64,000 nucleotides of DNA from Gemmatimonadota bacterium (GTDB lineage: Bacteria > Gemmatimonadota > Gemmatimonadetes > Gemmatimonadales > Gemmatimonadaceae): contig JAQBPX010000028.1 of NCBI GenBank assembly GCA_028287305.1, positions 1 to 64,000 on the forward strand, read 5' to 3'. Numbering within the stretch: position 1 is the stretch's first letter; every line of letters begins with the position of its first letter. Shown here piece by piece: positions 1 to 64,000 of this stretch. A program made the translations under genes and the position numbers. The notes under the pieces are model-generated. The model worked only from the letters and a program-made list of their open reading frames with translations, ran no database searches and was not told the origin of the DNA.

Positions 1-614
1 CGCTCTCCGCCTACGCCAACCCCCGGTCCAACGGCATCAAGGCCATCAAGATCGAGGACGGCGACGAGCTGATGGACGTGCAGATCACGAGCGGCACGAA
101 CGACATCGTGCTCGCCACGCGGCACGGCCTCTCCATCCGCTTCCACGAGCAGAACGTCCGCGAGATGGGCCGCGACACGACCGGCGTGAAGGGCATCGAG
201 CTCGGGCCCCGTGACGAAGTGATCGGCATGGTGGTGATCAAGCGCGAGGCCAACCTGCTCGTGGTCTGCGAGAAGGGCCTCGGGAAGTGCTCGCCGATCG
301 AGGACTATCGCGTGCAGCGACGCGGGGGCAAGGGCATCATCACGGTGCACCGCACCGACCGCACGGGCGACGCAGTCTCCATCAAGGAAGTGCTCCCCGA
401 CGACGGCCTGATGGTGATCACGAAGCAGGGCGTCGTGATCCGCATGGACGTGAAGGGCATTCGCGTGGCGGGCCGCAACACGCAGGGCGTGAAGCTGGTC
501 AACCTCGACGAGAAGGACCTGGTGGTCGCCGTCGCCCGCATGGTGCCTGATGACGGCACCGAGGAAGAGGAGGGCGAGGACCTGGAGCCGGTGGGAGCGG
601 AAGACCAGGAGTGA
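1..614 (+). CDS. gyrA: DNA gyrase subunit A, C-terminal part (5' truncated by window edge)
   Basis: The reading frame is open from position 3 and carries about 203 residues of the C-terminal beta-pinwheel of GyrA, which wraps DNA and lets gyrase introduce negative supercoils. Visible family features are blades of the type 'IVLATRHGLSIRFHEQNVREMGR' (read in pieces), 'GIELGPRDEVIGM' and 'VITKQGVVIRMDV', and repeated GRNTQGVKL-like turns. The protein ends in a strongly acidic tail (TEEEEGEDLEP), as in many GyrA proteins. The N-terminal catalytic half with the active Tyr lies outside the window. ParC is the alternative, but the regular blades and acidic tail favour GyrA. A bidirectional hairpin follows the stop. 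Confidence 0.9.
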   Translation, partial: LSAYANPRSNGIKAIKIEDGDELMDVQITSGTNDIVLATRHGLSIRFHEQNVREMGRDTTGVKGIELGPRDEVIGMVVIKREANLLVVCEKGLGKCSPIEDYRVQRRGGKGIITVHRTDRTGDAVSIKEVLPDDGLMVITKQGVVIRMDVKGIRVAGRNTQGVKLVNLDEKDLVVAVARMVPDDGTEEEEGEDLEPVGAEDQE

Positions 615-647
615 GGATGTGAGGGGCTGAGGATCAGGGGAAAATCG

Positions 648-677
648 GAAGGACCCGGCATCATTGCCGGGCCCTTC
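648..677. terminator. Bidirectional intrinsic-type terminator after gyrA
   Basis: A 13-bp stem with one mismatch (GAAGGACCCGGCA / TGCCGGGCCCTTC) surrounds a TCAT loop. It sits 34 bp after the gyrA stop. On the minus strand the hairpin is followed by CCGATTTTCCCC, so it can also serve the convergent transporter gene ending at 708. Its GAAGGGCCCGGC arm resembles the terminator at 52752-52784. Confidence 0.75.
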
Positions 678-707
678 TGCGTTCATCCTCCCCAGCTCCT
701 CAGCCCC

Positions 708-1922
708 TCACTTCCCGAGCACCCGCGTTACCGTATAAATCCCCAGCCCCGCCATCATCACGGTCACGGCCCAGCCGGCGAGCGAGAGCGCGCGCGGATG
801 CTGGTAGTCGCCCACCACGCGCGGAAGCCGCGCGGCCACCAGCATCGCGCCCAGTGAGAGCGGCAGGATGAAGCCGTTCAGCGCGCCCACCAGCACCAGC
901 ACCTTCACCGGCTGGCCGATGGCTAAAAAGATCGCGGTGGACACCACGATGAAGCCCACGATCACCACGCGCTCGTGTCGCGCGACCGCCGTCGATAGCG
1001 TGCGCAGGAACGACACCGAGGTGTAGGCCGAACCCACCACCGACGTGATCGCCGCTGCCCACATCACCATGCCGAAGATGCGGAAGCCCAGCTCGCCCGT
1101 GGCATGGCGAAAGACCGACGCAGGAGGATTGGCCGCGTCCAGCACCACGCCGCCCGCCACCACGCCGAGCGCCGCCAGGAAGAGCAGCACGCGCATCAGC
1201 GACGCGATGCCGATTGCCATCGTGGCGGAGCGCGTCACCTCCGGCAGCGCGTCGCGCCCCTTCACCCCGGCGTCGAGCAGGCGGTGCGCACCCGCGAAGG
1301 TGATGTAGCCCCCCACGGTGCCGCCCACGAGCGTGACCACGGTGAGCGGATCGAGGTCGAGCGGCGCGAAGGTGCGCACCGCCGCCTTGGCCAGCGGCGG
1401 GTGGGAGGCCACCGCCACGTACAGCGTGAGGGCCACCATCAGGAAGCCCAGCACCTGCGCGAAGCGGTCCATGGCGCGTCCGGCTTCCTTCACCAGGAAG
1501 ATCCCGATCGCCAGGGCGGCGCTGAGCAGCACCGCCGAGGTGAGCGGAAGGCCCAGTAGTGCCTGGAAGCCCAGCCCGGCCCCCGCGACATTGCCCACGT
1601 TGAAGGCGAGGCCCCCGAGCGCCACCAGGGCGGCCAGGGCATGCCCAAGTCCGGGAGCCACGAGGTTGGCGACGTCCTGCGCCGGCCGTTCCGCCACGGC
1701 CAGGATGCGCCAGATGTTGAGCTGGGCCCCCAGGTCGAACAGCACCGAGAGGAGGATGGCGAATCCCATGCTGGCGCCCAGCTTCGCCGTGAAGACGGTG
1801 GTCTGGGTGAGGAAGCCCGGGCCGATCGCCGAGGTCGCCATGAGGAAGGCGGCGCCGATCAGGACGGACCGAAGGCTGGAGGTGGGCTTCGGCACGGCGA
1901 AAAGGTAGTGCTTTCCCCTCAT
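708..1922 (-). CDS. Nramp-related (YcsG-like) membrane transporter
   Basis: A 404-residue integral membrane protein with about 11 hydrophobic segments that resembles the NRAMP superfamily of proton-coupled divalent metal transporters. The first helix carries 'AIGPGFLTQTT' where true Nramp proteins have the metal-binding DPGN. The helix-6 region reads 'GGYITFAGAHRL' and lacks the canonical MPH. It is therefore probably in the YcsG-like branch, whose substrate is not settled. I start it at the ATG at 1922 (MRGKHYLFAVPKP); the frame stays open further upstream but would run into the divergent cyclase gene. No clear Shine-Dalgarno is seen. The stop lies beside a recurring CCTCAGCCCC motif. Confidence 0.75.
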   Translation of the reverse strand: MRGKHYLFAVPKPTSSLRSVLIGAAFLMATSAIGPGFLTQTTVFTAKLGASMGFAILLSVLFDLGAQLNIWRILAVAERPAQDVANLVAPGLGHALAALVALGGLAFNVGNVAGAGLGFQALLGLPLTSAVLLSAALAIGIFLVKEAGRAMDRFAQVLGFLMVALTLYVAVASHPPLAKAAVRTFAPLDLDPLTVVTLVGGTVGGYITFAGAHRLLDAGVKGRDALPEVTRSATMAIGIASLMRVLLFLAALGVVAGGVVLDAANPPASVFRHATGELGFRIFGMVMWAAAITSVVGSAYTSVSFLRTLSTAVARHERVVIVGFIVVSTAIFLAIGQPVKVLVLVGALNGFILPLSLGAMLVAARLPRVVGDYQHPRALSLAGWAVTVMMAGLGIYTVTRVLGK

Positions 1923-1944
1923 GGGGGCGAATGCTACTATAGAT
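1911..1944 (+). promoter_or_regulatory. Possible promoter of the diguanylate cyclase gene, inside the divergent 5' region
   Basis: CTACTATAGAT at 1934-1944 contains a -10-like TACTAT/TATAGA in otherwise GC-rich DNA. A weak -35-like CTTTCC lies about 17 bp upstream. A start point near 1947 would fit translation from the ATG at 1963 rather than the in-frame ATG at 1921. The complementary strand of the same bases gives TATAGT, so the element could serve the divergent transporter too. Confidence 0.35.
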
Positions 1945-1962
1945 CGCTCACCGCCTTCAGAG

Positions 1963-3237
1963 ATGACATCGACGCTGCGCACCGACACCGAACCGCCCTC
2001 GCTGACACCCGTTCCTGACGGGTCGCCGGAGCCTGTCGGCGGGTCTCCGGAGCTCAGCGATGCGCTCCGCCAGGATCGCGCGGACCTGCAGAGTGAAGTC
2101 ATCCTCTGGCAGCGCTGGGTGCGATACGCGGCGATGCTCACGTTCTGGCTCGCCTCCGTCCTGCTCAGCCAGGTGCCGCAGGAATCGGCGCTGCTGCCGC
2201 TCACGCTCGTCATCGGCGCGTACGTCGCGGTGGTGCTCGGGACGTCGCTCTACGTGCAGCGCACCACCAGCAACGTGCTGCGCGCCTGGCTGCCGGCGAT
2301 CCTCGCCACCGCCGACGTCGCCGCCACCGCCGCGATCTTCTACTTCGCGAGCTCGCCTGAGCACATCGATCGCATGCTCGTGATCGGGCTCGCGCAGGTG
2401 CAACTCACGGTCTTCTACTACGGCCGCCGGCTCGGCGCCTGGTCGATCGCGCTCAACGTCGGCGCGTACCTGCTCGCCACGCTGGTGATCACGCCGTTCA
2501 TGCCCGGCCCGCAACCGCATGCGTTCGACGTCGCCCTCGACGCCGCCGTGTTCGCGGGGATCAGCGGGCTGCTCGTGCACGTGTTCGGGCGCTTCCGCGA
2601 ACGGATGAACCGGCTGCGACTCTTCTGCAAGCTGGCCGAGGAAGGCGACTTCTCGGGCCGGCTCGCGCTCGAGGAGGAGCGGCGCCCCGACGACCTCACG
2701 CTCCTCGCGCGCAGCCTCGACACCATGCGCAACCGCCTGGCCGAGCAGATCGGCACGGATGCGCTCACGGGTTGCCTCAATCGCCGCGCGCTCGAGCACC
2801 GGCTGCGCGCGGACTGGCGACATGCCAAGCGTCGCGGCTCGCAGGTGGCCGTGGTGGCGCTCGACATGGACCACTTCAAGGAGATCAACGACACGCGCGG
2901 CCATCCGGTCGGCGACATCGTGCTCCAGCAGCTCTCGGGCATCATGAAGGCCACCGCGCGCGACACCGACGCCGTGGCGCGCCTGGGCGGCGACGAATTC
3001 GTCGTGCTCCTCCCCGACACCGGATGGCAGGGCGCCGTGACGTTCGCGGAGCGGCTGCGCCGGCGAGTGGATGACTTCAGCTTCGGCCCCCCGGGCGGCG
3101 GGCTGGCCGTCACGATCTCGGTGGGTGTCGCGCTCGCGCGCGGCACGGACCCGATCTCCCCGGAGATGCTCCTCCAGGAAGCGGATCGCTCGCTGTACAA
3201 GGCCAAGCTCGGCGGACGCAATCGCGTCTACGCCTGA
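1963..3237 (+). CDS. Membrane-bound GGDEF diguanylate cyclase
   Basis: A 424-residue protein that should make cyclic di-GMP from two GTP. The N-terminal half holds about six hydrophobic helices (roughly residues 52-205) acting as an unidentified membrane sensor. A short helical linker follows, then a GGDEF domain from about 262. The active-site motif GGDEF is intact at 342-346, with the metal-binding DMDHFKEIND segment before it. RDTD at 333-336, five residues upstream of GGDEF, matches the RxxD inhibitory site, so product inhibition is likely. An in-frame ATG at 1921 would add 14 residues; I prefer 1963 because the only promoter-like bases lie between the two. It is divergent from the transporter gene. 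Confidence 0.9.
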   Translation: MTSTLRTDTEPPSLTPVPDGSPEPVGGSPELSDALRQDRADLQSEVILWQRWVRYAAMLTFWLASVLLSQVPQESALLPLTLVIGAYVAVVLGTSLYVQRTTSNVLRAWLPAILATADVAATAAIFYFASSPEHIDRMLVIGLAQVQLTVFYYGRRLGAWSIALNVGAYLLATLVITPFMPGPQPHAFDVALDAAVFAGISGLLVHVFGRFRERMNRLRLFCKLAEEGDFSGRLALEEERRPDDLTLLARSLDTMRNRLAEQIGTDALTGCLNRRALEHRLRADWRHAKRRGSQVAVVALDMDHFKEINDTRGHPVGDIVLQQLSGIMKATARDTDAVARLGGDEFVVLLPDTGWQGAVTFAERLRRRVDDFSFGPPGGGLAVTISVGVALARGTDPISPEMLLQEADRSLYKAKLGGRNRVYA

Positions 3238-3288
3238 CCCCGCGCGCGCCGCCGCGAGGCGCGCGATGACCGCACCCCCAGACGACGA

Positions 3289-4266
3289 ATGACCGCATCC
3301 GCAGCATCGCACGTGCTCCTCACTCTCGACGACCTTCGCGCCGCGCAGCGGCTGCTCGCACCCGTGGTGCATCGCACGCCACTCCTGCCGCTGCACGCGC
3401 TCGGCGAGGAGCTCGGCGCGGAAGTCATGGTGAAGCCCGAGTCGCTGCAGCGCGGTGGCGCCTTCAAGTTCCGCGGGGCGTACCACTACCTGGCGCGGAT
3501 GGACCCCGCGGAACGCGCACGCGGAGTGATCGCGCCCTCGAGCGGCAATCACGCACAGGCCGTCGCGCTGGCGGCGAAGCTGTTCGGCATTCCCGCCACG
3601 GTCGTGATGCCCACCACCGTGACGCCCGCAAAGCTGGAAGGATGCCGGCGACTCGGCGCGCGCGTCGAGCTGGCGGGAACGACGACTGCCGACCGCTTCA
3701 ATCGCGCGCTCGAGCTGTCGGAGGGCGAGGGGCTGCACCTCGTGCCGCCCTACGACCATCCCTGGATCATCGCGGGGCAGGGCACGGCGGGACTCGAGAT
3801 CGCCGAGGACATGCCCGACGTGGGCACCGTGATCGTTCCCGTGGGCGGCGGCGGACTGAGTGCGGGAGTGGCCACGGCGATCAAGGCGCTGGTGCCCGGC
3901 GCGCGCGTGATCGGCGTCGAGCCCGAAGGCTCGCCCAAGCTCACGAGGGCGCGCGAGGCGGGCGAGCCGGTGAAGCTCGCACAGTCATCGGGACTGCCCG
4001 ACGGACTGCTCGCGGTGGAGATCGGCCACCTGAACTTCGCGCATCACCGCGAGCACCTGGACGACGTGGTGCTCGTCTCCGACGAACTGGTGATTCGCGG
4101 CATGCGCCACCTGATGGACCGCGCGAAGCTGGTGGTGGAGCCGAGCGGCGCGGTGTGCGTTGCCGCACTGATGGCGGGACTGGTCGAGCCGCGCGGCAGG
4201 ACGGTGGCGATGATCAGCGGGGGCAACATCGAATGGGACGGATTGCTCCAGGTCCTCGGCCGCTGA
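3289..4266 (+). CDS. Threonine/serine dehydratase (PLP fold-type II), catabolic type
   Basis: A 325-residue pyridoxal-phosphate enzyme of the threonine ammonia-lyase/serine racemase family, expected to convert threonine to 2-oxobutyrate and ammonia. The Schiff-base lysine is K60 in GGAFKFRGA. The substrate loop SSGNHAQ is at 84-90 and the phosphate-binding GGGGLSAG at 186-193. There is no C-terminal ACT regulatory domain, and the length matches TdcB or serine racemase rather than full biosynthetic IlvA. Serine racemase activity cannot be excluded from sequence. It begins the tight gene chain running to 9864; the next gene starts one base after its stop. Confidence 0.88.
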   Translation: MTASAASHVLLTLDDLRAAQRLLAPVVHRTPLLPLHALGEELGAEVMVKPESLQRGGAFKFRGAYHYLARMDPAERARGVIAPSSGNHAQAVALAAKLFGIPATVVMPTTVTPAKLEGCRRLGARVELAGTTTADRFNRALELSEGEGLHLVPPYDHPWIIAGQGTAGLEIAEDMPDVGTVIVPVGGGGLSAGVATAIKALVPGARVIGVEPEGSPKLTRAREAGEPVKLAQSSGLPDGLLAVEIGHLNFAHHREHLDDVVLVSDELVIRGMRHLMDRAKLVVEPSGAVCVAALMAGLVEPRGRTVAMISGGNIEWDGLLQVLGR

Positions 4267-4267
4267 C

Positions 4268-5680
4268 GTGACCGTCACCGCGCGCCTGCTGGTAGCCGAG
4301 GAGGATGCCGCCGAGCTGCGGGTCCTCTGCTGGCTGCTGCGCTCGCGCGGCTTCGACGTAGTCGGCGTGTCTGGGCCGCACGAGGCACGCAGCGCGCTGG
4401 CGGGCATCGCGCCGGACCTGGTGCTCGTGGACTTCGCCGCCATGCCCGGCGCGCGCGAGGAGCTGGTGGAGCTGTTCCAGCAGGACAGCAAGCTGCGCGA
4501 CGTGCCGGTGCTGGAGCTCGAGCACCCCATCGACGTGGCGTCGCTGCTCGGGCGGCTCGAGGCGTATGCCGCGCTCGCGCGCGAGGTGCGCGAGTTGCGC
4601 ACCAGGCTGCGCGCGCGCGAGGCGGAGCTGGAGCGCCTGCGCCAGGAAGCGGCGAGCGGGCGACAGCTTGTGGACATCGTCCACGACGTCTCCGGCGAGC
4701 CGCAGGCGCCGGAGATCTACCGCATCCTCGCGCGTCGCGTGGCGCGCGCCCTCGGCATCTCGCACTGCTCGGTGGTGCTCGCGAGTGCCGAGGACACACG
4801 CGGAATGGTGGCGGCGGCCTTCGAGGACCCGAGCGTGCAGGACATGCCCGTGGAGCTCGAGCGCTACCCGGAAATCACTGCGGCGTTGCGCACGGGCCAG
4901 CCCGTGCTGGTGGAGGACGCTGCCAGCGACCCGCTGTTCGAGGATGCGCGCCGCCTGTGGAGCGAGGAGCATCGCACGGTGCGCATCCGGTCCGTGCTGG
5001 TGCTCCCCTTCGCGCTGGATCGCTGGCGAACGGGCGTGCTGTTCCTGCGCACCGAGCGGGATGAGCGCACGCTCGATCGCGCCGACGTCGCCTTTGCCGA
5101 GACCGTGGTCCGAGCCACCGCGAGTGCGCTCAAGCGCGCCCAGGCGCTCGAGGCGACGCGCGCGGACAACAAGCGGCTGGAGGCGCTGGCGACCACCGAT
5201 TCGCTCACGCGGCTGCTGAACCGTCGCGCCCTCACGGACCGCCTGGCCGCGGAGCTCGACCGCGCGCGGCGCTTCGAGTTCCCGATCACCTGCCTGGTGG
5301 CGGACATCGACTTCTTCAAGGACATCAATGACCAGCGGGGGCACCTGGCGGGCGATGAAGTCCTGCGGCAGTTCGCCGAGTTGCTGGCCAGCGCGGCCCG
5401 GACCATCGACATCGTTGCGCGCTACGGGGGCGAGGAGTTCGTGGTCCTGCTGCCCGAGACGGCGCCGGATGGGGGAATGATCTTCGCCGAGCGGATGCGC
5501 GAGCGCATTTCCCACCATGTGTTCGCGCTCGCCGAGGGCGGCCCCGTTCATTTGACGGCGAGCATAGGCGTCGCCAGCTTTCCGAATCCTCGGGTCGAGT
5601 CGGCCGAGGACCTCTTTGCCCGGGCGGACGAGGCGCTGTATCGAGCCAAGTCCGGGGGGCGCAACCAGGTGTGCATCTGA
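4268..5680 (+). CDS. Diguanylate cyclase with receiver-like, GAF and GGDEF domains
   Basis: A 470-residue soluble protein. Residues 1-90 resemble a response-regulator receiver ('LLVAEEDAAELRVL', 'LVLVDFAAMPG' with a candidate phospho-Asp), but the conserved late Lys is not evident, so phosphorylation is uncertain. A coiled segment near 100-130 leads into a GAF domain at about 135-295. The C-terminal GGDEF domain has an intact GGEEF at 387-391 and an RxxD inhibitory site (RTID) at 378-381, so it is predicted to be an active, product-inhibited c-di-GMP synthase. The start is GTG, one base after the dehydratase stop, and the stop overlaps the kinase ATG (TGATG). This implies translational coupling with both neighbours. 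Confidence 0.9.
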   Translation: MTVTARLLVAEEDAAELRVLCWLLRSRGFDVVGVSGPHEARSALAGIAPDLVLVDFAAMPGAREELVELFQQDSKLRDVPVLELEHPIDVASLLGRLEAYAALAREVRELRTRLRAREAELERLRQEAASGRQLVDIVHDVSGEPQAPEIYRILARRVARALGISHCSVVLASAEDTRGMVAAAFEDPSVQDMPVELERYPEITAALRTGQPVLVEDAASDPLFEDARRLWSEEHRTVRIRSVLVLPFALDRWRTGVLFLRTERDERTLDRADVAFAETVVRATASALKRAQALEATRADNKRLEALATTDSLTRLLNRRALTDRLAAELDRARRFEFPITCLVADIDFFKDINDQRGHLAGDEVLRQFAELLASAARTIDIVARYGGEEFVVLLPETAPDGGMIFAERMRERISHHVFALAEGGPVHLTASIGVASFPNPRVESAEDLFARADEALYRAKSGGRNQVCI

Positions 5681-6813
5681 TGAACCGCTGTCCCGCCTGC
5701 GGCACCATGTACGGCGACGAATCCCGCTTCTGCACCAAGGATGGGACGAAGCTGATCGCCAAGCCGGGGGCTCCGACGCCTCCCGCGGCCGCGGCACAAC
5801 CTGCGGGCCTGCCGCCGCTGAACTTCGACCCGCCGGCCCCGCGCGGCACCGCTGCCCCGGTGCGCGCCGATGCGTCCGCGCAGCCGGTGACGCACGCGAA
5901 CCTGGTCGGCAAGGTGCTCGATGGGCGCTACCGGGTGGAGAAGAAGATCGGCGAGGGGGGCATGTCGTTCGTGTACCTCGCGATCGACGTCGCCACGCAG
6001 GAACGCTACGCCATGAAGGTGCTGTCGGCGGCGCTGAGCCAGGACCAGAATGCCATGGCGCGCCTGCGCCGCGAGGCGGCGCTGGGCATGCGGCTCGCGC
6101 ACCCGAACGTCTGCCACATCATGCGCCTGGGCGAGACGCAGGACGGGCTGGTGTACGTGGTGATGCCGTTCGTGGAGGGAGAGATCCTCTCCGACCGCAA
6201 CAACCGGCTGGGCCGGATCACCCTGGAGGATACGTCGCGCTTCGTGTACGACATGGCGAGCGGGCTGCAGGTGGCGCACGACCTCAAGATCGTGCATCGC
6301 GACCTGAAGCCCGAGAACGTGATGATCTGCCGTCGCGCGGACAACGTGGACTATGCCGTGGTGATGGACTTCGGCCTCGCCAAGGAGCGCAAGGCGGAGG
6401 GTGAGCTGCAGAAGCTCACGGCCACGGGCATCATCCTCGGCACCCCGGAATTCATGAGCCCCGAGCAGCTGCGCGGAAAGCCGCTCGACGCGCGCACCGA
6501 CATCTACTCGCTGGCGCTCATGACGTACGAGATGCTCACCGGCAAGCTCCCCTTCCAGGGGCGGACGCAGCAGGAGATGATGATCGCGCGCCTGCGCAGC
6601 GACCCCACGCCGCTGCGGCAGATGCGGCCCGAGCTCGACTTCCCGGAGGCGGTGGAGCGAGTGCTGAACAAGGCGATGTCGCGGAATCCCGAGGATCGCT
6701 ACCAGAGCACCGTGGAGTTCGCCGACGCGTTCGTGGGGGCGGCCGGCGGCACGGTCCCGGGACCGGTGACCCCGGGCGAGAGCGGGCTGCTCGGCCGGCT
6801 GTTCGGCCGGTGA
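5680..6813 (+). CDS. Soluble serine/threonine protein kinase with N-terminal zinc ribbon
   Basis: A 377-residue Hanks-type kinase. It opens with a rubredoxin-like zinc ribbon (CPACG...FC near residues 4-20) and a Pro/Ala-rich linker. The catalytic domain has the glycine loop GEGGMSF from 92, ATP-anchoring K113 (YAMKVL), catalytic D208 (HRDLKPEN), metal-binding D230 (DFG) and the activation-segment exit GTPEFMSPEQ, so it should be active. No transmembrane helix or C-terminal PASTA-like sensor is present; the protein ends soon after the domain. It is coupled to the upstream cyclase through a TGATG overlap, and the next gene starts within its last codons. Its substrates are unknown; co-expression with a cyclase suggests a shared signalling pathway. 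Confidence 0.92.
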   Translation: MNRCPACGTMYGDESRFCTKDGTKLIAKPGAPTPPAAAAQPAGLPPLNFDPPAPRGTAAPVRADASAQPVTHANLVGKVLDGRYRVEKKIGEGGMSFVYLAIDVATQERYAMKVLSAALSQDQNAMARLRREAALGMRLAHPNVCHIMRLGETQDGLVYVVMPFVEGEILSDRNNRLGRITLEDTSRFVYDMASGLQVAHDLKIVHRDLKPENVMICRRADNVDYAVVMDFGLAKERKAEGELQKLTATGIILGTPEFMSPEQLRGKPLDARTDIYSLALMTYEMLTGKLPFQGRTQQEMMIARLRSDPTPLRQMRPELDFPEAVERVLNKAMSRNPEDRYQSTVEFADAFVGAAGGTVPGPVTPGESGLLGRLFGR

Positions 6814-7916
6814 TCGCGCGCGCGCGACGCGCACTCGTTGCGCTGCTGCTCGCGGGCCCCGCGGTACGGATGGCGGGTGCGCAGCGTATCGAGGAGCTGA
6901 AGGCCCCGCCGGGATTCAAGGTCGAGTACTTCGCGAAGGACGTGGCGGGCGCGCGCATGATGGCGGTGGCGCCCGATGGCGCGATCTACGTCTCGCAGCC
7001 CTCGCAGGGGCGCGTGCTGCGGCTGGTGGATGCCGACCACGATGGCGTGGCGGACTCGCGCAACGTGGTGGTGAGTGGCATCGTCCTTCCGCATGGGCTC
7101 GCGTTCCACGCGGGCTACCTCTACGTCGCCGCAACGGGCGCGGTGATGCGGGTGTCGCTCGACGCGAATGGCGTGGCGAAGGGCGCCCCTGATACACTGG
7201 CGCGCTACAGTGGGGGCGGCGGCCACTTCAGCCGCACCGTGATCTTCGGCGCGGACGGCGCGATGTACGTCTCGATTGGCTCCACGTGCAACATCTGCGT
7301 GGAGGCGAGCGACGATCGCGCGGCGGTGCTGCGCTTCGACGACCAGGGACGCAATCGCACGATCTTCTCGAAGGGGCTGCGCAACGCAGTGGGGCTCGCG
7401 CTTCATCCCGCCACGCGGCAGCTGTGGGTCACGCAGAATGAGCGCGACATGCTCGCCCCGGAATACCAGGACCTGCCCCCCGAGGAGATCAACATCCTGA
7501 AGGAAGGAGCGGACTACGGCTGGCCGTACTGCTATGGCAACCGCATCCCGAATCCCGAGTTTCACGACGTGGAGCGATGCCGCGGCACCGTGCCGCCCGC
7601 GCTCGAGCTGCAGGCGCACTCGGCTCCACTGGGCATCACCTTCCTGCACAATGCGTCGAACTTTCCGCGTGAGTGGCGCGGCGATGCCGTGGTCGCGTAC
7701 CACGGCTCGTGGAACCGCAACGTGCCCACCGGCGCGAAGCTGGTGCGCATCAAGGTCGCGAATGGCAAGCCGGTGGGCGTGGAGGATTTCGTCACCGGAT
7801 GGCAGCGCGCGGACAACAGGCGATGGGGGCGGCCGGTGGACGTGGTGGTCGCCGCGGATGGCAGCCTGCTGGTGAGCGATGACCAGGCGGGCGTGATCTA
7901 CCGGGTGTCGCATTGA
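6810..7916 (+). CDS. Secreted PQQ-dependent sugar (sorbosone-type) dehydrogenase-like beta-propeller
   Basis: A 368-residue protein with a short signal peptide (cleavage probably near VRMAGAQ) and the six-bladed propeller of soluble PQQ glucose/sorbosone dehydrogenases. Typical segments are 'KAPPGFKVEYFAKDVAGAR', 'LPHGLAFH', 'GLRNAVGLALHP', 'LWVTQNERDML', 'GADYGWPYCYG', 'VVAYHGSWNR' and 'DDQAGVIYRV'. Cys residues in STCNIC and YCYG may form disulfides. The likely role is periplasmic oxidation of a sugar or alcohol; the actual substrate cannot be read from sequence. The GTG start overlaps the kinase stop by four bases (GTGA). Confidence 0.82.
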   Translation: MIARARRALVALLLAGPAVRMAGAQRIEELKAPPGFKVEYFAKDVAGARMMAVAPDGAIYVSQPSQGRVLRLVDADHDGVADSRNVVVSGIVLPHGLAFHAGYLYVAATGAVMRVSLDANGVAKGAPDTLARYSGGGGHFSRTVIFGADGAMYVSIGSTCNICVEASDDRAAVLRFDDQGRNRTIFSKGLRNAVGLALHPATRQLWVTQNERDMLAPEYQDLPPEEINILKEGADYGWPYCYGNRIPNPEFHDVERCRGTVPPALELQAHSAPLGITFLHNASNFPREWRGDAVVAYHGSWNRNVPTGAKLVRIKVANGKPVGVEDFVTGWQRADNRRWGRPVDVVVAADGSLLVSDDQAGVIYRVSH

Positions 7917-8902
7917 CCGTGCGGCAGTGGCTGGTGGCGCTGTGCGCGATGGCGATGGCTTGGGGATGCGGAAGCGCCGGCGACACGAGGGGAAAGGGTG
8001 CCAGCACAGGCAGCGCGCGCGGCCTGAGCGCTGCGGCGGACACGCTGCTGGTGATCCCGCTCAACAACGGGACGCACGGGATGGCGGCGCGCATCCGGTG
8101 GATGCTCTCGCCAGACGGTCATGCAATCCTTGCCATGGAAGACCCGGCGGGCGTCGAAGCGGAGCCGGTCCCGAATGGATTCGCGTTCGCCGACGAGGCG
8201 CGTGACGTCACCTGGCAGGAGGATGGCGCGTGGGACGTGGCTCCCTCCGCCGACTGGAAGCGCCTTGCCTACGCCAAGAGCTACCTGCTGCGCGCAAACG
8301 ACAGGGACTCGGTGCTGTTCACCGAGTGGGTCGGGCTCGTCGGCTGGATTCCCGCCGCGGTCACGGCGCAACTCGCGCCGGGCGCGCGCACGCCGGAGTG
8401 GCAGCGCGCACTCGCGGCGCGGCTTCGCGCGCACGGCTTCACCGCGAGCGGAATGGCGATCGTGAGTGGCGTGGGGATCACGCACGTGGTGATGGTGGAC
8501 TCGCTCGAGGCAGTCGGGTCGGGCCGCCCTGCCGGGGACGTGGCCGTGGCGCTCGATGGCTGGCGCGTGCGATGGACGAGGTTCGGTGACACGGTGGTCG
8601 TGGGCGACCATCCGGCGCGCGCGATGGACGACGCGCATCCGCAGCACTGGCTGGCGGTGCCGCTCCCCGCCGACACGCTGGTGCGCGCGTGGAAGGGCGA
8701 CACCGCACAGCTCGCGCCTGCCACGTGGATCGCGGGGCCGGTGCTGGACATCTCCGTGCCGCTGGTGATGCCGAACGGCACGCTGGTGGTCGCGTCCACG
8801 AAGGATGGCCGCTTCCAGCTCCAGGTGCGCAAGCGCATGCACCCCGTCGAGAACGAGTCCCCGAATGAGGCAGTGCTCGTGCGCCTCCCGCGCGCGCGGT
8901 GA
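7913..8902 (+). CDS. Putative lipoprotein of unknown function
   Basis: I do not recognise the family. The 329-residue product has a hydrophobic N terminus (WLVALCAMAMAWGC) ending in a plausible lipobox Cys near residue 19, followed by a Gly/Ser-rich linker, so it is probably an envelope lipoprotein. The remainder is a soluble alpha/beta-looking domain with segments such as 'LLVIPLNNGTHGMAARIRW' and a conserved-looking C terminus 'FQLQVRKRMHPVE'. Parts resemble periplasmic solute-binding or phosphate-type proteins only in general character. The start is the TTG overlapping the dehydrogenase stop (TTGA); a GTG six bases later is the alternative. It belongs to the coupled gene chain. Confidence 0.6.
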   Translation: MTVRQWLVALCAMAMAWGCGSAGDTRGKGASTGSARGLSAAADTLLVIPLNNGTHGMAARIRWMLSPDGHAILAMEDPAGVEAEPVPNGFAFADEARDVTWQEDGAWDVAPSADWKRLAYAKSYLLRANDRDSVLFTEWVGLVGWIPAAVTAQLAPGARTPEWQRALAARLRAHGFTASGMAIVSGVGITHVVMVDSLEAVGSGRPAGDVAVALDGWRVRWTRFGDTVVVGDHPARAMDDAHPQHWLAVPLPADTLVRAWKGDTAQLAPATWIAGPVLDISVPLVMPNGTLVVASTKDGRFQLQVRKRMHPVENESPNEAVLVRLPRAR

Positions 8903-9864
8903 CGCGCACGGTGATGCGCACGCGGAGGCTGCTGGCGTTCGTCGCGAGTGCGTCGCTCGTGCTTGCACCATTCCGCGATGCCAGTGGACAGCGTGCGCAG
9001 CGTGCCGACTCGCTGGTGCGGGCCGGCGCGCTCGACCTGGGTGAGTGGATGCTCTACCAGGCGGTGAGTGCCCGTCCGCGCGACGGTGCCGCGCGAGCGG
9101 CGCTCGGCCGCTACCTGCTCGGGCGTGGCGCGCCGCGCGTCGCGGCGGTGCTGTTCGAGGAGGCCGTTCGCTTCGGCGCCCAGCCCCTGTCGGTGGTGGA
9201 CGACCTCGCGCAGGCCTACGAGTGGAGTGGCGACTTCGCGCCACTGGCGGCGCTCGCGTCGTCGCCGCTGGACACGGCGGAGCGGATGCGCGCGTGGTAC
9301 CTGGCCCCGCGCACCGCGGTGACGTGGTTGAGTGATGAGCGCGCGACGCTCGGGCTGTCGCCCACCGTGGAAGTGGGCTCACTGTTCGAGGTGAAGATCG
9401 TCCTCGGCGGCCGCACGATCACGGCGGTGGTGGATCCGCGAGAGCGGGGACTCACGCTCGACGCGTCACTCGCGAGCGACGCCGCGGTTCGATCGTTTCC
9501 GCGGTCGAAGAAGGAACCGGCGGCAGTCGGCGTTGCATCGGTGGTCGGCGTGGGAGAGGCGACGCTGCGCGACGTGCCCGTGCGATTCGCGCTGCTGCGC
9601 GATGCCGGCCGCGCGCTGATCGGACTGGACGTGCTCTGGCGGCTGGCACCCTCCGTGGACGTTGCGGCGGGCACGCTGCTGCTGCGTCGCAGTGGCGATG
9701 CGCGCGGCGTGATCGGGCGGCGATATCCCCTGCTGTGGGCCAACGGTTCGGTGCACGTGCTGCTGCAGGGACGCTGGACGCCGCTCGCGGGTGAGCTGGC
9801 CGCGCCGCTGCGCGCGCGCCGGTGGACGCTCGATCCGCGGCTGGGTGAGCTGATCGTGGAGTAG
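8899..9864 (+). CDS. Secreted protein with helical repeats and a degenerate retropepsin-like domain
   Basis: A 321-residue protein with a signal peptide (LLAFVASASLVLAPFRDASGQ). Residues 30-120 form helix pairs of TPR type ('EWMLYQAVSARPRDGAARAAL', 'VAAVLFEEAVRFG'). Residues 145-270 resemble a clan AA aspartic protease: a strand ending AVVDPRERG stands where D-T/S-G is expected, and ALIGLDVLWRL...VDVAAGTLLL matches the second half of retropepsin-like proteins. The catalytic triplet is not conserved, so it is probably not an active protease in the usual way. The GTG start overlaps the preceding stop (GTGA). It is the last gene of the chain. Confidence 0.6.
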   Translation: MTRTVMRTRRLLAFVASASLVLAPFRDASGQRAQRADSLVRAGALDLGEWMLYQAVSARPRDGAARAALGRYLLGRGAPRVAAVLFEEAVRFGAQPLSVVDDLAQAYEWSGDFAPLAALASSPLDTAERMRAWYLAPRTAVTWLSDERATLGLSPTVEVGSLFEVKIVLGGRTITAVVDPRERGLTLDASLASDAAVRSFPRSKKEPAAVGVASVVGVGEATLRDVPVRFALLRDAGRALIGLDVLWRLAPSVDVAAGTLLLRRSGDARGVIGRRYPLLWANGSVHVLLQGRWTPLAGELAAPLRARRWTLDPRLGELIVE

Positions 9865-10105
9865 CGGAACTGCAACTGCAGATCCTTCGCTGGGCCCAGC
9901 AACTCCGCCACACTGAAACTGCCTCAACTGCGACTGACTTGAGCCACGGGTTTCACGGGCGCCTGCTGCTCAGGCGCATCACTGGCATCAGATGCCAGTG
10001 TCAGCCGCGCAGCGGCTCAGTGCAACCCGTGACTCAAGGCTGTTGCTGTTTGGTTGTTTCAGTGGCGGCGAACTGCAGATCCTTCGCTGCGCTCTGGATG
10101 ACCGC
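9865..10105. repeat. Intergenic repeat cluster with nested inverted and direct repeats
   Basis: No gene is seen in these 241 bp. A 19-bp direct repeat AACTGCAGATCCTTCGCTG occurs at 9874-9892 and 10071-10089. Between the copies lie two nested inverted pairs: CACTGAAAC 9911-9919 with GTTTCAGTG 10056-10064, and CTTGAGCCACGGG 9938-9950 with CCCGTGACTCAAG 10026-10038 (one mismatch). The region lies between two convergent genes and could fold into a long hairpin. Confidence 0.8.
10076..10103 (+). repeat. REP-like palindrome, complete copy 1
   Basis: The bases CAGATCCTTCGCT-GCGCTCTGGATGACC form a short imperfect palindrome (ATCC...GGAT). It lies two bases from the stop codon of the minus-strand CoA-binding gene. 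A close copy with the same flanking logic is at 52798-52826, and a truncated copy is at 9878-9892. Confidence 0.75.
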
Positions 10106-10567
10106 TTACCGCCCGATCCCCTGCAGCTCCACCAGCAGGCAGGCGTCCTGCACCACGTCGATGCCGGCGCGCGCGAAAGTCTCGGCCGCCTCGTCGTTGC
10201 GGATCCCCAGCTGGAACCAGACGCACTTCGGCTTCGCCGCCAGGATGTCGTCCACGTGCGCAGCGATGTCCTTCGGGCGGCGGAACACGTTGACCATGTC
10301 GATCGCGCCCGGCGCATCCGCCACCGTGCGCACCACCGGCACGCCCAGGATCTCGGTGACGTCCGGATAGTAGACCGGCACCGGGATGATCTCGTATCCC
10401 GCGCGCTGCGCATACTCCGGCACGTAGAACGCCGGCTGCCCGCTGTCCTCGGTCTTGATGCCTAGCACGGCGATCCGGCGCGTGTCCTCGAGGATGCGGC
10501 GAATGCCAGCGCCGTCGGTGACCAGGTGCTCCTTCCAGCGCTTTTCGGTGTCGGATGCGGTCGTCAT
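10106..10567 (-). CDS. CoA-binding domain protein (YccU type)
   Basis: A 153-residue Rossmann-like CoA-binding protein of the YccU/CoA_binding_2 group. Family features are 'IRRILEDTRRIAVLGIK' at the N-terminal nucleotide-binding strand, 'GYEIIPVPVYYPDVTEILGVPVVRTVADAP', 'DMVNVFRRP', 'CVWFQLGIRNDEAAETFARAGI' and the terminal 'VVQDACLLVE'. These small proteins bind CoA or acyl-CoA; their physiological role is not well defined. I start it at the ATG at 10567 (MTTASDTEK). The open frame continues upstream but would enter the divergent dehydrogenase. A REP-like palindrome abuts its 3' end. Confidence 0.85.
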   Translation of the reverse strand: MTTASDTEKRWKEHLVTDGAGIRRILEDTRRIAVLGIKTEDSGQPAFYVPEYAQRAGYEIIPVPVYYPDVTEILGVPVVRTVADAPGAIDMVNVFRRPKDIAAHVDDILAAKPKCVWFQLGIRNDEAAETFARAGIDVVQDACLLVELQGIGR

Positions 10568-10655
10568 GGTGTCGCGTGGGTGCAAGGAGCGTACTCCGCG
10601 GTTACTTTTCTGGGCCGCAGGTACGCAGGGAACGACCGAAAGGGAGATGCTTCGC

Positions 10656-11801
10656 ATGAAGATGCTGGTACTCGGCGCTGGACTGCAGGGCTCGGCATGC
10701 GCGTACGACCTCCTGCAGGACCCGGAGGTCACCGAAGTCCGCCTGGCGGACATCCACATCGACCACCTGCCCGAGTTCCTGAAGCCCTATTCGGGGCCGA
10801 GGCTCATTCCCACCCCGCTGGACGTACGCGATCACGAGGCCGTGCTGGCCCTGATGCGCGAGTGCGACGCGGTGATGAGCGCCATTCCCTACTACTTCAA
10901 CCTGGACCTGGCGCGCCTCGCCGTGGAGGCGGGCGCCCACTTCTCCGACCTCGGTGGCAACACCGAGATCGTGGTCAACCAGAAGAAGCTCGACGCCGCG
11001 GCGAAGGCCAAGGGCATCTCGGTGGTGCCCGACACGGGACTGGCGCCGGGAATGGTGAACATCCTCGCGCAGCTGGGGATCTCGCAGCTCGACTCCGTGG
11101 AGAGCGTGCGGATCTACGTGGGCGGCCTGCCGCAGGACCCCGAGCCGCCGCTCGACTACCAGATCGTCTACTCGCTCGAGGGCGTGCTCGACTACTACAC
11201 CACGCAGTCGTGGATCCTCCGGGACGGCAAGCCGCAGAACGTGACGGCACTCTCCGAGCGCGAGGCAATCGAGTTCCGGTCGCCGGTGGGAACGCTCGAG
11301 GCGTTCCACACGGCAGGTGGCCTGAGCACCATGGCGCAACGGTACGAGGGCAAGATCCCCTCGATGGAGTACAAGACGCTGCGCTATCCGGGCCATGCGC
11401 AGCTGATGGAATCCATCCGCCAGCTCGGGCTGCTCGACCTGGAGCCCGTGGACGTGAAGGGACAGATGGTGGTGCCGCGCGACGTCTTCATCTCGGTGGT
11501 GGGTCCGCGCCTCACCAAGCCGAAGGGACGCGACCTGGTGGCGCTGCGTGTCACGGTCAGCGGCAGGAAGGCCGGCGCCGCGAAGACCCTCACGTGGGAA
11601 CTGATCGACCGCTATGACGAGGAGCGCGGCATCAGCGCCATGATGCGCGCAACGGGGTACTCGCTCGCCATCACGGGCCTGCTGCAGGCGCGCCGTGAGA
11701 TCCAGCCCGGCGTGCACACTCCCGATGAGGCGGTGCCGGCGGAGAAGTACATCGCCGAGCTCGCGCGTCGCGGCGTACACATCACGCAGGTCAGCGGGTG
11801 A
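10656..11801 (+). CDS. Saccharopine dehydrogenase-like NAD(P)-dependent oxidoreductase
   Basis: A 381-residue enzyme with an N-terminal Rossmann fold (MLVLGAGLQGSACAYDL; GxGxxG) and the C-terminal domain of saccharopine dehydrogenase/lysine 6-dehydrogenase-like proteins. Diagnostic segments are 'AVMSAIPYYFNLDLARLAVEAGAHFSDLGGNT', 'VPDTGLAPGMVNILA', 'YVGGLPQDPEPPLDYQIVYSLEG' and 'KTLRYPGHAQLM'. Lysine 6-dehydrogenase-type activity is a reasonable guess. I chose the ATG at 10656 because GGGAG at 10642-10646 lies nine bases upstream; the ATG at 10647 is adjacent to that Shine-Dalgarno and too close. The glycosyltransferase GTG overlaps its stop. Confidence 0.87.
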   Translation: MKMLVLGAGLQGSACAYDLLQDPEVTEVRLADIHIDHLPEFLKPYSGPRLIPTPLDVRDHEAVLALMRECDAVMSAIPYYFNLDLARLAVEAGAHFSDLGGNTEIVVNQKKLDAAAKAKGISVVPDTGLAPGMVNILAQLGISQLDSVESVRIYVGGLPQDPEPPLDYQIVYSLEGVLDYYTTQSWILRDGKPQNVTALSEREAIEFRSPVGTLEAFHTAGGLSTMAQRYEGKIPSMEYKTLRYPGHAQLMESIRQLGLLDLEPVDVKGQMVVPRDVFISVVGPRLTKPKGRDLVALRVTVSGRKAGAAKTLTWELIDRYDEERGISAMMRATGYSLAITGLLQARREIQPGVHTPDEAVPAEKYIAELARRGVHITQVSG

Positions 11802-13354
11802 CGAGTGCCGGCGTCGCGCCAGACGCCGGCGTACATCGCGAGCGCATCACGGCAGCGCTGCTCGGCGTGCTCGCTGCGGCCTTCGCCGCATGGATCCTGG
11901 CCGGCGTGGCGGCGGCGGCGCCCGTGGGCTCGTTCTACGACGACGGGTTCTACGTCGCGCTCGCCCGCTCGATCGCGACGGGCGGCGGCTTCCACACCGG
12001 CAACCTGCCCGGCGCGCCGCCCTCCACGCACTACCCGCCGGGCTATCCGCTGGTGCTCGCGCTGCTCTGGCATGCGGCGCCATTCCCAGCGGTGCTCGCC
12101 ACCTTCCTGCTGTTCAATGCGGCCTGCATGGGAGCAGTGGCCGCCGGCGCCTACTGGCTGGCTCGCCGCGTGCTCGCGCTCTCGGTCACGATCTCCGCGG
12201 TGGTCGCCATCGCCGGTGCGGTCTCCATTCCGCCGATGCTCCTCGGCGCGGTGGTGCTGAGCGAGTCACTCTTCCTCGCGATGTTGCTGCCCCTGCTGGT
12301 GCTCGCCGAGCGCTTCACGCAGCGCGATGGCGTGCGCGAGGCCGTGCTGCTGGCAGTGGTTGCCGGTGCGGCCACGCTCGTGCGAACGCAGGGCATCGCG
12401 CTGCTTCCCGCCGTGGCACTGGTGTATGTGCTGCGTGGCCGGCGACGTGAAGCTGCTGCATTCGCCGGGGTCTTCGTGGCGGTGGTGCTCCCCTGGCTGA
12501 TCTGGCAGCGCGCATACGGAGCGCAGGCCGCGCCGGACATCCGGGGGCAGTACGAGCCCTATTCTGCCTGGCTCGTGACCGGCATGCGCGAGGGTGGGCT
12601 GCCGTTCCTGTGGAAGGTGGTCGTGCTGAACCTTCGCGGTGCGGTCGAGATCATCATCCGTCCGCTCGCCGTCTCATCCATCGGCATCGCGCGCGCGATT
12701 GCACTCGTCGCAGTGGTGGTGACGGTCATTCCCGGCGTGCTCGCCTGGAAGCGGCGCGCGCCAGTGTCACTGCTGTTCCTGGCCGCCTATCTCGCGATGG
12801 TCATCGCCTGGCCGTTCTCCCCGCTGCGATTCATCTGGGGCGCGTGGGTGCTCGTGCTGCTCGTGATCGGCGCGGGGGTGCACGCCCTGCGCAGCGACAG
12901 CCAGCGCGCGCTCCGCATGCTCGGCACCACGGCGGCAGTGGTCGTCGTGCTGGGAGGCGTGATGTTCAGCATTCGCGGATACACGCTCGGCTGGTGGCGC
13001 CCCGTGAATGCGCATGACGCCATGCGCTTCACCGAAGCGACGACCTGGATCTCCTCGCACGTGCCGGCGGGAGATGTCGTGGCGACCGAGAGCGAGGCGG
13101 CGGTGACGCTCTACACGGGGCGTCGCGCAGTGCCGGTGACGAGCTTCACGGCGGCGGAATACATCCGCCATCGCTCGCCGGCGGAGAACGTCGCGATCCT
13201 CGACCGCATCATCGCGGCGTACGACGCGAGGTGGGTGGTGGTGATGGACGCTCCCATGCGCGCCGTGTCGCGCGCGCTCACCGCTGGTCCCTCTCCGCGC
13301 CTGGTGCGCGTGGACAGCACCGCGTCGCTCGAGGCGTTCCGGCGGCTTCGCTAG
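11798..13354 (+). CDS. GT39/PMT-like membrane glycosyltransferase
   Basis: A 518-residue polytopic protein with about ten to twelve hydrophobic segments. The first periplasmic loop carries 'SFYDDGFYVALARSIATGGGF' with an acidic Asp pair and then 'THYPPGYPLVLALLW', the layout of GT-C fold, polyprenol-phosphate-sugar-dependent enzymes (PMT/ArnT-like). A C-terminal soluble segment follows the last helix ('ATTWISSHVPAGDVVATESEAAVTLYTGRR'). It probably transfers a sugar from a lipid carrier to an envelope acceptor; donor and acceptor are unknown. The GTG start overlaps the upstream stop (GTGA). Its stop overlaps the convergent carboxypeptidase stop through CTAG. Confidence 0.78.
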   Translation: MTSAGVAPDAGVHRERITAALLGVLAAAFAAWILAGVAAAAPVGSFYDDGFYVALARSIATGGGFHTGNLPGAPPSTHYPPGYPLVLALLWHAAPFPAVLATFLLFNAACMGAVAAGAYWLARRVLALSVTISAVVAIAGAVSIPPMLLGAVVLSESLFLAMLLPLLVLAERFTQRDGVREAVLLAVVAGAATLVRTQGIALLPAVALVYVLRGRRREAAAFAGVFVAVVLPWLIWQRAYGAQAAPDIRGQYEPYSAWLVTGMREGGLPFLWKVVVLNLRGAVEIIIRPLAVSSIGIARAIALVAVVVTVIPGVLAWKRRAPVSLLFLAAYLAMVIAWPFSPLRFIWGAWVLVLLVIGAGVHALRSDSQRALRMLGTTAAVVVVLGGVMFSIRGYTLGWWRPVNAHDAMRFTEATTWISSHVPAGDVVATESEAAVTLYTGRRAVPVTSFTAAEYIRHRSPAENVAILDRIIAAYDARWVVVMDAPMRAVSRALTAGPSPRLVRVDSTASLEAFRRLR

Positions 13355-14985
13355 TCGCGCAGGAAGTTCGCGAGGGTGGCGCCCATCGAGTCCATGGTCG
13401 CCTTCGCGTTCCAGCGGTCACCGCCGTTGTAGATGAACGAGAACGCGAGCAGCTCGCCGTTCTGCGCCGTGACGTAGCCGCCGAGCGACGCGACCGTGTT
13501 CGTGGTGCCGGTCTTCGCGTGCAGGTTGCCCTGCGCGGGAGTGGCGCGCATCCGGCCGCGCAGCGTCTCGGACTCACCAGCCACCGGGAGCGACGCGTGA
13601 AACACCGGCGCCCACGGCGCGCGGTCGGCGTAGCTGAGTAGCTGGATCATCATGCGGGGCGTGACCAGGTCGTTCACCGACAGGCCGCTGCCGTCGCTCG
13701 TGACGTACGACGTCGCTGCCGCTCCCACCTTGCCGCCCAGGAACGAGCGCATTGCGGCCTGTCCCGTCTCGGCGGAGCCGGGCTGGTCGGGCGTCACCGA
13801 ATGTGCTGCGTCGCGGAAGAGCAGCTCGGCGTAGTGGTTGATGCTCTCGCGGTCCATGAGCGCCACGATCTTCGAGAGTGGTTGTGACGGAATGGACGTG
13901 ACCTTCGTGGCTGCCGAGGGAGCGGAGCCGATGTGCGCCCCGCCATCCACGGTGACGCCCGCCTTCTCGAGGGCGGCGCGGAAGGCGCCGGCTGCGAAGA
14001 GGGCAGGATCGTCGATCACGAGTGAATAGCGCAATGGCCCGGAGCGCGAGCCGATGGAGCCACGCGCCTCGAGCGTCCCGTTCACGCGACGCACGGCGAT
14101 GCTGCCGCCGCGACCGCCCTTGACCAGTCGCACCTTGTTGACGATGGCGACCGTGCTGGTTGCCGGCTCGAGCGCCACTTCGGCGCTGCTCGATCCGGGT
14201 CGCACGACGATCCACACGAGGTTCTCGTTCACCGAGAGCGCCGACACCGGCGCCGCGTACGACGCCGAGAGGTATCGGGACTGCCAGCCTTCGGGAATGC
14301 GGCGGGACTCGAAGGCGCCTGCGTCGCCGACCACGTCTCCCTTCACATGGCGAATACCCGTGGCGGCCACCGCGCGCGCAAGGGAATCGAAGGGACCCTC
14401 GTCGCCAGTGGTGAAGCGATACGAGAGGGTGGGATCGCCACCGCCGCGAAGATAGAGCGAGCCGGAGAGCGTGCCACCGGCCACCGCGCCGTCATGCAGC
14501 ACGTCGGTGCTGAACTGGTGGTCCGGCCCGAAGTGGTCCAGCGCCAGCGCGGCGGTGAACATCTTCATGGTGGACGCCGGCTGCAGCTGCATGTCGGGGT
14601 TGTGCTCGAAGAGCGTGTCGCCGCGCGAGAGCGAGACGACGAGGATGCCCCACTGCCCGCTGCGCGTGTGCGATGCCAGCGTGGATCCCAGGTCGGACGC
14701 GAGCGCGCCCGCGGTGCGGGGCGAAGTCCAGGCGGGCGCCCTCGGGACGGCAGCCGCGCGGGTGACCCGGCGCCTGGAAGTGCGCGCCTTCGTGCGGCTC
14801 TTCGAGCGCTTCTGCGGGGTGGCCGCGGGCTTCCTCTTCACTGTTGCCCTGGCGGCGGCCTTCAACTCCGCCTGCGGCGCCTGCGCTCCGGCGGTCGCAT
14901 GCCCGGCAGCCACTGCCAGGCAGGCGGACAACAACAGCGCCGCGGGCAGCGGACGCAGGGCGCGGCGAAGCAGGCTCGAGAACAT
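13351..14985 (-). CDS. dacB: D-alanyl-D-alanine carboxypeptidase/endopeptidase (PBP4 family)
   Basis: A 544-residue penicillin-binding protein of class C (S13 family), a periplasmic enzyme that trims or cleaves peptidoglycan peptides. A signal peptide (about 1-34) is followed by a very basic linker at 43-76 (KRKPAATPQKRSKSRTK) that could contact wall polymers or membrane lipids. The nucleophile motif is S138-T-M-K141. The SxN motif is in DRESINHYAELL and KTG in LHAKTGTTNTVASLGGY, so all three catalytic boxes are intact. The frame extends far upstream; starting at 14985 gives a clean signal peptide, and ATG 15015 would add ten residues. Neither start has a good Shine-Dalgarno. Confidence 0.88.
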   Translation of the reverse strand: MFSSLLRRALRPLPAALLLSACLAVAAGHATAGAQAPQAELKAAARATVKRKPAATPQKRSKSRTKARTSRRRVTRAAAVPRAPAWTSPRTAGALASDLGSTLASHTRSGQWGILVVSLSRGDTLFEHNPDMQLQPASTMKMFTAALALDHFGPDHQFSTDVLHDGAVAGGTLSGSLYLRGGGDPTLSYRFTTGDEGPFDSLARAVAATGIRHVKGDVVGDAGAFESRRIPEGWQSRYLSASYAAPVSALSVNENLVWIVVRPGSSSAEVALEPATSTVAIVNKVRLVKGGRGGSIAVRRVNGTLEARGSIGSRSGPLRYSLVIDDPALFAAGAFRAALEKAGVTVDGGAHIGSAPSAATKVTSIPSQPLSKIVALMDRESINHYAELLFRDAAHSVTPDQPGSAETGQAAMRSFLGGKVGAAATSYVTSDGSGLSVNDLVTPRMMIQLLSYADRAPWAPVFHASLPVAGESETLRGRMRATPAQGNLHAKTGTTNTVASLGGYVTAQNGELLAFSFIYNGGDRWNAKATMDSMGATLANFLRD

Positions 14986-15029
14986 ATGGGAGCAGGAGGG
15001 CAAAGCGCGTTCCATGGCTGGCGTGCCGG

Positions 15030-16304
15030 TCAGACCTTGAAGATAATGTTTCGGCGGTAGAGGATCGCGAGGATCCCCATCCAGAGCAGCACGAAGGATA
15101 AGGCGAAGGCCAGCGACGCGTTGATCGGCGAGAGCCATCCCAGGAAGAGCGTGCGATAGATGGCGTCCTGGAGGGCGATGGTCTCCCCACCGTATGACAC
15201 CTTGAAGATCGAATAGATGCAGCGGGCCATGACGCCGGAGCCCACGAACGCGATCATGGGGTTCACGCCGTAGATCACCCACGGCTTCGTCCATCGCGTG
15301 AACTGGTGGATGTCCACCACGTACATGATGGTCGCGAGGGCCACGCAGGCCATGCCGGCGGTGAAGACGACGTAGGAGCTGGTCCAGATCGTCTTGTTGA
15401 TCGGGAACACCCAGTGCCAGGCGAGCCCCGTCATCATCGCCAGCGCGCCGGCGGCGAAGAGCCCGTTGAGGCGTGACTCCAGCGGCCGTTGGCGCTCCCC
15501 GATCCAGCGGCCCGCCATGTTGCCGAGCATGGCGGTACCCACGGCGCCCATGGTCGAGAGGATTCCCTCGGGGTCGTACGTCACGCCCCCGATCCAGATG
15601 TGGTTGCCGAGGCCGAATCGCGTCCAGTCCAGCGTGAAGCGGTCGAGCCACGCGGCCATGGTGACCTCGGGGCGGTCGAGCAGGAGCGCGCCGATGGTGC
15701 CGTTCGTTCCGGGCACCGGGATCACCGTCATCAGGATCCAGTAGCCGACCAGGATCCCGGAGAGGATCGCGACCTGCTGCTTGAGCGTGGTGCGAAGCCC
15801 GATGAGCGCGGCGATGGTGTACGCGATGCCAATGCGCTGCAGCACGCCGAGGAAGCGCCAGTGATAGAGGCGGTCCACCACGCGCTCGAGGAAGGTGGGA
15901 TCGGCGATGCCGTCCACCTTCGCCCAGGTGAAGTAGGGAAAGCCGTTCACCATGAAGCCGAACAGGAAGATCAGGAACCCGCGGCGGAGCACCTGCTTCC
16001 GGATCGCGGCCTCATCGTCGTCGCGCGCCCGGCGCGAGGAGAGCGAGAGCTGCGTGGTGATGCCGGCGATGAAGAGGAAGAAGGGGAAGATCAGGTCGGT
16101 GGGCGTCCACCCGTTCCACGCCGCGTGCTCGAGCGGCGGGTAGATGCTGGCCCAGCTGCCGGGGTTGTTCACCAGCAGCATGCCCGCAACCGTGAGCCCG
16201 CGGAACACGTCGAGCGAGAGCAGCCGCTCGCGGGCCGGCGGGGCCTCGGAAATGGGCTCGTACCGCACGGAGGCCGGCGGGGCTTCGATGGTGGTGGGGG
16301 TCAT
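15030..16304 (-). CDS. HGSNAT-like transmembrane acyltransferase (DUF5009/DUF1624)
   Basis: A 424-residue membrane protein with about ten or eleven helices of the heparan-alpha-glucosaminide N-acetyltransferase/YeiB-like family. The opening motif 'RLLSLDVFRGLTVAGMLLVNNPG' and the following 'WNGWTPTDLIFPFFLFIAG' are hallmarks, including the conserved DxFRG. Further family segments are 'LGVLQRIGIAYTIAALI' and 'NKTIWTSSYVVFTAGMACVALA'. Relatives pass acetyl groups across the membrane to amino-sugar substrates. Proximity to dacB suggests peptidoglycan or surface-glycan modification, which is inference. The stop lies 44 bp before the dacB start, so they are likely co-transcribed. Confidence 0.84.
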   Translation of the reverse strand: MTPTTIEAPPASVRYEPISEAPPARERLLSLDVFRGLTVAGMLLVNNPGSWASIYPPLEHAAWNGWTPTDLIFPFFLFIAGITTQLSLSSRRARDDDEAAIRKQVLRRGFLIFLFGFMVNGFPYFTWAKVDGIADPTFLERVVDRLYHWRFLGVLQRIGIAYTIAALIGLRTTLKQQVAILSGILVGYWILMTVIPVPGTNGTIGALLLDRPEVTMAAWLDRFTLDWTRFGLGNHIWIGGVTYDPEGILSTMGAVGTAMLGNMAGRWIGERQRPLESRLNGLFAAGALAMMTGLAWHWVFPINKTIWTSSYVVFTAGMACVALATIMYVVDIHQFTRWTKPWVIYGVNPMIAFVGSGVMARCIYSIFKVSYGGETIALQDAIYRTLFLGWLSPINASLAFALSFVLLWMGILAILYRRNIIFKV

Positions 16305-16342
16305 GTGTGTTGGACGGTCGAGGCGCGTTCCGGGATACGGGG

Positions 16343-16883
16343 ATGCTGTTCAACAACTGCAAAAGCTGTGGCCGCGGACGACCGCGGACTACCGCGGACG
16401 AACGGCAACTGCAACTGCCTTTGCCGCGGACGAGCGCGGACGAGCGGGGATAACGACAGGAGAAGTTGAGCGGTCCTGTAAGTCATCCTGCCTTGTTCGC
16501 GCTCGTCCGCGGCTAAAAAAGCAGTTGTAGTGGTCCACAAGTGCCTTGAGCCCCGGCGTGCCGGGAAACTGCCTTTGCCGCGGACGAGCGCGGACGAGCG
16601 CGAATAACGACGGGAGAAAGGTGAGCCCTCCTGTAGTTCATCCTGCCCGTTCCGCGCTCGTCCGCGGCTAAAAAGCAGTTGTCGTCGTCCCTGACAAATG
16701 CCTTGAGCCCCGGCGTGCCTGAGCAACTGCCCTTGCCGCGGACGAGCGCGGACGAGCGGGGATAACGACAGGAGAAGTTGAGTGGTCCTGTAGTTCATCC
16801 TGCCTTGTCCGCGCTCGTCCGCGGCAAAAAGCAGTTGCAGTTGTCCGCGGTCGTCCGCGGTCGTCCGCGGCCAATGCTGTTCA
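16343..16883. repeat. Palindromic composite repeat element with three tandem internal modules
   Basis: This block fills the only gap over 300 bp in the window (16305-16901). Imperfect terminal inverted repeats of about 41-48 bp (GCCGCGGACGACCGCGGAC...AACTGC at 16371-16418 and its complement at 16831-16871) enclose three tandem modules starting at 16413, 16567 and 16725 (periods 154 and 158 bp). Each module is itself a hairpin: AACTGC..CCGCGGACGAGCGCGGA on the left and CGCGCTCGTCCGCGG..GCAGTT on the right. ATGCTGTTCA occurs on both outer sides (16343-16352, 16874-16883). A related single-module copy is at 61493-61656. No credible coding sequence is inside. Confidence 0.85.
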
Positions 16884-16901
16884 CGCCCGGCGCGACGAAC
16901 C

Positions 16902-17735
16902 CTACGCCCGCTGCGCGCTCTGCTGCGTATCCTCGGCCCCCGCCTGCTGCCAGCGGAAGAAGACCACCGAGATCACCGCGAAGAAGAACAGCCCACCCGG
17001 GATCCACATGATGAGGCCGCCGAGCATCTGGTCGTCCATCGGCGTCATGCCGAGGATGCGGGGCGCGCTGGAGTACGCCGGGTAGAGGGCCGCGTCGGCG
17101 TAGGCGATGTAGACCGCGACGATCGACATCGGGATGCTCATCAGGAACAGGTAGAGCATCTGGAGGGGATACGACAGCCGCGGCAGCTCGGGCAGGGGGC
17201 TGAGCACGGGCCACCACATGAGCACCGCGGCGACCATGAACATCAGGTGCTGCACGATGTGGATGTCGTGGTGCGCCATGGCCGTGTTGTACATCACGGG
17301 CAAGTGCCAGCCGGCCACCACCAGGTTGAAGATGGCGAAGCAGGCGCGCGGCGTGGTGATCGCCCGCGCGATGCGCGCGACGGCCGGCACCTCGAGCGCC
17401 GGGCGCAGCATCCAGCCGGGCGTGCCGAGGAGCAGGAGCGGGGGCGCGACGAGGGTGAGCAGCAGGTGCTGCACCATGTGCGCGCTGAACAGGTAATAGT
17501 CGCTGAGGTCGTGCAGCCAGCCGTTGAGGCTGAAGAAGATCACGAGCAGGCCGGCGGCGAACGAGGCGCGCTGCGCCGGCGAGGCAGGCTGGCCCGGCGG
17601 TGGGGCGTGCCGGGCGCGCCAGGTGTAGAGCGCGCCCAGCACCAGCAACCCGATGACCGTGCTCCAGTGCACGGTGAACGCGGTCCAGCTGAGGGTCGCC
17701 CCCGCGTGCAGCCACGGGGCGAACGGGAGGATCAT
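16902..17735 (-). CDS. ctaG: Cytochrome c oxidase assembly factor CtaG (caa3 type)
   Basis: A 277-residue membrane protein with about seven helices of the caa3_CtaG family, required in Bacillus for formation of active caa3 oxidase. Visible features are 'LSDYYLFSAHMVQHLLLTLVAPPLLLLGTPGW', 'AHHDIHIVQHLMFMVAAVLMWWPVLSP' with conserved His residues suited to copper binding, and 'DQMLGGLIMWIPGG'. The ATG at 17735 overlaps the stop of the subunit IV gene by four bases, so the two are coupled. It is the last gene of the oxidase operon. This is the Bacillus-type CtaG, not the unrelated Cox11-type protein that shares the name. Confidence 0.9.
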   Translation of the reverse strand: MILPFAPWLHAGATLSWTAFTVHWSTVIGLLVLGALYTWRARHAPPPGQPASPAQRASFAAGLLVIFFSLNGWLHDLSDYYLFSAHMVQHLLLTLVAPPLLLLGTPGWMLRPALEVPAVARIARAITTPRACFAIFNLVVAGWHLPVMYNTAMAHHDIHIVQHLMFMVAAVLMWWPVLSPLPELPRLSYPLQMLYLFLMSIPMSIVAVYIAYADAALYPAYSSAPRILGMTPMDDQMLGGLIMWIPGGLFFFAVISVVFFRWQQAGAEDTQQSAQRA

Positions 17736-18091
17736 CCGATGTGCAGGTGTCCGAAGAGGAAGAGCAGCGCGATGAGCGTGAGGCTCGCGATGATCAGCGG
17801 CCCCGTGAACAGCGCGCGAAAGAGCTTGTGGTCGTACTTGAGGTGCATGTAGAACATCACGACGATCACGAACTTCCCGGCCGACATGAACAGCAGGATC
17901 GGCACGAAGAGCTTCGACGCCACGAACGACGGGATGTAGTACGCCCACACCTCGATGACCGTGACGAGCGTGAGGATGAGCGCGACCCACTTGTACTGCT
18001 TCCATGTGGGGTGCTCGTGCACCTCGCCCATGGAGGCGTGGTCCGCGCCGGTCGGTTCCGCGTGGTCGGTCTGGTGCGAATGATCGGCCAT
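17732..18091 (-). CDS. ctaF: Cytochrome c oxidase subunit IV (prokaryotic)
   Basis: A 119-residue small subunit of the haem-copper oxidase. A His-rich soluble N terminus (MADHSHQTDH...HEHPTWKQY) precedes three transmembrane helices, with 'KFVIVVMFYMHLKYDHKLFRALF' as the typical COX4_pro signature. The subunit is non-catalytic and helps assemble or stabilise the complex. The gene lies between subunit III and ctaG, starting seven bases after the subunit III stop, which is the standard order for caa3 operons. Confidence 0.88.
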   Translation of the reverse strand: MADHSHQTDHAEPTGADHASMGEVHEHPTWKQYKWVALILTLVTVIEVWAYYIPSFVASKLFVPILLFMSAGKFVIVVMFYMHLKYDHKLFRALFTGPLIIASLTLIALLFLFGHLHIG

Positions 18092-18097
18092 GGGGAG

Positions 18098-18757
18098 TTA
18101 CTTGATGAGGTAGACGAGCGTGAAGATCGCGATCCAGACGACGTCGACGAAGTGCCAGTAGAGCGCGCAGATGTCCACGATCAGCGCGTCCTTCGGCCCG
18201 AGGCCGCGACGCATGTCGATCGCGAACAGCGTCAGCAGCCAGAGGACGCCCACGGTGACGTGCGCGCCGTGGAAGCCGGTGAGCGTGAAGAAGCTCGACC
18301 CGAACAGGTTCGTGCGGATCGTGAGCCCTTCATGCACGAACGAGGTGAACTCGAACGCCTGGAAGCCGAGGAAGGTCGCGCCGAGGATCGCGGTGGCCAT
18401 CAGCCAGAACTTCGAGCTGCCGCGGATGCCCTCGTAGCCGGCCTTGCCCTTGTTCTCCACGGCCTCGAGCGCCAGCACCATGAAGAGCGACGACATCAGC
18501 AGCACGAACGTCGACGCCGACGTCACCGGGATGTTGAGGATCGGCTTGAGCGCCACCGCGCACTGCGGCGGGTTGCAGGCCTCGTGCGGGAAGGGGCCGG
18601 TGACGGAGCGCCCCTTGTAGATCAGGTACGTGGAGATGAGCGACGCGAAGAGCATGCACTCCGAGCCGATGAAGGCCCAGATGGCCACCTTGCGGTTGTC
18701 GAGGCCCGTGGTCGTCGGCGGGTGCACGAAGTGCGGGGCCGCAGCAGCAGAATCCAT
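18098..18757 (-). CDS. ctaE: Cytochrome c oxidase subunit III
   Basis: A 219-residue membrane protein with about five helices, the short (caa3-type) form of subunit III. Family signatures are 'NRKVAIWAFIGSECMLFASLISTYLIYKG', 'FLGFQAFEFTSFVHEGL', 'FFTLTGFHGAHVTVGVLWLL' with the conserved His, and the terminal 'ALYWHFVDVVWIAIFTLVYL'. It supports proton uptake and stability of subunit I. It lies 25 bp downstream of ctaD in the same operon. Confidence 0.93.
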   Translation of the reverse strand: MDSAAAAPHFVHPPTTTGLDNRKVAIWAFIGSECMLFASLISTYLIYKGRSVTGPFPHEACNPPQCAVALKPILNIPVTSASTFVLLMSSLFMVLALEAVENKGKAGYEGIRGSSKFWLMATAILGATFLGFQAFEFTSFVHEGLTIRTNLFGSSFFTLTGFHGAHVTVGVLWLLTLFAIDMRRGLGPKDALIVDICALYWHFVDVVWIAIFTLVYLIK

Positions 18758-18782
18758 GATCGATATGGTGTGTTGGGGCGGC

Positions 18783-20735
18783 CTAGTGATGCTCGGGCTC
18801 GAGTGGCGACAGCAGCCACGCGTAGAGGAAGCCGGTCATGAGCATCGCGCTGGTGATGATGACGGCCAGTGCGAGGCCCAGCTTGTCCTTGTGGATGAGC
18901 AGCATGCCGCTGAACATCGTCACCATGAACAGCGCGACGAACAGGGGCTTGATGGTCGGATAGGGCATCGGGATCCCGAGCTCCTCCGCCGTCTTGTGGT
19001 TGCGCTCGACGTGCGTGGGGCGCGACGCCCCCGAGCTGGCGCCCGCGGGGTTGCCGATCGCCTTGCCGCCGCCCACGTGCTGGCCCGCGGCGTCCACGTC
19101 GATGCGCTTCTCGCCCTCGCGCGTGTGCGGCACGTCGGTCGTGAGCTCCGGCGACTTGACGTCCCACAGCGGGTAGCGCGACGAGACCCTGGGGATCTCG
19201 GCGAAGTTGTAGTCGGGGGGCGGGCTCGGGATGGACCACTCGAGCGACGGCGCGCCCCACGGATCGTTGCCCGCGACCGCGCCACCGTGCCAGCTCTTCA
19301 GCATGTTGTACACGAGGAAGAGCGTCGCGAAGCCCAGGAGGTAGGCGCCGTAGCTCGACATCGCGTTGTACGTGTCCCAGCCCTGGTTCGCGTCGTACTG
19401 GTAGATGCGGCGCGGCATGCCGGCCAGTCCGCTGAAGTGCATCGGGAAGAACGTGAGGTTCATGCCGACGAACGACAGCCAGAAGTGCCAGTTCCCGATC
19501 TTCTCGCTCAGCATGCGGCCGCTGAACTTCGGGAAGTAGTAGTAGATGCCGGCGAAGATGCCCATCATCGAGCCGCCGAACAGCACGTAGTGGAAGTGCG
19601 CGACGATGAAGTACGAGTCCGTCTGCTGCAGGTCCGCCGTGGGCGACGCGTGCATCACGCCCGAGATGCCGCCGATCGTGAAGAGGCCGACCAGCGCGAT
19701 GGCGAACTTCATCGAGACGGTGAAGTTGATGTTGCCGCCCCACATGGTGAAGATCCAGTTGAAGATCTTCACGCCGGTGGGGATCGCGATGAGCATCGTC
19801 GCGAGGCTGAACATCGTGTCGGCGATCGGGCCCATGCCCACCGCGAACATATGGTGCGCCCACACGCCGAAGCCCAGGAAGGCGATCAGCATGCCGGAGT
19901 AGACCATCACGGGATAGCCGAACAGCGGCTTGCGCGAGAAGGTCGGCAGCACCTCAGACACGAGGCCGAAGGCGGGGAGGATCAGGATGTAGACCTCCGG
20001 GTGGCCGAAGATCCAGAACAGGTGCTGCCAGAGGAGCGGGTCGGCGCCCGCGGCGATCGTGTAGAAGTTCGTGCCGAAGAAGCGGTCGAACTGCAGGAAC
20101 ACGAGCGCGATCGTGATCACCGGGAAGGCGAGCACGAGCAGGAACTGCACGACGAACGACATCCAGGTGAACATCGGCATGCGCATGAGGTTCATCCCCG
20201 GCGCGCGCATGTTGATGATCGTGGTGATGAAGTTGAACGCCGCCGCCAGCGAGCTGACACCGAGGATCTGGAGGCCGAGCACCCAGAAGTCGATGTTGAG
20301 CAGCGGCGAGTAGGCCATGGTGGTGAGCGGCGCGTAGCCGAACCAGCCGCCGTTCGGAGCCTGCCCCACGAACCACGAGAGGTTCATGAAGATGCCGCCG
20401 AACAGGTAGACCCAGTACGAGAAGGCGTTGAGGCGCGGGAAGGCCACGTCGCGCGCGCCGATCTGCAGCGGGATCAGGAAGTTGAAGAACGCGGCACTGA
20501 GCGGCATGATCGCAAGGAAGACCATGGTCGTGCCGTGCATCGTGAACATCTGGTTGTACACTTCCGCGCCCAGCAGCCGCCCGTTGGGATGCTGCAGCTG
20601 CGCGCGAATCAGCTCGGCCTCGAACCCGCCCATCATGAAGAAGGTGAGCGCGGTGAAGAGGTAGAGCGTGCCGATCCGCTTGTGATCGACGGTGGTGAGC
20701 CAGCTCCACAAGCCGGTGTTCGAGCCGTAAGCCAT
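18783..20735 (-). CDS. ctaD: Cytochrome c oxidase subunit I
   Basis: A 650-residue catalytic subunit that reduces oxygen to water at the haem a3-CuB site while pumping protons. The CuB/cross-link motif GHPEVYILILP, including the Glu typical of A1-type oxidases, is present, as are the CuB histidines in WAHHMF and the haem ligands in VAHFHYVLFGG and TMHGTTMVFL. K-channel Lys is plausible in TGVKIFNW. The C terminus (about 560-645) adds two further helices after a polar linker, the 14-helix layout known from Bacillus CtaD. The gene lies between ctaC (31-bp gap) and ctaE. Confidence 0.96.
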   Translation of the reverse strand: MAYGSNTGLWSWLTTVDHKRIGTLYLFTALTFFMMGGFEAELIRAQLQHPNGRLLGAEVYNQMFTMHGTTMVFLAIMPLSAAFFNFLIPLQIGARDVAFPRLNAFSYWVYLFGGIFMNLSWFVGQAPNGGWFGYAPLTTMAYSPLLNIDFWVLGLQILGVSSLAAAFNFITTIINMRAPGMNLMRMPMFTWMSFVVQFLLVLAFPVITIALVFLQFDRFFGTNFYTIAAGADPLLWQHLFWIFGHPEVYILILPAFGLVSEVLPTFSRKPLFGYPVMVYSGMLIAFLGFGVWAHHMFAVGMGPIADTMFSLATMLIAIPTGVKIFNWIFTMWGGNINFTVSMKFAIALVGLFTIGGISGVMHASPTADLQQTDSYFIVAHFHYVLFGGSMMGIFAGIYYYFPKFSGRMLSEKIGNWHFWLSFVGMNLTFFPMHFSGLAGMPRRIYQYDANQGWDTYNAMSSYGAYLLGFATLFLVYNMLKSWHGGAVAGNDPWGAPSLEWSIPSPPPDYNFAEIPRVSSRYPLWDVKSPELTTDVPHTREGEKRIDVDAAGQHVGGGKAIGNPAGASSGASRPTHVERNHKTAEELGIPMPYPTIKPLFVALFMVTMFSGMLLIHKDKLGLALAVIITSAMLMTGFLYAWLLSPLEPEHH

Positions 20736-20766
20736 CAGTCTATGATCTCCGTAGTCGGCGAGTCGG

Positions 20767-22095
20767 TTACTTGAGCGTCAGCAGATATGCGACGATGTCG
20801 GCGATCTGCTGATCGTCGAGCCCTACCGTCATCTTCGACTTGGTCACCGGATTGTACTGGCCGACGCCGAGCGTCGGCATGATCACGCCCGGCTTCATCA
20901 CCGGCGCGTTCTTGATCCAGCGCGCGAGGTGCTTCGCGTCCATCGCGTAAAGCCCCGCGGCCAGCGTGAGGCGCGAGCCCACGTGCGTGAGGTTCGGCCC
21001 GATGTTGCCCATCGCGCTCGGCACGCCCTTGATGGCGTGGCAGCCGATGCAGCCGCCCTGCCCCTGCGCGAACAGCGTGGCGCCGCGCGCCGGGTTGCCA
21101 TACGGATCGGTGAACGCGATCTCGGCCGGCAGGGGCGTGGTGGGGATCACGTTGCTCGTGGCCACCCGTGAAATCGGGTAGCCGGTGAATCCCGCCGGCG
21201 TTGCGGCCGGCGCGGTGGCTGGCGTGGTCACCGCGGGCGCGTTCATCGCGACCTGCGCGCTGTCGCCCTTGCCGCCGCCGGGGACGTGCTTCGGGCGGTT
21301 GCTGTCCGCGGGCGTAGCCAGCGTGGGGGTGGCGACCGTCGCGGTTGCAACGGTGGTGCCCACCGCGGCGCCAGCCTGGTGCACCGTCCACTCCGCGAAT
21401 TCGGCCGGCGTCACCGTGAAGGTGCGGAATCGCATGTTCGCATGGCTGGCGCCGCAGTACTCGGCGCAGAAGCCGTTGAACGCCGCCGAGCCCACGGAGT
21501 CCGGCGTGAACCAGAGGTAGTTGGTGCGATTCGAGATCAGGTCGCGCTTGCCGCCGAGCTGCGGGATCCAGAACGAGTGCAGCACGTCGTTGGTGTGCAG
21601 GGTGAAGTTCACCTTGCGCCCGATCGGCAGGTACAGCTCGTTGGCGGTGACGACGCCGTACTGCGGGTACTTGAACTCCCACCACCACTGGTGCCCGATC
21701 ACCTCGACCTGCAGCGCGTCGGCGGAGGCGCGAGCCTGCGTGTTGAAGATCGAGCGAATGGTCGGGATCGAGATGACGATCAGGATCACCGCGGGGATGA
21801 TCGTCCAGAGGATCTCGAGCGTGGTGTTGCCGTGCACGTGCTCCGGCTCGGCCTGGCCTTCACGCTTGCGGAACTTGACCAGCGTGACGATCAGCAGTCC
21901 TTCGACGAAGATGAAGACCGCCGTCCCGAGCCCGATCAGCAGCTTCCAGAGCACGTCGATCTCCCGATTGAAGTCGGAATGACGGTGGAAGATGGAATTG
22001 GGCGCGGCTCCGGAGCAGGCGGCGACCGCCGCCAGGAGCAGGAGGGCCGTCAGCGCGGCGCGAACGGGCACGCGCGGGCGGGTTGGAAAGGGCAT
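20767..22095 (-). CDS. ctaC: Cytochrome c oxidase subunit II fused to cytochrome c (caa3)
   Basis: A 442-residue membrane-anchored subunit that takes electrons from its own cytochrome c domain to the CuA centre. A lipoprotein-like signal (LLLAAVAACSG) and two transmembrane helices precede the cupredoxin domain ('GHQWWWEFKYP', 'DVLHSFWIPQLGGKRDL'). The CuA ligands lie in CAEYCGASHANM near residues 211-222. An approximately 65-residue Thr/Ala/Pro-rich linker leads to a class I cytochrome c with CIGCH near 347 and an axial Met in the MKPGVIMPTLG region. The fusion defines a caa3 enzyme. It is the first oxidase structural gene in the operon. Confidence 0.95.
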   Translation of the reverse strand: MPFPTRPRVPVRAALTALLLLAAVAACSGAAPNSIFHRHSDFNREIDVLWKLLIGLGTAVFIFVEGLLIVTLVKFRKREGQAEPEHVHGNTTLEILWTIIPAVILIVISIPTIRSIFNTQARASADALQVEVIGHQWWWEFKYPQYGVVTANELYLPIGRKVNFTLHTNDVLHSFWIPQLGGKRDLISNRTNYLWFTPDSVGSAAFNGFCAEYCGASHANMRFRTFTVTPAEFAEWTVHQAGAAVGTTVATATVATPTLATPADSNRPKHVPGGGKGDSAQVAMNAPAVTTPATAPAATPAGFTGYPISRVATSNVIPTTPLPAEIAFTDPYGNPARGATLFAQGQGGCIGCHAIKGVPSAMGNIGPNLTHVGSRLTLAAGLYAMDAKHLARWIKNAPVMKPGVIMPTLGVGQYNPVTKSKMTVGLDDQQIADIVAYLLTLK

Positions 22096-22209
22096 GCGGT
22101 GTCCTTGACCGGCGTTCCGGGCGACCGCCCTCGCGGTGCGCCCAATGCACTGGGAAAAATCACGGGAAAGGTAGGGGGCGCGGAGGGTCGAATCAAGCGA
22201 AAGCGGGCG

Positions 22210-22596
22210 CTATCCGGCGGCGGCCTCGCCCTTCTTCTCCGCGTGCTCCTTGTGCTTCTCGATCGTCTGCGTGATCGCGATCTCGAGCGCCTGCTTGATC
22301 TGCGCGACGCCCTCTCGGTACGTCCGGATACGAATGATGTCGCTCGCGCCGCGGCTCGTGCTGAGGTTGACCGCCATCACCTGGTCGGAGATCATGCCGA
22401 ACTGGTTCTTCAGCTTGCCCTGGAGGATCGGCAGCGTACGCCGGAGCGTGGCGAGGATGTGCCCGCCCGGCTGCGCACGCTTGATCTGGAGCGCGTACTG
22501 CTCGACCAGGGAGTGCACGCGCTGGAGGAGGGTGACGCACTCCTCCAGCGTGGCCATCTTCGCCTGCCCGGACCCATCGAGTTTGAGGCCTGCCAT
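22210..22596 (-). CDS. Conserved-looking hypothetical helical protein
   Basis: I do not recognise the family. The 128-residue product is soluble and mostly helical, with heptad-like stretches ('LEECVTLLQRVHSLVEQYALQIKRAQ', 'IKQALEIAITQTIEKHKEHAEKK'). There is no signal peptide or Cys. It lies 114 bp upstream of ctaC on the same strand and could be a separate transcript or the first gene of the oxidase operon. High third-position GC and a length unbroken by rare codons support it as a real gene. Confidence 0.65.
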   Translation of the reverse strand: MAGLKLDGSGQAKMATLEECVTLLQRVHSLVEQYALQIKRAQPGGHILATLRRTLPILQGKLKNQFGMISDQVMAVNLSTSRGASDIIRIRTYREGVAQIKQALEIAITQTIEKHKEHAEKKGEAAAG

Positions 22597-22675
22597 GGGG
22601 ACAACATAGGGGCTGGGGAGCTGGGGGGCACGGGGGTGAGGAACTGCCTCTCCTCCTCAGCCCCCGAAATCCCGC

Positions 22676-23740
22676 CTACCTGACCTTCTCCAGCTTCGCA
22701 TTCTCCCGCCGCTCCCGCCCCACCTTCGACTGCGGCTGGCCGTCCACGGCCACGATGTCCGCCGTGAAGTCGAAGCCCCCCGCGTACACCGCTCCGCCCA
22801 CACCGTACGCATCCACCGGCACTCCCTCCTCCTCGAAGGCGCGGATGCGCTCGGCGTCGAAGCCACCACTCACCACGATCTTCACGTCCCCGAACCCCTC
22901 GGCATCCAGCGCGTTGCGCACGTTCCACACGAGCGAGGGATTCACCCCGGTGGGCTTGAACGCGCCCATCTGGCTCACCACTGACGTGTCCACCAGGTGC
23001 TCCGAGGTGTCGAGCCGCACCGCGCCCAGGCGATCGCCGAGCGCCCGCGCCACTGCGAGGCTCGTCGCCACCGAATCGTTCGCGTAGTCCACGAGCGCCA
23101 CCACGGGCACGTCCTCCGGCGTGTGCTTCGCGAAGCGCCGCGCGGCCTTCACCGTGTCCCCGCCATACGCGGCGATCAGCGCGTGCGGCATGGTGCCGAC
23201 CCCCCGGCCACCGAGCCAGGCGGCCTGCGCGTCGGTGCTCACGTCCTTCATGCCCCCCACCTGCGCCGCGAAGCCGTCGCCCGGCTGCATGGTGAAATGG
23301 TCGTCGCGCGCGCCGAAGAAGATCACCGGCTTGGACCTCGCGGCATCCACGCACCGTCGCGCATGCGTGCAGATGCCGGTGCGCCGGCTGAGGATGCCCA
23401 GCAGCGGCGTCTCGAGCATCGCGAAATCCTGGTACGGCCCCTCGATCGTGAGCACGGTGTCCCACGCCTCGCAGCGATCGCCCTCGTACAGTGCGTGCAC
23501 CGCCAGCGCTCCCCAGTCATCGGTGCAGAGCCGCAGGATGGCGACGCACTCGTCGACGCCGCCGACCAGCCCCGCGCGCTTGCCGGTGACCTGCATCAGC
23601 ACCGAGGGTGCGTGGCGATCCGCGCGCAGCACCTCGCGCGTGCGCACGAAGTAGGCATCGGTGTAACGCCCCGCCTTCAGCCCCTCGACGTCCAGCGCGA
23701 AGAGCGCCGGGTCCAGCCGCTTGCGCCTGCGCGGTGGCAT
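22676..23740 (-). CDS. Nicotinate phosphoribosyltransferase family protein
   Basis: A 354-residue protein of the nicotinate/quinolinate phosphoribosyltransferase fold, expected to make nicotinate mononucleotide for NAD salvage. Features are 'GLKAGRYTDAYFVRTREVL' at the N terminus, 'VLTIEGPYQDFAMLETPLLGILSRRTGI', the barrel strand 'VPVVALVDYANDS' and the phosphate-binding end 'IVVSGGFDAERIRAFEEEGVPVDAYGVG'. The length fits the short bacterial/archaeal type. The ATG at 23740 lies five bases after the aspartase stop, so the pair is probably translated from one message. A link between aspartate and pyridine-nucleotide metabolism is suggestive but unproven. Confidence 0.85.
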   Translation of the reverse strand: MPPRRRKRLDPALFALDVEGLKAGRYTDAYFVRTREVLRADRHAPSVLMQVTGKRAGLVGGVDECVAILRLCTDDWGALAVHALYEGDRCEAWDTVLTIEGPYQDFAMLETPLLGILSRRTGICTHARRCVDAARSKPVIFFGARDDHFTMQPGDGFAAQVGGMKDVSTDAQAAWLGGRGVGTMPHALIAAYGGDTVKAARRFAKHTPEDVPVVALVDYANDSVATSLAVARALGDRLGAVRLDTSEHLVDTSVVSQMGAFKPTGVNPSLVWNVRNALDAEGFGDVKIVVSGGFDAERIRAFEEEGVPVDAYGVGGAVYAGGFDFTADIVAVDGQPQSKVGRERRENAKLEKVR

Positions 23741-23745
23741 GGATG

Positions 23746-25614
23746 CTACCGCGTCACGGTGCGCGGGGCGGTCATGGCATCGGGGTTGAGCAGGCGGTCG
23801 AGCTCCTCGCGCGTGAGCAGCTTTCGCTCGAGCACCAGCTCGTACACGCCGCGCCCACTCTCGAGCGCGAGCTTCGCGATCTCGGTGGATGCCTCGTATC
23901 CGAGCACCGGCACGAGCGCCGTCACGATCCCGATCGAATGCTCCACGAACTGTCGCATGCGCGCCACGTTCGCGGTGATTCCCTCCACGCAACGCGTCTG
24001 CAACACGCCGCACGCCGCGCGCATGGTGTCCGCCGAGCGAAGGAGGCGATAGGCGATCACCGGCTCGAAGACATTGAGCTGCAGCTGCCCCGCCTCGGCG
24101 GCCATGGTGACCGTCATGTCGCCGCCGATGACGTCGAAGCAGACCTGGTTCACCACCTCGGGGATCACCGGGTTCACCTTGCCGGGCATGATCGAGGAGC
24201 CCGGCTGCATGGCCGGCAGGTTGATCTCGCCGAAGCCGGCCCGCGGCCCGCTCGAGAGCAGGCGCAGGTCGTTGCAGATCTTCGAGAGCTTCACGGCGCA
24301 GCGCTTCAGCACGCCGGAGAGCTGCACGAAGGAGCCCGTGTCCGCCGTGGCCTCCACGAGGTCGGGCGCGGTGATCAACGTGAGCCCCGTGATGCGCGAG
24401 AGGTGCGTGCACACCGTATCCGCGTAGCCCGCCGGCGCGTTGATGCCCGTGCCGATCGCGGTGGCGCCCATGTTGATCTCCCGGATCAGCGCCTGGGCCT
24501 CGGCCAGCCGCTCGACGTCCTCCAGGATGGTGTGGCCGAACGCGGTGAACTCCTGGCCGAGCGTCATCGGGACGGCGTCCTGCAGCTGCGTGCGCCCCAT
24601 CTTGATGTGCGGGGAGAACTCCTCCCCCTTCGCCAGGAAGGCAGCGGCGAGCGACGCCATGGCGATGCGCAGCGACTCGATGCTGTCGTGCAGCGCGAGC
24701 TTCACCGCCGTGGGATACACGTCGTTGGTGCTCTGGCTGAGGTTCACGTGGTTGTTGGGGTGCGCGAAGTGATAGTCGCCACGCTCGTGCCCACTGAGCT
24801 CGAGCGCGCGATTCGCGATCACCTCGTTCGCATTCATGTTGGTGGAGGTGCCGGCGCCGCCCTGGATCATGTCCACCAGGAAGTGCTCGTGATGCCGTCC
24901 GGCGCGGATCTCCTGGCAGGCCTGCACGATGCAACCCGCCACGCCTGCGTCGAGCAGCCCGAGCTCCTGGTTCGCCATCGCCGCCGCTTCCTTCACGCTG
25001 GCGAGGGCTTCCACGAGCGACGGGAATTCCCGCAGCGCCACGCCGGTGATCGGGAAGTTCTCGAGCGCGCGCAGCGTCTGGACGCCGTACATCGCGTCGA
25101 AGGGAATCTCCCGCTCGCCGAGCAGGTCGTGCTCGGTGCGGGTGCGGCCGCCGCCGAAGCCCATGGTGCGGCCGTGGCCGACGAGCGTGGCGTCGGTGGC
25201 GGCGAGGCGGCGTGAGATCGCGCGCGCCGCGCGGGCGACGAGCGCGGCGTAGACGGCGGGGGCGTCCTTCAGCAGCTCCTTCACCTGCGCGGCGTCGAGC
25301 ACGCCCCCCTCGGTGCGGACGATGGCGCGCGCACTCGTGCCGTGCGTCGAGTCGTCGAGCAGCAGGCCCTCGCCGATCGCCTCGCCGGGGCCGAGGGTGG
25401 CGAGCCGCACCGGCCGGCCGTTCAGGTTCTTCTCGATGGCGACGGCGCCGGAGAAGAGGATGGCCAGGAAGGAGCGCTGCGCGCCCTCGACGAAGAGCAG
25501 CTCGTCGGGCTCGAAGATGCGGGTGGTGACGAGCTTCCCGAGATGGTGCAGCGCCGACTCGGTGGCGCCCTCGAGGAAGCTGGCTTCGCGGAGCTGGTCG
25601 CGGATGGCAGTCAT
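23746..25614 (-). CDS. aspA: Aspartate ammonia-lyase with N-terminal cyclic-nucleotide-binding domain
   Basis: A 622-residue fusion. Residues about 10-130 form a CRP-type cyclic-nucleotide-binding domain ('LVTTRIFEPDELLFVEGAQ', then GEAIGEGLLL...SARAIV with the Glu and Arg that contact the ligand phosphate). A linker at 130-155 leads to a complete aspartase/fumarase-superfamily lyase. It contains 'GGAGTSTNMNANEVIANRAL', 'HPNNHVNLSQSTNDVYPTAV' and the catalytic SS loop GSSIMPGKVNPVIPE near residue 471. Normal aspartases are about 470 residues, so the extra length is the regulatory domain. It should deaminate aspartate to fumarate, possibly under nucleotide control. The start at 25614 includes the whole domain. 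Confidence 0.9.
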   Translation of the reverse strand: MTAIRDQLREASFLEGATESALHHLGKLVTTRIFEPDELLFVEGAQRSFLAILFSGAVAIEKNLNGRPVRLATLGPGEAIGEGLLLDDSTHGTSARAIVRTEGGVLDAAQVKELLKDAPAVYAALVARAARAISRRLAATDATLVGHGRTMGFGGGRTRTEHDLLGEREIPFDAMYGVQTLRALENFPITGVALREFPSLVEALASVKEAAAMANQELGLLDAGVAGCIVQACQEIRAGRHHEHFLVDMIQGGAGTSTNMNANEVIANRALELSGHERGDYHFAHPNNHVNLSQSTNDVYPTAVKLALHDSIESLRIAMASLAAAFLAKGEEFSPHIKMGRTQLQDAVPMTLGQEFTAFGHTILEDVERLAEAQALIREINMGATAIGTGINAPAGYADTVCTHLSRITGLTLITAPDLVEATADTGSFVQLSGVLKRCAVKLSKICNDLRLLSSGPRAGFGEINLPAMQPGSSIMPGKVNPVIPEVVNQVCFDVIGGDMTVTMAAEAGQLQLNVFEPVIAYRLLRSADTMRAACGVLQTRCVEGITANVARMRQFVEHSIGIVTALVPVLGYEASTEIAKLALESGRGVYELVLERKLLTREELDRLLNPDAMTAPRTVTR

Positions 25615-25787
25615 TGGAGAGGCAAAGCTATCGCGGGGCTGGCCCGTGCGCTGCGGGCGGGAGCCAACTGCCGAGCGAGGACAACCGGTCGGTCGTGGGG
25701 TGCGCGTTGGGCTGGCACGCCGATTCCCTTCGAATGTTTGTGCGATGACGCGAGGGGCGTTTCGCAGCCATTCAGGAGGGAAGCCAG

Positions 25788-26000
25788 ATGCGTAAACATA
25801 TGTTCCTATCGGCCATGGCCATCGTCGCCTGTTCGGGCGCGTGCTCCAGCTCGGTCGCGCCGACCGACCGTCGCAGCACCCAGCCCGCGTACGGGGCGGC
25901 CCGCCGGCCGGCGGTGTCGGCCCGCGTGCCGGCGCGCACTCCCACGCGCGCGCTGCCCTCGCACTCGAGAGTGAGCCGGGCGGTCAAGACGGCGCGCTGA
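25788..26000 (+). CDS. Small putative lipoprotein
   Basis: A 70-residue product, probably real because a perfect AGGAGG at about 25772-25777 sits some ten bases before the ATG, rare in this window. The N terminus MRKHMFLSAMAIVACSGACSSS has a short basic segment, a hydrophobic stretch and Cys residues fitting a lipobox (IVAC or SGAC). The remainder is Arg/Ala/Pro-rich and low in complexity (ARVPARTPTRALPSH). The function is unknown. The upstream gap 25615-25787 holds no other gene. Confidence 0.55.
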   Translation: MRKHMFLSAMAIVACSGACSSSVAPTDRRSTQPAYGAARRPAVSARVPARTPTRALPSHSRVSRAVKTAR

Positions 26001-26098
26001 GGGGGAGGAGCGAGGCACGACTTGCCCGCGACTCCAACGGGGATTCATCTTGGCGCGTCGGTGGCGCGCTGTCGCCGACGTCCCCGAACCTCCCTCCC

Positions 26099-27196
26099 GT
26101 GTCCATTTCCCGTCGTGAGTTCGTGGGGGCCAGCGCGCTGGCCGCCGCTGGCGTCGCGCTCCCCTTCGACCTGGGCGCGCTCCCCGCCGGCGATCGCAGC
26201 GCTGCGCCGAACATTCCCATCGTGGTCGCCAGCGCGAACGGCATTCGCGGCGTGGCGCGGGCGTACGACATGATCGCGAAGGGCGCCGACCCGCTCGACG
26301 CGGCCATCGCCGGCGTGAACATCCAGGAGCTCGACCCCGACGACCAGTCGGTGGGACTCGGCGGGCTGCCGAACGAAGAGGGCGTGGTGCAGCTCGACGC
26401 GAGCGTCATGCACGGCCCCACGCGTCGCGCCGGCGCGGTGGCGTGCCTGGAGGACATCGCGACTCCGTCGCTGGTGGCCAAGGCGGTGATGGACTACACC
26501 GACCACGTATTCCTGGTGGGCGAGGGCGCGAAGCGCTTCGCGCTGAAGATGGGCTTCAAGCCGCAGGAACTGCTCACCGAGAAGAGCCGCCAGGCATGGC
26601 TGCGGTGGCGCGCGAACCTCAATCCGGGTGATGCCTGGATAGGGGGGCCGCCGGCGGAGGGTGCCCGCACCTCATCCGCCAACCGTGACAAGGTCCACGT
26701 GGATGCGAACGGCGTGGAGTACACGACCGGCACGATCAACATGTGCGCGGTGGATTCGCGCGGCGACATCGGCTCGGTGACCACGACCAGCGGCATGTCG
26801 TGGAAGATTCCCGGGCGCGTGGGCGACAGCCCGATCATCGGCGCGGGGCAGTACTGCGACAACACGGTTGGCGCCGCGGGTTCCACCGGGCGCGGCGAGG
26901 CGAACATCAAGGTGTGCGGGGCATTCCTCGCCGTGGAGCTCATGCGGCAGGGCAAGTCGCCGGAGGAGGCGCTGCACACCGTGATGGAGCGCGTGATCGC
27001 CATGACCGAGAAGCGCCTGCTCGGCGCGAATGGCCGGCCGTTGTTCGACCTCACCTTCTACGCGGTGGCGAAGGACGGCCGGTACGCCGGCGCCTGCGCG
27101 TACGAGGGAACGCAGTTCGCCGTGGCCGATGCGAAGGGCGCCCGTGTGGAGAAGTGCAGCTTCCTGTTCCGCGAGAGCGAGCGGCCCCGAGCCTGA
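26099..27196 (+). CDS. Tat-exported N4-(beta-N-acetylglucosaminyl)-L-asparaginase (Ntn hydrolase)
   Basis: A 365-residue glycosylasparaginase-like enzyme, which cleaves the GlcNAc-Asn bond or acts as an isoaspartyl/asparagine amidase. The N terminus SISRREFVGASALAAAGVALP is a twin-arginine signal, so it is exported folded. The Ntn nucleophile created by self-cleavage is most likely T212 in YTTGTINMC, followed by 'DSRGDIGSVTTTSGMSWKIPGRVGDSPIIGAG', a family signature. The C-terminal 'AYEGTQFAVAD' also matches. The GTG at 26099 gives the complete signal; the open frame continues upstream across the small lipoprotein gene without a better start. Its stop overlaps the next ATG. Confidence 0.88.
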   Translation: MSISRREFVGASALAAAGVALPFDLGALPAGDRSAAPNIPIVVASANGIRGVARAYDMIAKGADPLDAAIAGVNIQELDPDDQSVGLGGLPNEEGVVQLDASVMHGPTRRAGAVACLEDIATPSLVAKAVMDYTDHVFLVGEGAKRFALKMGFKPQELLTEKSRQAWLRWRANLNPGDAWIGGPPAEGARTSSANRDKVHVDANGVEYTTGTINMCAVDSRGDIGSVTTTSGMSWKIPGRVGDSPIIGAGQYCDNTVGAAGSTGRGEANIKVCGAFLAVELMRQGKSPEEALHTVMERVIAMTEKRLLGANGRPLFDLTFYAVAKDGRYAGACAYEGTQFAVADAKGARVEKCSFLFRESERPRA

Positions 27197-28269
27197 TGGC
27201 GGAGCGTTCCATCACGTTGCGCCACCTGCAGGAGCGGCTGGCCTTTGCCGCGCTGCTGGTGCTCGTGACGTTCGTCTCCGGCGTGCTGGGCTACCACGTG
27301 ATCGGCGGCGACCAGCACACGTGGATGGACGCGACGTACATGACCGCGAACGTGCTCACCACCGCGGGATTTCGCGAGGCGATCGACGTCTCCGAGAGCA
27401 ACAGCGGGATGCTGTTCACGGTGGTGCTGCTGATCTTCGGCGCCGGCACCGTGGTGTACGCCACGTCCATCATCACTGCCTTCGTGGTCGAGGGCGACCT
27501 GACGCAGGGCTTCCGGAGGCACCGCATGCGACGCGCGATACGCGACATGAAGGGACACCACATCGTCTGCGGCGCAGGCGCCACGGGTCACGCCGTGCTG
27601 CGCGAGCTGGTGAAGACGGAGCGCAGCGTGGTGGCGGTGGAGCTCGACGGGCAACGCGTGAAGGCGCTCGAGCAGGAGATGCCCGAGCTGCCGGTGGTGC
27701 AGGGCGACTTCACCGACGACCAGGTGCTGCTCGAGGCGGGGATCGCGCGCGCGAGCGGCATCGTGATCTGCACGGCGCAGGACAAGGACTCGCTGGTCAC
27801 CACCATCACGGCGCGGCAGCTCAACCCGTCCGTTCGCATCATCGCGCGCGCCGCGAACGAGCGGTCGCTGGCGCGGCTGCGGCAGGCGGGCGCCGACGGC
27901 GTGGTGTCGCCCGCGCTGATCGGCGGGATGCGCATGGCCAGTGAGCTGGTGCGGCCGAGCGTGGTGAGCTTCCTGGACATGATGCTGCGGGACACGCACC
28001 GCAACCTGCGCATCGAGGAGGTGCCGGTGCCCGCGCAGTCGGCCTTCGCTGGCCGCTCGGTGGGTGAGCTGGACCCGCACGTGCGCGCGAACTGCCTGCT
28101 GCTGGCGGTGCGCACCTCGCCCTCGGAGTACAGCTACAACCCGCCCGACTCCACGATCATTGCGCCCGGCATGGTGCTGATCGTGATGGGCGATCCCGAG
28201 GGGATGCGGTCGCTGGCGCGGCTGCTGGCGGAGGGGACGCCCGCACTCGGGGTGGCGGTCGTCAGCTAG
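27196..28269 (+). CDS. Two-helix channel-like protein with RCK (TrkA-N/TrkA-C) domains, altered filter
   Basis: A 357-residue protein built like a Kch/MthK potassium channel. Two membrane helices (about 14-34 and 72-95) flank a pore loop. An RCK N-terminal Rossmann domain follows from about 117 ('[18 protein letters not shown]', Asp/Glu-rich strand end VAVELDG), then a TrkA-C domain near 275-350. The filter position reads TTAGFRE at 55-61, whereas potassium channels have T-V-G-Y/F-G: the second Gly is replaced by Arg. Potassium selectivity is therefore doubtful. The ATG overlaps the asparaginase stop (TGATG). The stop overlaps the convergent chemoreceptor stop via CTAG. Confidence 0.85.
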
Positions 28270-29684
28270 GCAACCACGGGACGGCCGGTGGGCCTCAGCG
28301 CATGCGGCGCCGGGGCACTCGGCATCGAGGCCCGCGAGTCCCTCCTCGGCTGCGGCTGCTCCCCCGTCCTCAGGCGCGCCGCGAGCTTCGTGAGGCGATC
28401 GCCCGCATTCGTCAGCGTGCTGGCGGCCGCGGCGATTTCTTCCGTGGACGCGCTCTGCTGCTCGCTCGAGGCCGCCACCTGCTCCATGGCCGCGGCGATG
28501 GATTCCACGCCATGCGACAGTGCTCCCAGCCGCGAGTTCACCTCACCCACGAGCGAGCTCGCCGCCGTCGCCGTGCTGCTGATCTCACTCGTCCAGGCCT
28601 CGAGCTCCGCGACCGCTCCCTCGATCAACCCGAACGAGAGCGAGCCCTGCTCCGTGGCGCTCCGCACGGCCCGCACGGTGTCCACGCTCCGGCCACTGGA
28701 GAGGCGGGTCGTCTCCACTCCCTTGAGCACCTGCGACACGATCTGCTCGGTGCGCTCGGCCGCGTCACTGGACATCGTCGAGAGGCGGCGTACTTCGCTG
28801 GCGACGACGGCGAATCCCTCGCCCTGGTCGCCGGCGCGCGCGGCTTCCATGGCGGCGTTGAGCGCGAGCAGCTTCGACTGGCGCGCCAGCTTCTGGACGA
28901 GCGTCACGAACGAGCGGATCTCTTCCGAGGCGCGGGCCAGCTCGGCCACGGCGGTGGCGCTGCCCTCCACCTCGCCGCCGAGCAACTCGAGCGCGCGAGC
29001 GCTCTCATCCAGGCGGGCCCGGTTCTCGGTGGCCAGGGCGCGAAGTCGCGCGTTGCGATCCACGCCGTCGCGCGCTCCTGCCTGCAGGGTGGTCGCGATG
29101 GTCACGAGCTCGCCGCTGGATTCCGTGAGTGCCTGGACGGCGGACGCCATGGTGCTCGCCTGCTGACTGAGGTCACTGGCGGTGGTTGCGATCTCGCCGG
29201 CGGACGCGGCCATCTCCTCGGCGCTCGCGGTGATCTCGGTGGCCATCGAGGCTGTTTCGTACGCGGTGCCCGTCAGGGATCCCGCGAGCTCGGTGAGCTC
29301 GGAGATCATGTGAGTCACGGCGCGCGAGAGGCGGCCGACCTGGTCCTTGGCTTCGTTGCGCTCGAGTCGCACCGTGAGGTCGCCCCTGGCGACCGCCTCG
29401 GCGGCGGCGGCCACCGCGGACAGGGGGGCGGTGAGCCGGCGATCCAGGACCCGGTCCAGGATGAGCGCGATGATTACGACCACCACCAGCCCGCCGATGC
29501 CCACGCCGTACAGCGCCCGCTGCAACTCGGCGGCCGTGGTGGTCCGGTCGGCCGCGACGAGGGTGGCAAGGGTGAGCGCGATGACGAGCGTCGCGATCAC
29601 CGCGCCCACGACGAGCACGAGCCGCCGGCGGAGCGAGCGGGCGTGCGCCGCGTCGGCGGCTACGGGCTGGGAGAAGGATTTCAT
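28266..29684 (-). CDS. Methyl-accepting chemotaxis protein
   Basis: A 472-residue chemoreceptor. Two hydrophobic helices (about 24-44 and 57-78) are separated by only some dozen residues, so there is essentially no periplasmic ligand domain. A HAMP domain (about 80-130) and the long signalling coiled coil follow. The tip carries '[40 protein letters not shown]', the invariant MCP hairpin region that contacts CheA/CheW. It may sense membrane or cytoplasmic state. No other chemotaxis gene lies nearby. The ATG at 29684 lies 20 bp from the divergent leuS start. Confidence 0.92.
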
Positions 29685-29704
29685 GTTAAATTGCAGGACT
29701 GAAC

Positions 29705-32203
29705 ATGACTGACAGCATTCGCGAGACCGCCGACGAACCGGCCGCCTACGATCCCGCCGCCGTCGAGCGGAAGTGGCAGGCACGCTGGGAAGAGCGCGGA
29801 GCCAATCACGTCGACCTCGGCGGTGAGCGTCCCTACTACACGCTCATGATGTTCCCGTATCCGAGCGCGGAAGGGCTCCATGTGGGCAACCTCTTCGCGT
29901 TCACGGGCAACGACATCCATGGACGATTCCAGCGGCAGCAGGGGCACACGGTCTTCCAGCCGCTGGGATACGATGCGTTCGGGATCCACTCGGAAAACTA
30001 CGCACTGAAGGTCGGGGTGCACCCCTCCGAGCTGATTCCCCGGAATATCGACAACTTCCGCCGGCAGCTGAAGCGAGCTGGCCTGATGGTGGACTGGAGC
30101 CACGAGCTCTCGACCACCGACCGGGACTACTACAAGTGGACCCAGTGGGTCTTCCTGCAGCTGCACGAGCGCGGGCTGGCCTACAAGAAGCGGGCGTCGG
30201 TCAACTGGTGCCCGAACGACAAGACCGTGCTCGCCAACGAGCAGGTCATCAACGGCGAGTGTGAGCGCTGCGGCGCCAGGGTGGAGCAGCGCTCGCTCGA
30301 GCAGTGGTTCTTCCGCATCACCGACTATGCCGGCCGCCTGCTGAAGAACCTCGACACCATCGACTGGTCGGAGAGCACCAGGACGGCGCAGCGGAACTGG
30401 ATCGGCCGCTCCGAGGGCGCCGAGCTGGTGTTTCCGGTGCAGGACGTGTACGAGTACGCGGGCAGCGCGACGGTGAGCGGGATGAGCGGCGAGATGACCG
30501 CCGAGCAGCTCGCCGTGCGCGTGTTCACCACGCGCCCGGACACGATCTTCGGCGCCACGTACCTGGTGCTCGCACCCGAGCACCCGCTCGTGGCGCAGGT
30601 GACCACCGACGAGCAGCGCAGCGAGGTGGAGGATTACCAGGTGCGCGCGTCGAAGCAGGACCTGGTGGCGCGGAAGACGGTGAAGGAAAAGACCGGCGCG
30701 TTCACCGGTGGGTACGCCACGAACCCGGGCACGGGTGAGCTCGTGCCCATCTGGATCGCCGACTACGTGCTGATGGAATACGGCACCGGCGCGATCATGG
30801 CGGTGCCCGGTCACGATGAACGGGATCACGAGTTCGCCCTCGCCTTCGGGCTGCCGATCGTGCGCGTGGTCGGCGCCGACGCGCACCATGTAGCTGCTCC
30901 CATGGACGCGGCCGACACGGAGACGGATGGTCGCGTGCTGGTGAACTCGCGGCAGTTCAGCGGGATGACCGTGGATGCGGGCAAGAAGGCGATCATCGGG
31001 TGGCTGTCGGAGCGCGGCGCCGGCACCGGCGTCACGAATTACCGGCTGCATGACTGGTGCATCTCGCGGCAGCGTTACTGGGGGCCGCCGATCCCGATCA
31101 TCTATTGCGACGCGTGCGGAACGGTTCCCGTGCCGCAGGGCCAGCTGCCGGTCGAGCTGCCCTTCGTCGAGGACTTCAAGCCCGACGACTCCGGCATCTC
31201 GCCGCTCGCGCGCGTGGAGAGCTGGTATCGCGTGCCCTGCCCCACGTGTGGCAAGCCGGCGCGCCGGGAGACCGACGTCTCTGACACCTTCCTCGACAGC
31301 GCCTGGTACTTCCTGCGCTATCCGAGCACGGGGCACGATGAGGCAGCCTTCGATCCGGCGATCACGAAGAAGTGGCTGCCGGTGAACTCGTACATCGGCG
31401 GCAACGAGCACGCCGTGCTGCACCTGCTGTACTCGCGGTTCATCACGATGGTGCTGCACGACGCGGGGCTGCTCGACTTCGAGGAGCCGTTCACGAAGTT
31501 CCGCGCGCACGGGATGATCGTGCGCGAGGGCGCCAAGATGTCGAAGAGCAAGGGCAACGTGGTGAATCCCGACGAGTACATCGAGTCGTGGGGCGCCGAC
31601 TCGTTCCGCACCTACCTGATGTTCCTCGGCCCCTACGAGGAGGGCGGCGACTTCCGCGACAAGGGCATCTCGGGCGTGAAGCGCTTCCTCGACCGCCTCT
31701 GGGCATCGGCGCAGGTGGCCGAGCGCGTTGGCGAGGGCGAGCGCGCGGTGCTGCGCAAGCTGCACCAGACAATCCGGAAGGTGTCGCAGGACGTGCCCGC
31801 GCTCAGCTACAACACCGCGATCGCGGCGATGATGGAGTACATGAACACGCTGCGCAGCAACGAGCGCACGCCGCACCTCACGGAGCTCGAGCCGCTGGTG
31901 CAGCTCGTGGCACCCTTCGCGCCGCACATCGCCGAGGAGCTCTGGGAGCAGCTCGGCCACGAGGGGAGCGTGTTCGACGCGGGCTGGCCGGCGTTCGACG
32001 CATCCCTCGCGGCGGAGAGCGAGGTCACGCTCGCGGTGCAGGTGAACGGCAAGACGCGCGGGACGGTGACGCTGCCGATCGATGCCGACCAGTCAGCTGC
32101 GATGTCGGCTGCGATGACCGACGCGAGCATCGCGAAGTTCGTGACGGGCGAGCCGAAGAAGGTGATCTTCGTGCCGAAGCGGATGCTGAACATCGTGGTG
32201 TAG
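29705..32203 (+). CDS. leuS: Leucyl-tRNA synthetase
   Basis: An 832-residue class I synthetase that charges tRNA-Leu. The HIGH motif appears as HVGN at 59-62 and the KMSKS loop is intact near 611 (AKMSKSKGN). The CP1 editing domain has '[20 protein letters not shown]' for hydrolysis of mischarged tRNA, and zinc-type Cys pairs lie in CPNDK...CERCG and PCPTCGK. The region after the HIGH motif reads [10 protein letters not shown] where many LeuRS have FGLPAENYA. The catalytic end '[11 protein letters not shown]' and anticodon-binding C terminus are complete. The ATG at 29705 is close to the divergent chemoreceptor gene. Confidence 0.96.
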
Positions 32204-32215
32204 TCCGGTGCGCGC

Positions 32216-32400
32216 CGGGGCCGTTGCCTCGGACGTACGCGGACGAACTGAAGCGGAAGTTCGCGGAGACGGCAACAGCAACAGCTTGGGAACTGCCACT
32301 CAAGATTTGTGGAGCGCAGTTTCAAAAGCACTGCAGTGGCAGTATCCGCGAAGGTTTCCGCCCTTCAGTCCGCGCCATCCGTGCGCACCGTCCCCGCGCA
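32216..32400. repeat. Inverted-repeat intergenic region after leuS
   Basis: No gene is seen. GCGGACGAACTGAAGCGGAAGTTCGCGGA-type bases at 32239-32268 and a related inverted copy at 32345-32373 can pair into a long imperfect hairpin. The second arm contains a 30-bp core (32352-32381) that is identical, on the opposite strand, to 47779-47808. AACTGC and GCAGTT hexamers occur inside. The convergent leuS and VIT genes make a two-way termination role likely. Confidence 0.7.
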
Positions 32401-32408
32401 CCGCCTGA

Positions 32409-33551
32409 CTACGTGAGCGCCTTTGCCACCCACTCGCCCACGTAGTACCCCACCGCCGCCACGCCTACGCCTACCACGAACATGTCGAGGCCGCTGCGGA
32501 ACACGCTGCGGCCGGTGAAGGTCGAGCGCGCCGCGCCAACCAGGAAGTGCGACAGCATCGCTGCCACGAACGAGATCGCGATGGCCGTGGTGCCGCTCCA
32601 CACCAGGAATGGGAACACGGGGATCAGCGCGCCGATCGCCGTCGCGCTGCCGGTGATCCACGCCTCGCGCATCGGTGACATGTCCGGGTCCGAGATGCCG
32701 AGCTCGTTCTGCACCTGCTCCTCGAGCATGCGCTCCGGGTTCGCCATGATGCGCGTGGCGATCGCGTGTGCCTCCGCCGCGGGCATTCCCTTGGCCTCGT
32801 AGATCAACGCCAGCTCGTCACGCTCGATCTCTGGCATGAGCGCCACCTCGTCGCGCTCCATCGCGATCTCGTGCGCGTACACCTCCTGCTGGCTCTTCGC
32901 GGCGAGGTACCCACTCGATCCCATCGAGAGCGCGTCCGCGATCAATCCCGCCACGCCCGCCAGGATCACGGTGGCGTGCTGGTTGGCCGCACTGGCGCCG
33001 ATCACGCCGGCCACCAGCCCGAAGTTCGCCGTGAGCCCGTCGTTGAACCCGTACACCACGTTGCGCACCATGCCGCCCGACTCGGTGCGGTGCCAGGGCT
33101 CCCCGGTGCGGCCCGCGATCTGGTTGAGCGTGGTGGCGTGTTCCGCGGATTCCTTCGCGAGCAGCAGCGCCTCGCCATTTCCCGCGACTCCAGCAGGCGT
33201 CGACCGGTGCATCGCGAGGTAGCCCTTCACCTCGCGACCCTCCTCGGCCAGGAGCATCGGCAGCAGGAACTTCGGCCCGAAGCGGCGGCCCAGCCAGGCG
33301 AGCATTCGCGTACGTCCCGTGGGCCGGAAGGGCCTCGGCGTGCGCCCGTGCTGGCGCAGCAGGTCGCCCCAGACCTCCACGTGCCGGTCCTCCACCTCCG
33401 CCAGCCGTCGGTAGATGTCGCTCTTCTGCTGGTCCGACTCGGATTCCGAGAGGATGCGATAGAGGAACGCCGCGTCGGCTTCGTCCTGCCAGTGGTGCTC
33501 GAAGGTGTCGAGGTCGGGGGTGCCGGCAGCGGGAGGAGTGAGGGTCGCCAT
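32409..33551 (-). CDS. mbfA: Ferritin-like domain fused to VIT1/CCC1 iron/manganese transporter (MbfA/erythrin-VIT type)
   Basis: A 380-residue fusion. Residues 15-165 form a ferritin-like four-helix domain with EAD, EVEDRHVEVW, EEGREV and ESAEH motifs supplying a di-iron site. Residues 170-380 are a VIT1 transporter ('NVVYGFNDGLTANFGLVAGV', 'DALSMGSSGYLAAKSQQEVY', then acidic metal-binding helices and a C-terminal helix pair). Related MbfA proteins export iron and protect against peroxide. It probably detoxifies iron at the inner membrane. The gene is convergent with leuS and single in its orientation. Confidence 0.88.
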   Translation of the reverse strand: MATLTPPAAGTPDLDTFEHHWQDEADAAFLYRILSESESDQQKSDIYRRLAEVEDRHVEVWGDLLRQHGRTPRPFRPTGRTRMLAWLGRRFGPKFLLPMLLAEEGREVKGYLAMHRSTPAGVAGNGEALLLAKESAEHATTLNQIAGRTGEPWHRTESGGMVRNVVYGFNDGLTANFGLVAGVIGASAANQHATVILAGVAGLIADALSMGSSGYLAAKSQQEVYAHEIAMERDEVALMPEIERDELALIYEAKGMPAAEAHAIATRIMANPERMLEEQVQNELGISDPDMSPMREAWITGSATAIGALIPVFPFLVWSGTTAIAISFVAAMLSHFLVGAARSTFTGRSVFRSGLDMFVVGVGVAAVGYYVGEWVAKALT

Positions 33552-33642
33552 GACTGAAAACTACGCCATCCGGCCGGGGCCGGGAAACCCTGCGACGCGT
33601 GGCCGTGTCAGACCAGCGTACCCCTTTTGCAGAGGTTCCTCC

Positions 33643-34791
33643 ATGCGAACGCACAGCATCGTGACCGCGGCGCTCCTCCTCACCGCCGCGGCACCGCAGG
33701 TCAAGGCACAGTCGGCGAGCGCCGGCACGCTCCGCCCCTCCATCGCGCCGCGCGCCGGCGGATCCTACTCCTACAGTTTCAGCGACGACGACTCGCCGCG
33801 CGCGGTGCTCGGCGTGAGCACCAGCACCAGCGGCAGCAAGCGCGACACGCTCGGCCTGCTCATCTCGACCGTGGCCGCTGGCGGGCCCGCCGAGAAGGCG
33901 GGGATCGAGGAAGGCAACCGCATCTCCGCGATCAATGGCGTGAGCCTCAAGGTCTCCGCCGAGGACGTGGAGGACTGGGAGTCGTCGGGCGTCGCGAGCC
34001 GCCGCTTCACCCGAGAGCTCGGCAAGGCGAAGGTGGGCGATGAGGTGGAGCTCAAGGTCTACGGTGGTGGCCAGACGCGCACCGTCCGCGTGAAGCTCGC
34101 CGATAGCGACTCACTGTACCCGAACGAGCGTCGCGCCTATCGCATCCCCAAGCCCGAGGACCGCCCCGCACTGGGCGTGAACCTGGGCAGCACGGGCAGC
34201 AAGCGCGACACGATCGGCGTGCTTGTCATCGGGGTGACGGATGACGGGCCGGCCGCCAAGGCCGGGATCGAGGAAGGGTCGCGCATCGCGTCGATCAACG
34301 GCGTGAACCTGAAGCTGAGCAAGGACGACATCGACGACAACTCGATGTCATCGAACAAGGTCAATCGCCTCCAGCGCGAGATCGCCAAGCTGAAGCCGAA
34401 CGACGAGGTCGACCTCCGCGTCTATGCGGCTGGCCAGTACCGCAACGTGAAGGTGAAGCTTGGCAACCAGAAGGAGCTGTCGAAGGGTCGCGGCGGCATG
34501 GTGTTCATCTCTGGTGGCGAGGGCGGAATGCTGATGCCGACCATGAGCCCGGTTCCGCCGATGGCGGAACGGCAAATGCGTCAGGAGATGGAGCGGGCGA
34601 TGACCGGCGTGCGGATGCAGCTGCGCAGCATGCAGGGGGGAGAGCTGTCGCCCACGAAACGAACGATCGTGATCCCCCGTACGTATAACCAGCAGGACGA
34701 CGAGCAGTCTCTCGAAGAGGCTGCCCGGGTCCGACAGGAAAAGGTGAAGGTGAAGGGGAAGTCTGCGCTGACCGTTTCGCGGTCGGCGTGA
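33643..34791 (+). CDS. Secreted tandem PDZ-domain protein
   Basis: A 382-residue exported protein: signal peptide MRTHSIVTAALLLTAAAPQVKAQ, then two PDZ domains of similar sequence. The first (about 50-150) has 'AVLGVSTSTSG...ISTVAAGGPAEKAGIEEGNRISAINGVSL'. The second (about 180-275) has 'PALGVNLGSTG...VIGVTDDGPAAKAGIEEGSRIASINGVNL'. The matching repeats indicate internal duplication. No protease domain is attached, so it is probably an adaptor that binds C-termini of envelope proteins. I chose ATG 33643 because it gives the signal peptide. The final 100 residues are Met/Gln-rich and polar. Confidence 0.85.
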   Translation: MRTHSIVTAALLLTAAAPQVKAQSASAGTLRPSIAPRAGGSYSYSFSDDDSPRAVLGVSTSTSGSKRDTLGLLISTVAAGGPAEKAGIEEGNRISAINGVSLKVSAEDVEDWESSGVASRRFTRELGKAKVGDEVELKVYGGGQTRTVRVKLADSDSLYPNERRAYRIPKPEDRPALGVNLGSTGSKRDTIGVLVIGVTDDGPAAKAGIEEGSRIASINGVNLKLSKDDIDDNSMSSNKVNRLQREIAKLKPNDEVDLRVYAAGQYRNVKVKLGNQKELSKGRGGMVFISGGEGGMLMPTMSPVPPMAERQMRQEMERAMTGVRMQLRSMQGGELSPTKRTIVIPRTYNQQDDEQSLEEAARVRQEKVKVKGKSALTVSRSA

Positions 34792-34822
34792 AGCGCGGAG
34801 GAAGAAGCCGCGCCTGCTAGGT

Positions 34823-34852
34823 GAGCGCGCGTCCAGGGGTGGACGTGCGCTC
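34823..34852. terminator. Strong hairpin, probable terminator
   Basis: The arms GAGCGCGCGTCCA and TGGACGTGCGCTC (13 bp, one G-T pair) enclose a GGGG loop, 32 bp after the PDZ gene stop. No T-tract follows, so termination may be factor-dependent. Confidence 0.5.
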
Positions 34853-34881
34853 GCCGTGCATCCGGGGATAGGTTACCCCGC

Positions 34882-36123
34882 ATGCGACCCTCGACCGCGC
34901 GGCTCCTCCCGCTGTTCCTGCTCGCGACGCTCGCCGGCTGTGCCGCCGCGGCCGCGACGCAGGCGCCCACCGCCGACGTCATACCCGGCATCGAGGTGGC
35001 GCTCGGCGACTCGCTCGGCGCGCTTCGTGGAAAGCGGGTCGGGCTGATCACCAATCCCTCCGGGCGCGACCGCCGCGGCACGAGCAGCATAGACCTGCTC
35101 GCCCACGCTCCGGGCGTGAGGCTGACCGCCATCTTCGGTCCCGAGCATGGATTGCGCGGCGGGGCGCAGGCGGGCGAGACCGTCGCCACGAGCGTGGACT
35201 CGGCGACCGGCGTGACGGTCTATTCGCTCTACGGCGCCACGAAGACGCCCACGTCGCAGATGCTCGAGCAGGTGGACGTGCTGGTGTACGACATCCAGGA
35301 TGCGGGTGCGCGCATGTACACCTATCCATGGACGATGGCGCTGGCCGCCGAGGCGGCGGAGCGCGCAGGCAAGCCGTTCATCGTGCTCGACCGGCCGGCG
35401 CCCATTCGCGGCGACCGCGTGGAAGGCGGCGTGCTCGACACGGCGTGGCGCTCGTTCGTCGGAGCGTACCCCGTGGCCACGCGATACGGACTCACCCCCG
35501 GTGAACTGCTGCGCTACCTCGTGGGCGCCGGACTGGTGAAGGCACGCGTGTCGGTGATCCCGATGCAGGGCTGGCATCGCTCGACGTGGTACGACGAGAC
35601 CGGGCTGCCCTGGGTGAATCCGTCGCCGAACCTGCGGAGCCTCGACGCGACGCTCCTCTACACGGGCACGGTGATGTTCGAGTCGGTGAACGTGAGCGAG
35701 GGTCGCGGCACCGACGCGCCCTTCCAGCTGGTGGGCGCCGAATGGCTGCATGACGCAGGCGCGATCTCCGCAGCGCTGAACGCGCGACGCATTCCCGGCG
35801 TGCGCTTCGACTCGACCATGCGCACGATCGAGGCAGGGCAGAAGTTCGCGGGCAAGGCGATCCCGATGATTCGCGTGACGGTGACGAATCGCGATGACGT
35901 CGAAGCCGTGGCCGTGGGCGCATACATGATGCGCGAGATCTACGCGCGACACCGGGCCGACTGGGTGTGGCGCCCCGACTGGATCGAGCGGCTGACCGGC
36001 AGCCGCCGCATGCGCGAGGCGGTGGAGCGGGAGGGTGGCGTGGAAGCACTCCTGCCCGTGCTCGCTCGCGAGAGCGCGGAGTTCGCGCGCGCAACGCGCC
36101 CATACCAGCTTTATCCGCAATGA
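34882..36123 (+). CDS. namZ: DUF1343 / NamZ-type exo-beta-N-acetylmuramidase, lipoprotein
   Basis: A 413-residue protein of the DUF1343 family, whose characterised Bacillus member NamZ removes terminal N-acetylmuramic acid from peptidoglycan fragments. A lipobox (ATLAGC) ends the signal peptide at about residue 20. Family signatures are 'RVGLITNPSGRD', 'IFGPEHGLRGGAQAGE', 'VYDIQDAGARMYTY', 'VLDRPAPI', 'WVNPSPNLRSLDATLLYTGT' and 'VSEGRGTDAPFQLVGA'. The final 'FARATRPYQLYP' is also typical. The next gene starts inside its stop codon (ATGA), so the two are coupled and probably act on the same wall-derived amino sugars. Confidence 0.85.
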   Translation: MRPSTARLLPLFLLATLAGCAAAAATQAPTADVIPGIEVALGDSLGALRGKRVGLITNPSGRDRRGTSSIDLLAHAPGVRLTAIFGPEHGLRGGAQAGETVATSVDSATGVTVYSLYGATKTPTSQMLEQVDVLVYDIQDAGARMYTYPWTMALAAEAAERAGKPFIVLDRPAPIRGDRVEGGVLDTAWRSFVGAYPVATRYGLTPGELLRYLVGAGLVKARVSVIPMQGWHRSTWYDETGLPWVNPSPNLRSLDATLLYTGTVMFESVNVSEGRGTDAPFQLVGAEWLHDAGAISAALNARRIPGVRFDSTMRTIEAGQKFAGKAIPMIRVTVTNRDDVEAVAVGAYMMREIYARHRADWVWRPDWIERLTGSRRMREAVEREGGVEALLPVLARESAEFARATRPYQLYPQ

Positions 36124-37349
36124 GAATCCTTCCGCTGCTCGTGCTCGCGGGGGCGCACGCGTTGCGCGCCCAGTCGTTCGACACCGTGAGCGTGACCATG
36201 GTGGCGCCCGGGGTGATGCTCAAGCACCTGCACGAGGCGACGCAGCCGTGGGACGCGCGCGTGCTGGTGATCGACCTGCGACACCGCGAGCTGCAGCTGG
36301 CCGGCGCGCGCGCCATGGGTGCGTTCCGCGGGCGGGAGAGGGTGTCCGACATCGTGCGGCGCAACAGCACCCACGATCATCGCGTGGTGGCGGCGGTGAA
36401 CGGCGACTTCTTCATCCTGGCGAATGGCGAGGGTGAGGACGACCAGGTGTGGAGGGAGCAGTGGATCAAGGGCGTTCCGCTCACGGACTCGTCGCGCGCC
36501 GCGGGCAGGCGCGTGCGCACCGAGCTCGCGATCGGTCGCGACGGGCGCGTGATGATGGATCGCTTCGCCTTCGACGCCTGGGTCAGCGGCGCGGGGCTGC
36601 GCACGCGCCTGCATGGACTGAATGCCGTGCCCGGGGCGGGGCAGCTCTCACTCTTCACCAGCGCGTATGACGCGGCCGCCCCAGCCGACTCGACCACGCG
36701 CGGGGATGCCGAGCTGGCGCTGGTGGTGCGCGCTCGTCACGGTGACACGCTCGACCTGCGGCCAGCAGGCGCGGTGGGCGCGCCGCGCGAGTTGCGCCCG
36801 TCGCGCGACACGGTGGTGTTGATGGGCGGCGCGGGAACGGAAGGGCTGCTCGCGCGCCTGGCCGGAATGCGCAGCGTGCGCGTGACGCTCGCGTCGTCAC
36901 CGGATCGCGGGCCCCTGCGCTCGATGATGGGTGGCGTGGGGCGACTGGTGCTCGAGGGACGCGCGGTGGGCGACAGCACGGCGCACGCCGAGTCGGCGTC
37001 CGAGACGTTCACCGGGGGACGTCACCCGCGCACCGCGATCGGCATCTCGCGCGACAGCCTGACCGTCACGATCGCGGTGATGGACGGCCGTGGCGAGAGC
37101 GGCTCGGGAATGTCGATGGGCGAGATCTCGACGTTCATGCGCGACCTGGGCGCCTGGAACGCCATGAACCTGGACGGCGGCGGCTCCTCCACGATGGTCG
37201 TGGACGGCCGGGTGGTGAATCACCCGAGTGACCGGGAAGGGGAGCGGACGGTGGGGATGGCCCTTCTTCTTTTTCGCGACGAAGGGCCGTCGCGAAAGGG
37301 GCTGAGGGGCTCGGGTGCTGGGGGGCTGGGGAAGCCGCATCGCCGTTAG
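36120..37349 (+). CDS. Secreted phosphodiester glycosidase (NAGPA) family protein
   Basis: A 409-residue exported protein (signal MRILPLLVLAGAHALRAQ) with the NAGPA/phosphodiester glycosidase domain. Typical strands are 'VVAAVNGDFF', 'RHPRTAIGIS' and the C-terminal signature 'WNAMNLDGGGSSTMVV'. Relatives remove GlcNAc from phosphodiester-linked or modified sugars. It is translationally coupled to the NamZ-like gene. The conserved domain ends near GMALLLF; the last 25 or so residues (Arg/Gly-rich) are encoded by DNA that looks intergenic, with a hairpin and a GGGGCTGAGG motif, so the stop may have moved downstream. Confidence 0.82.
   Translation: MRILPLLVLAGAHALRAQSFDTVSVTMVAPGVMLKHLHEATQPWDARVLVIDLRHRELQLAGARAMGAFRGRERVSDIVRRNSTHDHRVVAAVNGDFFILANGEGEDDQVWREQWIKGVPLTDSSRAAGRRVRTELAIGRDGRVMMDRFAFDAWVSGAGLRTRLHGLNAVPGAGQLSLFTSAYDAAAPADSTTRGDAELALVVRARHGDTLDLRPAGAVGAPRELRPSRDTVVLMGGAGTEGLLARLAGMRSVRVTLASSPDRGPLRSMMGGVGRLVLEGRAVGDSTAHAESASETFTGGRHPRTAIGISRDSLTVTIAVMDGRGESGSGMSMGEISTFMRDLGAWNAMNLDGGGSSTMVVDGRVVNHPSDREGERTVGMALLLFRDEGPSRKGLRGSGAGGLGKPHRR
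37272..37297. terminator. Hairpin inside the 3' end of the NAGPA-like gene
   Basis: A perfect 9-bp stem TTTCGCGAC / GTCGCGAAA surrounds an 8-base loop. An alternative stem uses GGCCCTTC 37259-37266 with GAAGGGCC 37281-37288. The hairpin looks like a former or overlapping terminator now read as coding sequence. Confidence 0.4.
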
Positions 37350-37406
37350 GTGAGCCGCCGTTGCAGTCCCCACACCCCCGGCCCCCCAAACCTCAGCCCC
37401 TGCAGT

Positions 37407-39455
37407 TCAGAACTCCACCTGCGCCCCCAGCTCCACCACGCGATTGGGGGGGATGCCGAAGAACTCCGTGGCGCTGCGGGCGTTGCGGGACATGAGCACG
37501 AACAGCTTCTTGCGCCAGCGCGCCATCTCGATCTTCTGCGCCTCGGGCACGTCGGGAGCGCGTCGCGCGCCCTCGCGACCCTTCTGCTTGCGGTCGAGCA
37601 CGATGATGCGCTCGCGCCCCAGGTAGAACGTGGTCTCCGAGGGGCGCGCCTTGAGTCCCTGCACGCGCGCCACCGACAGGATCTCGTTCACGTCGGGCGT
37701 CTGCATGAAGCCGTAGCGCGCCATCACGCGCCAGAAGCCGTGCTCCAGCCGCTCGGCCGACACGCGCTGCTCGGCGGGCACTTCCGGCACCTCGTCCACC
37801 AGGATGGACATCAGCACCACCTGCTCGTGGAGCACCTTGTTGTGCTTGAGGTGATGCAGGAGCACCACGGGCACGCCCTCGGGGCTCGACGTCATGAACA
37901 CCGCGGTGCCGGCAACCCGGTGCGGCTTCCGGCGCTCCACGTCGCCGAGGAACAGGTCGAGCGGCAGTGAGCCGGAGGTGAGGATGCGCGTGAGCATCAC
38001 GCGGCCGCGCTTCCAGGTGCTCATCAGCGTGTAGACGCCGAGGGCCATGAGCACCGGCACCCAGCCGCCGTGCTCGATCTTCACCAGATTGGCGCCGAAG
38101 AAGGCGAAGTCGACGAAGAGGAAGAGCGAGGTGAGCGCGCCGATCTTCCAGAGCGGCCACTCCCAGCGCTGGCGCGCCACCACGTAGTAGAGGATGCTCG
38201 TGATGGCCATCGTCCCCGTGACGGCGATTCCGTACGCGGCGCTGAGCGCGCTCGAGTTGCGGAACATGAACACGAGCAGGATGCAGCCGGCGCGCAGCAG
38301 CTTGTTGATCTCGGGGATGTAGATCTGGCCGGCTTCCTCCATCGAGGTGTGCACGATGGTGACACGCGGCGAGTAGCCCAGCTGCACGCTCTGCTGCGTG
38401 AGCGAGAAGGCGCCGGAGATGAGCGCCTGGCTGGCGATGATCGCGGCCATGGTGGCGAGCAGCGTGAGCGGGATCACGAGCGCGGCGGGCGCCAGCAGGT
38501 AGAACGGGTTCTCGGCGGCCTTGGGGTCGCGCAGCAGGAGCGCGCCCTGGCCGAAGTAGTTGAGCAGCAGGCAGGGGAGCACCATCGCGAACCACGCCAT
38601 GCGGATCGGCTTCTTGCCGAAGTGTCCCATGTCGGCGTAGAGCGCCTCGGCACCGGTGACGGCGAGGACCACCGCGCCGAGCACCAGGAAGCCCCCGACG
38701 CCGTGATTCACGAAGAAGCGGACGGCCCAGATGGGGTTGAGCGCCGACATGATCTGCGGCTCGTGCACCAGCTCGCGAACGCCGAGGGTGGCGATGACCA
38801 GGAACCAGAGCGCCATCACCGGGCCGAAGAATCGGCCCACCATGGCGGTGCCCTTGTACTGGAAGCCGAAGAGCAGCAGCAGCACGAGGATGGTGACGAT
38901 GACGACGATGTTCTCGGAGAGCGCCGGGATGGCGACCTGCATGCCCTCCACCGCGGAGAGCACCGAGATGGCGGGAGTGATCACGCCGTCGCCGTAGAGC
39001 AGGGCCGCGCCGAAGAGGCCGAGGCCGATGAGGAGCATGCGGCGCTGGAGGTCCTCGTCGCGGCGCGTCTGCTGGAGGAGCAGCGCGAGCAGGGCGAGGA
39101 TTCCGCCCTCGCCGCGATTGTCGGCGCGCATGATGAAGACGATGTACTTCACGCTGACGATGAGCAGCAGCGCCCAGACGATCAGCGAGAGGATGCCGTA
39201 GACGTTGGCCTGCGTGGGGAGCAGCCCGTACTCGCCCTTGAAGCACTCGCGGAGCGCGTAGAGAGGGCTGGTGCCGATGTCGCCATAGACGACGCCCATC
39301 GCCGTCAGGGTGAGCAGCGCGAGGCGCTTTCCCTGGGGGTTGGCCTCGACGTGCTGGCGCTCGGGCGGCAGGCGGACCGGGATGACTTCCCCGGTCGTGG
39401 TCCTCAACGGCGCCGTATTTTCGCCGCCCGTGGGGCGGGTTGACTCTGCGGTCAT
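37407..39455 (-). CDS. kup: KUP-family potassium uptake transporter
   Basis: A 682-residue KUP/HAK/KT transporter driving potassium uptake, probably with protons. The N-terminal signature 'LALLTLTAMGVVYGDIGTSPLYALRECF' is complete. 'GEGGILALLALL', 'LYGDGVITPAISVLSAVEG' and 'TGAEALYADMGHFGKKPIRMAW' follow across about twelve helices. The C-terminal cytosolic domain (about 470-682) ends in 'RNARSATEFFGIPPNRVVELGAQVEF', the usual KUP terminus. I start at the ATG at 39455; an upstream in-frame ATG at 39512 would add 19 residues without homology. It lies 88 bp downstream of the PadR gene on the same strand. Confidence 0.94.
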   Translation of the reverse strand: MTAESTRPTGGENTAPLRTTTGEVIPVRLPPERQHVEANPQGKRLALLTLTAMGVVYGDIGTSPLYALRECFKGEYGLLPTQANVYGILSLIVWALLLIVSVKYIVFIMRADNRGEGGILALLALLLQQTRRDEDLQRRMLLIGLGLFGAALLYGDGVITPAISVLSAVEGMQVAIPALSENIVVIVTILVLLLLFGFQYKGTAMVGRFFGPVMALWFLVIATLGVRELVHEPQIMSALNPIWAVRFFVNHGVGGFLVLGAVVLAVTGAEALYADMGHFGKKPIRMAWFAMVLPCLLLNYFGQGALLLRDPKAAENPFYLLAPAALVIPLTLLATMAAIIASQALISGAFSLTQQSVQLGYSPRVTIVHTSMEEAGQIYIPEINKLLRAGCILLVFMFRNSSALSAAYGIAVTGTMAITSILYYVVARQRWEWPLWKIGALTSLFLFVDFAFFGANLVKIEHGGWVPVLMALGVYTLMSTWKRGRVMLTRILTSGSLPLDLFLGDVERRKPHRVAGTAVFMTSSPEGVPVVLLHHLKHNKVLHEQVVLMSILVDEVPEVPAEQRVSAERLEHGFWRVMARYGFMQTPDVNEILSVARVQGLKARPSETTFYLGRERIIVLDRKQKGREGARRAPDVPEAQKIEMARWRKKLFVLMSRNARSATEFFGIPPNRVVELGAQVEF

Positions 39456-39542
39456 GTGCGAAAGAAGGACGGGCCGCGAACATCGCGACCCGTCATGCAA
39501 TCTACCGGACACGTCCCTGCGGAGAAGGGCCGGTGTTGCGGA

Positions 39543-40157
39543 CTACTTCGCGCTGTCGTCGAGGGCGCCGAGCTCCGCTGCGGCCCGCTCGAGGATTTCC
39601 CTGATCTTCTGGAGGTGCGCGCGATCGTCGAGCCGCTTGGTGGCGGTGCCGTACGTGGCCTGCGCCACCTTCTTGAATGCGACGTTGACGTCGGTCATGG
39701 GCGCGTCGAGGAAGCCGTCCACGAAGCGCGCGATGCGCTCGAAGATGCCGTCCACGGTCTCGCGATGCTCCGCCAGGTAGGCGCGGCCCTCGTCGGTGAT
39801 CTCGAAGATCTTCTTGCCGCCCTCTTCCGGCGTCACTCGAGCGTAGCCGAGGTCTTCGAGCATGGTGAGGGTGGGATAGACGGTGCCCGGGCTGGGCGAA
39901 TAGGCGCCGCCGAACTTCTCCTCGAGCTCCTTGATGATCTCGTAGCCGTGTCGGGGCTTTTCCTCGAGGAGGCGGAGGATGACGTACTTGAGGTCTCCCT
40001 GCTCGAAGACGCGTCCGGCGCGTCCGCGGTGCTTCCATGGTCCGCCGCGGGGCCCTCCCCAGAAGTCGCCGCCGCCGGGAAAGCCTTCCCAGCCCCACTT
40101 GGCGTGTCGGGGTCCGCAGTGGTCGTGGCCGAGTGAACCGATGTACATCTTGAACAT
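39543..40157 (-). CDS. PadR-family transcriptional regulator
   Basis: A 204-residue regulator. After a Gly/Trp-rich N-terminal extension (about 1-45) comes the PadR winged helix ('GDLKYVILRLLEEKPRHGYEIIKELEEKFGGAYSPSPGTVYPTLTMLEDLGYARV' read in parts; recognition motif SPGTVYPTL). A C-terminal dimerisation helix region follows. I use ATG 40157 because GGAG lies seven bases upstream. A palindrome at 40168-40194 overlaps its leader, so autorepression is likely. Its targets could include the kup gene downstream or a possible small RNA upstream; neither is shown by sequence alone. Confidence 0.9.
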   Translation of the reverse strand: MFKMYIGSLGHDHCGPRHAKWGWEGFPGGGDFWGGPRGGPWKHRGRAGRVFEQGDLKYVILRLLEEKPRHGYEIIKELEEKFGGAYSPSPGTVYPTLTMLEDLGYARVTPEEGGKKIFEITDEGRAYLAEHRETVDGIFERIARFVDGFLDAPMTDVNVAFKKVAQATYGTATKRLDDRAHLQKIREILERAAAELGALDDSAK

Positions 40158-40167
40158 GAGCTATCTC

Positions 40168-40194
40168 CGATATGTCGTCAACTGACGATATATC
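40168..40194. promoter_or_regulatory. Palindromic operator in front of the PadR gene
   Basis: The bases CGATATG-TCGTCA-AC-TGACGA-TATATCG form a near-perfect palindrome: a perfect TCGTCA/TGACGA core (40175-40188) with flanks differing by one base. It ends 11 bp upstream of the PadR start codon and covers the likely Shine-Dalgarno and promoter bases (TTGACG and TATATCG on the minus strand). This is the expected layout for an autoregulated PadR operator. Confidence 0.7.
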
Positions 40195-40218
40195 GAAGAT
40201 ACAGTTACGGCAAGAGCG

Positions 40219-40240
40219 GGCTTTGGGCTTTGGGCTTTGG
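40219..40240. repeat. Three tandem copies of a 7-bp GGGCTTT unit
   Basis: GGGCTTT is repeated three times in a row, followed by GG and the AACTGC hexamer that recurs across intergenic regions here. It lies in the 264-bp gap between the PadR operator and the permease gene. Confidence 0.8.
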
Positions 40241-40351
40241 CAACTGCCCATGGCCACGGTACGCCGTTTGCAACTCTCGGTCGGCGTGGGAGGGTTAGTA
40301 CCGTACGGCCGGCCGCGGACCGAGACCCCTGGGTCGAATCCGTGTCGTGCG

Positions 40352-40382
40352 AGAGGGCACCGTCGTGGGGACGGTGCCCTCT
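40352..40382 (+). terminator. Perfect plus-strand terminator with no protein-coding gene before it
   Basis: A 13-bp perfect stem AGAGGGCACCGTC / GACGGTGCCCTCT with a 5-base loop is followed on the plus strand by TTGCGTT. The minus strand has no T-rich tail. Both flanking protein genes are on the minus strand, so a plus-strand transcript such as a small RNA from about 40190 could end here. Confidence 0.65.
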
Positions 40383-40421
40383 TTGCGTTCCAGCCTGCCG
40401 CGGCCCGTACTGCGATCGCAG

Positions 40422-41642
40422 CTACTCGTAGCGCAACGCCACGATCGGGTCCAGCGCCGCCGCCCGACGCGCCGGCCACACACCGAACACCACGCCCACC
40501 ACCGCCGAGAACGCGAAGGCGAGCACGATGGCGCTGGGTGAGATCTGCGTGTTCCACTTGAAGACCTGGCTCATCGCCATGGCCCCGCCGCCGCCCACCA
40601 CGATCCCCACGATCCCGCCCAGGCAGCACAGCACCACCGCCTCGATCAGGAACTGCAGCAGGATGTTCGGCTTCGTGGCGCCCAGCGCCTTGCGAATGCC
40701 GATCTCGCGCGTGCGCTCGGTGACCGACACCAGCATGATGTTCATGATGCCGATCCCGCCCACCAGCAGGCTCACGCCCGCGATCCCCGACAGCAGGTAG
40801 GTGAAGACCTGCGTGGTCTCGCCGAGCGTGTTCAGGAAGTCCGCCTGGCTGCGCATCTGGAAGTCATCCGCCGCTCCCTGCCGCAGGCGATGCTCGCGGC
40901 GCAGGATCTTCTGGATGTCCGCCATCGCGTCCGGGATCTTCTCCTCGTTCGGCGCCAGCACGCTGATCGAGCGCAGGCGGTCGGTGCCCATCACGCGAAA
41001 GCGCGCGGTGCTGATCGGGATCAGGATCTGGTCGTCGGGATTGCCGAAGGGCGACGCCTGCCCCTTCGACTCGAGCACGCCCACCACCTGGAACTGCAGT
41101 CCGCGGATGCGCAGGCTCTCGCCCAGCAGCGCGTCCGCCGTCTCGTAGCCCATGTTCGTGGCGACCGCGGGGCCGATGACCGCCACGCGCTGCTTGCCCT
41201 CGTCCTCCTGCGACGTGAACATCCGCCCCGACGCCAGCTTGTAGTTGCGCACCGTCAGGTAGTTCGGCGACGTGCCGACGATCGACGTGCTCGTGTTCTT
41301 GTTGAGGTACGTGACCTGGAGCGTGCGGTTCATCTCGGGCTGCACGCCGGCGATGTTCACGCCGCGGTCCTCGAGGGCCTTGGCGTCATCCATCGTCAGC
41401 TTCGCATTCTGGTCGGCGATCACGACGCCCATGCCGCGCTGCTGGCCGGGATTCACGGTGAGCAGCGTGGTGCCGAGCGACGAGATGCGGTCCTTCACCG
41501 CCTTCTGCGCGCCGGTGCCGAGCGCCACCATCGCGATCACCGCGGCCACCCCGATCACGATGCCGAGCATCGTGAGCAGGGAGCGAAGCTTGTTCGCCCG
41601 CAGGGCGCCGAGCGCCACGCTGAATACTTCACCGTAGAGCAT
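40422..41642 (-). CDS. MacB-type ABC transporter permease (no ATPase domain)
   Basis: A 406-residue FtsX/MacB-like membrane subunit. One N-terminal helix ('NKLRSLLTMLGIVIGVAAVIAMVALG') precedes a periplasmic MacB_PCD domain (about 45-240). Three C-terminal helices follow, with 'TERTREIGIRKALGA', the coupling motif, and 'GVWPARRAAALDPIVALRYE', the standard end. Full MacB carries an N-terminal nucleotide-binding domain; this protein has none, and no ATPase gene is adjacent. It lies 11 bp downstream of the adaptor gene, the last member of a TolC-adaptor-permease set. Confidence 0.9.
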   Translation of the reverse strand: MLYGEVFSVALGALRANKLRSLLTMLGIVIGVAAVIAMVALGTGAQKAVKDRISSLGTTLLTVNPGQQRGMGVVIADQNAKLTMDDAKALEDRGVNIAGVQPEMNRTLQVTYLNKNTSTSIVGTSPNYLTVRNYKLASGRMFTSQEDEGKQRVAVIGPAVATNMGYETADALLGESLRIRGLQFQVVGVLESKGQASPFGNPDDQILIPISTARFRVMGTDRLRSISVLAPNEEKIPDAMADIQKILRREHRLRQGAADDFQMRSQADFLNTLGETTQVFTYLLSGIAGVSLLVGGIGIMNIMLVSVTERTREIGIRKALGATKPNILLQFLIEAVVLCCLGGIVGIVVGGGGAMAMSQVFKWNTQISPSAIVLAFAFSAVVGVVFGVWPARRAAALDPIVALRYE

Positions 41643-41653
41643 CGTCGGCTCCG

Positions 41654-43525
41654 TTAACGTCCGCCGCCGCCGGCGGGGCGAGCGGCAGCGCCACCACCGC
41701 CGCCGCCACCACCACCGCGCTGCTGCTGGCCGCCCTGGGCACCACCTGCCGCGCCGCCCTGCTGCAGCCCCGGCACGCCGGCGTTCTGGCGGAAGCGATC
41801 GTTCTGCGCCTGTCGCGCCGCCTGGAGCGCCAGCGCCGACAGCAGCGCGACCTTCTCGCCTTCCTTCAGGCCGCTCACCACTTCGGTGTAGTCGAAGTTG
41901 CCCTGGCCGAGCATCACGACGCGCGGCTTGAAGGTGGTGCCTTCCGACACGAACACGAGGCCGGGCCGGATCTTCGTGCGCGGCGCCTGCTCCGCGTTAC
42001 CGACCTGCAGCTTCGGGCCACCGGCCACGCCTGCGGCACCGCCCGTGGTGCCGGCCGCGCCACCGCGATTGCCACCGCGAGTGGCGCCCTGCGTGCCCTG
42101 CGTTCCGCCGCCCTGTCCGCCCGGCTGTCCGCCGCCCTGTCCGCCGCCCTGTCCACCGCCCTGGGCCTGGCGCTCCTTCTGGCGGCACGCACCGGCGACC
42201 CGCTGGTCCACGCCGACCGCCTTGTAGATCGCCTGCATCTGCTCGCGAGCGGCCGTGCGGTCGAGCGTGCCCGCCTGCATCTGCGCGCGCATGTCGTCCA
42301 TCTTCTTCTTCTCGGCCGGCTTCTTCGCGAAGGCGGCCGTCACGGCAGCGCAATCCTTCTCGGAGACGTCGGGCATCTGGAAGCCGCCCTGCCCGCCCTG
42401 TCCCTGCTGGCCCTGCTGGCCCTGCTGCGGCGCAAGCTCCACCTCACCCGGCGAGCTCTGCGTGCGACCACCGGCGTTGCCGCCCTGGCCACCCTGTCCA
42501 CCGCCGCGACGACCGCCACCGTTGCCGCCGCCACCAGCGCCACCCGAGTACTGCGCCTTGAGCTGCGCCTGCACGGAGTCGGGGTTGAGGCCGAGCATCG
42601 TGGCCGTTGCCGTCGCCTCGCGCATCGACTTGAGCGCCTCGTTCGGCACCGCGAGCACGTTGTCGCGCTGGTCCACGAGCACCGAGACCTCGCCATTCAT
42701 GCCGGGCTTCAGGAAGCCCTCACGATTGTCGAGCGTCACGAGCACGGGGAACATGGTGACGCCCTGCTGCACGACGGCCTGCGGCTCGATCTTCTCGACC
42801 GCGCCGGTGAAGCGGCGGTCGGGGAACGCGTCCACGATCACGGTGGCGGCCTGGCCGGCGCGCACCTGGCCGATGTCGGTCTCGTTGAACAGCGCGCGGA
42901 CGCGCACGCGATCCAGGTTCGCCATCTTGAGCAGCGTGGTGCCGCCGCCGAAGGTGCCCGTGGCCGAGGTGATCACGGTGCCGAGCGACACGGTCTTCTC
43001 GATGATGGTGCCGGCCACCGGCGCCGTGACGGTGGCGTCTTCCATGCGCTGCTTGGCGAGGTCGAGGTTCGCCTCGGCGCGCACCTGGGAGGCCTTCGCG
43101 TTCGCGTAGTCGAGCGCCGCGGTCTCGTGCTCCTGCGCCGTGATGACGCGCGCGGCGAACATCTCGTCGGAGCGCTTCTTCTGCGCGCCGGAGACGTCGA
43201 GCTTGGCCTTGGAGGCGTTGACGTCGGCGGCCGCCTGGTTGTAGCCGTTCTGCACGTCGCGCGTGTCCACCTGCACGAGCAGCGCGTTGGGCTGCACGAT
43301 GTCGCCGGTCTCGACGGTCATCTTGGTGATGATGCCCGAGGCCTTCGACTTCACCTCGATGATGTTGATCGGCTCCACGGCGCCGGTCGCCTGCGCGTCC
43401 ACGATGATGGTGCGGCGCGTGACGGGAACGGAGTCCACCTTGATGGCGGTGTCCTTCGCCTTGCTGCAGGCGGCGGCGCCCGCGATCAGGGCGGCGGCGG
43501 CGATGCGAATGGTGCGGTAGTTCAC
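41654..43525 (-). CDS. MacA/RND-type periplasmic adaptor with Gly/Gln-rich insertion, lipoprotein
   Basis: A 623-residue membrane-fusion adaptor. A lipobox (AGAAAC) lies at about residue 20. The lipoyl and hairpin domains ('IIEVKSKASGIITKMTVETGDIVQ', 'LDLAKQRMEDATVTAPVAGTIIEKTV') and beta-barrel ('VRVRALFNETDIGQVRAGQ') are typical. After 'VLAVPNEAL' a region of about 180 residues is inserted: two GGQGG-rich low-complexity tracts enclose a small domain with two Cys (SEKDCAAV and AGACRQK). The normal C-terminal domain resumes at 'GLVFVSEGTTFKPRVVMLG'. A final Gly/Gln-rich tail follows. Ordinary adaptors are about 370-420 residues. The ATG overlaps the TolC stop. Confidence 0.9.
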   Translation of the reverse strand: MNYRTIRIAAAALIAGAAACSKAKDTAIKVDSVPVTRRTIIVDAQATGAVEPINIIEVKSKASGIITKMTVETGDIVQPNALLVQVDTRDVQNGYNQAAADVNASKAKLDVSGAQKKRSDEMFAARVITAQEHETAALDYANAKASQVRAEANLDLAKQRMEDATVTAPVAGTIIEKTVSLGTVITSATGTFGGGTTLLKMANLDRVRVRALFNETDIGQVRAGQAATVIVDAFPDRRFTGAVEKIEPQAVVQQGVTMFPVLVTLDNREGFLKPGMNGEVSVLVDQRDNVLAVPNEALKSMREATATATMLGLNPDSVQAQLKAQYSGGAGGGGNGGGRRGGGQGGQGGNAGGRTQSSPGEVELAPQQGQQGQQGQGGQGGFQMPDVSEKDCAAVTAAFAKKPAEKKKMDDMRAQMQAGTLDRTAAREQMQAIYKAVGVDQRVAGACRQKERQAQGGGQGGGQGGGQPGGQGGGTQGTQGATRGGNRGGAAGTTGGAAGVAGGPKLQVGNAEQAPRTKIRPGLVFVSEGTTFKPRVVMLGQGNFDYTEVVSGLKEGEKVALLSALALQAARQAQNDRFRQNAGVPGLQQGGAAGGAQGGQQQRGGGGGGGGGAAARPAGGGGR

Positions 43526-44859
43526 AGGTCTCTCCCGATGATCGCTTCGATCTGCGCGCGGGCCAGGCGATAGTCCTGGCGAGCCTGGATGAGTGCGGCG
43601 CGCGCGGCGTCGAGCGTGGATTGCGAGGTGAGCAGGTCGAGCAGGGTGGATGCGCCCAGCGTGTAGCGCTGCTGCTGCACGCGCAGGTCTTCCTGCGCGG
43701 CGGCGACGGACGCCTGCTGGATGCGGATGCGCTCCTCGGCGGTGCGAAGGGCGGCGAACTGCGAGACGAGGTTCTGGCGCGCGAGGAGTCGCGCGTCACG
43801 CAACGCCGCCTCGGCGTTGTCCTGCGCCACGTCGGCGCGGACCACCGCGTCCTCGCGCGTCAGGTTGTTGAAGAGCGGGTACGACAGGCCGAGCGACCAG
43901 GTGTTGCCATACGCGAGCTGGCCGCCACCCAGGCCGTAGCCCTGGTCGAAGCCGCTGCCATTGCGGTTGAAGCGGAGGTCCACGCTCGGGAGGTAGCTCG
44001 ACTTGCTCGCCTTGTACGCGGCGCGCGAGGAGCGCAGGGCCGACGTGGCCTGTTCCACCGCGGGACCGCGCTCGGCCAGCTGGAACAGCGAGGAGCTGTC
44101 GATCGGCGTGGCGCGCAGGTCGAGCGTGTCGCTCGCGAGCGCGGTGACCGTCTGCTCGGATCCCACCAGGCGGCTGAGCGCCGCGCTGGCGACGCGCAGG
44201 TTGTTCTGCGCGACGAGCAGTGCGAGGCGCGCATTGCCCACCTGGATCACGGAGCGCAGGGAGTCGGAGATCGTGGCGGCGCCGGCCTTCACGCGCGCCG
44301 ACGCGTACGTCAGCTGTGCATTGGCCTGCTGCAGCTGGGCGCGCGCGGCGGACTCGGACTCGCGCGCGGCGAGGATCGCGGCGTACTGCGTCTTCACCTG
44401 GAGCGCGATGTTGAACTGCTGCGCGACTTCATTCGCGCCGGCGGTGAGCACGTCGGCCTTGCGGGCCTTGATGTCGGCGAAGCGGCGCCCGCCGTCGAAG
44501 AGGTTGATCGACGAGGAGAGCCCGGTGCTGTAGGACCACGGCGCCGCGGTGTAGGGGACCAGCTTGCCCGTGTTGTCGAAGCGCTGGCCGCCCTGCTTGC
44601 TCTGGTTGAGGCTCACGCTGAGGCTGGGAAGCAGCGCGGCGTAGGCGGAACGAACGCTGGAGGCGGAGGAGCGCAGCTGCCCGCGCGCCTGCACGGCGGC
44701 GGGAGCGTTCTCCTGCGCCATGGTCACGGCATCGGTGAGCGAGATCGCGCGCATCGTGTCGGCGGCGCTCACCTGCTGGGCAAGGAGCGCGGTGGGGAGC
44801 GCGGCGAGCGCGACGGCGGCGAGCGCGGCGCGACGGAGGGACGAGGTCAGGACTTGCAT
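43522..44859 (-). CDS. TolC-family outer membrane efflux protein
   Basis: A 445-residue outer-membrane channel protein with a signal peptide ending near ALLAQ. Two OEP repeats follow: 'ISLTDAVTMAQENAPAAVQARGQLRSS' and, after the middle, 'YKASKSSYLPSVDLRFN' and 'YTLGASTLLDLLTSQSTLDAARAALIQARQDYRLARAQIEAIIG', the classic TolC helices. It should form the exit duct for the adaptor-permease pair encoded directly downstream. The start at 44859 overlaps the CpxP-like gene by 13 bp and its stop overlaps the adaptor ATG, so the whole unit is tightly coupled. Confidence 0.9.
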   Translation of the reverse strand: MQVLTSSLRRAALAAVALAALPTALLAQQVSAADTMRAISLTDAVTMAQENAPAAVQARGQLRSSASSVRSAYAALLPSLSVSLNQSKQGGQRFDNTGKLVPYTAAPWSYSTGLSSSINLFDGGRRFADIKARKADVLTAGANEVAQQFNIALQVKTQYAAILAARESESAARAQLQQANAQLTYASARVKAGAATISDSLRSVIQVGNARLALLVAQNNLRVASAALSRLVGSEQTVTALASDTLDLRATPIDSSSLFQLAERGPAVEQATSALRSSRAAYKASKSSYLPSVDLRFNRNGSGFDQGYGLGGGQLAYGNTWSLGLSYPLFNNLTREDAVVRADVAQDNAEAALRDARLLARQNLVSQFAALRTAEERIRIQQASVAAAQEDLRVQQQRYTLGASTLLDLLTSQSTLDAARAALIQARQDYRLARAQIEAIIGRDL

Positions 44860-45227
44860 GAGGAGTTGTTCTTGTCCCGGGAATTTCGGGTGTTGGCTTC
44901 GGCAAGGCGCGCCTCGAGCTTGGCGCGCTGGGTGGCGTCGAGCAGGCGGAGCATCTGGTCGCGGCCTGCCTTCTTCATCGAGTCCATCTGCGGGCGCATG
45001 GGCTTCATGATCGCGCGCATCTGGCAGTTGCGCACATCGAGCAGGGAGTCCATGGCGCCGCGCTGCGCGGCGGAGAGGGCGAGGTCGTCGTACATGGCCT
45101 GCCGGCCGCCGGCGTGTGCCTTGCGCGGCATCACGCGGCCGGCCGAGAAGCCCAGGGCGCCGCCCACGAGGATGGCGCCGAGGAGGAAGGCGAGCGCCTG
45201 CTGCTTGGAGCGCTGGAGGGTGTTCAT
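44847..45227 (-). CDS. CpxP/Spy-like periplasmic protein with membrane anchor
   Basis: A 126-residue protein. One N-terminal hydrophobic helix (ALAFLLGAILVGGALGFSAG) precedes a helical periplasmic domain with 'LALSAAQRGAMDSLLDVRNCQMRAIMKPMRPQMDSM' and 'LLDATQRAKLEARL', the paired LTxxQ-like pattern (LSAAQ, LDATQ) of CpxP/Spy/CnrX stress sensors and chaperones. The Met-rich centre would suit metal or hydrophobic binding. I start at ATG 45227; the upstream frame overlaps the anti-sigma gene. Its place between anti-sigma and TolC suggests it reports envelope stress or metal. Confidence 0.75.
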   Translation of the reverse strand: MNTLQRSKQQALAFLLGAILVGGALGFSAGRVMPRKAHAGGRQAMYDDLALSAAQRGAMDSLLDVRNCQMRAIMKPMRPQMDSMKKAGRDQMLRLLDATQRAKLEARLAEANTRNSRDKNNSSCKS

Positions 45228-45240
45228 GGGGATGGCCAGC

Positions 45241-45606
45241 TCAATGCGAAAGGAAGAAGCCGAGGGTCGCCTCGCGCTCCTGGACGCCGGGGCGCAGGGA
45301 GGCCTCGGCGGACACGGGGGCATTCGGCGTGAGGATGGATTCGTAGGCGAGCTGCTGGTCGGCCTGTTCGCCGCGGAACAGCGCGACGCCAGCGGCCAGC
45401 ATCAGCACGGCGGCGGCGACGAGCGCGGGACGCATCCAGCTGTCGAAGACGCCCCACCAGCCGCTGGCCTCGGGGACGCGCGCCATGATGCGGGCTTCGA
45501 GCTCGCTCCAGTAGCGCTCGTCGGCAGGCGGCGCGAGCAGGTCGCGCAGCGCGTGCGTGATCTCCGGATCGTCGCCGCCGGTGGTGTGCAGGGTGAGTCG
45601 CGTCAT
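45241..45606 (-). CDS. Membrane-anchored anti-sigma-factor-like protein
   Basis: A 121-residue protein with a cytoplasmic N terminus of about 55 residues, one transmembrane helix (about 58-78, 'MRPALVAAAVLMLAAGVAL') and a short periplasmic tail. No zinc-binding HxxxCxxC motif is present. Its start codon overlaps the stop of the ECF sigma gene, the normal gene order for a sigma and its inhibitor. The assignment rests mainly on position and topology, since the sequence itself is weakly conserved. Confidence 0.7.
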   Translation of the reverse strand: MTRLTLHTTGGDDPEITHALRDLLAPPADERYWSELEARIMARVPEASGWWGVFDSWMRPALVAAAVLMLAAGVALFRGEQADQQLAYESILTPNAPVSAEASLRPGVQEREATLGFFLSH

Positions 45607-46196
45607 CAGTCGCTCCGTAGGTCGGTCAACAGCCTGCGCAATGAGGCGCGGGCGTGGTGCAGGTCGGATCGTGCGGTGCCTTCAGGTATGCCGAGCATCT
45701 GGCCGATCTCGCCGTGGGTGTAGCCCTCGACGTCGTGCAGTACGATTACCGACCGCTGGCGCTCGGGGAGCGTCACGAGCGCCGCGGACAGGCGGCGTCG
45801 CAGCTCGTCACCCACCCCGGGATCGCGAAAGGGCATCGCGAGCGTTTCGGGGAGCTCCTCCGCATCGCGCACCTTCCTGCGTCGCACGAGATCGAGCGAC
45901 GCATTGGCGACGATGCGGGAGAGCCAGGCACCGAACGGCTGTCCGGGGATGAAGCGGTCGAGCGCGCGAAAGGCGTGGAGGAACCCGTCCTGCACCGCAT
46001 CCTCGGCGTCCTCGTGCGTGAGCACGATGGCGCGAGCCACGGAATAGGCGCGCCGCTGGTGCAGGCGCACCAGGGCGGCGAACGCATCGTCGCTGCCCCG
46101 CTGAGCCGCGAGCACCAGCTCGCGTTCCCGTTCCACGCCCTCAAGGCTGGGTGCCGTCAATGTCTCGGCATCCTTCCGCGCAATTGCCGCTGTCAT
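45606..46196 (-). CDS. ECF RNA polymerase sigma factor
   Basis: A 196-residue group 4 sigma factor. Region 2 is clear ('DAFAALVRLHQRRAYSVARAIVLTHEDAEDAVQDGFLHAFRALDRF', '-10 binding' SRIVANASLDLVRRRK). Region 4 holds the -35 helix-turn-helix ('LPERQRSVIVLHDVEGYTHGEIGQMLGIPEGTARSDLHHARASLRR'). It is followed at once by the anti-sigma-like gene and then by the CpxP-like and efflux genes, so it probably activates its own operon. The N-terminal extension before region 2 is about 20 residues. Confidence 0.92.
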   Translation of the reverse strand: MTAAIARKDAETLTAPSLEGVERERELVLAAQRGSDDAFAALVRLHQRRAYSVARAIVLTHEDAEDAVQDGFLHAFRALDRFIPGQPFGAWLSRIVANASLDLVRRRKVRDAEELPETLAMPFRDPGVGDELRRRLSAALVTLPERQRSVIVLHDVEGYTHGEIGQMLGIPEGTARSDLHHARASLRRLLTDLRSD

Positions 46197-46279
46197 CCCT
46201 CGAAGAGCTGGTCTGTCTCTTCTACGCCCGGCGCGCCGTCAGCGTTGACGGGGCCGTCGGGGGGATGACCAGGCGGCCC

Positions 46280-46879
46280 TCACGCCGCCGGCGTGCCGGC
46301 GAGGTCCAGCTGGGTGGCGGCGGCGCGCATGGCGTCCACGACGAACTGAATGTGCGTGTCCAGGTCCACTCCGAGCTCCTCCGCTCCCACGGTGACGTCC
46401 TCGCGGCTCACGCCGCGCGCGAATGCCTTGTCCTTCATCTTCTTGCGGACGGAGCGCCCATCCACCTCGAGCACGCTGCGCGAGGCACGGACGAGTGCGG
46501 TGGCGGTCACCAGTCCCGTGAGCTCATCCACGGCGAAGAGCGCCTTCGCCATCCGGCTGGTCCGGGCGACCCCGGAATACGTGGCGTGTCCCATGATCGC
46601 CTCGAGGATGTCCTCGGGCCATCCCCGGGCGCGCAGGATGCGGACGCCCTCGGCGGGATGCTCCTCGGTGGCCGAGTGTGCGGCGTTGGGAAAGCGCTCG
46701 TAGTCGAAGTCGTGAATGAGGCCGGTGAGCCCCCAGCGCTCCTCGTCCTCGCCGAAGTGGCGGGCGTAGGCGCGCATGGCCACTTCCACGGTGAGCATGT
46801 GGCGGCGCAGCGACTCGCTGGCCGTGTACTCGTGCATCAGGGCGAGGGCTTCCTCGCGGCTCGGCAGGGGCGCGGTCAT
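46280..46879 (-). CDS. HD-domain phosphohydrolase
   Basis: A 199-residue HDIG-type protein. The metal-binding His/Asp motifs are 'LRRHMLTVEVAMRAYA', 'GLTGLIHDFDYERFP' (the HD pair) and 'AIMGHATYSG', followed by a late Asp (FAVDELTGLV). Such HD proteins hydrolyse nucleotides or related phosphates; the substrate cannot be specified. It has no signal peptide. It starts 59 bp from the divergent ATPase gene. Confidence 0.85.
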   Translation of the reverse strand: MTAPLPSREEALALMHEYTASESLRRHMLTVEVAMRAYARHFGEDEERWGLTGLIHDFDYERFPNAAHSATEEHPAEGVRILRARGWPEDILEAIMGHATYSGVARTSRMAKALFAVDELTGLVTATALVRASRSVLEVDGRSVRKKMKDKAFARGVSREDVTVGAEELGVDLDTHIQFVVDAMRAAATQLDLAGTPAA

Positions 46880-46938
46880 GCGGGAAAGATAGGGTGCCCG
46901 GGAGCGCCCGCGAGGCTGCCGCGCGCCTATCTTGGGAG

Positions 46939-47751
46939 ATGCCCCACCTGCGGAGCCTCAGCTATCGTCCCCCCGACCCGGCGGCGCGCGATCGCTTCCC
47001 CTTCTCGGTGCCCGTGGTGCGCGCGCTGGACACGCTGGACCTGTCGGCCCAGGTGACGTTCCTGGTGGGGGAGAACGGCTCCGGCAAGAGCACGCTCCTC
47101 GAGGCGCTGGCGATCGCCGCGGGGCTGCCGACCGTCGGCAGCGAGGGGGTGGACCGTGACGAGACCCTCTCGGCGCAACGCGAGCTGGCCGGGGCGCTCC
47201 GGCTCACCTGGAACAGGCGCGCGAAGCGCGGATTCTTCCTGCGGGCCGAGGATTTCTTCGGCTTCACGAAGCACCTCAAGGTGATGCGGGCCGAGCTGCA
47301 GCAGCGCCTCGCGGAGCTGGACGAGGAGTACGAGGACCGCTCGGCCTACGCCAAGGGGCTCGCGCAGGGTCCGATGCGCGCGTCGCTGGCCGACATGGAA
47401 CGACGCTACGGCGTGGACCTCGACGCGCGCTCGCACGGCCAGGGCTTCCTGCACCTGTTCGAGGATCGCTTCGTGCCCGACGGGCTGTTCATGCTGGACG
47501 AACCGGAGGCGCCGCTATCGCCGCAGAGCCAGCTCGCGCTGCTGGCGATGATGTACGGGATGCTCGACCGCGGCGCGCAGTTCGTGATCGCGACGCACTC
47601 GCCGCTGCTGCTGGCATTCCCCGGCGCGCGAATCATCGACTTCGACGATGTGCCGGCGCGCGAGGCGACGTATGAGTCGCTGGCGCACGTGAGGCTCACG
47701 CGGGAGTTCCTCGCGGCGCCGGAGCGGTACCTGAGGCACCTGCGGGCGTAG
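46939..47751 (+). CDS. AAA-type ATPase (ABC/RecF-like fold)
   Basis: A 270-residue ATPase of the predicted ABC-ATPase group. Walker A is GENGSGKST in 'VTFLVGENGSGKSTLLEALAIAAGLP'. A Q-rich middle follows, then 'FMLDEPEAPLSPQSQLALLAMMYGM' as Walker B with the catalytic Glu, and 'QFVIATHSPLLLAFPGARIIDFDD' as the switch His. No membrane partner is adjacent. I start at ATG 46939 (MPHLRSLS), where homologues usually begin, although GGGAG abuts the start; GTG 46894 would add 15 residues. Confidence 0.82.
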   Translation: MPHLRSLSYRPPDPAARDRFPFSVPVVRALDTLDLSAQVTFLVGENGSGKSTLLEALAIAAGLPTVGSEGVDRDETLSAQRELAGALRLTWNRRAKRGFFLRAEDFFGFTKHLKVMRAELQQRLAELDEEYEDRSAYAKGLAQGPMRASLADMERRYGVDLDARSHGQGFLHLFEDRFVPDGLFMLDEPEAPLSPQSQLALLAMMYGMLDRGAQFVIATHSPLLLAFPGARIIDFDDVPAREATYESLAHVRLTREFLAAPERYLRHLRA

Positions 47752-47757
47752 CGTATC

Positions 47758-47831
47758 GTGCGCCGCGGCCGGTCTCCTCGGATGGCGCGGACTGAAGGGC
47801 GGAAACCTCCGAGGAACCGGCCGCGGCGCAC
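47758..47831. terminator. Long perfect-arm hairpin between convergent genes, bidirectional terminator
   Basis: Arms of about 24-25 bp (GTGCGCCGCGGCCGG...TCCTCGGA and its complement) pair with only a one-base bulge. They lie six bases after the ATPase stop and five before the end of the convergent small gene. The loop contains GATGGCGCGGACTGAAGGGC, part of a 30-bp core repeated at 32352-32381 on the other strand. Confidence 0.8.
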
Positions 47832-47835
47832 GGAA

Positions 47836-48015
47836 CTACTTCGTGGCGGCTGCCGCTGCGGGATGCTCGCTGGCGTAGTGCGCGTTCGTGAACTTCACGA
47901 TGCCGAACAGGAGCGCGCCCAGCACCACTCCGCCGATCACCAGTCCCATGAACGCGGCGCGCATGTCGGCTGCGTGGTCGCGGGGCGCCGAGGGCGCGTG
48001 GTCGGCGTGGCTCAT
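47836..48015 (-). CDS. 59-residue single-pass membrane protein
   Basis: A small protein with a His/Asp-rich soluble N terminus ([18 protein letters not shown]), one hydrophobic helix ('[22 protein letters not shown]') and a short Ala-rich tail. Its ATG overlaps the cyclophilin stop (ATGA), a strong sign that it is translated. The function is unknown; its form recalls small oxidase or transporter accessory subunits, though nothing nearby confirms that. Confidence 0.65.
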
Positions 48016-48470
48016 GCGACGCGCACCTTGGTCATCACGTCGTTCTTCGTGATCGACTTCATCGCATCGAGGCCGTCGGTGATCTTGCCGAACACCGTGT
48101 GCACGCCATTGAGGTGCTTGGTGTTCTGCTCGCTCAGCACCATGAAGAACTGGCTGCCGCCCGTGTCCTTGCCGGCATGCGCCATGGAGAGGGAGCCCAC
48201 TTCGTGCTTGCGCGGGTTGCCGGCCGTCTCGCACTTGATCTTCCACCCGGGACCGCCGGTGCCCACGCGCGGATCGCCCTCGGGCAGGTCGCGCGACAGC
48301 GGGTCGCCGCCCTGCACCACGAAGTCGGCGATGACGCGGTGGAACTTGACGCCGTCGTAGAAGCCGTCGTTGGCGAGCTTCTCGAAGTTGGCGACGGTGG
48401 CGGGCGCGTCCTGGTCGTACAGCTCGGCCACGATGGTGCCGCGATTGGTCTCGAACGTTGCGTGCTTCAT
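48012..48470 (-). CDS. ppiB: Peptidyl-prolyl cis-trans isomerase, cyclophilin type
   Basis: A 152-residue cyclophilin that catalyses proline isomerisation in protein folding. The catalytic Arg is R45 in [15 protein letters not shown]; '[39 protein letters not shown]' holds the remaining active-site residues including the Phe and His. There is no signal peptide, so it is cytosolic. It lies in a minus-strand run with nth and polX and is coupled to the 59-aa gene. Confidence 0.94.
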
Positions 48471-48509
48471 TCGACTGAGATCGGGGTGGGGGAAGTGTGC
48501 GGCCGAAAG

Positions 48510-48992
48510 TTAGCGTCGCGCCGGAGCGCTCGCCATGAAGTGATAGGTGCGCGGCACCTTGCACCCGGCGAGCTCGGCGGGCTTGAAGGTCCACTTGCCG
48601 ATCACGCCCCGCACGTTCGTGGCGAACCACGGATTCGAGGCGGTGATCACGGTGAAGGTCTTCATGTCGGCCTTGCCCAGCGTATCGATGAGGACGTCGA
48701 CCTTCACCTCGGCGCTGCCATCCTTCCGCCATGCGGTGCGCGGCACCTTCTGCAGCGGCGCGGGCTTCTGCACGAGTGGCCGGGGGATGCTGTCCACCAC
48801 AAGGTCGGGCTTCTCGGCGGCGCGCCGGCGCGCCTCCACGCAATCGCCGAAGGCCACGGGCTTGTCGGCGGGGGCTACACGAACGTTTTCGACCGCCGGG
48901 GCGAGCTCTGGCTCCGGCTTGGCGGCGCAGGCAGCCATGCTGCCGGCCGCGCCGGCGAGGAGGGCGATCAGGGCGACGCGCGTGCGAGTCAT
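48510..48992 (-). CDS. TonB C-terminal domain-like lipoprotein
   Basis: A 160-residue protein with a lipobox-like signal (AAGSMAAC). The C-terminal half resembles the TonB energy-transducer fold: 'GSAEVKVDVLIDTLGKADMKTFTVITASNPWFATNVRGVIGKWTFKPA' and 'CKVPRTYHFMASAP'. No N-terminal transmembrane anchor with a Pro-rich spacer is present, so it is not a classical TonB. I start at ATG 48992; an earlier in-frame ATG would overlap nth. The role is unknown. Confidence 0.6.
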   Translation of the reverse strand: MTRTRVALIALLAGAAGSMAACAAKPEPELAPAVENVRVAPADKPVAFGDCVEARRRAAEKPDLVVDSIPRPLVQKPAPLQKVPRTAWRKDGSAEVKVDVLIDTLGKADMKTFTVITASNPWFATNVRGVIGKWTFKPAELAGCKVPRTYHFMASAPARR

Positions 48993-49018
48993 GGTCCGTT
49001 GGCGAAGGGAAGCGCGAA

Positions 49019-49669
49019 TCATACTCGGGCAGAGGGGCAGAGGTCCACCAGCACGCATTCCCCGCAGCGCGGGGTGCGCGCGATGCACACCTGGCGCCCA
49101 TGCTCGATGAAGAGGTGCGAGAGCATGGTCCACTGCTCGCGCGGGAACAGCTTCACCAGGTCCTTCTCGATCTTCACCGGGTCCTCGTGCTTCGTCAGCG
49201 CGAGGCGCTGGCTCACGCGAGACACGTGCGTGTCCACCACCACGCCCTCGTCGATCCCGAACGCGTTCCCCAGCACCACGTTGGCCGTCTTGCGCCCCAC
49301 GCCAGGAAGGCTGGTGAGCGCATCCATCTCGCGCGGCACCTCGCCGCCATGCCGCTCGACGAGCGCCGTGGCCATGCCGACGAGTGACTTGCTCTTGGCG
49401 CGGAAGAACCCAGTGGTGCGGATGACGTCCTCCACGTCCTCCAGCTTCGCCGCGCTCAGCGCCAATGGATCGGGATAGCGCGCGAACAGCGCCGGCGTCA
49501 CGATGTTCACGCGCTTGTCGGTGCATTGCGCGCTGAGGATCGTTGCGGACAGCAGCTGGAACGCGCCCTCGTGGTCGAGCGCGCAATGCGCGTCGGGATA
49601 TCGCTTCACGAGGCGCGCATGAATCTCCGGAGCCCGGGCTCGTGCCGGCGCCAGCTTCTTCCTGGCCAT
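49019..49669 (-). CDS. nth: Endonuclease III (DNA glycosylase/AP lyase)
   Basis: A 216-residue base-excision repair enzyme that removes oxidised pyrimidines. The helix-hairpin-helix with catalytic Lys is 'LTSLPGVGRKTANVVLGNAFG'. The catalytic Asp is in GVVVDTHVSRVSQRL. The [4Fe-4S] cluster is C-x6-C-x2-C-x5-C in CIARTPRCGECVLVDLC. The start codon overlaps the polX stop (TGATG), so it is coupled to another repair gene. Confidence 0.95.
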   Translation of the reverse strand: MARKKLAPARARAPEIHARLVKRYPDAHCALDHEGAFQLLSATILSAQCTDKRVNIVTPALFARYPDPLALSAAKLEDVEDVIRTTGFFRAKSKSLVGMATALVERHGGEVPREMDALTSLPGVGRKTANVVLGNAFGIDEGVVVDTHVSRVSQRLALTKHEDPVKIEKDLVKLFPREQWTMLSHLFIEHGRQVCIARTPRCGECVLVDLCPSARV

Positions 49670-51393
49670 CAGTGACGGGCGCTCGCGAAGGCGAGCACGC
49701 TGTCCACGCTGCCGCAGTTGAGGATGTCGCCCGGCTCCAGCCAGCCCTTTCGCGCCATGCCGATGCCGATCTCCATGTAGTCCAGCCCCGCGGTGGAATG
49801 CGCGTCGGGGCCGATCTCGATGCGCACGCCCAGCTCGCGGGCGCGCTGCAGCAGGCGCCAGTCGATGTCGAGGCGGTGCGGATCCGCATTCAGCTCCACG
49901 GCCACGCCCTTCGCGGCCGCTTTCTGGAGCACCGCGTCCATGTCGATCGCGTAGGGTTCGCGATTGAGCAGCAGCCGGCCGGTGGGATGCCCGAGGATGG
50001 TCAGCATCGGATCATCCATGGCGCGCAGCACGCGTTCCGTCATCGCATCTCCGTCCATCGCGAAACGCGAGTGCACCGAGCCGATCACGTAGTCGAAGCG
50101 CGCGAGCACGCGCGCGTCGTAGTCGATGCGGCCGTCCGCCAGGATGTCCGCCTCGATGCCCTTGAGCACGCGCACGCGATCCTGCGACTCATTGAGCGCG
50201 TCGATCTCCTCGTGCTGCGCGAGCAGCGCGGAACGCGAGACGCCCCCCGCGTAGAACGCCGCCTCGGAATGGTCGGAGATGCCGAGGTAGCTCCAGCCGC
50301 GATCCGCTGCGGCGCTCGCCATCTGCGCGATGGTCGCCTTGCCATCCGAGTACTGCGAGTGGCAGTGCAGCACGCCGCGCACGTCGGCGAGCGTGACGAG
50401 GGTGGGCAGCGCGTCGCGCGCTGCCGCCTCGACCTCTCCGCGCCCCTCGCGCATCTCCGGCGGCACGAAGGCGAGGCCCGCGGCCCGATAGAGTGCCTCC
50501 TCGCTCGCCACCTTCACGCGCTTGCGCTTCGCATCCACCAGCCGGTCGCCGGTGAGGCGAAGCCCGCGCCCGGCGAGGCGCGCGGTGACCTGCTCCACGT
50601 GCGACGCGCTCCCCGTGGCGCGCCAGAGCGCCACCGCGAGCTCGTCATCCACCACGCAGTGCAGGTCGAGGCGCGCGCCATCCACGTAGTGAATGCAGAC
50701 GCTGGCGCCGCCCGCGCCCGTCACGCGCTTCACCCCCGGCGCATTGGTGAACGACGCGGCCACCTGCGCGGGGTCCGCGCTGCATCCGGCCGCGATGTCG
50801 ACGTCCTGCACCACCTCGTTGTGCCGGCGGATGGAACCCGCGACCTCGGCGCGAACCACGTCAGGATGCTGCAGCACCAGCGCCAGCAGCGGGCGCGACT
50901 CGGCGAGCGCGTGGGGATAGAGCACGAGCGCGCCCGTCTCGCGCATGAACGCGATGGACTTGAGGACCTTCTCGGCGGTGCGCGCACCGAAGCGCGGCAG
51001 CTTCGCCAGTCGCCCGTCCTTCGCGGCGTCCTCGAGCTCCTGCACCGACTGGATGCCCAGCCCCGCGTGAATCCTGAAGATCTTCTGCGGGCCCAGGCCG
51101 GGGACGCGCAGCATCTCGAGCAGCCCTTCGGGTGTCGCGGCGCGCAGCTCCTCGAGGTAGCGCGACTCACCGAGCTGGATGAGGTCATGCACCACCGCGA
51201 GCGTGGCGGGACCGAGTCCGGGCGTGGCGTGAAGGTCCCGCTTCGCGAGGGCGCCAAGGTCATCGGCGTTGAGCGCGAGGAGCGCGCGCGCCGCCTGCTG
51301 GTACGCCTTGATCTTGAAGCGATTCTCGCCGGCGAGCTCGAGATACGCGGCGATCTGGTTGAGGACGGCCGCGGCAGTGCGGCTGTCGGTCAC
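49669..51393 (-). CDS. polX: DNA polymerase/3'-5' exonuclease PolX
   Basis: A 574-residue bacterial family-X polymerase with a C-terminal PHP nuclease domain, used in gap filling and base-excision repair. Residues 1-150 hold the lyase-like helical domain and HhH motifs ('VPGLGPQKIFRIHAGLG'). The polymerase metal site is 'GSIRRHNEVVQDVDIAA' with a later Asp in ARLDLHCV. The PHP domain (about 330-570) has 'VLHCHSQYSDGKATIAQMA' and 'YLGISDHSEAA', with all His/Asp ligands visible. I use GTG 51393, which overlaps the upstream stop (GTGA); an earlier frame start would overlap that gene further. Confidence 0.93.
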   Translation of the reverse strand: MTDSRTAAAVLNQIAAYLELAGENRFKIKAYQQAARALLALNADDLGALAKRDLHATPGLGPATLAVVHDLIQLGESRYLEELRAATPEGLLEMLRVPGLGPQKIFRIHAGLGIQSVQELEDAAKDGRLAKLPRFGARTAEKVLKSIAFMRETGALVLYPHALAESRPLLALVLQHPDVVRAEVAGSIRRHNEVVQDVDIAAGCSADPAQVAASFTNAPGVKRVTGAGGASVCIHYVDGARLDLHCVVDDELAVALWRATGSASHVEQVTARLAGRGLRLTGDRLVDAKRKRVKVASEEALYRAAGLAFVPPEMREGRGEVEAAARDALPTLVTLADVRGVLHCHSQYSDGKATIAQMASAAADRGWSYLGISDHSEAAFYAGGVSRSALLAQHEEIDALNESQDRVRVLKGIEADILADGRIDYDARVLARFDYVIGSVHSRFAMDGDAMTERVLRAMDDPMLTILGHPTGRLLLNREPYAIDMDAVLQKAAAKGVAVELNADPHRLDIDWRLLQRARELGVRIEIGPDAHSTAGLDYMEIGIGMARKGWLEPGDILNCGSVDSVLAFASARH

Positions 51394-51848
51394 CCCGAGC
51401 TTTCGACTCCGGCGTGGTTCCGCAACCGGTCCACGCACTCGTGCAGCTGGCGTTCGGTGAGGTCGAGCTCCTGCGCGGCGCCCTCGACGTCGAGCAGCCC
51501 GGCGCGCATCGAGATGGCGACCTGGTTCAGGTAGCGGATCTTGGAGAGCACGTCATCCGTCGCCTTGCGCAGACCCACGTAGCGGCGCTTCTCGGCGAGC
51601 GCGCGGCGATAGCGCAGCTCGAGCTCCTGCGGAGTGAGCCGCTGGGCGAGCGCGATGACTTCCTCGCGGTTGCGGCCGGGAAGCGCGCCGCGATCGGGAA
51701 TGCCCGAGTCATCCCACGAGTCGTCCGCGAACCAGAGCCGGCCGACGTACTCCACGCCGTCGAACGCGACGCGGCAGGTGACGTCGAGGCGACGTCCCTG
51801 GTACTCGATGGTGGTGACGTGCGGCTGGATGATCTCGTGAAGGGCCAT
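51390..51848 (-). CDS. Hypothetical protein coupled to polX
   Basis: I do not recognise this 152-residue protein. The N-terminal half is beta-rich ('HVTTIEYQGRRLDVTCRVAFDGVEYVGRLWFAD'). The C-terminal half is helical ('RLTPQELELRYRRALAEKRRYVGLRKATDDVLSKI', 'AAQELDLTERQLHECVDRLRNHAG'). No signal peptide is present. Its stop overlaps the polX GTG and it lies four bases downstream of the hydrolase stop, so it is part of the repair operon. It could be a partner or regulator, but nothing in the sequence proves it. Confidence 0.7.
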   Translation of the reverse strand: MALHEIIQPHVTTIEYQGRRLDVTCRVAFDGVEYVGRLWFADDSWDDSGIPDRGALPGRNREEVIALAQRLTPQELELRYRRALAEKRRYVGLRKATDDVLSKIRYLNQVAISMRAGLLDVEGAAQELDLTERQLHECVDRLRNHAGVESSG

Positions 51849-51852
51849 GCAC

Positions 51853-52740
51853 TCACATGGTCAGGAATTCTTCGATCGCGGCGAACAGTGCCGACGGTTG
51901 CTCCACGTAAGGTACGTGCCCGCAGTCTTCCAGGACGACCAGGCCCGCACCCAGGGCACGCGCGCAGGCCTCGGAGCTGGCCAGGGGAATGGGGTCCTGC
52001 CTCCCGTGGATCACCAGGGACGGCACCCGGATGCCCGCCAGGGTGTGGTCGGCGAGCAGGTCGAACTCACCGAGGCTGTCCCATACGGACTGCTGCACCC
52101 GCCCGGTCACGCGGAAGGGGGTGAGGTCCCGCGCGCGGCGCGGGTCGCTGAAGTACCCGGCGACGCTCAGCTCGAAGGCTCGGTGACGGTACGCCTCGGG
52201 GTCGGTGGTACGCAGGTCGCTGTCGGCGAGCTCCTGGCGGAGCGCCTGGACATCGGCCCCCGCCTGGCGACGGGCGAACTCCGCCTCGAACTCGGCGCGC
52301 CACGCGCGCGTGAGGGGCGCGGGGTCGAGGAGGACGAGGCGCTCCACCCGGGGGATGCGCGCATCGCGGGCTGCCTCGCCGGCATACAGCAGCGCGAGCA
52401 GGGCGCCCCACGAATATCCCACCAGGGTGAGGGGCTCGAGCGCGAGTTCCCGCACCACGGCCGCGAGGTCGGCGACGTGAGCCAGCCAGGTGACTGGCGA
52501 TCGGTCGTCGCTCTTCGACTGGCCGCCGCCGCGCTGGTCGTAGAACAGCAGCTCGCGCCCGCCGCCGCCGGCCAGCTGGAGCATCTGCGGCAGGAGGTAG
52601 TCATGAGACGCGCCAGGTCCACCGTGGAGCACCAGCACGCGCCCGGCGGGCGGATTGTCGGGTCCGTACGCGCACCAGTAGAGGGGGAGCTCCGTGCTGG
52701 TGGTCATCCCCGAGCGGTCGGGGGGAGGGATCGGCGGCAT
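51853..52740 (-). CDS. Alpha/beta-hydrolase, proline iminopeptidase-like (S33)
   Basis: A 295-residue serine hydrolase. The oxyanion strand carries HGGPGASHDYL, followed by 'FYDQRGGGQS', and the nucleophile elbow is GYSWGA (Ser). The later acid is in HGRQDPIPLA and the His in EDCGHVPYVEQP, so the triad is complete. The HGGPG motif and DQRGxGxS are hallmarks of prolyl iminopeptidase relatives, though other amidases share them. It has no signal peptide. ATG 52740 and an internal ATG at codon 12 are both possible starts. Confidence 0.85.
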   Translation of the reverse strand: MPPIPPPDRSGMTTSTELPLYWCAYGPDNPPAGRVLVLHGGPGASHDYLLPQMLQLAGGGGRELLFYDQRGGGQSKSDDRSPVTWLAHVADLAAVVRELALEPLTLVGYSWGALLALLYAGEAARDARIPRVERLVLLDPAPLTRAWRAEFEAEFARRQAGADVQALRQELADSDLRTTDPEAYRHRAFELSVAGYFSDPRRARDLTPFRVTGRVQQSVWDSLGEFDLLADHTLAGIRVPSLVIHGRQDPIPLASSEACARALGAGLVVLEDCGHVPYVEQPSALFAAIEEFLTM

Positions 52741-52751
52741 GGGGGAAAGCT

Positions 52752-52784
52752 AGAAGGGCCCGGCGCGATGCGCCGGGCCCTTCT
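52752..52784. terminator. Perfect terminator downstream of the pilin gene
   Basis: A 15-bp perfect stem AGAAGGGCCCGGCGC / GCGCCGGGCCCTTCT with a GAT loop. On the minus strand it follows the pilin gene and is trailed by AGCTTT. The GAAGGGCCCGGC arm is nearly the same as in the gyrA terminator. Confidence 0.8.
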
Positions 52785-52797
52785 CATTACGAAACGG

Positions 52798-52826
52798 CAG
52801 ATCCTTCGCTAGCGCTCAGGATGACC
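52798..52826 (+). repeat. REP-like palindrome, complete copy 2
   Basis: CAGATCCTTCGCT-AGCGCTCAGGATGACC, with ATCCT/AGGAT arms, closely matches the copy at 10076-10103. It lies between the pilin stop and its terminator. Next to it GACCTGACGC 52823-52832 pairs with GCGTCAGGTC 52848-52857, forming a further 10-bp hairpin directly at the pilin stop. Confidence 0.75.
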
Positions 52827-52855
52827 TGACGCGAGTGCGAAGCACCTGCGTCAGG

Positions 52856-53239
52856 TCAGTTGCAGGCGGGCTCGCCTTCGCCAGCCGTGGTGACCGTCGG
52901 GTTCGTCGTGTTCACGCCGATGCCGCAGGTCTTGCCGGAGAGCTGGGAGTGCGAAACCGTGGCGGTCCAGAAGCCGGAGCCGGTCACGATGGTCGGGGCG
53001 TTGACGCCGGTCGACTGCTTGAAGTTCAGCGCGGTGGTGCTCGTCGAGTACTTGGCCGAGTCAGAGAAGAAGGCCTCTTCGGCGGTGACGAGGTTGCGAA
53101 GGTCGGACTTCATGGCCGTGATGTAGGCCTTCGACTTCGTGTTGGCGAACTTCGGAATCGCGATCGCGGCAAGAATGCCGATGATGACGACCACGATGAG
53201 CAGTTCGATGAGGGTAAAGCCCTTGCGAGTGCGAAGCAT
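52856..53239 (-). CDS. Type IV pilin-like prepilin
   Basis: A 127-residue prepilin. The leader MLRTRKG ends in the prepilin-peptidase site G7|FTLIELLIVVVIIGILAAIAIPKF, with the conserved Glu at mature position 5. The mature domain is short and ends in a likely disulfide pair (KTCGIG... PACN). GGAG lies six bases upstream of the ATG. No pilus assembly gene is nearby, so it depends on machinery encoded elsewhere. It could be a major pilin or a type II secretion pseudopilin; its length and Thr/Ser-rich body favour a pilin. Confidence 0.9.
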   Translation of the reverse strand: MLRTRKGFTLIELLIVVVIIGILAAIAIPKFANTKSKAYITAMKSDLRNLVTAEEAFFSDSAKYSTSTTALNFKQSTGVNAPTIVTGSGFWTATVSHSQLSGKTCGIGVNTTNPTVTTAGEGEPACN

Positions 53240-53286
53240 AGTGTTCTCCGGTGGGGACGAGGTGGGGTTTGTGTGACACCCAGTAA

Positions 53287-53302
53287 GGCAACGGCCGGAC
53301 CA
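53287..53302 (-). promoter_or_regulatory. Possible sigma-54 promoter of the pilin gene
   Basis: Read on the minus strand, TGGTCCGGCCGTTGCC has GG and GC separated by exactly ten bases, as in -24/-12 promoters. It lies about 48 bp before the pilin ATG. The bases between differ from the TGGCAC...TTGCA consensus, so the evidence is modest. Confidence 0.3.
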
Positions 53303-53439
53303 CTCGTGGGTGGCATGTGTAACAAGCTGTGAAGCAACGACTTGCGACGTTACTGTACGGTGCTGAACGGCGTCCCGGCCCCCGCGTTCTGCATAGAGTC
53401 TCGCATCCTGCGTGAGAATTGCATGAACGAAAATCGGCC

Positions 53440-54342
53440 TTACGCGAAAGCTGCGGCGATCCGCGCCGTGCTCACGTGGACCGACACGGAGTCCTCGATC
53501 CTCGCCCCGTATCCACCGGAAATCGTCACGCAGACCGGGATGCCGACATCGCGACAGGTCTCCATCACCATCGCGTCACGGCGTGCCAGCCCCTCGAACG
53601 ACATTTTCAGGCGACCAAGGCGGTCACCCTCATGAGGGTCCGAGCCGGCCAGGTAGACCACGAGTGCGGGCGACGACTGGGCCAATACCACCGGCAGCGA
53701 GTCCGCCAGCAGCGCGAGGTACTGGTCGTCCCCCGTGCCATCGTCCAGCTCCACGTCGAGCGTGCCCGCCACCTTGTGGAAGGGATAGTTCCTCCGCCCG
53801 TGCATGCTGAAGGTGAAGGTGGACTCGTCTCCCGCGAATATCGCGTGCGTCCCGTTCCCCTGGTGCACGTCCAGGTCGACGATCGCCACGCGTCCCACCC
53901 TGCCTTGGGCACGCAGCGCACGGATCGCGATGGCCACGTCATTGAAGACGCAGAAGCCCTCACCGTGATCGGGGAACGCGTGGTGCGTGCCGCCGGCAAG
54001 GTTCATCGCAATGCCCTGGTCGAGCGCCCACGCCGCGGCTTCCATGGTGCCGCCCACGGCGCGATACGAGCGCTCCACCAGCGCCTCCGACCAGGGAAAC
54101 CCGATGCGCCGCATCTCCTCCGCCGTGAGCTGCCCACGCGTGAATCCGTCGACGTAGGCGTCACTGTGCACGCGCAGCAGGTCGTCGCGCGAGGCCCGCG
54201 CCGGCTCGTGCATTTCCTCCGGCCGCACGATGCCCTCGCTCAGCACCGCTTGGCGAAGCAGCTGGTACTTCGCCACGGGAAAGCGGTGGCCGTCTGGCAG
54301 CGGGAACGCATACCGCGCCGAGGACCAGAGGTGAAGCGCCAC
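53440..54342 (-). CDS. Histone-deacetylase-family (AcuC-like) deacetylase
   Basis: A 300-residue zinc-dependent amidohydrolase of the HDAC/acetoin-utilisation/acetylpolyamine group. The active-site His pair is in AGGTHHAFPD. Zinc ligands are Asp and His of VDLDVHQGNGT and Asp of AGSDPHEGDRLG. The late loop is SGGYGARI, with the Tyr that stabilises the transition state. It probably deacetylates a small molecule or protein lysines. It lies seven bases downstream of the M28 peptidase gene on the same strand. Confidence 0.9.
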   Translation of the reverse strand: MALHLWSSARYAFPLPDGHRFPVAKYQLLRQAVLSEGIVRPEEMHEPARASRDDLLRVHSDAYVDGFTRGQLTAEEMRRIGFPWSEALVERSYRAVGGTMEAAAWALDQGIAMNLAGGTHHAFPDHGEGFCVFNDVAIAIRALRAQGRVGRVAIVDLDVHQGNGTHAIFAGDESTFTFSMHGRRNYPFHKVAGTLDVELDDGTGDDQYLALLADSLPVVLAQSSPALVVYLAGSDPHEGDRLGRLKMSFEGLARRDAMVMETCRDVGIPVCVTISGGYGARIEDSVSVHVSTARIAAAFA

Positions 54343-54349
54343 GCCCGTG

Positions 54350-55618
54350 CTATGGGCGCGCGGCCAGGGTCACCGTGAGTGGCGTGCGCACTCCGGCGCG
54401 CAACACGACCACGCCCACCACGTCGCCCGGCTTGTGCGAGTACAGCGCATTCGTGTAGCTGTAGATGTCGCTGACGTCCTTGCCGCCGAACTCCACGATC
54501 ACATCACCGGCCACCAGCCCACCCTTGTCGGCGGGACTTCCGGGGCGGACTCCGCTGAGGCGCAACCCCTTCACGTCGCCCGCGCTCATGTCGGGCACGG
54601 AGCCGAGCCACACGTTGCTGCCCTCGCGGTTCATCGTGACACCCTGCGTGACGGGTGCGCGCACGAAGGTGAGGCGCGCGGGGCGATCGGCGATGCTCCG
54701 TATCACGCGCTCCGCCATCACGAGCACGCGCGCCTCGCCTGCCGCATTCACCTTGTCGGCGTCGTCACTCGCGCGATGATAGTCGTCATGGATGTCGGTG
54801 AAGAAGTGCAGCACCGGGAGGTTCTTCGCGTAGAACGACGCATGATCCGAAGGCCCGAAGCCATCGCCCACGGCGCTGACCCTGAGCTGGGTGGTGGCGT
54901 TCGCGCTGTCGAGGATGGCCGGCAGCTCCGGCGCGGTGGCCACGCCGTACACGATCAGCTTGTCGTTCTTCAGCCGGCCCACCATGTCGAAGTTCACCAT
55001 CGCCACGGCCCGCTCGAGCGCGATGGACGGGTGGTCGGTGAAGTACTGGGAGCCGAGCAGCCCGAGCTCCTCGCCGGTGAAGTTGGCGAAGATCACGGAG
55101 CGCTTCGGCGGGTTCGCCTTCAGCAGGCGGGCCAGCTCGAGGACCGCGGCGGTGCCGGAGGCGTTGTCGTCGGCGCCATTGCGGATGACGTCCTTCGCCT
55201 CGGGGTCCATGGCCCCCTCGGTGGAGCGGCCCAGGTGGTCGAAGTGCGCCCCCACGATCACGTACTCGTTCGCGAGCGCGGCGTCGCTGCCGCGCAGCAG
55301 CGCGATCACGTTCTGCGTGGGGAGCGACCGCGCCGCGCCGCCACTGTGCGCCGCCACGGGATGGGCGACGAATGGCTGGAGGTACCCCGGTGTGGTGGCC
55401 GCGAGGCCCAGCGATGCATAGCGTCGCGCAATCCAGGCGGCGGAGGAATCATTGCCGGCGCTGCCGGTGCCGCGTCCCTCGCGCGCGTCGTCCGCCAGCC
55501 ACTCGATGTCGCGCCGGATGCGCAGCGAATCGGGCGCAAGCGGCGCGGACGAGCCGAGCGTGGGCCGGCAGGCCGCGAGTGCGACGACGAGGCAGGGCAG
55601 CAGCGAATGGGCTTTCAT
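54350..55618 (-). CDS. M28-family metallopeptidase with C-terminal PDZ domain, lipoprotein
   Basis: A 422-residue exported aminopeptidase. The lipobox is VVALAAC near residue 17. The M28 di-zinc site is complete: VGAHFDHLG, NGADDNASG, GEELG, NFDMVG and DIHDDYH. A PDZ domain follows at about 325-415 ('LRLSGVRPGSPADKGGLVAGDVIVEFGGKDVSD'). PDZ-bearing M28 peptidases are known in several phyla. It probably trims peptides in the periplasm. I start at ATG 55618, giving the lipoprotein signal; an upstream ATG at 55642 would add eight residues. Confidence 0.9.
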   Translation of the reverse strand: MKAHSLLPCLVVALAACRPTLGSSAPLAPDSLRIRRDIEWLADDAREGRGTGSAGNDSSAAWIARRYASLGLAATTPGYLQPFVAHPVAAHSGGAARSLPTQNVIALLRGSDAALANEYVIVGAHFDHLGRSTEGAMDPEAKDVIRNGADDNASGTAAVLELARLLKANPPKRSVIFANFTGEELGLLGSQYFTDHPSIALERAVAMVNFDMVGRLKNDKLIVYGVATAPELPAILDSANATTQLRVSAVGDGFGPSDHASFYAKNLPVLHFFTDIHDDYHRASDDADKVNAAGEARVLVMAERVIRSIADRPARLTFVRAPVTQGVTMNREGSNVWLGSVPDMSAGDVKGLRLSGVRPGSPADKGGLVAGDVIVEFGGKDVSDIYSYTNALYSHKPGDVVGVVVLRAGVRTPLTVTLAARP

Positions 55619-55794
55619 CACGAAGAAGTGAGGGACTGCCAACGATACATCGCGTGCAGGGCGCGGGCACCATCATTTTCGCCTGAAGTGCCGAGAAACG
55701 CGACAGTGTCATGGTGCTGGCGTGCGCTGCGTTGTCGTCCTAGCTTGCGTTACCCTCTCCTCAACGCCGTAACGGCGCGACGAAGCTGCCGCTA

Positions 55795-57372
55795 ATGAAT
55801 CATTCCGCCACTTTTGCACGCTATTTCGCACGCCTCGTGTGGCTGCTCATTCATGAGTCCAGCAACATCGAGGAACAGAAGGCTGCCCTGCGGGTCCTGG
55901 TCGTCGAATCCAGGGAAGGGGAGTACGTTCTCGCGACGCGTGACTGGCACCTGTTCGCGAACGACGAGGAGATGCCGGACGCCATGACGGGGGTGCAGGA
56001 CGCGGCCGCCCAGATGATCGGGCATGCGCTGGCCAGCATTCGCGTTGGTGCGGGCTCGCCGGCGGCCGACCTGCTGGGCGTTGCGCGCATCCTGGCGGCC
56101 GAGGCGATGGCGGGAGACGGGGGCGACGCAGCCAGCGCCAAGCTGGCCGCGCTCGGCGCCTCCACGATCAGCTTCGAGCGGGTGCCGCGCCCCGAGCCCG
56201 AGCCTGCGGCGGCGCCCTTCGTGACGGGCAGCGACATGCTGATGGGCGGCGTGGTGGGCGTGGCGACCCCGCCGATGGGCGTCGACTCCATGGATTCCGT
56301 CGTGTCCGGCGGGCTCTCGGGGCTCCTGAGCGACGACTCCTCGAGCGGCAGCATGTTCCACCACTTCGCCGCCGCGAGCGCGGTGAAGGATTCGTCGGAC
56401 GAGCTGCTCGCTCGGCTCGACCGCGCCGATTCCGTGGACAGTGCCACGCGTACGCTCGATGACCTGGTGACCGTGGCGGAGAATGCCGCGCGCGAGGGAA
56501 AGCCGCTGGTGGTGGGTGACGTGTTCCACGGCGTGGTCGCGCGCGAGGCGCGGGTGCCCGAGGGCGACATGAAGCGTGCGTTCGTGATGGCGATCCGTCG
56601 CCTGTCGAAGCCGATCCTGCTCCGCAACGTGGCGATGATGCTCCCGCGCAAGCGCGAGCGGCTCGCCGACTACGTGGCGGTGCTGGTGCGCACGGGCGAG
56701 GACGGCGCCGACGCGCTGATCGACCAGCTCACGCAGGCGCAGACCGCGGACGATCGCCGCGTCTACTACGACGTGCTGATGCAGCTCAACGCCGGCGTGC
56801 CGGCGCTGCTGCACATGCTCGGCGATGCGCGCTGGTTCGTGGCGCGCAATGCGGCCGACCTGCTGGGCGAGATGGGCGCGAAGGAGGCCGAGGAGCCGCT
56901 GATCGGGCTCCTGCACAACAGCGATGATCGCGTGCGCCGCTCGGCCACGCACGCGCTGATCGGGCTCGGCACGCCCAAGGCGATCCAGGCGATCCACGAC
57001 GCGATTCGCGACGGGGCGCCGGAGGTTCGCATGCAGGCCGCCGCGGCGATCGCGTCACGCCGCGAGGCGGCCAGCGCGACCACGCTGATCAAGGCGCTGG
57101 ACGACGAGCCGGATGGCGACGTGCAGCTGGCGATGCTCGCCGCGCTCGGCAAGCTGGCAACGCCGGATGCGGTGCGAAAGCTGGTCGCCGCCGCGGAGCC
57201 CGAGGGCCGCCTGTTCAAGAAGAAGACGGCAGCGTTCCGCGTCGCGGCCGTGCAGGCGCTCGGCGAGGCGAAGACGACGCAGGCCATCTCCGCGTTGCGA
57301 GAGCTGGCCACGGATCGCGAGAAGGACGTGCGCGACACCGTGCAGCGACTGCTCTCGCTGGTGGGACGCTAG
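55795..57372 (+). CDS. HEAT-repeat protein of unknown role
   Basis: A 525-residue soluble protein. The N-terminal 100 residues are helical without a family match ('FARYFARLVWLLIHESSNIEEQKAALRVLV'). A Pro/Ser/Gly-rich linker spans about 130-200. From about 325 there are at least five HEAT-like helical repeats ('RWFVARNAADLLGEMGAKEAEEPLIGLLHNSDDRVRRSATHALIGLG'), a protein-binding solenoid. No catalytic motif or signal peptide is seen. It could scaffold a complex; the partner is unknown. Confidence 0.78.
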   Translation: MNHSATFARYFARLVWLLIHESSNIEEQKAALRVLVVESREGEYVLATRDWHLFANDEEMPDAMTGVQDAAAQMIGHALASIRVGAGSPAADLLGVARILAAEAMAGDGGDAASAKLAALGASTISFERVPRPEPEPAAAPFVTGSDMLMGGVVGVATPPMGVDSMDSVVSGGLSGLLSDDSSSGSMFHHFAAASAVKDSSDELLARLDRADSVDSATRTLDDLVTVAENAAREGKPLVVGDVFHGVVAREARVPEGDMKRAFVMAIRRLSKPILLRNVAMMLPRKRERLADYVAVLVRTGEDGADALIDQLTQAQTADDRRVYYDVLMQLNAGVPALLHMLGDARWFVARNAADLLGEMGAKEAEEPLIGLLHNSDDRVRRSATHALIGLGTPKAIQAIHDAIRDGAPEVRMQAAAAIASRREAASATTLIKALDDEPDGDVQLAMLAALGKLATPDAVRKLVAAAEPEGRLFKKKTAAFRVAAVQALGEAKTTQAISALRELATDREKDVRDTVQRLLSLVGR

Positions 57373-57378
57373 CGACGG

Positions 57379-58449
57379 CTAGCGCGCCGTGAAGTCCGTG
57401 CCGTCGCTTACCGACCGGCAGGTCTCTGCGATGAGCGTCGCGGCGTGGTCCACGTCGAGGAGGCTCACCATCTCGTTCGGCGAGTGCATGTAGCGGTTGG
57501 GAATGGAGAGCACTCCCGTCGCCACGCCCTCCTTCGCGATGTGGATCGCGTCGGCATTCGTCGAGGTGTCGCGCCCCACCGCGTGGATGCTGTACGACAT
57601 CTCGAGCGCCCTGGCGGACGCCCGCATCAGGTCGTACACCACGGGCGAGATCAGCCCGCCGCGCGAGAGCACCGGGCCGCCGCCGAGCTTGTGCTCGCCG
57701 AGCTCCTTCTTCTCGATGGTGGGATGGTCGGTGGCGAAGGTGACGTCGACGACGATCGCCATCTTCGGGCCGATCGAGCTCGCGCAGACGAGCGCGCCGC
57801 CGCCGTGCCAGGCGATCTCCTCCTGCGTGGTGGCGCAGGCCACGACGCGCGCCTTGCCGGGGTTCTCGGCGTAGCGGCGCAGCGCCTCGAGCACCACGAA
57901 GGCGCCGATCCGGTCGTCGATCGAGCGGGAGACGATGCGATCGTTGGGGAAGTCGAGGGTGCGCGAGTCGATCACGCCCGGGTCGCCGAGCTCGATGCGC
58001 GCGAGCGCCTCGTCCTTGCTGGTGGCGCCGATGTCCACCCACATGTCGGTGAAGCCGCAGACCTTCTCGCGGTCGGTGGGCTTCATGAGGTGGATGGGCT
58101 TCTTGCCGATCACGCCCAGGACGTCGCCGTCCTTGGTGATGAAGCGGATGCGCTGGCCGACCAGCACCTGCGCGTCCCAGCCGCCGATCGGGGAGATGTA
58201 GACGAAGCCCTCGTCATCCACGTACTGCACGATCACGCCGATCTCGTCGATGTGCCCGTCGAGCATGATGGTGGGCGAGCCCTCGGGGTTCACCTCGGCC
58301 ATCACGTTGCCGGCCACGTCACTGCGGACGTTGACGGCGAAGGACTCGGCCTCCTTTCGCCAGGCGCGTGCGGCGGGACCCTCGAAGCCGGAAGGCGCCG
58401 GCGTATCGAGGAGGCGCTTGAGGAAGGCGAGCGAGGACGGGCTGAACAT
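57379..58449 (-). CDS. M42-family metallo-aminopeptidase
   Basis: A 356-residue M42 (FrvX/glutamyl aminopeptidase-like) enzyme. Family ligands are His and Asp in MLDGHIDEIGV, Asp in SRSIDDRIGAF, the catalytic Glu pair in TTQEEIAWHGG, Asp in VVDVTFATD and a late His in YMHSPNEMVSLLDV. Such enzymes form large tetrahedral cytosolic peptidases. There is no signal peptide. I chose ATG 58449 (MFSPSSLAF); an ATG at 58524 adds 25 unconserved residues. It converges on the HEAT gene with a six-base gap. Confidence 0.92.
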   Translation of the reverse strand: MFSPSSLAFLKRLLDTPAPSGFEGPAARAWRKEAESFAVNVRSDVAGNVMAEVNPEGSPTIMLDGHIDEIGVIVQYVDDEGFVYISPIGGWDAQVLVGQRIRFITKDGDVLGVIGKKPIHLMKPTDREKVCGFTDMWVDIGATSKDEALARIELGDPGVIDSRTLDFPNDRIVSRSIDDRIGAFVVLEALRRYAENPGKARVVACATTQEEIAWHGGGALVCASSIGPKMAIVVDVTFATDHPTIEKKELGEHKLGGGPVLSRGGLISPVVYDLMRASARALEMSYSIHAVGRDTSTNADAIHIAKEGVATGVLSIPNRYMHSPNEMVSLLDVDHAATLIAETCRSVSDGTDFTAR

Positions 58450-58547
58450 GGGCGTGGCAGGGGAGCGAGACAGGGGCTGGTGCAGGTGATATGCTAGTGC
58501 AGGGCCTGCGTGCCCGGAAGACACCAGAACCCTTCATCCAGACTCGA

Positions 58548-58898
58548 ATGCTGCTCTTCCTGGCGATTGGACTTGGCGCGGGCGTGCTTTCCGGCCTTTT
58601 CGGCATCGGCGGTGGCGTGGTGATCGTGCCCGCGCTGGTGCTGATAGCGAAGATGCAGCCGCAGTCGGCCACCGGCACGTCGCTGGCCTCGCTGCTCCTG
58701 CCGGTGGGTGCACTGGGCGCATGGACGTACTACAAGGCCGGGCACGTGGAGATGAAGGCCGCGCTGCTGATCGCGGCCGGGCTGTTCTTCGGCGCCTATT
58801 TCGGTGCGCGCATCTCGCAGACGCTGTCGGCGGACCTGCTGCGGCGGATGTTCGCGGTGTTCCTGGTGGCGATCGCGGCGAAGATGTGGTTCAAGTAG
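58548..58898 (+). CDS. Half-length TSUP (TauE/SafE) family membrane protein
   Basis: A 116-residue protein with about four hydrophobic segments. The opening 'AIGLGAGVLSGLFGIGGGVVIVPAL' is the signature of the TSUP anion-export family, followed by 'ATGTSLASLLLPVGALGAWTYYKAG'. Normal members have two such halves (about 240-260 residues); only one is encoded here. It could work as a dimer or be a remnant, although the frame is intact. I start at ATG 58548, directly before the signature. Confidence 0.85.
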   Translation: MLLFLAIGLGAGVLSGLFGIGGGVVIVPALVLIAKMQPQSATGTSLASLLLPVGALGAWTYYKAGHVEMKAALLIAAGLFFGAYFGARISQTLSADLLRRMFAVFLVAIAAKMWFK

Positions 58899-58966
58899 GG
58901 CGGGTGTGGGGTTTGGGGGGCTGAGGTGTGGGGAACTGCAACGCCACTGCGGCTAGCTGCGGCTAA

Positions 58967-60658
58967 CTACGGCGCGGTGTAAACGGCTTTTCCGCCTACG
59001 TAGGTCGCGAGGATCTTCGTGCCGAGGATGTCCTTGTCGGCGACCGTCATGATGTCGCGGTCGAGGATCACGAAGTCGGCGTACTTGCCGGCGCGCAGCG
59101 ATCCCATCGCCTGCTCCTGGAAGGCGGCGAACGCCGGCCAGATGGTCATGCTCTTCAGCGCCTCCTCTCGCGTCATGCGCTGCTCGGGAAACCAGCCGGC
59201 CGCGGGAAAGTTGTCGGCGTCCTGGCGCGTGACCGCCGAGTGGAAGGAGTAGAGCGGATTGATGCTCTCGACCGGCGCATCGGAGCCGTTCGGGATCACG
59301 GCTCCCGTCGCCAGAAGCGAGCGCCACGCGTAGGCGCCGAAGAGCCGCTCGGCGCCCAGTCGCTTGCCTGCCCAGTACATGTCGCTCGTCTGGTGAACGG
59401 CCTGCATGGAGGGGATCACGCCGAGCTGCGCGAAGCGCGGGATGTCGTCGTGATGGATGATCTGCGCGTGTTCCACGCGGAAGCGATGGTCGGCGGTGGG
59501 AACCGCGGCCAGCGCCTTCTCGTAGGCGTCGAGCACCAGCCGATTGCCGCGGTCGCCGATCGCGTGGGTGTTCACCTGGAAGCCGACGCGCAGCGCACGG
59601 GTCGCCACGTCCTGGATGTGCGCGGGAGCCGAAACGAGCAGCCCGCTGTTCTTCGGGTCGTCCGAGTACGGGTCGAGCAGCGCGGCGCCTCGCGAGCCGA
59701 GCGCGCCATCGGCGTAGAGCTTGATGGCGCGCACCCAGAGCCGGCCGTCGAAGAGCGCCGCGCGCGGCCCGAGCTGCATGTAGTGCGCGATCGCGGCGGA
59801 GTCGTCGGAGATCATCACGTAGAGCCGGAAGTCGTACTCGCCGGCCCGCGCCATTTCCTCCATGAGGTCGATCACCTGGCGCGACTCGCCGGCGTCATGC
59901 AGCCCGGTGAGCCCCCAGCGCTGGCTCTCGCGGATGCCGGCGGCAAGTGCCTGGCGCAGGTCGGCACGCGTCGACGCGGGGATCGCGCGCTGGATCAGTC
60001 CCTCTGCGTTGTCCACGAACACGCCGGTGGGCGCGCCGCTCGCGTCGCGCTCCAGCCGTCCGCCGCTGGGATCTGCAGTGGTGGCACTGATGCCCGCGGC
60101 CTTCATGGCGGCTGCGTTGGCGAGCACCGCATGCCCATCCACGCGGCCGAGCGCCACTGGATTGTTGGGCAGCGCGCGACTGAGTGCGTCGTGCGTGGGG
60201 AAGCTCGTGTTCGCCCAGTCGTTCTGGTCCCATCCTCGCCCCACGATCCAGCTGCCGGCGGGTGATTCCTTCGCGCGCGCGACAACTCGAGCGATCACCT
60301 CGTCGTAGGACTTCGTGCCGGTGAGGTCCACGTTGCGAAGCGACTGCCCGAGGCCGAGCAGGTGCGCATGGGCGTCGACCATGCCGGGAATGACTGTCTT
60401 GCCGCCCAGGTCGAGCACGCGCGTGGCCGCGCCGCGGAAGGCATTCGCCTCACGGGCGGAGCCGGCGAAGACCACGCGCCCGTCGCGCACGGCGAGCGCC
60501 TCGACCAGGGGACGCGTGTCGTCCACCGTGTAGATGCGGGCGTTCGTGAGGATCAGCGCCGCGGGTGCCTGGGGCGGCGGGGCGGCGGGCGCGGTGGAGA
60601 CCTGGGCGGCGGCGGGGAGGGCGACACCCGCGACGAGGAGGAGGGAGGCGAGTCGCAT
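58967..60658 (-). CDS. Secreted amidohydrolase family 3 protein (YtcJ-like)
   Basis: A 563-residue metal-dependent hydrolase. The signal peptide is MRLASLLLVAGVALPAAAQ. Metal ligands follow the family order: HAH in GMVDAHAHLLGLG, the carbamylated Lys candidate in IKLYADGALGSRGA, His in NTHAIGDRGNR, His in RVEHAQII and Asp in PNGSDAPVESINPL. The amide or ester substrate is unknown. It lies 21 bp downstream of the TonB plug-only gene on the same strand. Confidence 0.9.
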   Translation of the reverse strand: MRLASLLLVAGVALPAAAQVSTAPAAPPPQAPAALILTNARIYTVDDTRPLVEALAVRDGRVVFAGSAREANAFRGAATRVLDLGGKTVIPGMVDAHAHLLGLGQSLRNVDLTGTKSYDEVIARVVARAKESPAGSWIVGRGWDQNDWANTSFPTHDALSRALPNNPVALGRVDGHAVLANAAAMKAAGISATTADPSGGRLERDASGAPTGVFVDNAEGLIQRAIPASTRADLRQALAAGIRESQRWGLTGLHDAGESRQVIDLMEEMARAGEYDFRLYVMISDDSAAIAHYMQLGPRAALFDGRLWVRAIKLYADGALGSRGAALLDPYSDDPKNSGLLVSAPAHIQDVATRALRVGFQVNTHAIGDRGNRLVLDAYEKALAAVPTADHRFRVEHAQIIHHDDIPRFAQLGVIPSMQAVHQTSDMYWAGKRLGAERLFGAYAWRSLLATGAVIPNGSDAPVESINPLYSFHSAVTRQDADNFPAAGWFPEQRMTREEALKSMTIWPAFAAFQEQAMGSLRAGKYADFVILDRDIMTVADKDILGTKILATYVGGKAVYTAP

Positions 60659-60679
60659 CCCGGAAAGAGAACTCCCCGC

Positions 60680-61417
60680 TCAGCCGCCCGGTAGCCTCGT
60701 CCAGATCACGATCACGCCGCAGGACGAATTTCCGTTGTGCGAGGTGAGCTCCGGCGGCAGCGCGGCGGCGCCGTTGTAGATCTCGATTCCTTCGACGTCC
60801 ATGGGGTTCATGTCGTCGATGTTGAACAGCGCGGGCCGAACGCCGTCCACCACGTACTCCACGGGACAGTCCACGCGATTGGCGGAGCTGGTGATCGAGC
60901 GACCCATGCGCAGCCGCGCCTTGCCGTCGTTGCCGAGGGCGACGCGAACGCCGGGGAGCGTGCGCAGCAGGTCGCTGAGGTTGGTGGGGTGGCGACGCTC
61001 GATCTCGGCGCGCGTGAAGTACCAGCCGGTCGCGCGCGAGCGACGGCGGTTGAAGTCGGCCAGGCGGTCGTGCAGGGCGTCCACCTCGGGATCGGCGATG
61101 GCGACGTCGGAGCCCTCGAGCACGATCTCGAGGGTGTCGCGCTGGGTGGCGCTGACCTCGACGTTCAGCCGCCGCATCTCGAAGCCCAGCTTGCGCACGA
61201 GCACGGCCACGTGGCCCTCGCTGAGGTGCTCGGCCACGAAGCGCCCGGTGGAGTCGGTGCGCAGGAGCGGGGTGCCGGCGACGATGACGTCAGCGTCAGC
61301 GATGGGCGCGCCCTTCACGGTATGGACGGCGCCGATGAGGCGCGCAGCGGGTTTCTGGGCGGCCGCCTGGACAGTGACGGTGGTCGCCAGGGCCAATGCC
61401 AGCTGGATGCGATGCAT
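60680..61417 (-). CDS. Carboxypeptidase-regulatory plus TonB-plug protein without a beta-barrel
   Basis: A 245-residue exported protein (signal MHRIQLALALATTVTVQAAAQ). Residues 30-110 form a CarboxypepD_reg-like domain ('GAVHTVKGAPIADADVIVAGTPLLRTDSTGRFVAEHL'). Residues 135-245 look like a TonB-receptor plug ('NLSDLLRTLPGVRV', 'CPVEYVVDGVRPALFNIDDMNPMDVEGIEIYNG'). The protein ends where the outer-membrane barrel would begin. GGAGGG about eight bases upstream supports ATG 61417. It could be an adaptor that mimics a plug or a truncated receptor. Confidence 0.8.
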   Translation of the reverse strand: MHRIQLALALATTVTVQAAAQKPAARLIGAVHTVKGAPIADADVIVAGTPLLRTDSTGRFVAEHLSEGHVAVLVRKLGFEMRRLNVEVSATQRDTLEIVLEGSDVAIADPEVDALHDRLADFNRRRSRATGWYFTRAEIERRHPTNLSDLLRTLPGVRVALGNDGKARLRMGRSITSSANRVDCPVEYVVDGVRPALFNIDDMNPMDVEGIEIYNGAAALPPELTSHNGNSSCGVIVIWTRLPGG

Positions 61418-61492
61418 GCGAGGTCCCTCCCCTGATTGAGCATGTGAAAGTTCATGCTCCTCGGCAAGGGCAGGCACCTACTGGCGGGGCTG

Positions 61493-61656
61493 AACGACAT
61501 TTTGCCGCGGACGACCGCGGACGACCGCGGACAACTGCAACAAATTTTGCCGCGGACGAGCGCGGACGAGCGCGGAGGAAAACAACAGAGTTGTTAGGTG
61601 CGCCTTCGCCCGATTTCTAGCCTGCTCGTCCGCGGTAGTCCGCGGCTAATGCTGTT
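61493..61656. repeat. Single-module copy of the palindromic repeat element
   Basis: AACGACATTTTGCCGCGGACGACCGCGG on the left and CCGCGGTAGTCCGCGGCTAATGCTGTT on the right (each read in parts) are imperfect inverted ends like those at 16343-16883. The inside has one CCGCGGACGAGCGCGGACGAGCGCGG tract and a small AACAAC-AGA-GTTGTT hairpin. No gene lies in the gap 61418-61685. Confidence 0.8.
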
Positions 61657-61685
61657 AGGGCTGTTGCCTCAGCAGTTGCCCGTCC

Positions 61686-63809
61686 CTACGACGACCTCCC
61701 AACCCGGTACAACGGCACCGCCACGAACAGCACGAACGCCACGATCGCCACCAGCGCCGAGGTGCCCAGCGAGCCCACGAGCTTGTCGAGCGAGATCGCC
61801 GTGTCGAGCTGCTTCGCCGCGAGGCCCGCAAGCAGCACGCCCATGATGGCGCCTCCCGCGATCAGTCCCGAGGAGAACAGCACCCCCGGCCCGGAGTCGG
61901 CGCCCGAGCCGGCGCGCTGCTCGTCCGTCATGCGGCGCTCGACCAGCCATCGCACCACGCCGCCCATGAACATCGTGGCGCTCGTCGAGATGGGCAGGTA
62001 CACGCCCACCGCCACGGGAAGCGAAGGGATGCCCACGAGCTCGATGGCGATCGCGAGGAAGGCGCCGATGAGGATGAGCCCCCACGGCAACTTCTGCGTG
62101 AGGATGCCATCCACCACGAGCGCCATGATCTGCGCCTTGGGCGAGTCGAGCTTCTGCACCTCGCGACCGTCCCAGTTCTTCGTCTCGCGGCCGCCGATGC
62201 CGGGATCCACCAGGAACTTGATCGCGCCAGCGTCATCCACCAGGTAGCGGCCCGCCGGCGCGTTGCCGGTGAGCTCGAACAGGTGACCCACGCGGTAGCT
62301 CCTGCCCTGCGGGCCGACCATGGGCGAGCTCTCGAACTGCGAGACCGCGACGCCCGGATAGTCGCGCGCCACGATGGTCGTGGCGCCGGCATTGAGGAAG
62401 GTGATGATGACGCCGATCAGCAGCGCGCTGCTCGTGACGCCGAACAGCAACCCGATCTGCTGGCGCGCGGGGGTCGCGCCCACCAGGTATCCGGTCTTGA
62501 GGTCCTGCGAGGTTGCGCCGGCCACCGCGGCCGCCACGCACACCACGCCACCGATCGTCAGGGCGAGCACGCGATGCTCGATGCGCGTCCAGCCCACGGC
62601 GAGAAAGATCAGCGCGGTGAGCAGCACGGTCGCCACCGTCATTCCGGAGATTGGGTTGGCCGATGCGCCGATCTGTCCCGTGATGCGACTGGACACCGTG
62701 ACGAACAGGAAGGCGAAGAAGAGCGCGAGCACCGCGCCCACCAGCACGATGTTGATCTGCGGCAGCACCACCATGGCCGCAACGCAGAGCAGCGAGCCGA
62801 TCATCACGACCTTCATCGGGAGGTCGCGCTGCGTGCGGGGAGTCGCGTCGTCGCCCTGCGCGGCGCCCACGTCCTTCAGGCCGCTCACCAGCGCGCTCCA
62901 GATGGTGGGCGTGGTGCGCGCGAGGCTGATCAGCCCTGCGGCGGTCACCGCGCCGGCACCGATGTAGAACACGTAATTCGCGCGGACCTGCGCTGCCGTC
63001 ATCTCGTGAATGAGGATCGTGGCCGGGAACATCGGCGCGGCGAGTGCGTCGCCGAACAGCTTGATCGCCGGGATGAGCACGAAGTACGAGAACACGCCGC
63101 CGCCGAACAGGTAGCCGGCGATCCGCGGCCCGATGATGTAGCCCACGCCGGTGAGCTCGGGACTGATCTCCGCCTGGATCTCCCCGAAGAGCTGCGTGTT
63201 GCCGTTCGGGAGCAGCCGCGTGAAGGTGTGCTTCGGCACGCTGGCCCAGAGGTTCAGCCCGCTGTTCAGGAACTTGTAGAGCGCGCCGAGCCCGAAACCG
63301 CCGAACACCAGCTTCGCCTGTGCGCCGCGCTGCTCGCCGACGATCAGCACCTCCGCCGCCGCGGTGCCCTCGGGATACCTGAGGTTGTCGTGCTCCTTGA
63401 CGATCAGGCTGTGCCGCAGCGGGATCATCAGCAGCACGCCGAGCAGTCCGCCGACCAGCCCGACCGCGGCCACCTTGCTCCACGGCAGCGCGTAGCCGAG
63501 CAGCAGCAGCGCCGGCAGCGTGAACACCGTGCCCGCGGCGATGGACTCGCCCGCGGAGCCGGTGGTCTGCACCATGTTGTTCTGGAGGATGGTGGCCGGC
63601 TTGCCGCCGAATGCCCCGCTCATCCAGCGGAAGATCGTGATCGAGAGTACCGAGATCGGGATCGAGGCACTCACGGTGAGCCCCACCTTGAGCGCGAGGT
63701 ACACGCTCGATGCGGAGAAGACGAGCCCGAGCACGATGCCGAGCACGATGGTGCCGACGGTGAGCTCGCGCGGGGACTCCGAGGCGGGAACGTAGGGCTG
63801 GTGGGTCAT
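61686..63809 (-). CDS. OPT-family oligopeptide transporter
   Basis: A 707-residue membrane protein with about 14-16 helices. Family features are 'LTVGTIVLGIVLGLVFSASSVYLALKVG' at the N terminus, 'TGSAGESIAAGTVFTLPALLLLGY', 'LRYPEGTAAAEVL' and 'GLGALYKFLNSGLNLW'. Relatives import peptides or metal-chelate compounds using proton force. A polar loop at about 480-560 separates the two halves. It is divergent from the partial gene at 63855 with only 45 bp between them. Confidence 0.9.
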   Translation of the reverse strand: MTHQPYVPASESPRELTVGTIVLGIVLGLVFSASSVYLALKVGLTVSASIPISVLSITIFRWMSGAFGGKPATILQNNMVQTTGSAGESIAAGTVFTLPALLLLGYALPWSKVAAVGLVGGLLGVLLMIPLRHSLIVKEHDNLRYPEGTAAAEVLIVGEQRGAQAKLVFGGFGLGALYKFLNSGLNLWASVPKHTFTRLLPNGNTQLFGEIQAEISPELTGVGYIIGPRIAGYLFGGGVFSYFVLIPAIKLFGDALAAPMFPATILIHEMTAAQVRANYVFYIGAGAVTAAGLISLARTTPTIWSALVSGLKDVGAAQGDDATPRTQRDLPMKVVMIGSLLCVAAMVVLPQINIVLVGAVLALFFAFLFVTVSSRITGQIGASANPISGMTVATVLLTALIFLAVGWTRIEHRVLALTIGGVVCVAAAVAGATSQDLKTGYLVGATPARQQIGLLFGVTSSALLIGVIITFLNAGATTIVARDYPGVAVSQFESSPMVGPQGRSYRVGHLFELTGNAPAGRYLVDDAGAIKFLVDPGIGGRETKNWDGREVQKLDSPKAQIMALVVDGILTQKLPWGLILIGAFLAIAIELVGIPSLPVAVGVYLPISTSATMFMGGVVRWLVERRMTDEQRAGSGADSGPGVLFSSGLIAGGAIMGVLLAGLAAKQLDTAISLDKLVGSLGTSALVAIVAFVLFVAVPLYRVGRSS

Positions 63810-63854
63810 TCGCCGAATATGCGGCGGGGGTGGGGATTGTCCATATTCCCCGCC

Positions 63855-64000
63855 ATGCCTTCTCGCATCGCGATGTCCATCCTCGCGGCCATTGCCGCTC
63901 CCTGCGCGCTTGCGGCGCAGGATGCCCGCGGCCTGGGACTGCCGCGACCGGCCATGTCGGCGCCGATCGCCGACGTGCGCTACGCCCTGCGATTCCGCCA
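63855..64000 (+). CDS. Secreted protein, N-terminal fragment (3' truncated by window edge)
   Basis: Only the first 48 codons are present. The signal peptide MPSRIAMSILAAIAAPCALAAQ ends near residue 22, followed by 'DARGLGLPRPAMSAPIADVRYALRFR'. The PIADVRYALRF stretch recalls the start of M1 aminopeptidase-type proteins, but this is too short to assign. A closely spaced divergent OPT gene may share regulation. Confidence 0.6.
   Translation, partial: MPSRIAMSILAAIAAPCALAAQDARGLGLPRPAMSAPIADVRYALRFR

Follow-up and report, generated by a model that had tools for sequence, protein, structure and literature searches.

A nested palindrome beside ctaG in a Gemmatimonadota genome is probably an ORF-less member of a GxxExxY-associated palindromic element family

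The nearest described relative of the element considered here is the 23S rRNA intervening sequence (IVS). In Coxiella burnetii, the IVS has a terminal stem of 28 bp and a decaying S23p ORF that is preceded by GACAGAT heptamers, and has been proposed to be a former mobile element (PMC4990558). It sits in 23S rRNA helices and is excised by RNase III, and its ORF belongs to PF05635. We describe a palindromic block in a stretch of DNA of 64,000 nucleotides (the window). With the IVS, the family to which this block belongs (family A) shares long-stem inverted arms, short tandem units beside an ORF, one small ORF in the loop and copies in which the ORF has decayed. It differs in being intergenic, between protein genes, and in that its coding copy carries PF13366 (GxxExxY) rather than PF05635, with units of 10 bp. 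Two further groups invite comparison. REP, BIME and REPIN sequences are likewise dispersed, intergenic, palindromic and non-autonomous and form composite arrays, but their foot tag (GTAG or CGTC) is not seen in family A, where the feet of the palindromes are AACTGC/GCAGTT, the palindromes span at least 110 bp and the arms consist of tandem units. MITEs of DDE insertion sequences are also short, non-coding, inverted-repeat copies presumed to be moved in trans; family A departs from these in lacking a recurrent target-site duplication, in its tandem-unit arms and in having a coding copy with a PD-(D/E)XK nuclease.

The block lies in the gap between two minus-strand genes, ctaG (PF09678), whose stop is at 16902, and the next one, which starts at 16304. 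It is a nested palindrome, in which outer arms built of 10-bp units (CCGCGG-ACKA), in the order CCGCGGACGA-CCGCGGACTA-CCGCGGACGA, surround three hairpins of 112-114 bp (Table 1). An earlier sequence-only reading had described long terminal inverted repeats, and the repeat search indeed pairs 16361-16399 with 16843-16881 at 90% complementarity. That reading had also reported three modules of 154-158 bp. Direct repeats do occur three times, at intervals of 154 and 158 bp, but the palindromes themselves account for only 112-114 bp, the rest being a spacer of 40-44 bp; the AACTGC and GCAGTT bounds are present on all three. Folded as DNA, modules 1 to 3 give z scores of -6.9, -8.4 and -9.0 relative to shuffled sequence. 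The units of the inner hairpins (CCGCGGACGAGCGCGGACGAG) differ slightly from those of the outer arms, and the arrangement supports a reading in which G-type modules are nested inside a C-type element. On this view, a G-type copy would first have inserted into the loop of a C-type copy and then been duplicated in tandem to give the three-module block. No Pfam family is matched by any ORF overlapping the block, in line with the earlier statement that no protein is encoded. Rfam returned no match anywhere in the window, and a known RNA family was accordingly dropped as the identity of the block.

Table 1. Palindromic features of the window (positions in nucleotides of the 64,000-nt stretch)
Feature	Position	Strand	Basis
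Family A composite element, ORF-less (outer arms and three hairpin modules)	16343..16883	.	Sequence reading, repeat search, Pfam
Outer left arm, AACTGC..GGCCGCGGACGA-CCGCGGACTA-CCGCGGACGA, 10-bp units, C type	16355..16406	+	
Outer right arm, reverse complement of left arm	16837..16883	-	39 nt at 90% complementarity
Hairpin module 1, G-type arms CCGCGGACGAGCGCGGACGAG, AACTGC..GCAGTT	16413..16526	.	Repeat search, folding
First inter-module spacer; CTTGAGCCCCGGCGTGCC resembles the GCGCCGGGGC outer ends of other copies	16527..16566	.	
Hairpin module 2, AACTGC..GCAGTT	16567..16680	.	Repeat search, folding
Second inter-module spacer, homologous to first	16681..16724	.	
Hairpin module 3, AACTGC..GCAGTT	16725..16836	.	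Repeat search, folding
Second family A copy; C-type and G-type left arms in tandem, right arm CTGCTCGTCCGCGGTAGTCCGCGGC	61501..61668	.	
Family B palindrome, ORF-less, GCGCCGGGGCCG..CTCGGAC.TACGCGGACGAACTGAAGCGGA	32208..32412	.	Arm comparison
Family C palindrome, ORF-less, CTTGAGCCACGGGTTTCACGGGCGC..	9911..10064	.	Arm comparison

The outer motif does recur, as had been noticed from the sequence. The core CCGCGGACGAGCGCGG occurs 19 times in the window at up to two mismatches, compared to 1.4 expected by chance, and the simpler version said to exist elsewhere in the window is the second family A copy of Table 1. A search of the genome (4.37 Mb in 39 contigs, completeness 100%) for the core yielded 41 exact matches and none for a reversed-pattern control. 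By our count, family A comprises about 28 dispersed loci at E <= 1e-3. As for the number of modules per locus, one composite with two modules lies at G000:C24:177256-177534, but most loci are single hairpins; other copies are nested. Together with the patchy occurrence of relatives at an orthologous site, the dispersed loci and the nested and tandem-module copies support the earlier suggestion of a mobile or expandable palindromic family.

The loops of family A copies differ widely in content. Some hold a few bases only; others hold a hairpin that resembles a terminator, an ORF of 225 aa or an intact GxxExxY gene. The last of these is found at G000:C4:607.3-607.9 kb (L107), between arms that are identical to the window modules at 36-38 of 40-44 nt. 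The encoded protein matches TIGR04256 at 114 bits (cut-off 35) and PF13366 at 116, and its N-terminus, QPRTSADERG, is read out of the arm. The terminator-like sequence is a perfect hairpin, GAAACAGCACACCCCTCGGGTTCGAACCCGAGGGGTGTGCTGTTTC, in the family A loop of L068 (5100-5150; G000:C5:19.4 kb), and a similar hairpin stands beside a GxxExxY element in L067. The 225-aa ORF is surrounded by doubly nested family A arms (L072, 4990-5840; G000:C12:306.5-307.3 kb); it has a lipoprotein-like N-terminus, matches no Pfam family and may be a passenger gene.

On balance, we think it probable that the window block belongs to a palindromic mobile element of the GxxExxY kind, of which it would be a nested copy, ORF-less and non-autonomous; the complete form of the element in this genome is the L107 copy, and ORF-less copies would be moved in trans. 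The arms of the block are homologous to those around the GxxExxY gene and are made of tandem units within the 8-10-bp range (10 bp here), and the block has no nuclease gene of its own. Profile searches found no PF13366 on contig C33, which carries the block; hence the block is ORF-less and, if the model holds, non-autonomous. Several observations weigh against this explanation. One is that no consistent target-site duplication marks the element ends: over 21 loci, the longest direct match between the flanks averaged 5.5 nt, versus 5.2 nt for mismatched flanks. The window block, with ATGCTGTTCA as a direct repeat at both of its ends, has a 10-nt flanking match and is the sole such case among the 21. 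As a general target-site duplication, ATGCTGTTCA was therefore rejected. Another is that families A to C are far richer in ORF-less than in ORF-bearing copies, which would also fit a gene that is merely hitchhiking. Moreover, none of 24 GxxExxY candidates in IMG/VR viral contigs was confirmed, so that no vehicle for transfer is seen. The genes of this genome without clear arms, the partial dependence of the cross-phylum loci and the direct repeats at some of these, all taken up below, count against it as well. We also considered an attC or integron array for family A; the copies, however, are single sites dispersed over the genome, and their ends do not fit, so this identity was dropped.

The protein encoded between the family A arms belongs to TIGR04256 / PF13366 (PDDEXK_3), a family named by its motif only. 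Catalytic E, D and ExK residues are invariant in 34/34 aligned GxxExxY proteins. The predicted structure (pLDDT 91) has lambda exonuclease, LHK-Exo and Cas4 as its Foldseek neighbours (probability 1.00, E about 1e-3). In predicted fold the protein thus resembles PD-(D/E)XK nucleases of the lambda exonuclease, Cas4 and RecB type, although it is much smaller and has no profile-level sequence relation to them; a profile search of the PDB with the GxxExxY sequence found no related solved structure.

Families B and C extend the pattern within the same genome. The left arm of the family B palindrome in the window is identical at 51/59 positions to the left arm of a GxxExxY element (L106, G000:C28:10.2 kb), and the arms of the family C palindrome match two others (L108, C12:190 kb; L110, C4:628 kb). 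Several more ORF-less copies of the two families lie within the 476 kb of the genome examined for them. There are thus three arm families, A to C, each with ORF-bearing and ORF-less members. Two pairs of elements share arms in this genome, L099/L100 and L108/L110, and by protein, too, these pairs are the closest in their families, so that the sequences support joint inheritance of arms and gene. The two arms of one element are closer to each other than are arms across elements (6.5 versus 7.65 mismatches in 30; permutation p = 0.011 with simple overlapping palindromes left out, p = 1e-4 with these included).

How generally such genes lie between inverted arms was scored by comparing the 400 bp on either side of each gene for their best inverted match, relative to 200 dinucleotide shuffles (p <= 0.01). 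In this genome, 12/15 genes for GxxExxY or four-helix (PF05635, 23S-IVP) proteins are enclosed (Fisher p = 3e-7 versus ParE), the remaining three being without clear arms. Across 61 genomes of the class, enclosure was found for 22/27 four-helix genes (p = 9e-10), and in a cross-phylum sample for 33/43 GxxExxY loci (p = 2e-10), which are in part dependent: L130, L136, L138 and L144 share a gyrB-gyrA site, and L139-L145 include several Prevotellaceae. By comparison, only 1/29 ParE toxins of the same class and 0/29 ctaG positions were enclosed. A direct-orientation control gave 0/15 for this genome, 2/27 for the four-helix genes and 15/43 for the cross-phylum GxxExxY loci, the last count being high because some loci sit in arrays of these repeats. 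A cross-locus null is inflated by the resemblance between arms from different phyla; shuffles, direct orientation and control families were used instead.

The enclosing arms are usually tandem arrays of short units in inverted order. Among periodic GxxExxY arms, the period is 8, 9 or 10 in 18/19. Units are 7 or 14 bp long in 15 of the 23 periodic arms around four-helix genes, but in none of the 19 around GxxExxY genes (p = 8e-6). The PF05635 genes of this genome occur in arm families separate from family A.

These figures bear on the strongest alternative, in which host processes such as template switching or quasi-palindrome repair make and spread the palindromes, and GxxExxY or four-helix genes are passengers that survive in the loops because insertion does no harm there. 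This account would explain why ORF-less copies so far outnumber the others, and it is consistent with arms that enclose a terminator-like hairpin at C5:19.4 kb and the 225-aa ORF at C12:306.5-307.3 kb. It does not predict that the same two protein families should lie between arms in many phyla, at 75-80% compared to about 3% for a small mobile toxin family, nor that arm sharing should follow the closest protein kinship and unit length should differ by protein type. We regard it as unlikely, if still deserving of weight.

Mobility of the GxxExxY element is suggested chiefly by comparative presence and absence at gyrB-gyrA. In a Verrucomicrobia genome, a GxxExxY element with GACAGGATTAACAGG arms (L144) lies between the two genes, and its arm supplies the stop codon of gyrB. 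Among Chthoniobacterales, the element is present at this junction in 7/28 genomes compared and missing from close sisters. One sister (L178) has a different, ORF-less palindrome of TGACGAATG units there; in another (L179) there is no insertion and gyrB and gyrA overlap, and L185 provides a second precise empty site. Mapped onto the flank tree, presence of the element requires 7 changes of label, a distribution compatible with recurrent gain, with recurrent loss or with exchange. The junction looks like a hotspot. ORF-less palindromes of the TGACGAATG type occupy the same gyrB-gyrA junction as the GxxExxY element in L178, L182, L190 and L191. The ctaG junction orthologous to the window locus measures only 19-27 bp in L221, L227 and L229, and in L205 it holds another palindrome, of GGTGCTAGGTGC units. 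This evidence is weaker than that from gyrB-gyrA because the relatives are distant (other genera).

Such patchiness at orthologous sites argues against a structural repeat of the host, that is, a terminator, an mRNA 3' hairpin or a nucleoid or topology site, with GxxExxY as a housekeeping nuclease that acts on it. The position of the window copy 3' of ctaG, the high stability of the hairpins and a 10-bp unit of about one helical turn are all compatible with such a role. However, the copies are nested, several unrelated arm families coexist in one genome, and family A is not conserved at the ctaG junction of relatives, so that we consider a structural role improbable.

Still less credible, in our judgement, are two transposase-driven identities, a DDE-type MITE and a RAYT-mobilised REP/REPIN. 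Non-coding, palindromic, dispersed and nested copies would be expected of either. The sequence-only reading had pointed to a RAYT-like mobiliser, and here it was not borne out: a profile search for RAYT (Y1_Tnp, PF01797) found no match in this 100%-complete genome, compared to 5/14 control genomes with a match, and the arms accompany a GxxExxY PD-(D/E)XK nuclease instead. Target-site duplication is not recurrent, the arms consist of 10-bp units in tandem and not of a fixed terminal repeat, and the homologous ORF-bearing copy carries the GxxExxY gene. An RNA-level element like the 23S rRNA IVS, spread by reverse transcription with the four-helix protein as an Avd-like partner, is the least plausible of all: PF05635 genes do share the architecture, with arms of 7-bp units that recall the heptamers and stem of the Coxiella IVS (PMC4990558), but reverse transcriptase (PF00078) is absent from 7/7 high-quality genomes that carry four-helix genes, this one included, and the family A protein is GxxExxY, not four-helix.

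If the GxxExxY palindromic element is indeed mobile, its anatomy suggests how it might move. In single-stranded DNA, the arms would fold out into a hairpin or cruciform, which the element's nuclease would cut or trim. Host repair or replication could then copy the element to a new site with no fixed target-site duplication, and the GxxExxY protein of an ORF-bearing copy may act in trans on ORF-less copies. A hairpin-directed nuclease working without a transposase would, if this is true, represent a new way of moving DNA, and whether a small PD-(D/E)XK nuclease does so is now a question open to direct test.

The anatomy of the Coxiella IVS is that of the four-helix elements described here. A broader reading, which we advance tentatively and hold to be somewhat less than an even prospect, is that, across bacteria, GxxExxY and four-helix (IVP) genes together supply the coding part of a single general class of mobile palindromes that have no transposase, of which the 23S rRNA IVS would be a special case that landed in rRNA. 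Each member of this class would have one small gene flanked by arms of short tandem units in inverted order, and would spread ORF-less copies in large numbers. Both genes occur in many bacterial genomes and their role is so far not known; the finding that most of those sampled lie between arms, and that controls do not, gives them a common context. It also accounts for otherwise anonymous intergenic palindromes in environmental bacteria and offers an origin for 23S rRNA intervening sequences. In the open-access literature, we found no paper that joins GxxExxY to palindromic arms and none with the arm sequences, subscription papers being outside this search. The data point to a widespread class of small bacterial mobile elements, undescribed as far as the open-access literature shows, and there is a substantial chance that this class is a distinct one.

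Several further loci came to light in the course of these comparisons. Plasmid 1 of Gemmatirosa kalamazoonensis has three GxxExxY places, one of which (L289) has complete palindromes of CCGCAGAGGACGCAGAGG units on both sides of the gene. In a member of the Desulfobacterales (L126), the GxxExxY gene is embedded in tandemly arrayed GACAGGATGAACAGGAT palindromes. A further palindrome that recurs, TCATCCTGAGCGAAG..GAAGGATC, is present in this genome and in Chthoniobacterales (L181, L199 and L067 1331-1870).
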